Assembly: GCA_001600495.1 (NCBI GenBank)
Contig: BCKE01000100.1
Coordinates: 41,251-65,387, forward strand
Direction: 5' to 3'
Source of the DNA: Pilasporangium apinafurcum
Lineage: Eukaryota > Oomycota > Peronosporomycetes > Pythiales > Pythiaceae
DNA: 24,137 nucleotides
The notes beneath the pieces were generated by a model. The model did no database searches and was not told the DNA's origin. It worked only from the letters and a program-made list of their open reading frames with translations. A program made the translations under genes and the position numbers. How positions within the stretch are numbered: the stretch's first letter is position 1; every line of letters starts with the position of its first letter. Below are positions 1 through 24,137 of this stretch, one piece after another.

Positions 1-263
1 TACTACCACATTCTTCAATAGACAATATCGGTTTTAAGCAAAAAAAAATAGACAAGGCTTTATTTCTTTGTTGGTTGTCGAAGCTTATGTAATTTTCTGT
101 CATCCCAGTTGCCGTAATGCACAGATTAGTAGTGTGCCTGTCGACAAACAAAAATTGGAAAAGCCACCAAGCAAATCATTTGGAACGCTCTTCATAGCGC
201 CAAGCATTTCTCTTTCCTCGCTGTTTTGCTTTGCTCCAAAAAGCTGAGTACTTGGACTGGTGA

Positions 264-279
264 TCTCATTTTCAAATTC
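264..279 (+). promoter_or_regulatory. Oomycete initiator (Inr) of the GH5 gene
   Basis: The 16 bases TCTCATTTTCAAATTC fit the oomycete core-promoter consensus GCTCATTYBNNNWTTY at every position except the first. The site lies about 26 bases before the start codon at 306, the usual spacing for a short oomycete 5' leader. The match is seen directly; its use as a transcription start is inferred. Confidence 0.6.
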
Positions 280-305
280 ACCAACAACAACTCAGACAAC
301 CAGTC

Positions 306-1544
306 ATGAAGATCTCCGCTTTCACTTTCTTTGTGGGCATCGCTACTGCCGCGTCTTCCGTATTTGAAGCACTTGTATCAGCAAATGAGTCGTTCTCATT
401 TACCTCGACAAATGTCCTCGAGGCAGGCGATATTCAAGCCAATCTCAGTACTACTAGTACTTCATTGAGCTTTACTGCCAAACCCGACGGAATCTACCTT
501 AATGACGCCAAATTCTTCATTAAAGGGGTCAACTACTTTGGGATGGAAGGCGAGGTCCTTGTACCTCACGGGCTCTGGGGTGGTAGTGAGTCGACAACGA
601 TCCAAAAGATCGCTGATACATTGAGAACCAACAACTTCAATGCTGTTCGACTCCCATTGGCGGTCAGCGCGGTCTTGGAAAACAAAGAAGTGGATCGCAA
701 CATGATCAAAAATGAAGTCGATCTTCAAAGCGCTTTCAATGGCAAGACACTGCACTATTTGGACGTCCTCGATCATGTGATCCAAGTATTTGCTGAAAAC
801 AAAATTCTTGTTCTCTTGAATGCCCACATGCTTATTGCAGGTGGTGGCATCACACCACTATGGTACGATCGTCCAGAAAATGTGAATTGGTTTGAAGATG
901 CATGGAAAATCTTGGCGAGTCGCTACAGAACCTCTTGGAATGTGATCGGAGCGGACTTGAAGAACGAACCGCACGGAGTTGCAACGTGGGGAAGTGGTGA
1001 CAATACAACGGACTGGCGCCTTGCATCCTTGAAAATGGCGACCAGTATTCACAATATCAACTCGAAGTGGCTCATCTTTGTTGAAGGAATGGATAAATCG
1101 AGTCAAGACCAGCCTGACCTACCATGCTTTTGGGGTGAAAATCTCATGGACGTACAGAAAGCTCCTCTGACCCTCACCGTTGCAGAAAGACTTGTGTACA
1201 GTCCTCATGTGTATGGTCCCGATGTTGCAGACATGTCCTACTTTCATCAATCCAACTACCCAGCCAACATGCCTTCGATCTGGGAAACGCATTTCGGATA
1301 TGTCAACAACAAGTACGGCGCAATGGTTGTCGGCGAATGGGGTGGCAAGTACCGTTCTGAGAATGATATCAAATGGCAAGACACTTTCGCTCAGTACCTC
1401 AAGGATAAATCACTCAGCTTCTTCTACTGGGCGATCAATCCAAACGCTGGAGACACGGAAGGTTTATTGGAGAACGACTGGATCACCGCACGATCCGACA
1501 AGTTGAAACTCATGGCTGACTTCAAAGGAACTCAAGTACCTTAG
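306..1544 (+). CDS. Secreted GH5-family glycoside hydrolase (cellulase-like)
   Basis: This intact 412-residue protein probably cleaves beta-1,4- or beta-1,3-linked glucans outside the cell. Residues 1 to about 25 form a signal peptide (MKIS, then a hydrophobic stretch ending near VSA). The catalytic TIM barrel runs from about residue 60 to 400. The GH5 landmarks are visible: VRLPL near 114-118, the acid/base glutamate E221 in DLKNEP, His301/Tyr303 in YSPHVYGP, and the nucleophile E344 in VVGEWGG. The C-terminal FFYWAINPNAGDTEG is typical of bacterial-type GH5 endoglucanases. No carbohydrate-binding module is visible. A serine/threonine-rich linker (about residues 28-55) separates the signal peptide from the barrel. 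The start is set by the signal peptide and the Inr upstream. The exact substrate cannot be read from sequence. Confidence 0.93.
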   Translation: MKISAFTFFVGIATAASSVFEALVSANESFSFTSTNVLEAGDIQANLSTTSTSLSFTAKPDGIYLNDAKFFIKGVNYFGMEGEVLVPHGLWGGSESTTIQKIADTLRTNNFNAVRLPLAVSAVLENKEVDRNMIKNEVDLQSAFNGKTLHYLDVLDHVIQVFAENKILVLLNAHMLIAGGGITPLWYDRPENVNWFEDAWKILASRYRTSWNVIGADLKNEPHGVATWGSGDNTTDWRLASLKMATSIHNINSKWLIFVEGMDKSSQDQPDLPCFWGENLMDVQKAPLTLTVAERLVYSPHVYGPDVADMSYFHQSNYPANMPSIWETHFGYVNNKYGAMVVGEWGGKYRSENDIKWQDTFAQYLKDKSLSFFYWAINPNAGDTEGLLENDWITARSDKLKLMADFKGTQVP

Positions 1545-2305
1545 ACAAGAATTTTTTTACAAGTACGTAAATGATGTGGTGTTGAATTATCGACGTCATC
1601 ATCACTACTTGAGTGAAGTACACACATAGTAGTGCGGTTGGCATTGTACCCAGATATGTGTTTACATTTTTGACAATGCGTCCTTCAATACACGGAATCT
1701 AATTTTCATCAGAAACATGATGTATTTGCCACTCTATTTTACCAATTAGCTTTTCTCCGACTTGTATCATCATCCAACTGGCAGTCGATGTTAAGATGAT
1801 TGCAGAGCTGACTGAGCTCAGGTCCACCTGTGCCCTCCATATTGATGCTATGGTACAATTAGTATACTGTCTGATGGCATTATTATAGCACCCGTCTGTG
1901 GTATGTTAGGCCTTTTAAGTAAATTGATTAGTGAGTGTTACGATATCTATACATGCAAGTAAAACTATCTTGTTTATCTAAAGCCTTGCTCCTCGTCCTT
2001 ACTTGTGTAAAAGGGTAACCCTTTTACTGGCGTACACTGTTATGCAGTGAGGAAGCGTTATTGATTGGCGACAGACGTCGTCAATCGAGAGGAAAGGAAA
2101 GAGGAAAGCTGAAAGAGACTTACTCTTTCGGAGGAAAATTAAACTGAAATGAATGACTGATGCTCGAGTGTCCAATTCGAACATAACCGTAAACAATGAA
2201 CTACCGCACCTAGCAGAAGTTCGCATCTCTACACAGTAAGAAGTCACATTTTATCAAACCCGTTCAGGTTTATCCCGTTTTCAGACCCGCTGGGTCTGAT
2301 ATGTA
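1545..2305. other. Intergenic stretch, LTR-like but unproven
   Basis: I see no supported gene here. The stretch is AT-rich up to about 2000, then changes character. At 2007-2027 there is a near-perfect palindrome: ten-base arms GTAAAAGGGT and ACCCTTTTAC around one base. Short TG...ACA boundaries could be drawn at about 2006 and 2248, like a solo long terminal repeat. However, no matching target duplication was found, so this remains only a possibility. Confidence 0.35.
2007..2027. repeat. 21-bp palindrome
   Basis: Ten-base inverted arms surround a single central A. It could be a regulatory dyad or part of a retrotransposon LTR. No adjacent gene shows which. Confidence 0.6.
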
Positions 2306-2746
2306 ATGGAGACCCATTACACTAGTCGTGCATCCCTCGGATCGATTATCATGAAGGAACTGAACGACATCCAGGTGACCGTATTCCGCTGCTCTGTCCA
2401 TGGCGTCGGTACTGAACAGGTAGAGATTAGTTATTTACAACCATCGCACGGTATTGATTTTCCCGTGCGCTACAGCAAACGAGAGATCGACTGGCGCTAG
2501 TGGGATATTTCGTTCGTGAAGCCATTGAAGCATGAACAGACTCGCTCCGTACACGCTATTCAAAACTTCTGGTGTGTCTGTTCGAAATGTTCGAATTATG
2601 TCCGGATTTGTTCCTTTTTACGTGGCTCCTGTCCTGGTGGCTGCGAAAATCGCGTCGACCCCTTCAGTCTTACCGTGCATGTGGATGGATGATGCGTGGC
2701 AAATTGGGCTGGCAATTTGACCATCATTCCTGACTATCTAAACATC
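2306..2746 (+). pseudogene. Decayed ORF with cysteine-rich segment, unknown
   Basis: One frame stays mostly open from the ATG at 2306. It has in-frame stops at 2498-2500 and again near 2690, and reading resumes in the same frame after each. The middle part carries a cysteine cluster (CVCSKC, then C-x7-C-x3-C) followed by a strand-like FSLTVHVDG, which resembles a small zinc-binding fold next to a beta-barrel. I do not recognise the family. It could be a remnant of a transposon-borne or host gene, or chance openness. The stops argue against a working protein. Confidence 0.3.
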
Positions 2747-2899
2747 ACTCCATGTCAAATCTGATTTATGCTTCCAATTTGTACCGACATTCATCGAATA
2801 GAAGACCGCCTATAAATTAATTTTGAATCTCCGTAGTAGGCTCGTCGGCCCATAGAAGGAAGAGCTGCAGATCGCCATCAAGCGCATCGAGCCACTAAG

Positions 2900-4582
2900 A
2901 TGCACAAGCCAGCACCCCTGCCGTTATTGACATCGCTCACTGTCGTGGTTCGCCGTTATCCGTGTCTGGAGACGTTAGCTCATGTTACGCACCTCATTAA
3001 CGCATTCGCCGATGGGTCGGTGCACTGGACGCTCGCGCGCGCTGCGGAGGCTCAGTCGCTGCACGCGATGCGCCGCGTGGCGCATTGGCAGTGCCTACAG
3101 TGGGCTGCACTGCCGTCAAAACTAGCGCAATGCCACCGTCTTGAAGCGTTCAGCCGCGCTATGATCGAGGTAGCGCGATCCGGGTTCATCAAGGGTGCAC
3201 AATGGCTACACGAAGAATATTGCGCCGACGCCGACGACGTTGGCTATGCCACAGAAATAGCAGCGCGATCGGGTCACGCGGATCTACTTATATGGCTCTG
3301 GGAGGCATTCCCTGCAACAGCGGCGCTATCAGTGAGCTCCCTGGACCCCATAATCCGTAATGGTCATGATGGTGTTCTCGAGTTGCTCTGGTCACGAATG
3401 AAACACGAAATCGAGACCCTACAGGAAAGCCAGGTCTGTAACGCTGGGCATGACGCACCATTGCACACCGTGCGCTTTTTGGCACAACACTGCATTAATT
3501 TTAACGCTGTGATGCAAATGGAGATGGCGGTGTACAGGAATCGCGTAGATGTCATCAAATGGCTTCATGAGCAGTTGGGCACGCCGCTCGAGGCGACTCT
3601 GTTCCACGAGGCCATCACCGCAGGGTCGCTCGTGCTCGTACAGTATCTGCACCGCTCATTAGGCGTCGTCCGTGCACCCATTACGAGTGAGGCGATCAAC
3701 ATCGCTGCTGCGTACGGCTACCTCTCACTCGTTGAGTGGCTTGATGAGCAGAAATGTGAGAGCTACGTGCCGAGATGGTCGAAGAACTCAGATCACACGG
3801 TGGACAATGTGCTGAATAAGACTAAGGGCTCATCAGAGGGACATTTTCAAGTTTGTCAATGGCTCCAGGCGCGTGGTTGTCTAATTGCTACGGAATTTGT
3901 TGAGATCGCCATGGCGACATCCAACCTATCGATGCTTCAGTACCTGTTTGAGATCAACCCAGGGATATTTGCGGCCAACGTACAATCAAGAATACGCATC
4001 AATGCTTGCCATGGCAAGGCCCTATGCAAGTGGATTGCTGAGAAAGGTGTGAGATTGACGGGACGTCAACTGCACCAAGCAATCACAGGTGGCGACCTCG
4101 ACGTTGTTCAGTGGTTCCACGAGAACCATTCGCATATCTTCACTTCCCGCGAAATGGACATCGCAGCTGGCAGTGGCCATTTGGAAATCGTCAAGTTCAT
4201 GCATGAGCATCGCACCGAAGGGTGCACAACTGCAGCGATGGACAACGCGGCGGCGGGCAACCATCTCGACGTCGTGCGATTTCTACACGACAACCGGTCC
4301 GAAGGCTGTACAACTCACGCGATGGATACAACGACTAGCTTCGAAGTGCTCGAGTTTCTCTATCAACATCGAGAAGAAGGTTGTTCGTACGTAGCGTTCA
4401 ACAACGCTGCTCGCATTGGACGGATCGACCTTCTCGCGTGGCACTGGGCGCATTTCCCCCAAGTGTTGAACATTCAGTTCATTATGATGCTGATGAGAAG
4501 GCGTGCGCCGCACATATCATTATGGTTGGAATACGTGCAAGAAGAGATGATTCGGACACTGGAAGCTATCAAAACGACATAA
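2900..4582 (+). CDS. Large divergent ankyrin-repeat protein
   Basis: This intact 560-residue protein consists almost wholly of degenerate ankyrin-type helical repeats of about 25-33 residues. Recurring signatures include 'AxxSGHxxLLxWLWE', 'AAAYGYLSLVEWLDE', 'AITGGDLDVVQWFHE', 'AAGSGHLEIVKFMHE' and 'AAAGNHLDVVRFLHD'. The Trp-Leu-His/Glu ending of the repeats is typical of a very large oomycete ankyrin family. It has no signal peptide, membrane segment or extra enzymatic domain. A protein-binding scaffold role is inferred from the fold alone. The last repeats (about residues 405-480) are the most regular, suggesting recent duplication there. Base composition is clearly more GC-rich than the kinase loci downstream. 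The gene has no introns as read. Confidence 0.88.
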   Translation: MHKPAPLPLLTSLTVVVRRYPCLETLAHVTHLINAFADGSVHWTLARAAEAQSLHAMRRVAHWQCLQWAALPSKLAQCHRLEAFSRAMIEVARSGFIKGAQWLHEEYCADADDVGYATEIAARSGHADLLIWLWEAFPATAALSVSSLDPIIRNGHDGVLELLWSRMKHEIETLQESQVCNAGHDAPLHTVRFLAQHCINFNAVMQMEMAVYRNRVDVIKWLHEQLGTPLEATLFHEAITAGSLVLVQYLHRSLGVVRAPITSEAINIAAAYGYLSLVEWLDEQKCESYVPRWSKNSDHTVDNVLNKTKGSSEGHFQVCQWLQARGCLIATEFVEIAMATSNLSMLQYLFEINPGIFAANVQSRIRINACHGKALCKWIAEKGVRLTGRQLHQAITGGDLDVVQWFHENHSHIFTSREMDIAAGSGHLEIVKFMHEHRTEGCTTAAMDNAAAGNHLDVVRFLHDNRSEGCTTHAMDTTTSFEVLEFLYQHREEGCSYVAFNNAARIGRIDLLAWHWAHFPQVLNIQFIMMLMRRRAPHISLWLEYVQEEMIRTLEAIKTT

Positions 4583-4888
4583 TCAGCCGGCCGAGCAACC
4601 CTTACAAGTGGACGTTCTAAAGCAAAAGGCTTTACGCGTGGTGGCGACCACTCTGGCAGCTTCGGTTAAGATGGTGTCATCGCGTGATCAGCTCGCAAAT
4701 GGAAATGGCAAGTGTGAGTGACGGTTTTATCCCAAACACTAGTTCGTATAGACGACTGCGATATGTTTTCTTAGTGTCGACGTCAGCCACTCGAAAGTAT
4801 ACAAACTAAATGAAATGAAAGACATCAATGAAAAGACTATGAACTGCAATTTGGATTCGAAGGACTGAAATGCATGTGCTAAGATATT
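4583..4888. other. Intergenic gap between convergent genes
   Basis: This gap lies between the 3' end of the ankyrin gene and the 3' end of the kinase pseudogene. No ORF, repeat or RNA gene is recognisable. It must hold both polyadenylation regions. Confidence 0.5.
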
Positions 4889-6414
4889 TCAATCTTCAGC
4901 ATCCGTCAAAGCTGCAGATTGATCAGTTGCAATAGAGATTCCACATGAATCGTAATTGCAATCGACAGGATAATCCAGTTCTTCTTCTGCGATCACGTCC
5001 ATAGGGGTAGCAGCTTCTTGCTCAGCGAATACTTTCAGCTTCTCTGCTACGTCAGTAATAGAGAGTCGTTGCTCTGGGTACGTGTAGCACATTCGTTTGA
5101 CTAAATCCAATTGCTCTTCATTCATTTGATTGGGCAATGGTGGAAGTCACCACATTTCACCCAATGCCGAATAGCCCCCTTATCTAGCGCTCCCCAAGGA
5201 AACTTACCAGTGACAGCCTCAATGATGCACATCGTAAACGAGTACACATCTGACGCAAACGTTGCCTTCTCGCCCATTAATACCTCAGGCACTTTCCAAC
5301 GCGGACCACCAACCTGCTTGCCATTCTCGTCATCTGAGCTCGTTTGCTCATCTACACTTTCTTTCGAACTTAACCCAAAGTCCGTGAGCTTGGCCTTCCC
5401 ATCCTTTCCCACCAGAATGTTGTCACACTTGAGATCGCTATACACAATATTGCGGTAGTGGAGATACTGCAGACCGAGACAAGCTTCATATAGTTTCTGC
5501 CATGTTTGATGCTTATATTTGCGCAAATAATGGTCCAGTTGGCCGTTACTCGCGTATTCACACACAGAGAACAGTTGACCCACATCACAGGCACCATATA
5601 AATTGACAATATGTGGATGGAACAATCGAAACCAGATATCAACTTCTCTCTGGAATGTATCCACATGGTTGACATCCGCATTGTCAGTCAATACTTTCTT
5701 CACCGCCACGTCCGAACCAAACCACTTGTCGCGATGCACCGATCCGAACGAACCACGGTTAAATTCATCGAATACATCAAATTGCACTTCGTACGACGGA
5801 ATGAATCATGGATATAACAATGAACTGACATCTTTGAATAACTCATTTCGTGCTTGATTGAGCACAGTGAATGATATGGACGCGTAGCTCGTACGATGCT
5901 CGTTTAGTTCAAATAACAGTAGTGTTAACGCCTCTTTCGGGTCTTCTTCTCCCTCCTCAAGCTCCTTCATAAGAGCTGCCGGATCATTTAACTTGGCTGT
6001 CAAAGCATCAATCTGTTCTTGGCGATACTCACTCCACTTCTCTTTCCAAGTGTGTACCGGTTCATCCTTGGGCAGATCCAGCAAGTCCATCACAGTGTCA
6101 ACGTGGCTGTAAAGCGAATAGCTATTATATATCTGTTGGCGACTCATAGCGAATCGAACCAATTTCTTCGAGGCGATTGTAGCCAACAGATCAGAATGGA
6201 AGCGAGCAACGAGCTCTCCATAATTATCCAGACTCGAAGACTTCAGCAACGCCTTCATTTTGACCATACGATTGTAGACATCAAATAAACGATCGTAAAT
6301 GTGTCGGTTAATGCACTGATCGGGAGTGTTGGCTTCTGCACACAACGACTCGATCTTCCGCAGAGCATCTTCAAGGGTCGCACACATAATACTCAGATAT
6401 GCTCTGATAATCAT
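4889..6414 (-). pseudogene. Locus 1: helical domain plus TKL-type kinase, broken
   Basis: The first 200 codons encode a helical domain. A kinase follows with Gly-loop NRGSFGSV, lysine in VAVKK, an HRD variant YSD that keeps the Asp, an intact DFG (LTDFGLSS), and VPE in place of APE. It closely matches the kinase at 18562-19603. Two lesions are visible. A TGA at 5806-5808 sits where the second copy has the Trp of its WFIPPYEV linker, and the frame resumes immediately after it. A one-base frameshift near 5145-5152 moves the last 80 codons, which include LDLVKRM and EQRLSITDVAEKL, into another frame. The TGA may be a true nonsense change, because the second locus is readable at this spot. The kinase core otherwise looks active. 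Confidence 0.8.
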
Positions 6415-6419
6415 TCACA

Positions 6420-7929
6420 ACATCCATGTTGGTCTCTGCACTCCTGTTTGCCTTTTCATGGTTTGTAAACGCTTCTAATTTCCGTGCAACATCAGAGATA
6501 GATAGTCGATCTTGTGGATCGAAAGAGCGCATGCGCTTCACCAAATCTCATTGATCATCAGTGAAAACCTCAGGTCGATCAGGTGGATCAGGTATATATT
6601 CGTCGGCAGTCAACAAATAACAAAGATATTCATCAACTTCCTCTCTCAATGGGACATTTTCACTCACAGCTTCGATCACGGTCATTCTCAATGAGTAAAC
6701 ATCCGAAGCAAACGATATGTGTTCACCTTCTAAACATTCGGGAGCTGCCCATCTCAGTCCACTAAATATATGTGTGTCACGTGAAGTATCAATTCGCTTA
6801 CTATCAAAACTGACACCAAAACCCGTGAATTTTGCAACTCCACCTCCTTCAACCAGGACGCTACCACATCTGAGATCACCATGAACAATGCTACGCTCGT
6901 GTAAATACTATAAACCCAACGCTACCTCATGCACTTTCGTCCATGCTACACGACGGCGGTCGTGCTGTCTCAAATAAGAGTCAAGTGTCCTATTGCTTGG
7001 GTGTTCACATACAAACGATGACGTACCATCATCCCAGGCGCCGTATAATGTTATCACATGTGGATGGTTGAGGTGGAACCACGTGTTCACCTCTTGATGG
7101 AACAATGAGCGGAGATTGCTTGAAGCCATTTTCTTCACTGCTACAGGTGCTCCCATCCATTTTGGTAAGTGGATGTTTGCGAAGATGCCACCTTCCAGAG
7201 TATTTTTGTTTATATCAAACTCGACGTCGTGTGGGTTAATAGACCATTCAGCACCATATTTTTTCTTTGATATTGGGTCAGAAACAGTCTCACCATTCTG
7301 ATCATCAGATAATCTATGCTTGAAATTCCGTTCGTCGTCACAGCTTGAATCCGTGTTTAGATGTGTGTTAAACTTTAGCAAGCGCTTCTGTATTCCAGCT
7401 GTCTTTTCGTCGACAGCATATTGCAGTGCTTTTTTATTTATATCGTTACGATCGTTGACTGTGGCACCGTTTTGTACCAAATATTGCACTATTTCACTCT
7501 TTTCATACATGGCAGCTTTGTATAGTGCTATTCGTCCGTCATTATCGGGACGATTGACTCTGGCGCCGTTTTGTATTAAGTACTGCATAATTTCAGTCTT
7601 TCCAGATTCGACAGCATGATGTAGTGCTGTCATTCCACCATCGTCACGATCATTGACTGCGACACCATTCAGTACCAAGAACTTCAACATTTCAACACTT
7701 CCAGACCTAGCGGCATAATGTAGTGCTATCACCCATACCTGTCTGACTGATTCACAGACGTTCCGTTTTTCAGCAGCAGCGCAAGAGATGAAATATCTCC
7801 ATTCTCAGCAGCTTCATGTAATGTAATCCATGGGCGACAAAAGTTAATCTCAGTGTCTGTTTGTTTAGCATTTTCGTCTCTTTGAACTGCAAACGAAGCG
7901 CACACATCCTGCTTGCCTCTTTTTCCCAT
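6420..7929 (-). pseudogene. Locus 1: ankyrin-pseudokinase part, broken
   Basis: From the ATG at 7929 the reading gives about five ankyrin repeats, then a linker (AEWSINPHDVEFD), then a kinase-like domain. Family features are seen, including VAVKKM, HPHVITLYGAWD and FASDVYSL. However, the DFG motif reads GFG, and the metal-binding Asn of the catalytic loop is Ser (HGDLRCGSV). The domain is therefore a pseudokinase even before decay. Lesions are a single-base loss at a G run (7732-7734), a TAG at 6908-6910 where the paralogue has Gln, a TGA at 6548-6550 where the paralogue has Trp, and a one-base shift near 6385 at the junction with the helical domain. The architecture continues directly into the helical-kinase segment. 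The paralogue is 20014-22200. Confidence 0.8.
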
Positions 7930-8341
7930 ATTTACCGTTTAATTTTCTGCAAGGCAAAGAGCGGAGACTGTGCGTATAACGCCATCTTCTTGGTCTTCGT
8001 TTCCTTTAGCATGGGTATCTGCCGGTTGCTTTTCCATATAAGCAGAGACCACTCCTGGTATATCCATCCACAGCAATATAAGAACGATGATGGTGCTTTG
8101 CTGGTGATTTTGGGTATGCGCTTTCTCCCTCTTCTGAGGACTCAAATCATGAGCGCCTCTCCGGCGGTATTGATTTTTTTTTGGAATCAGATCTAGCGGA
8201 AAAATGAAGCCATTGTATCCACTGTTCTACAAAATACTATCACCTATATCTTATAAGACATTTTCGTATGTCACATAAAATTGCGAATAAAAGCTACACT
8301 CATCCGTTCCCGGAATCATAGTAGTGAGGTCATTTATCACC
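7930..8341. other. Intergenic, between kinase pseudogene and Fanzor remnant
   Basis: An open frame of 68 codons at 7939-8145 (-) has no recognisable domain and is probably fortuitous. The part next to the Fanzor stop (8200-8341) is where a guide-like RNA would be expected in a living Fanzor element. No structure there is convincing beyond the small hairpin listed separately. Confidence 0.35.
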
Positions 8342-8343
8342 TC
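8326..8343. repeat. Small hairpin at the Fanzor 3' end
   Basis: GAGGT and ACCTC can pair around an eight-base loop. The hairpin overlaps the TGA (8342-8344) that ends the Fanzor zinc-ribbon frame. It could be part of an element end or a 3' RNA structure. The stem is only five pairs, so chance is possible. Confidence 0.35.
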
Positions 8344-9508
8344 AGTTTTTGATTTCGAGTACCAATTCATTCTCTTTCCTCGTGAACGCCTCGAGTCTCC
8401 TCTTTTTCTTCACTTGGTCGATAAATAATCTCAAAATGTTGATTGCGGCGTTGATGTCACGGTCCCACAATGTGCGATGGCATTCACTATTTTTGCAGTG
8501 TCACACACCATAAAGACCGTCACTGACAACCTTTCCGTCAAGGACGAACCCCTTCATCTTCTTGTGACAAGCACAACACAGTAAGTCCTGAACTCGTCCA
8601 CATCAACAGCACTACATCTGGAACCAATTTGCTTTCGTAGGGTCGTTGTGGGAACAGCAATGTTGCCTTTAGCTGAGCTTGTGAAACTTGCATCTCCATA
8701 CGCGATAACGGTTTCTTTATTACTACCTGTAAGATTCTTGACTACCTTCTCGTACGTCTGTTGTCGACGGATATAGGTCGACCATCGTAGCCTCTTCATC
8801 TTCTTTGATAAATAGAAGCCAAGAAGGCGATCCAAATACAGGAGACAAAATCTCACCCGTTCCAAATAGGAGGCAAGGTCTGGAACTTTTGCCGAAGGAA
8901 CGTTTTCATTGAAGGTTTTGATGTCAGGCTCAGCATCAATCCACTCTTTGGTCAATGTTGTTCGTCTGTGGTAGTCGTACGCTCTGTAGAAACGGTCCTT
9001 CGACCAGTGGATGACTTCATGTTTGATGTTCTCTCCTTTCGGTTTTTGTAGCGTGGCCATGCTTTCCTCTTTGTAGACAACAGCAGTGAAGATCTTCTTT
9101 CTTCCTGGATCTAAATCGATGATCCGGTCTTCAAGAGAAAATGCCTTTCTTTTTTCTCTCTCGTGGGAAGCTTTGGACGGGAGATTGCCACACCAACTGA
9201 CATACCGTCGGTCGAGATGAAGTGCTCAAACTCCTTTCGCTGGTGTATAATTTAATTTTTTCTGGAAACGCGATTGATCGCCAACATGGCCTTTCAAGAT
9301 GATTGCGCATGCAGCAAGAGCCACGAAGGAGTCTCTCCATCCATTGAATCTTAAAGTCTATTCTCAAGGCAATCTTAGTTTTAATCTTTATTCTCCACAT
9401 CATTTCTACAACGTGTTGTACAAGTAGGGAATAAAGGTTAAAGTGTATGGCATTGATTGTGTCTTCGAAGGTCCGCATAGCGTATTTCCATGCACGGACT
9501 TCACGCAT
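8342..9508 (-). pseudogene. Fanzor (eukaryotic TnpB-like RNA-guided nuclease), degenerate
   Basis: Fanzor proteins are RuvC-fold nucleases homologous to IS605 TnpB, carried by eukaryotic mobile elements. The key motifs occur here in order on the minus strand. First comes an upstream STDGMSVGVAISRPK segment (about 9160-9230). Next are RuvC-I IDLDPG at 9103-9120 and the YGDASF motif at 8683-8700. The RuvC-II glutamate follows in VDEFRT at 8593-8595. Then come a zinc ribbon (CCAC at 8568-8579 and CKNSEC at 8480-8497) and the final RuvC-III aspartate in WDRDINAAINI (8456-8458). The motifs are spread over several frames: shifts near 9250, 9140 and 8588, plus a TGA at 8501-8503 between the two cysteine pairs. 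The long open block 8554-9060 is the best preserved part. The N-terminus is uncertain, so the boundary at 9508 is approximate. As read, no full-length nuclease can be made. Confidence 0.85.
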
Positions 9509-9676
9509 ATCGTCTTGAAACGGCGAACATGCACTGATCAGTGAGTAGGAAGCGTTGAACTACAATAGTTTTGGGATCCAGTGATATTGTGAGCTCTGTG
9601 TTGCTTACTTAAAGCTATCACGTATATGTTGAACAATAAAATGGATGTGTTGATCCCACAACATTCAACGTTCTCT

Positions 9677-11476
9677 TTAGACTTGTTCTGGATACGGGAT
9701 GAGAATTCCGAACTGCTCGATCGATTGAGATGTTTTCTTGGTGAATGACTTGTAATACAGTGGTGGCAGCAAAAAGAAGAGACGATTGCCGTTTGGACCC
9801 AGTTTCGCCAGATCGTCTATCGCACCATCTTTGATGTCGTATTTCTTTCCCACAGTCATTTGGAACCCACCAAAATTCGGCATCCACGCGTCAATTGCAG
9901 TATAGTTTGATGTCCGGGGTACGTACAACTGATCAGCACATTGATCGATTTCCACGCACTTCACTATTTGCCGAGGCTGCGTCGACGCTGGAATATCGAT
10001 TGTTTCTTCGTTTTCACTATCTAGACAGCCTCGTTTGCGCTTGATCGCGTCGCGCTTTTGCATATCAACACCAGAAAGCAGCTTTCGACACACGAAAGTT
10101 CCGCCCCGTTCCAACAGATCCATCGCGTACGGCTCAAAGATGTACCTGCACAACTTTTGTGCTAGTGGATTTCCACCACACGAACGGAGAAGGTTTTGCA
10201 TATTCGTGCGAACTGATTGCCACTTCGTTCGAGCAATCACTTACATGGCCAACTCTGAAGCGTAGGCGACCTTGTACTCGCGGTATGGATCCTCACTGTG
10301 GATGTGAATCAGTGTTTGAATAATATTGATCTTCGAATTGACCTCGGAATAAATGGAGACTAGCATGATGCAATCGGTGAGTGAACAACTGTTGCATGCC
10401 GACGTCAGCAAAGCTTGCGGGTCTGATCGGATGTCTTGAAATACAAGACGAGGTACGCCACCCAAGCACTCCAAACGATTCTCCCACACAGCTTCTGCAT
10501 TAGGATACAAGGGAGCAATTGCCATGAGTTCTTCTATTGTCCACACTGGCATATAAAATACGTCCAGAGTTGGAGCGAGCTTCTTGAATTCACCGATATG
10601 ATCCCGTCGCAGTGTGCTTGTGAGAAGAACTGAGCAGTTGAGAATAGGAAACCCGGCAATACCAGTTGGGTCCACGGAGTCCACAAGACACCACAAGTCG
10701 GGCGACCAGAATCGCTGGTTGCCAGAAGATGGCAAGAGTATGCACTCCCACACCGTATCGCCATCAAAGTAGATCGCTGGTTTTGCAGTCAGCAACAGCA
10801 CCCGTTTCTTTTCCTTGATCAATCTCCACATCACGTAGTAGAGGAACACCGACTTGCCGATGCCAGGTGTGCCAGTGACGACTGCATACTTCCGCCGATT
10901 CGGATCCTCCTTCGACAGCGCTTGTTCAGCGATCACTTTATACGAAGAACGAATGTAGAGCTGGCGGCGTTCAGTTAACGGCAATCCAGACGGAAACTCA
11001 AGCCAGCTGTCGACTTCATCAGTTGTCAAAAAATGTGAAAAGAATTGATCATTACATGGAGCAAAAACATCATTTTGCACCACCGTCGGAACAACTTCTT
11101 GCTGGGGAACGACCACCAATACATGGATTTGATCAGTTGATGGCTGCGGCATACCCACAAGAACCTCTTGAAGGCCAGTTTCCTCCTGCAGTTCTTTGTC
11201 TTTATGCGTTAGTGTTTCGATTACAGTAGTCTTTTCGCCCTTCTTCAGCTTCTTCACATCATCTGTATCCGCCTCGAGTCACGCACCGTCCTTCTTGGCA
11301 AGGAACAGCTGCAGCTCATCTGCATCGCATTTGATCCTGCTCGGCTTCTCCTTTTGAATCGCCTTCTTCAAATCACCGACAGTATATTCACCGATGATAT
11401 CTTCGTTCTCATCAATGTCCACAGAGAACACGTTTCCTGCCACGCCCACTAGCATGCAAACCAACGTTATCTTCAT
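9677..11476 (-). pseudogene. Crinkler (CRN) effector with NTPase and REase-like domains, two in-frame stops
   Basis: CRNs are oomycete effectors delivered into host cells, where many act in the nucleus. The 600-codon frame starts at the ATG at 11476 with a typical CRN header: a ubiquitin-like fold, VGDLKKAI, then LFLAK at residues 57-61. HVLVVVP lies at 11105-11125. A P-loop NTPase follows, with Walker A GTPGIGKS (about 10849-10873), Walker B WCLVDSVD, and the family signature LGGVPRLVF. The C-terminal part (9677-10240) is a restriction-endonuclease-like domain with IFEPYAM, an Asp in AIDAW and QMT. Two stops interrupt the same frame: TGA at 11279-11281, at a position that is usually Trp in the family, and TAA at 10241-10243, between the NTPase and nuclease parts. 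No frameshift is needed, so decay looks recent. Confidence 0.85.
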
Positions 11477-11490
11477 CTCTTATTTTGTTC

Positions 11491-11505
11491 AAATGGAAGA
11501 ATGGT
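11491..11505 (-). promoter_or_regulatory. Inr-like site of the CRN gene
   Basis: On the minus strand the bases ACCATTCTTCCATTT match 13 of the last 15 positions of the oomycete initiator consensus. They lie about 15-30 bases before the CRN start codon. This is inferred from sequence only. Confidence 0.45.
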
Positions 11506-11650
11506 TTTTGACTGAGCAATTAGAATCCATAGTTTATCGTCAAATCTTTTCAAACTTACACATATCTTAGAAAATGTATAGTCAAGTACAACAAGTAATT
11601 ACCTATGTGTCTTTGGTAAAAAAAAGTAAAAAGTCATTAATGATGTAATT

Positions 11651-11676
11651 ACTAAAGTCTATTCCAGATAATTATG
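11651..11676 (+). repeat. Left terminal inverted repeat
   Basis: These 26 bases match the right end in inverse orientation at about 24 positions; the only clear difference is 'at' versus 'tt' after CTATTCCAG. Confidence 0.85.
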
Positions 11677-11812
11677 TCCCTGGAATTTGGAAAATTAGGG
11701 GTATGGTTTTATAACTGCTTTTACAGAAAAACTATTGCAGCTGTGCAAATAAGATAAATTGTATTTGACTGACTGAAAAACAAGCTTTTCGTACGTAAAA
11801 ACCTGACTTCGA

Positions 11813-13201
11813 TTGGATCTGTCAAGCAAGAAGGAGGGACCAGTGAAGTGGCAGGTTATGACGAAGCAAAAGGCGCCCAAAAAGCGCACCCGCTGCTTTC
11901 GCCGCATGACAAAAACAATAGCAAAAATGATTGTTGATACGCGCGCATATTTCGTTAAGGAATATAATACAGGAAAGCGATTCAATTTGGCGCAGCCTGT
12001 GAAGCGCACTGCGGTCTGTCTTGGCATCTCCGAGGGCCTGGTAAAAAAGGCCAGCAAGATGATCGAGACGGGGGACGAATTACCAAGCGATGATGAACCG
12101 GAAACAAGAGAACGCATTCGTACAGTCCCAGAAGCACTCTTCCCAGTCATTCGTTCGACTATGTTTAATATGTTTCGCGCAAAAAAAACCGTTACGTTGG
12201 ACACTCTGCTTGACGAGCTTCAGCAGACACGTGGGACGAGAGCATGCCACTGGCATTGGAGTCGGACGACTCTTTACCGAGTGCTGACGGAGAATATGTC
12301 GTTTTCGTACAGTAAACGGCCAACCCACTATCAAGCAATCAAGGAAAAACAGTCCGTCGCGCTACAGAGACTGCAGTACATCCAAACGATCCAACGCTAT
12401 CGTGACGAAGGTCGCCCCATATTCTACCAGGATGAAACTTGGGTAACGAAGAACATGACCCCGGCGAAAGCGTGGATGGACGAGAACGGTGAGGGAGGGT
12501 TGCAGATGCCGTCAGGACAAGGCATGCACTCTATAATTTGTCATGTTGGAAATGAGGATGGGTTCGTCAAAGGCGCTGCGCTGATTTTCCGTGGAAAGAA
12601 CGCTCTTCAAGGCTCAGACTACCACACCGAAATGAACTCTTCCGTTTTCCTTGATTGGCTCGAGAAGAAGGTTTTCTCGTCTATTCCAGCGCGCTCCGTT
12701 GTGGTTATTGATCGTGCTACCTATCATACTGTGCTAACAGAGGAGTCGAAACCTGCGAGATCAACTTTCAAGAAAGCAGAATATGTCGATTGGCTACTAC
12801 GACAAAAAATTCGACATGAGATGGATGGGCGCGCACTAATCACGTATGACGACTACATGACCCTCAAAAGGATTGAATTAGAAGCCATATGCAAGACAAA
12901 CAAGCCGAAGCCTGTGTATCTAGCTCAGGTTTTAGCAGCAAAGTTTGATTGCGATATTCTGCTCCTACCAGTCTCACACCCAGAACTCAATCCAATTGAA
13001 ATGGTATGGGGGAATGTAAAGGGCTATGTCGCAAAGCGCAACGTCAATTTTTCGCTTTCTGAAGTAGAGTGTCTTACGGCCGAACGGTTTGATCAAATTA
13101 CGGCTGACGAATGGGCTAAGTACGTCAAACATTGCATCAAAGTTGAAGACGACTATTATGAAGCTGCTGACGATATCCCGTTTGAGAGCGCCGAAAATTG
13201 A
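11813..13201 (+). CDS. DDE transposase, Tc1/mariner/IS630 superfamily
   Basis: This intact 462-residue protein would catalyse cut-and-paste transposition of the surrounding element. Its N-terminus is basic, with a helix-turn-helix-like region around residues 55-85 (VKRTAVCLGISEGLVKKA). A second DNA-binding helical section covers 100-165. The catalytic triad is visible: D207 in FYQDETWV, D300 in VVVIDRATYH, and E396 in SHPELNPIEMVWG. The 95 residues between the second and third acids are far more than the 34-39 of classical Tc1/mariner enzymes. The extra length carries an insert (about 309-365) rich in charged residues. This marks a distinct lineage that I cannot name with certainty. The first ATG lies 160 bases inside the left repeat. 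Confidence 0.92.
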   Translation: MDLSSKKEGPVKWQVMTKQKAPKKRTRCFRRMTKTIAKMIVDTRAYFVKEYNTGKRFNLAQPVKRTAVCLGISEGLVKKASKMIETGDELPSDDEPETRERIRTVPEALFPVIRSTMFNMFRAKKTVTLDTLLDELQQTRGTRACHWHWSRTTLYRVLTENMSFSYSKRPTHYQAIKEKQSVALQRLQYIQTIQRYRDEGRPIFYQDETWVTKNMTPAKAWMDENGEGGLQMPSGQGMHSIICHVGNEDGFVKGAALIFRGKNALQGSDYHTEMNSSVFLDWLEKKVFSSIPARSVVVIDRATYHTVLTEESKPARSTFKKAEYVDWLLRQKIRHEMDGRALITYDDYMTLKRIELEAICKTNKPKPVYLAQVLAAKFDCDILLLPVSHPELNPIEMVWGNVKGYVAKRNVNFSLSEVECLTAERFDQITADEWAKYVKHCIKVEDDYYEAADDIPFESAEN

Positions 13202-13354
13202 AAATAAATTCGGCGGACTGCCATTCTGCTCATATTGCATATTTTTCCTATCCATGAACATAATCATAACGGCAAAATAGCCAATTTTATATATTCTCAA
13301 TAATTTCGGGCCAAAAACGTTTATTTTTTGAGATATCAAAAAATTACCATAGTC

Positions 13355-13380
13355 ATAATTAACTGGAATAGACTTTAGTT
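13355..13380 (-). repeat. Right terminal inverted repeat
   Basis: This is the inverse partner of 11651-11676 and ends in GGAATAGACTTTAGT. The host sequence resumes at about 13382, only some 60 bases before the start codon of the next CRN-like gene. Confidence 0.85.
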
Positions 13381-13402
13381 ATAAAAGTGGATGAGCAACT
13401 TC

Positions 13403-13417
13403 ACCATTTGCACATTT
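13403..13417 (+). promoter_or_regulatory. Inr-like site of the headerless CRN-like gene
   Basis: ACCATTTGCACATTT matches 13 of 15 initiator positions, the same degree as the site of the divergent CRN gene. It lies 23 bases before the ATG at 13440 and 22 bases after the transposon end, so the element has landed just upstream of the core promoter. Confidence 0.45.
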
Positions 13418-13439
13418 GCAAGAAAGACGAAAAACAAGG

Positions 13440-14666
13440 ATGGAAGCAAAACAGCAAGCTGAGAAGGACGTTCGATTTTGGAGTAAAGAAATACAAGATT
13501 TGAACGAGAAACTCAACAAATGGCGGGAGGAGAATCCAAATTCCACTGGAGAAGAACAAAAATATCAGATCTTGGAAAAAAGTCTCGATGAAGCGAATAA
13601 ACATCTCAAGGAAGCGAGAACATATCACTTGAAGTTGATTGCTTGCCAGAAACCGCCAGAACAGACTGTTGGCCATAAACGCATTCAAGATGATAAATGG
13701 TTTACTCAAAATATGATAACCAAAAAGTTGAAGACGACTGAATATGAGCAAATGGACTCCGAAGACGAAGAAGATATCGAATTCTACAGAACCAAGTATT
13801 TTGAAATGCCTGACTTTCCCCCGATGGCGCACAAGACTCCTCAACAAAAGAAGGTTATTGAAAGAAAATGCTATGTTGTGATCCTTGAACAACTGATGAA
13901 GAAGATCAAGGAATGCTTGGAGAATGGTACGTATGCCAACCTTGTTGTGACGGGAAATCCAGGGACAGGAAAAAGCTGTTTTTATCTTTATTGTATATAT
14001 CGATTTATTCGAGATCAAGAGCTGATCGGGGGACTGCCTAGTTTCCAGCTGGTGATCAATTATGGTTCGATGTATCATAAATATTGTTTTACAAGTAAGC
14101 AATTCTTCCAACTCAGCGAGGCAGAAATCGATGCGCTTCAGGAAGAAAAAAATGTGATTCGGCTCATTGAGGCGCGATCGTCGCTTCTTACTGATTGGAA
14201 AGGAGTGTCGATCCTCTTTTCTTCTCCAGGAGTTACTGGAATGAACGAGTTTATCAAAGCCGACTCGACTACATATATTTTGCCTGTGTGGAGTTTTCGA
14301 GAATTGCGAGGATATAATTCGTTACTTGGTGATGATTTGGGAATAACGGATGACGTTCTCAATGCGAGACATTACAAATATGGTGGAATTCCAAGTTACA
14401 TTTTTGAAAAGGATGAGCGCCTGAACGAAGCTGAAATAGAGAATGCGATCGCCACTTTCAGTGGTTTAGAACTTATCAAATTCATCCATGCAAAAAAATG
14501 CGTGACGGAATACCATTACAGCCACCGAATTTTTCACATGGCGCCAGACAAAAGCGATTGTCGAGATAAGTATCATTTGGATTTTCTATCCAAGCATATT
14601 GTTGAGAAACTTATTGAGAACGCCGACGAAGATAGTCTACAAGTACTTTCCAAATTTGTAATGTGA
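13440..14666 (+). CDS. CRN-like P-loop NTPase without LFLAK header, probably 3'-truncated
   Basis: This 408-residue protein starts at the first ATG (13440), with an Inr match upstream. Residues 1 to about 65 form a charged coiled coil instead of a CRN ubiquitin-like header. An acidic spacer (MDSEDEEDIE) follows. The NTPase domain has Walker A GNPGTGKS at residues 172-179. It shares with the neighbouring CRN the late block 'LPVWSFREL' and GGIPSYIF (compare LGGVPRLVF). No signal peptide or LFLAK is present. After the TGA at 14664-14666 the same frame continues for 17 codons (LVALGKRYEV), resembling the start of the CRN nuclease domain (compare LAQKLCRYIFEPYA). The gene has therefore probably lost its effector nuclease. 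It may be an intracellular relative, an NTPase of transposon descent, or a decaying effector. Confidence 0.75.
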   Translation: MEAKQQAEKDVRFWSKEIQDLNEKLNKWREENPNSTGEEQKYQILEKSLDEANKHLKEARTYHLKLIACQKPPEQTVGHKRIQDDKWFTQNMITKKLKTTEYEQMDSEDEEDIEFYRTKYFEMPDFPPMAHKTPQQKKVIERKCYVVILEQLMKKIKECLENGTYANLVVTGNPGTGKSCFYLYCIYRFIRDQELIGGLPSFQLVINYGSMYHKYCFTSKQFFQLSEAEIDALQEEKNVIRLIEARSSLLTDWKGVSILFSSPGVTGMNEFIKADSTTYILPVWSFRELRGYNSLLGDDLGITDDVLNARHYKYGGIPSYIFEKDERLNEAEIENAIATFSGLELIKFIHAKKCVTEYHYSHRIFHMAPDKSDCRDKYHLDFLSKHIVEKLIENADEDSLQVLSKFVM

Positions 14667-14754
14667 GGGAAGACATTAGTTGCTCTGGGCAAGAGATACG
14701 AAGTATGCTGCAACTGGTAGTATTACGCAACGTAAAAACGTCTAATTTGAACAT

Positions 14755-15450
14755 CTAAGGAGACACCAAGCAACATAAAAAATTTACGAAATATATTAAG
14801 TTGAACCACTCATAATGGCAGAATTGACATTGCATGATGAGCGCTTCTCCTTCATCCAAACTGTGCATCTGGGCACTACGAACAGTAGTCTTCTTATGCC
14901 CGCATTGCTTGCATCGATATAGCGATGACATCTTGACGAATATCTTTTGATTGAGGCGGTTGCTCAATGCTCGAAGTAATTTTTCATTATGCAATGACGA
15001 TAGATCTTTATTATCCAGCCTTGAAACAGTGGCTGGATCAATAAACCCAGGAAGAAGTTCAGTTGCCAAGTGTTCATCTCCAACCTCAGAATTGCTATCA
15101 AGAATTCGTGTGATTCGAATTGCCTTTGTTCGATACAATTACTCAAATGCTGGAATCGAAAAATCAGGAGTAAGTAATTCGTATTCGGCAACATCCAGTG
15201 CGCGGTCGTAACAAGATTTTTTAATCGCAATTATCATATCAGTATGATCGTCAACACCCCCTTCGATTAAGTATTCATCGATCAATGAAGCGATCAATAG
15301 CAAATATATACGACGGAGATTGTTGTACGCGCCATCTTGATACACCGATAGCGGGAGGATGAATGGCATGTTTCGACAGCCTCTTGAGTATATACAAATG
15401 CTTGGATCACTTTCGACGCATTTACTATAAATAAATTCAATTGGAAACTT
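14755..15450 (-). pseudogene. TFIIS-like transcription elongation factor, interrupted; viral origin possible
   Basis: The 3' half (14755-15138) encodes a helical domain like TFIIS domain II followed by a zinc ribbon, CKQC-x24-CQFC. The spacing and the acidic Asp-Glu pair (residues 16-17 after the second Cys) coincide with the catalytic hairpin of TFIIS, which stimulates RNA cleavage by a stalled polymerase. The usual RSADE context is altered (HSLDEGE). The 5' half (15139-15369, open to about 15450) lies in the same frame, separated by a TAA at 15139-15141; a further TAG sits at 15451-15453. Short TFIIS homologues are a standard gene of nucleocytoplasmic large DNA viruses, traces of which occur in oomycete genomes. 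A viral source is an inference, and a decayed host paralogue is the alternative. Confidence 0.65.
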
Positions 15451-15453
15451 CTA

Positions 15454-15568
15454 GCATGGACAACCTAAGCGTGACTTGTGTCAAATATTGTAACACCTCA
15501 GATTGTTTTCATATTTGCTTGGTTATCGAATAATCCATATTCAAACTACAACATCATACAAATAAATC
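15454..15568. other. Short intergenic spacer
   Basis: AT-rich, with no recognisable feature. Confidence 0.4.
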
Positions 15569-16104
15569 CTATGTTCTACGATGTCGCTCGCCACTGATCC
15601 CATCGCTTTTTATTTTGCTAGCTAGATCTTGAATCGTCTCAATGAGATTGTCATGANTCCATTTGAGATCTTCATCAATTTTGTTCAGCTCTTTTACTTG
15701 CTTGACGAGACAATGATTATTGTGCTTCAAACGAATTATTTCAAGTTATGAAATTGCTACCATTTGCTTTATTTGTAGCGACTCAACTCGTTCAAAATAC
15801 TCGTCTGTCATCATCTCATTTGCTTCGACTTCTTTTTCTTGTTTATCCTTGGTTTTATTGGTATGACGCACATTGAGTTCAATAATCATCAAATGGAACT
15901 TCTTAGATATCTGATATTGATCAAAATCATTCAAATGCCCGTCATCTGGAATTTTCGGCGAGTCCATGTAGCACATGGGATAGGCTTGATCTCTACGCAC
16001 CCCACATGTAATTCTTCTCTAATTGATTGGTCGTGGACTTCCATCTTTGCGCCAGTCAGTCCATGCTTGATAAATCGCTCACGGACTTCATTTAGTCGCA
16101 TCAT
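15569..16104 (-). pseudogene. Degenerate gene with coiled-coil C-terminus, unknown family
   Basis: Starting from paired ATGs at 16099-16104 the frame reads MMRLNEVRERFIKHGLTGAK and onward. A shift at the G run near 16000 moves it into the frame that stays open to 15746. There a TAA (15746-15748) interrupts, and the same frame then resumes with a heptad-like coil (VKELNKIDEDLKW, then NLIETIQDLASKIKSD) until a TAG at 15569-15571. One N lies inside it. The coding look on both sides of each lesion supports a former protein of about 178 residues. I do not recognise the family. It sits beside the TFIIS-like remnant in the same orientation, so both may come from one inserted segment. Confidence 0.5.
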
Positions 16105-16329
16105 CCGAAGTGTAGTGAAAAAGTTTTGTTAATGTTGTCGCAAATAAATGATCATAAGAAAAAGACGGCTTAGCAGTCTACTCAGCTGCCTCATGCACAA
16201 TAGTTTGTATGAGACATAGAGAAAAAAGTGTTTGCTGATAGAAACGGTACGGAAACTTGCAAGGTGCATTTGATCAAAGTTACATCTTAGCGCAAATGAG
16301 AAAAAAAGATACGATAAGTATTTGGCTCC
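16105..16329. other. Intergenic, 3' of the aspartic-protease homologue
   Basis: No gene or repeat seen. It contains the likely 3' untranslated region of the minus-strand gene ending at 16330. Confidence 0.4.
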
Positions 16330-17475
16330 TTATGCGGTTGCATTAGCGAACCCGATACGCGGGGGACGCTCAGTTGTACCGAAGTCAAATACTGTATAGT
16401 ATTTCTGCACGAACTTTCCGCCCAAAATCCACGCTGGTCCTGTTGGCAACTCATAATCGATACCGATAATCCCAAATACACACAAACCTTCGCGGATTTT
16501 GATGATGTAGTCGTCATGAGTCAAAACGTACACGACACCATCCATGATGAACGAGATGTCGGGTGCTGCAATATCACAGGCGATCGGTGCGTCCTCATCC
16601 ACGCCAATAAGTGCTGCCAGTGCATCCACATCCGCTTTTGGGCCACGAATCCGTTGATAAGTCGGCTTGATGAAGGCTTGCTTAACAGAGGCAAACTTGT
16701 GGCCATTTACCTCGACAAAGTCCAACCGCACCACCCAAAAATTGGGAAAGATAACGTTGATATACGTTATCTCACCAGTGTAGTGCTGTTTGTTTGGAGC
16801 ACCAAGCGCTAACTCTCCAGATTTGCCATCTGGCAAATAGAACGCGAATACTGGTTCTTCCAGAAGCCCATTACGATAGAGGCGATGGAACGGCGATTCT
16901 ACACCATCCACACTATCAATTTCAAAACCAAGTCCGAATATTCCATCAAATGACATCTTTGAATAATTTGGTCCTAGACCGTCCGTCACATTCACTTCAC
17001 CAAAAAGCTGATCCTTCAAAGTAACTTCTCCAATCGTCAGGGTGTCCTGGGATAGAAAGCCGGATATACCCAGAGCATATTCAAATGCCGTACCATTCGC
17101 TTTGTAGGTAGATGAGGCATTGTGATTATAGAAATGATGCAAATCACCAATTTTTTTGTTGGGAATCCAGACATTACTCGACCATAAATCAAACAAAACA
17201 GTGAGTACCTGTGGAGGCGTCCCGACCATCAGATCTCCAGCCCATTTGCCAAGATCCGGAAGGTAGCGAAGAGGAATCTTCATAATACGAGCATGTTCGG
17301 TACTGGGACTATCCCCAGCGACAGCATGTACAGGAAACTCTGGTGTCCAAATGGGAGCATGATGATTTACTTGTGTTGGGAAAGTGACTCCTTCATCCGT
17401 CCGTTGATCAAAAGTCGCAGCCACGAGCGCTGTAGCGCATGTACCGAGTAAAGCCAATGTTGTAAGCGTCTTCAT
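16330..17475 (-). CDS. Secreted pepsin-like (A1) aspartic protease homologue, catalytic residues lost
   Basis: This intact 381-residue protein has a signal peptide (residues 1 to about 20), a propeptide-like segment to about 72, and a two-lobed pepsin fold. Family marks are WAGDLMVGTPPQ, SSNVWIP, SSTY, SGFLSQDTLTIG, FDGIFGLGF, GPKADVDALAALIG and YYTVFDFG. The active site is not conserved. The first DTG reads DLW at 96-98. The second DTG position reads KPT at 270-272, in a segment otherwise aligned to 'DTGTSLIAGP'. The flap YGSG reads YALG and is one residue shorter. ILGD has become ILGG. With one catalytic Asp missing, proteolysis is not expected. The frame is clean and the secretion signal intact, so a non-enzymatic role is plausible (binding, inhibitor decoy). 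Sequencing error cannot explain several separate codon changes. Confidence 0.9.
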   Translation of the reverse strand: MKTLTTLALLGTCATALVAATFDQRTDEGVTFPTQVNHHAPIWTPEFPVHAVAGDSPSTEHARIMKIPLRYLPDLGKWAGDLMVGTPPQVLTVLFDLWSSNVWIPNKKIGDLHHFYNHNASSTYKANGTAFEYALGISGFLSQDTLTIGEVTLKDQLFGEVNVTDGLGPNYSKMSFDGIFGLGFEIDSVDGVESPFHRLYRNGLLEEPVFAFYLPDGKSGELALGAPNKQHYTGEITYINVIFPNFWVVRLDFVEVNGHKFASVKQAFIKPTYQRIRGPKADVDALAALIGVDEDAPIACDIAAPDISFIMDGVVYVLTHDDYIIKIREGLCVFGIIGIDYELPTGPAWILGGKFVQKYYTVFDFGTTERPPRIGFANATA

Positions 17476-17512
17476 TGGTGAATGTTGTATTGTATGTTTT
17501 GTTGCTCAGGTT

Positions 17513-17528
17513 GAATTGCAAAGTGTAC
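17513..17528 (-). promoter_or_regulatory. Inr-like site of the protease-homologue gene
   Basis: On the minus strand GTACACTTTGCAATTC matches 13 of 16 initiator positions and lies about 40 bases before the start codon at 17475. Confidence 0.45.
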
Positions 17529-18561
17529 GATCACAATGGCCAGTATCTTCACAATGACCAGTATCTTTACAATGACCACCATTCTGGGACTCTTCTCCAA
17601 ACCTCTTGAAATTTAATATATCAAGTAGTACTGAAAGAGTTACAGATTGTTCCTTTAATATAACTGACTATTATAATTTATATCCTTACATATAAGATGA
17701 TATGTAGTAGTGGCTGTTAACGAATTTGCGAGGTTTTTCTGTATGAATAATTCGATTATCAGGTGAACCCATTTTTCATGCCATAGTCAGATCCAATAGA
17801 AGACATTGTCAGCTGACACAAGGTATCAAACTGCCTTCAAGCAAGACAATTGATGGATGCAGATGCACCATCTCCAAACAGTATTGAGTACCTTCGTCTC
17901 AGGTGGTACCACTGCTGACGAATACTTCTCCTTTTTGTCAATTGGCTTGATGCAGCATAGTAAGCTGCCAATTTTACTGGGTTCCTGAGATTGGTTTTCT
18001 GTGAAATGAACGATACGCACCATAATGATATCGAAAGTATGTGCCGGTGGATAGAACCATCGATCACATATTCGAAAGTCCAGATACCAGTGGTGTTTAT
18101 TTGATATTCGCTGGAGTTGTGCAGGATAGCAAGGCACTGGACGAACTGGTTTACGGTCGTGGCAGGCGAAACAGCATCCAACCTCTAGCATACTTCTACT
18201 GATGCAGTAGAGACTGAAGGAGATACGACGATGTCTTCTCCGAAAGACAATTCTGGTGATGATGAATCCNTGGGTGACGATTCCTAGCTCAGTTCTATCT
18301 AGACTGGGACTGTAACTCCCGAAAACTCCCCAAGGTTGACTTTGGAACAATCCTCGTTCAGAGTGGTAATGTCAGGAACGCTAGAAGGACAATCGATATC
18401 CCCCAAAAATGTGAAGTTTGAAGATGAAAATGGTTCACTTCACTCCCTGATCCTGATATTGGCAAGGAGCTCTGACTGAACCAAAAATCTGACTCCATTG
18501 GTCGATCTCAACTGAGAGATTATAATGATCTCGAAATACTCACATTTCCGTCAGAAATATA
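17529..18561. other. Stretch without a recognisable gene
   Basis: Open frames exist on the minus strand at 17826-18350 and 17837-18181, but they overlap each other and show no domain. On the plus strand about 18210-18430 reads as an acidic, Ser/Thr-rich stretch (DTTMSSPKDNSGDDES) broken by stops. This could be a relic of a retroelement or another decayed gene. One N at about 18270. A short imperfect tandem repeat (CAATGACCAGTATCTT type) occurs at 17535-17580. Confidence 0.4.
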
Positions 18562-19603
18562 TCACTCTTGAGTATCTGTCAAAGCTGCAGATTGATCAGT
18601 CGCAGCAGAAATTTCACATGAATCATAATTGCAATTGACAGGGCGATCCGACTCTTTTTTTTTGGATCACATCCACAAGAGTAGTCGCTTCTTGCTCAGA
18701 GAATAATTTCAGCTTCTTTGCTACATCAGCGATAGACAGTCGTTGCTCTGGATCTAGGTGGCACATTCGTTTGACTAAATCCCATTGCTCTTCATTCATT
18801 TGATCGGGCTTTGATGGAAGCTTACCAGATTTCACCCAAAGTCGAACGGCCGCATCTTCTTCTTGTAGTATCCACGGAAACTCACCACTGACAGCTTCAA
18901 TGATGCACATCGCAAACGAGTACACATCAGATGCCAGCGTTGGCTTTTCATCATTTAATACCTCAGGCGCTTTCCAACGTGGAGCACCGACCTGCTTGGG
19001 TTTCTCATTACCTGAACTCGTTTGCATGTCTGCATCCTCATTCGAACTCAGGCCAAAGTCTGCAAGCTTAACCTTCCCATCCGATCCTACCAGAATATTG
19101 TTACATTTGAGATCGCTATGCACAATATTGCGGTGGTGAAGATATTGTAGACCGAGACAAGCTTCATACAGTTTCTGCCATATTTGATGTTTATGTTCAT
19201 GCAAATAATGATCCAGTTGGCCATGACCAGCGTATTCACACACAAAGAACAGTTGTTCGCCGACATGACACGCGCCAAATAACTTGACAACGTGTGGATG
19301 GAAAAGCTTGAACCAGATCGTCACCTCTTGCTCAAACATTGCACGGAAATCTTCTTTTGCTTGAGGTAAAACTTTCTTGATGACGACGTCTGCGTTGAGC
19401 CACTTGCTAAAGTGAACAGATCCATACGAGCCTTTGCTGAAATACTTGAATTCATCGCACTCGACTTCATATGGGGGGATGAACCAGTCAGGCACGTCCA
19501 CTTCTGGCACAGAATCAATCGATGCACAAGTTTGGTCAATAAGTGCGGCTTCAACATCATTGTAGCTCGTATGGTGTTTGCTCAATTCAAATCGCAGACA
19601 CAT
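18562..19603 (-). CDS. Locus 2: TKL-type protein kinase domain, active-looking
   Basis: This is the catalytic part of the locus 2 protein. After the end of the helical region and the linker PDWFIPPYEVE, the kinase shows Gly-loop SKGSYGSV, lysine K76 in VVIKK, Glu in MFEQEV, catalytic Asp D164 in HSDLKCNN, DFG at 182-184, and KAPEVL. All catalytic residues are present, with the HSD variant of HRD common in oomycete TKL kinases. The open frame as read ends at 18623 after a run of nine A. In the next frame the C-terminal tail (CNYDSC and DQSAALTD) continues to a TGA at 18562-18564 and matches the tail of locus 1. The reading therefore slips by one base at 18655-18663, either a real mutation or a homopolymer sequencing error. 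Confidence 0.85.
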
Positions 19604-19995
19604 CAGCGCTTCTGTTTTCGCTTGCGGTTGTTTTTTTCGTTAGCGTCGGTTTGTAACAGTGTCTGTGGATTTAGCTTTTTGGAAAAGCGTTGAATTTGTT
19701 GTTTTCTCTCGCTTTCCCATTTTGATGCCCATTGATGAATGGGATTAATTGTAGATAAATTCAGCAATTGCATGAGTCGATCGAGATCATGATGCAGAAC
19801 GTAGCTGTTGTCAGCCCTCTGTCGACTAGCAGCAAAGTTCATCAACTGTTGTTGTCGTGATGTTATCTTTATATCCTTGTAGAAGCGAGCAAGTAAAGTA
19901 ACGTAGTTGTCTAACATTCGCCGATTGAGAGATTTTGTCTGCTTTAGCAGTTGGAAATAAATGTCTTCAAAGCGGGTGTATACGTCTTCATTCAT
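19603..19995 (-). CDS. Locus 2: helical linker domain preceding the kinase
   Basis: These 130 residues are alpha-helical in pattern and align along their length with the N-terminal domain of locus 1 (shared LDNY, LLARF, NSY, PIHQWASKWESER versus PVHTWKEKWSEYR). The frame breaks at a run of seven A (19631-19637). The remainder of the helical domain (EALMCLRFEL, compare EALTLLLFEL) continues in the next ORF. The homology also extends upstream past the TAA at 20014-20016 into the end of the ankyrin-pseudokinase ORF, and only five codons separate that stop from this ATG in the same frame. This is therefore an internal part of one longer protein rather than an independent gene. Role: probably a rigid spacer or regulator between the two kinase-like domains. 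Confidence 0.7.
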   Translation of the reverse strand: MNEDVYTRFEDIYFQLLKQTKSLNRRMLDNYVTLLARFYKDIKITSRQQQLMNFAASRQRADNSYVLHHDLDRLMQLLNLSTINPIHQWASKWESERKQQIQRFSKKLNPQTLLQTDANEKNNRKRKQKR

Positions 19996-20013
19996 GGAGC
20001 TTCCTGTCTTTGA

Positions 20014-22200
20014 TTAATAACAAGCTTCCAGAATATTACTGAGTACATCCTTGATTAGAGTGTTGTTGCATTCGCGCACACAGTACTTATTCACACGGAC
20101 AACACTCTTACTCTTATCCTCATTGTTGCTTGCGATGCCGATCGTGCTCAATGCTTCTTGATTGGCAAATTTGTGCAGCTCACGCACGACGTCTGATATT
20201 TTCGGTCGTTTCTTCGGTTTCAACGCGCACATGCGCTCCACTAGCTTCCATTCTTGTTTGTAATAATTGTCAGCTTCATATGGTAGTATTCCACTCGTTA
20301 CATTTTCGCGAATATCCCAATCTGAGTATCCACTCCATGGAATTTTTTCACTCACAACCTCCAACACACACATGCCTAGTGAGTACACATCTGATGCAAA
20401 CGTCGGGGGTTCATCCTCAAAACACTCTGGGGCTTTCCAATTCCAATTCGCTCTTGTGAATAAGTTTTCACCATGGTTTGTTTTAGCACATTTCGAATTA
20501 AAGCTCCGCCCAAATCCTGTCAGTTTGGCCACCTCGTCCCCACCAATTAGAATATTACTAAATTTCAAATTGTCATGCACTATATTGCGTTCGTGCAAAT
20601 ACTGCAATCCTAATGCAGCTTCATATAATTTTTTCCATATTTTAGGCTTGTTGGACGGATTTTTCAAGTAGTCGCCGAGAGAACCATTGGTAGGATGTTC
20701 ACATACAAAAGCAGGATTACCAATATCCCAGGCGCCGTAAAGCTTCACTACATGAGGATGATTTAGTCGATACCATGTGTTAACCTCTTGATAAAACAGA
20801 TCGAGCATATTTTTATCGCTCGAAATCAACATTTTCACAGCAACAGGTGCGCCAATCCATTTGCCATAGTGCACAGAAGCGAAGAATCCGCCATTTAAAG
20901 TTTTGCGACTCCCATCATATTCGACTTTCGATGGGTGGATAAACCACTCAACAGAAAAATTATCTCTTGGTAGTAGCTGATGTTCCATTCTGGTTTGATG
21001 AGATGGGGAGTCAATATTGGCATCATCAGTAGCGTCAACGTGAGCATTCGCCGTTCTTCTACTTCTATCATGATCCAACTTTGCACCTTTCGCCAACAGC
21101 AACTGTGTGATCTCAATGTGTCCTCCTTCCGCAGCATATAGCAGTACCGTTCTTCTAAATATGTCCTGATGATCTACCTTCGCACCTTTCGCCAACAGCA
21201 ACTGTACGATCTCAATGTGGCCCCTTTGTGCGGCGTACAGCAGCGCCGTTCTTCTATCTTCATCGTGATGATCTACCTTCGCGCCCTTTGTCAATAATAA
21301 CTGCACGATCTTAATGTGACCTCCTTGTGTAGCGTATACTAGCGCTGTTCTTTGCCAGTCGTCCTGATGATCTATCCTCACATCTTCCACCAACAGCAAC
21401 TGTAAGATTTCAATGTGGCCTCTTTGTGCGGCGTACAGCAGCGCTGTTCTCCCGCTTCTGTCATGACGATTTACATCTGCACCTTTCGTCAACAGCAACT
21501 TCACGATCTCAATATGACCTCCTTGTGCAGCGTACATGAGTGCGGTTAACCCTTCGCTATCATAAGCATAAATACTTGGATATTTCGCCAACAGCAACTT
21601 CACGATATCAATATGACCTCTTTCTGCAGCATTCAACAGCGCTGCTCCCTCCCACTTATTCCGATGATTTACTTTTACACGCTTCTCCGTCAGCAACTTC
21701 ACGATATCAATATGATCGCCTTCTATAGCATTCAACAGCGCTGTATTTCCATAGTTGTTCTGATGACTTACATTTGCGCCCTTCTCCATCAGCAATTTCA
21801 CGATATCAATATAACCTCCTTCTGCAGCATTCAACAGGGCTGTTTTCCCCCACTTATTCTGATGATTTGCATTTGCACCCTTCATCACTAGTAGCTTCAC
21901 GATATCAATATGACCTCCGTTTGCAGCATTCAACAGCGCTGTTTTTCCTTCATTGTCGTGATGATTTACATTTGCACCCTTCTCCACCAGTAGCTTTACG
22001 ATATCAATATGACCTCCGTTTGCAGCATTCAACAGCAATGACGAATTCAAATGATTATGGAGATTGACGTTCATTGTACTGTGATTTAGCAACTCCATGG
22101 GGCGCTCGATATTTCCTTCTTGAATAGCTTCCGAACATTCATTCCAAATAAGGCGCTCATGCGTATTGCGTTTTATCTTCACACTTTGTATTTGACCCAT
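20014..22200 (-). CDS. Locus 2: ten-ankyrin-repeat protein with C-terminal pseudokinase
   Basis: This intact 728-residue ORF has three parts. Residues 1-52 are an N-terminal cap. Residues 53-380 are ten ankyrin repeats of 33 residues with core TALLYAAQRGHIEIVQLLL. Residues 434-681 are a kinase fold preceded by VEWFIHPSKVEYD. The lysine (K456, VAVK) and Glu (E472) are kept. The Gly-loop is poor (NGGFFASV), HRD reads HDN (catalytic Asp to Asn at 544), and DFG reads GFG (562-564). This predicts a pseudokinase: it may bind nucleotide but should not transfer phosphate normally. The ankyrin part would bind partners, and the pseudokinase would regulate the active kinase that follows. The ORF ends with TAA at 20014-20016, five codons before the next ORF in the same frame. 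Confidence 0.9.
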   Translation of the reverse strand: MGQIQSVKIKRNTHERLIWNECSEAIQEGNIERPMELLNHSTMNVNLHNHLNSSLLLNAANGGHIDIVKLLVEKGANVNHHDNEGKTALLNAANGGHIDIVKLLVMKGANANHQNKWGKTALLNAAEGGYIDIVKLLMEKGANVSHQNNYGNTALLNAIEGDHIDIVKLLTEKRVKVNHRNKWEGAALLNAAERGHIDIVKLLLAKYPSIYAYDSEGLTALMYAAQGGHIEIVKLLLTKGADVNRHDRSGRTALLYAAQRGHIEILQLLLVEDVRIDHQDDWQRTALVYATQGGHIKIVQLLLTKGAKVDHHDEDRRTALLYAAQRGHIEIVQLLLAKGAKVDHQDIFRRTVLLYAAEGGHIEITQLLLAKGAKLDHDRSRRTANAHVDATDDANIDSPSHQTRMEHQLLPRDNFSVEWFIHPSKVEYDGSRKTLNGGFFASVHYGKWIGAPVAVKMLISSDKNMLDLFYQEVNTWYRLNHPHVVKLYGAWDIGNPAFVCEHPTNGSLGDYLKNPSNKPKIWKKLYEAALGLQYLHERNIVHDNLKFSNILIGGDEVAKLTGFGRSFNSKCAKTNHGENLFTRANWNWKAPECFEDEPPTFASDVYSLGMCVLEVVSEKIPWSGYSDWDIRENVTSGILPYEADNYYKQEWKLVERMCALKPKKRPKISDVVRELHKFANQEALSTIGIASNNEDKSKSVVRVNKYCVRECNNTLIKDVLSNILEACY
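21061..22044 (-). repeat. Tandem 99-bp repeats encoding ankyrin units
   Basis: Ten units of 99 bases recur with high DNA identity, for example CAGCATTCAACAGCGCTG and ACGATATCAATATGACCTCC repeated in step. Two subgroups are visible: the N-terminal units use LLNAAxGGHIDIVKLL, the C-terminal units use LLYAAQxGHIEIVQLL. This indicates two rounds of recent unit duplication. Confidence 0.9.
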
Positions 22201-22639
22201 AACTTCCCTCGCTTCTTCCTTTCGTTATTATCATACAAAGCCTTGCCAGCTTCCACGCCTGTTGTTATCTCTTTTGCTTTTTCGTTAAGTCTCTACTAAT
22301 AGTAACCGCACACATCAAACATCATCGCTTCATCAGTATTCACGATCCAGAAACATACATTGCTTACTTGTTCGACGATCAAAAATCCCGTCCTCCTTTC
22401 TTCAAATGGAAATTTCAAATGAGGCTGAGAGTAGAAGTGTGGGATAAAAAAATCAGGTTACAGATACAAAAAATAAACCCATTGTCAGCTATTGATTCCT
22501 GTCATTTTTAACCAATCAAAAGTATTTGCGGTGTAAAAACCAATCGTGAATGTGCGTAGACCAATCCATAAACTTTCGGCTCGTAAAGAAGACCGCTTGA
22601 ACAATAATCATAAAATTAAGGGAGAAGGAAAAAAATAGA
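22201..22639. other. 5' region of the ankyrin-pseudokinase gene
   Basis: No ORF is supported. It contains an Inr-like site and, beyond it, spacer sequence before the first inverted-repeat element. Confidence 0.5.
22409..22423 (-). promoter_or_regulatory. Inr-like site upstream of the ankyrin-pseudokinase gene
   Basis: On the minus strand CTCATTTGAAATTTC matches 15 of 15 of the last positions of the oomycete initiator consensus. The distance of about 210 bases to the ATG is long, so a longer leader or an upstream intron is possible. Confidence 0.4.
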
Positions 22640-23125
22640 GAATTGATATTTCTACCCCCTTTTCTTGATAAATCTACCCCCCTTGTCACAAAACACGCTA
22701 AGTAAAGACGCAAAAATAGTAGACACGGCTCGAGCTATCAAATGCCACACGAAGAGAAGAACAGCATGGAGATGCCAAGTGAATCATTTACTGACTATGG
22801 AACCGTGAAGGAGTTATTTGAAGCCCTCCTTGCCGTAGCTCACCAAGAAGGATTTTCCTTGCGGATTGTGCGCTCTGACCCGCTAAACTATTCCCAATAA
22901 TGTAACCATGTGGAACTGAACCTGATTGCGCGAAACGTGTGTACTTGTTCGTTGTAGTGCAGTGAAAATCCTTTGGCATGCCTAGCTACTTGCATGCTTA
23001 TTGCACGTGTGTNGATTGTTTGTTTCCATTACAATCACCTTTCCATTTCATCACTGTACTGGTAACACCGTGTTTTGTGACAAAGGGGTAGATTTATCAA
23101 GAAAAGGGGGTAGAAATATCAATTC
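22640..23125. mobile_element. Non-autonomous MULE-like element with long inverted repeats
   Basis: Arms of 58 and 57 bases (22640-22697 and 23069-23125) are inverse copies, differing only where CCCCCCTT faces CCCCTTT. Long terminal inverted repeats and an internal fragment like the N-terminal DNA-binding part of FAR1/MULE transposases suggest a Mutator-like derivative. No clear 8-9-base target duplication could be confirmed because the flanks are A-rich. Confidence 0.65.
22742..22900 (+). pseudogene. N-terminal fragment of a FAR1/MULE-type transposase
   Basis: The 52-codon frame has the pattern F-x-D-x-x-x-V-x-E-L-F-E-A-L then HQEGFSLRIVRSD. This resembles the start of the WRKY-GCM1-like DNA-binding domain found in MULE transposases. 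It ends at a TAA and nothing further of the transposase follows. It lies inside the inverted-repeat element. Confidence 0.5.
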
Positions 23126-23126
23126 C

Positions 23127-23338
23127 CAAAAAATATACCAAAAAATAATCAAAAAGAAAAAAATATACCAACTAATGAATAAAGGACAAAAATATACCAA
23201 TATAGACTAAAAATGAAATTTTTTAGGGAATATAAACAATATGTACCAGGATAACTAAAAAATAAAAATTTTGCACCAAAAAAATTAAAAATAAAAAAAA
23301 TGTACCAAAAAAACGAAAAATGAAAAAAATATACCANG
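23127..23338. repeat. A-rich tandem array with TATACCA motif
   Basis: Units of about 28-30 bases end in TATACCA, TGTACCA or TGCACCA, separated by A-rich spacers (at least seven copies). A related inverted series (TGGTATA, then ATACA) follows the right arm at 23878-23990. Together they look like the subterminal repeats of a foldback- or MULE-type element. Confidence 0.7.
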
Positions 23339-23891
23339 CANGTATACTATACTCTCAAATGTACATAATATCCNGTTTCAACCAGGAAGATATTCCGATT
23401 AAGATANGACATAGTTAAACACAATGAAAGCNTATGTTCCTNGTATCCATCAGCATTACAATACATTTTTCTGTATTTTTAGCGAGGAAAACCCAGTTTT
23501 GGATGAAAAACGTCTACTCAATATGCACAACATAATAGCAAGGATGCAATGTGTGATCAAGTGACCGTGCTACGCCAGGTCCTGCGATTATGACCCATTT
23601 GATTGCACATTCCGCATCTTCTGGTTTGGCGCTTTTCCGTGATCTAAGTAGCTTGTTACAATGGTTCTTGCATATTAACAATCCTTGNTGATATAAATTC
23701 AGTGGTCATTGAGTACATAAAGCGGCCTGATTCTGCTGGATCATCGTGAAAGCTAATATGTGCTGCAGAGGACTTTCCTATATAATTGCGCCCATGTATA
23801 AATTAAATTATGCCATAAATCCATGACGCTGGTTGAAACCGGATATTATGTACATTTGAGAGTATAGTATACATGCATGGTATATTTTTTT
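23323..23891. mobile_element. Second inverted-repeat element with zinc-knuckle scrap
   Basis: Arms of 63 bases (23323-23385 and 23829-23891) are inverse copies. The three N in the left arm face t, t and g in the right arm, and no other difference is seen. The centre of about 440 bases contains a short zinc-knuckle frame and no complete gene. With the A-rich arrays outside both arms, the whole structure may extend from about 23127 to 23990. Confidence 0.65.
23557..23619 (-). pseudogene. Zinc-knuckle C-terminus of a MULE-type transposase
   Basis: The frame reads RCGMCNQMGHNRRTW and then runs to a TGA. C-x2-C-x3-GHN-x-RT is the hallmark of the CCHC knuckle closing many MULE/FAR1 transposases. 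The final Cys appears as Trp. Upstream no SWIM domain could be traced in any one frame. Confidence 0.45.
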
Positions 23892-24137
23892 TAGGGATAA
23901 TACAAAAAATATACATTTTCTAAACATAAATACAAAAAATATACATTTGAAAAGATAAATACAAAAAAATACACTTATGAAATAAACTAGGTAATTTACA
24001 AAAGAAATAGCAGTCAACAGATGTGACGATTACTTGGTTTCTGAGACGCTGATTGGACAAAAGTCGATTTGACGGATTCTGATTGGCCGAAATACGAAGA
24101 ACTTCAAGGACGTTGGTGGGCGGAGGTGGCAACTTGA
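23892..24137. other. A-rich flank and unassigned right edge
   Basis: The inverted series of ATACA units continues to about 23990. The last 130 bases are of ordinary composition, with a short partial duplication (GCTGATTGGACAAA and TCTGATTGGCCGAA). No gene is seen. Confidence 0.4.

Follow-up and report, generated by a model that had tools for sequence, protein, structure and literature searches.

An interrupted ankyrin and tandem-kinase locus in the oomycete Pilasporangium apinafurcum, and its relatives

Three consecutive minus-strand open reading frames in the Pilasporangium apinafurcum genome raise the question of whether they are small neighboring genes or pieces of one large protein and, if the latter, what kind of protein it is. 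The window analyzed here is a contig stretch of 24,137 nucleotides, in which the ORF list places the three frames at 22200–20014, 19995–19603, and 19603–18623. We consider it best explained, with a probability of about 0.6, as holding two members of an expanded oomycete family, one damaged recently and the other further decayed, with the order ankyrin repeats, first kinase domain (K1), helical domain (H), and second kinase domain (K2); this estimate covers the whole explanation, including the likeness of H to MLKL and the regulatory switch proposed below.

One protein in three reading frames

ORF1 (20014..22200, minus strand, 728 aa) contains ankyrin repeats and K1 according to Pfam (kinase PF07714, E 4.2e-37). 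ORF3 (18623..19603, minus strand, 326 aa) contains the end of H, the linker WFIPPYEV, and K2 (Pfam kinase, E 8.5e-49), and ORF2 (19603..19995, minus strand, 130 aa), in which no Pfam domain was found, is the middle of H. A helical part between the kinases had been proposed in the preliminary description and is present, but ORF2 is only its middle: H (approximately 19517..20058, minus strand) begins in the last part of ORF1, takes in ORF2, and reaches roughly 29 residues into ORF3. It is interrupted twice. An in-frame stop within its start (20014..20016, minus strand) divides ORF1 from ORF2, which share a frame, and a one-base frameshift separates ORF2 from ORF3; this change from H to K2 lies near a run of A (19631..19637, minus strand), its position being approximated from overlapping H matches. 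Near 18.66 kb, also at a run of A, the frame changes a second time and cuts K2 off from a C-terminal tail in another frame (18562..18663, minus strand), whose end at 18562 is the boundary given in the preliminary description.

Because a single open frame holds kinase-helical-kinase in 18 of 30 related stretches from the same genome, we agree with the earlier proposal that the three ORFs are pieces of one protein; these 30 are the matches listed (30 per search), not all matches. Intact copies are present elsewhere in the genome, and in them ankyrin-K1-H-K2 is one protein. Scattered Ns and gaps occur in the assembly. The lengths of two long open frames (3187 and 3599 aa) were not relied on; the 3187-aa frame is partly assembly gap read as X, as is part of a 1421-aa frame.

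Although every piece has an ATG, the ORF2 stop overlaps the ORF3 start, oomycetes do splice, and dN/dS between the window copy and its nearest paralogues (0.12–0.29, except 0.45 for the C109 piece of K1, 130 codons) is like that of intact copies, we find it very improbable that the ORFs are separate small genes, or the breaks introns, in a copy that works as it is. The breaks fall within H, the alignment of the H match continues across them with no intron-sized insertion, and the 18 unbroken stretches among the 30 matches listed have neither break nor intron at this place.

Assembly errors in an intact window copy are a possible, though rather unlikely, source of the breaks, and would fit the family explanation, with a change in nothing but the condition of this copy. 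In 18562–22200, A or T runs of at least 7 occur just twice (7 and 9 bases), both at or near the frame changes, and these runs, the Ns and gaps, and the lack of relaxation in dN/dS all speak for such errors; the in-frame stop, however, is not at an A run, paralogues with uninterrupted frames (L011, L023, L025) have runs of 7–8 as well, and other copies in the genome, the second window copy among them, are broken too. The ankyrin-pseudokinase-helical-kinase protein described earlier stands as an architecture, but the window copy is interrupted and probably makes no full-length protein.

A second copy with the same arrangement, absent from the preliminary description, lies at about 5.0–7.8 kb and has more stops and frame changes than the first. 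Its ankyrin repeats and the start of its K1 were identified with Pfam (6911..7732, minus strand); K1 (6446..7258, minus strand) reads HGDLR and GFG and has two internal stops, H (5809..6414, minus strand) is an open ORF of 202 aa, and K2 (YSDLK, DFG; 5065..5805, minus strand) is interrupted. By eye, the C-terminal tails of the two copies resemble each other.

With both window copies broken and a one-frame kinase-helical-kinase absent from 12 of the 30 own-genome stretches among the matches listed, the family might be taken for a set of duplicates in decay, their first kinase being on its way to extinction. We regard this as extremely improbable, given that selection on K1 is purifying (dN/dS 0.21–0.49 in 31 pairs, median 0.32) and that the same kind of loss is seen across genera, with 27 of 35 K1 domains forming a cross-genus clade in the second of the trees described below. 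This median and range are of pairwise NG86 values from 14 of 15 loci (L025, which has an internal partial repeat, was omitted). Purifying selection acts on K1, H, and K2 alike.

The kinase pair and its relatives

Ten ankyrin repeats of 33 residues, a putative sensor, precede K1 (21061..22053, minus strand, limits approximate; Pfam Ank, pattern, and eye). The number agrees with that given earlier, nine being recognized by a strict pattern and the first, looser one by eye; neighboring repeats are 66–80% identical in DNA. The window ORF starts with MGQIQS, and N-myristoylation was considered as a family trait and rejected, since MGxxx[STC] occurs in only 5 of 206 M-starting relatives.

K1 (20098..20961, minus strand) has HDN for HRD (HDNLK..N) and GFG for DFG, in keeping with the earlier prediction that it is inactive. 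In K2 (18653..19501, minus strand) all catalytic motifs can be read (GxxxxG, K, E, HSDLK..N, DFG, PE), as had also been predicted. Scored as PK_Tyr_Ser-Thr, K1 reaches 128.3 bits and K2 166.6 bits (curated cut-off 23.1), which places both among TKL kinases.

The arrangement recurs in other oomycetes, among them the mycoparasite Pythium oligandrum (P0190, P0196). Rather than always being encoded as unlinked genes, the kinases are linked: 177 of 216 oomycete-type relatives among the matches listed, all database gene predictions, have at least two kinase domains. Judged by their motifs, 154 of these 177 multi-kinase relatives combine a degenerate upstream kinase with a last kinase that shows no loss, so the same domain order is found in other oomycetes, as expected earlier, and loss of the DFG aspartate is the recurrent signature of the upstream kinase. 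Many relatives are named merely “hypothetical protein” or “protein kinase.” Some bear the label “TKL-CCIN”; the literature we found for it is all fungal, and the label was set aside.

The motif W-F-I-x-P-x-x-V stands ahead of both window kinases (WFIHPSKV before K1, WFIPPYEV before K2), as observed previously, but it does not demonstrate the internal duplication deduced from it. The linker, W-(F)-I-x-P-x-x-V, is also found in the three single-kinase relatives shown (P0098, P0107, P0112), and in our second tree K1 clusters with single-kinase relatives (UFBoot 93), not with K2; the linker is therefore a mark of the family and no proof of duplication. For the first tree, domains with at least 45% gaps were removed, and 233 of 251 were left after thinning near-identical ones. 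The second tree was hand-picked from 19 of the 177 tandem relatives, 10 single-kinase relatives, 15 own-genome loci plus the window, and 5 of 8 outgroup kinases.

The helical domain

The helical part is the most informative piece of the protein and was left unexplained in the preliminary description. H comprises about 180–200 residues between the kinases, and the structure predicted for it, made on the H of copy 2, appears to have a bundle like the N-terminal domain of MLKL followed by brace-like helices. The MLKL N-terminal bundle was its closest likeness in a VIA search, in which other helical bundles scored near MLKL, so H may belong to another family. Profile comparison of H with MLKL gave 31.4, against a maximum of 18.8 in 60 shuffles, and 26 of 38 comparisons were positive, whereas the shuffled and the reversed controls each gave 0 of 38.

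Direct searches gave less. H never reached the cut-off of MLKL_N (PF22215), the best E being 0.002 in 1 of 28 sequences, and whole proteins scored 17.4 and 14.8 bits in 2 of 10 cases, under the cut-off of 27. PDB profile searches with two H alignments, A1 (own-genome) and A3 (28 sequences chosen for diversity), did not find MLKL, and A1 gave no signal against human MLKL. We conclude that H resembles the MLKL N-terminal domain remotely, on the strength of a predicted structure and profile comparisons above controls; unbiased sequence searches miss MLKL.

The tandem-kinase architecture could be real while H has no kinship with MLKL and is just a generic linker made of helices, in which case the protein would be an ordinary ankyrin-TKL signaling kinase with a regulatory pseudokinase. 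We think this unlikely, though worth keeping in view: the controls fall far under the real comparison, 58 of 68 weak MLKL-HMM matches sit in H, the MLKL bundle and H share a position directly before a TKL-type kinase, and MLKL had been guessed for H before its structure was predicted.

Known systems and possible function

A four-helix bundle, brace helices, and then a kinase fold, the order predicted for H-K2, are found in animal MLKL, the plant MLKLs AtMLKL2 and AtMLKL3, and wheat Pm13/AelMLKL. The oomycete unit differs in that it can repeat, its MLKL-like bundle has a kinase on either side, the protein starts with ankyrin repeats, and the similarity is remote. In the accessible part of PMC10951266, the Pm13 kinase is described as keeping its catalytic residues, as H-K2 does, whereas animal MLKL and the AtMLKLs are pseudokinases.

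The likeness to JAKs noted earlier lies in the order of a pseudokinase upstream of an active kinase (JH2-JH1), which is predicted from motifs for the upstream and last kinases of the oomycete family. Among PDB sequences, TYK2 JH2-JH1 (4oli) matches the window K2 best, and it ranks second in Foldseek for a K1-H-K2 model, but with an rmsd of 18.9, which makes a likeness beyond order doubtful; the 180–200 or so residues of H separate the oomycete kinases. In a VIA-align search with the same model, each of the best 50 rows covers a single kinase domain. In ORF1, Pfam found ankyrin and kinase domains only, and neither FERM nor SH2 reached E 0.01, which sets the protein apart from JAKs.

In TNNI3K, too, a TKL kinase follows ankyrin repeats, and the PDB matches of the window K2 include chains of this protein; to our knowledge it has one kinase, with neither a pseudokinase partner nor an H domain. 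Likewise, we know of no H-type domain in plant tandem kinase proteins. These also join kinase domains in tandem, and one of them, WTK7-TM/Pm36, functions in wheat resistance according to the accessible part of PMC11006675; they differ in their plant origin and in that an immune role is only putative for the oomycete family.

In the accessible part of the Phytophthora infestans kinome account (PMC3019232), TKL is the largest group, 19 of its members are predicted inactive, and three ankyrin kinases and three dual-kinase proteins are counted, the latter resembling our family in that a single oomycete protein carries two ePK domains. That part describes neither a pseudokinase-kinase order nor a helical domain. 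Because degenerate kinase and helical domains easily escape standard annotation, this count of three dual kinases may be too low. Our literature search, subscription papers and preprints aside, found no oomycete description of this architecture or of an MLKL/HeLo domain.

In the switch that we propose, the ankyrin array would bind a protein ligand, and K1, no longer catalyzing, would hold K2 and H off. Ligand binding would release K2 to phosphorylate itself, its neighbors, or a target, and H might support oligomerization, by analogy with the MLKL bundle and brace. The output of the family could be either membrane damage or ordinary signaling.

As a plan of regulation, the pseudokinase-kinase order has been well studied in animals and in plants; it is found here in 154 oomycete-type proteins among the matches listed, and an MLKL-like bundle would link the family to domains that serve cell death in animals, plants, and fungi. 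The family may be an unrecognized internal sensing system. A bolder suggestion, which we offer tentatively and consider improbable as it stands, is that these are expanded intracellular immune or self/non-self receptors of oomycetes, with ankyrin sensors of intruders or foreign cells, a pseudokinase-kinase switch, and an MLKL/HeLo bundle as executioner or assembly module. If true, oomycetes would have a system like those of NLRs and necroptosis, of which our literature search found no example in this lineage. The MLKL-like bundle raises a testable question: do oomycetes use such proteins for regulated cell death or internal sensing?

Architecture of the tandem-kinase protein

On the minus strand at 22200-18562, the window carries ankyrin repeats, a first kinase domain (K1), a helical stretch (H) remotely similar to the MLKL N-terminal bundle and, after it, another kinase domain (K2), spread over three ORFs. 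A stop codon divides ORF1 from ORF2, which are in the same frame, and ORF3 is offset from both by one base. In a genome search with the H of a second copy, similarity continues across the stop and the frameshift, and the matches to the H HMM in one frame reach model position 146, those in the other frame picking up at 144; an intron-sized insert is therefore absent at these breaks. The C-terminal tail beyond ORF3 lies in a different frame, terminating at 18562, and the frame change before it falls at an A run, as does the earlier one. Copy 2 (minus strand, about 5.0-7.8 kb, 5065-7860, from domain and HMM matches), ~13.7 kb distant, shares this domain arrangement but is more decayed than the main copy, being interrupted by a larger number of stops and frame changes. 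Secretion signals were not apparent by eye at the starts of open copies.

The preliminary description took the three ORFs as pieces of one protein, a reading that is well supported by the organism's own genome (36.5 Mb; window on contig C100). The K1 query matched 137 places, many of them paired with ~1.4 kb between partners, and the H of copy 2 matched 48. Among the matches listed, these merge into 30 stretches, 18 of which hold kinase-H-kinase within a single open frame, including one (C52:265329) where the frame terminates within the second kinase. Ankyrin matches lie upstream in nine of ten loci scanned, the tenth (locus L015) being mostly assembly gap; in L015 and the first part of L017, gaps inside the ankyrin region inflate the long frames. 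One open frame at C68:98040-104834 (L065, L066) encodes four kinases, degenerate-intact-degenerate-intact, with H between kinases.

Read from the domain sequences, the window K1 carries HDNLK..N and GFG, and its K2 has the complete catalytic set. In all 18 stretches with a single open frame, the final kinase has the VAIK lysine and the HxD and DFG aspartates; 17 of them have a degenerate kinase upstream, and the exception (C41:216092-221104) has two intact kinases. Typically, K1 has the final loop glycine changed to alanine, HGDLR..N, and GFG replacing DFG; the window K1 has additionally lost the HxD aspartate. The reading of K1 as a pseudokinase ahead of a K2 that retains all catalytic residues is well supported.

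Relatives and origin of the kinase pair

Protein searches returned 158 and 630 relatives, the best 120 of each giving 216 distinct proteins. The domain order sought in other oomycetes was found: among the matches listed, 177 of the 216 have at least two kinase domains. In 154 of these 177 the penultimate kinase is degenerate and the last without visible loss, these being database gene predictions in which gap-hidden residues were scored as no loss seen; in the others both (5) or neither (12) are degenerate, or the order is reversed (6). Frequent orders among the 216 are K-H-K (67), H-K-H-K (45), H-K (24) and H-K-H-K-H-K (18).

In an IQ-TREE analysis of 85 hand-picked domains from the own genome and other genera, where pseudokinase long branches may distort the topology, 27 of 35 K1 domains form a clade across genera (UFBoot 67; 100 for 26 of them). 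The matching 27 K2 domains, with one single-kinase relative, form a separate clade (UFBoot 93), and the K1 clade groups not with K2 but with eight single-kinase H-K relatives (UFBoot 93). Eight other tandem proteins make up a separate K1 group (UFBoot 99) and a separate K2 group (96, with one single-kinase relative), and most own-genome K1 were likewise separate from K2 in a wider first tree, with low K2-side support (0.585). On these groupings the split predates the genera sampled. Internal duplication had been argued from a shared W-(F)-I-x-P-x-x-V linker; this linker is also present in three single-kinase relatives examined and does not establish such a duplication, and nor does the position of the K1 clade. 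Fusion of two H-K lineages would explain the pair as well as duplication within one gene.

Constraint and genomic setting

For 14 intact loci, using only pairs with dS < 1.5 of the 91 possible, median dN/dS was 0.32 for K1 (31 pairs), 0.26 for H (44) and 0.22 for K2 (46), the K1 value indicating that this domain has been kept. Against its nearest relatives, the window copy gave 0.24-0.29 for K1 (0.45 on a 130-codon piece from contig C109), 0.13-0.24 for the H piece and 0.12-0.19 for K2. These values carry no sign of long decay, so the lesions are either recent or, at the two A runs, possibly assembly errors. The window K2 is near L025 (dN 0.097) and further from L011, L023 and C109 (0.24-0.28), whereas K1 is roughly equidistant (0.19-0.21) from L011, L023 and L025; this pattern suggests that gene copies have exchanged sequence.

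Upstream of the ankyrin ORF are two short elements (22640-23125 and 23323-23891) with long inverted repeats (41 nt, 100%; 63 nt, 95%) that look like MITE-type insertions. Broken minus-strand frames at 8390-9508, with an end resembling CHRTLWDRDINAAINIL, may be TnpB/Fanzor-like; neither of the two ORFs scanned in that region matched a Pfam family. A DDE_3 transposase ORF (11813-13201, plus) lies between two P-loop ATPase-like ORFs, one with a weak nSTAND match in Pfam and GTPGIGKS by eye (10241-11257, minus), the other with GNPGTGKS by eye and no Pfam match (13416-14666, plus). The window also holds ORFs for a GH5 cellulase-family protein (306-1544, plus), an ankyrin protein distinct from the tandem-kinase copies (2900-4582, plus), a TFIIS-type zinc ribbon (short ORF, 14755-15138, minus) and an aspartyl protease (16330-17475, minus).

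Proposed mechanism and known systems

Anatomy, conservation and constraint are established here; in the mechanism that we infer, the ankyrin repeats would bind a protein, K1 would act as a switch, H would serve as a module for assembly or transmission, and K2 would be the enzyme. The most variable ankyrin repeat positions, in nine repeats of one gene only, are 1, 2, 4, 24, 28 and 32. The likeness to JAKs drawn in the preliminary description is supported for domain order only. The nearest precedent for H-K2 is the wheat protein Pm13, which confers mildew resistance and in which an MLKL bundle is joined to a kinase that retains every key residue (PMC10951266). Two elements are new here: a unit resembling MLKL, and how widely the family extends.
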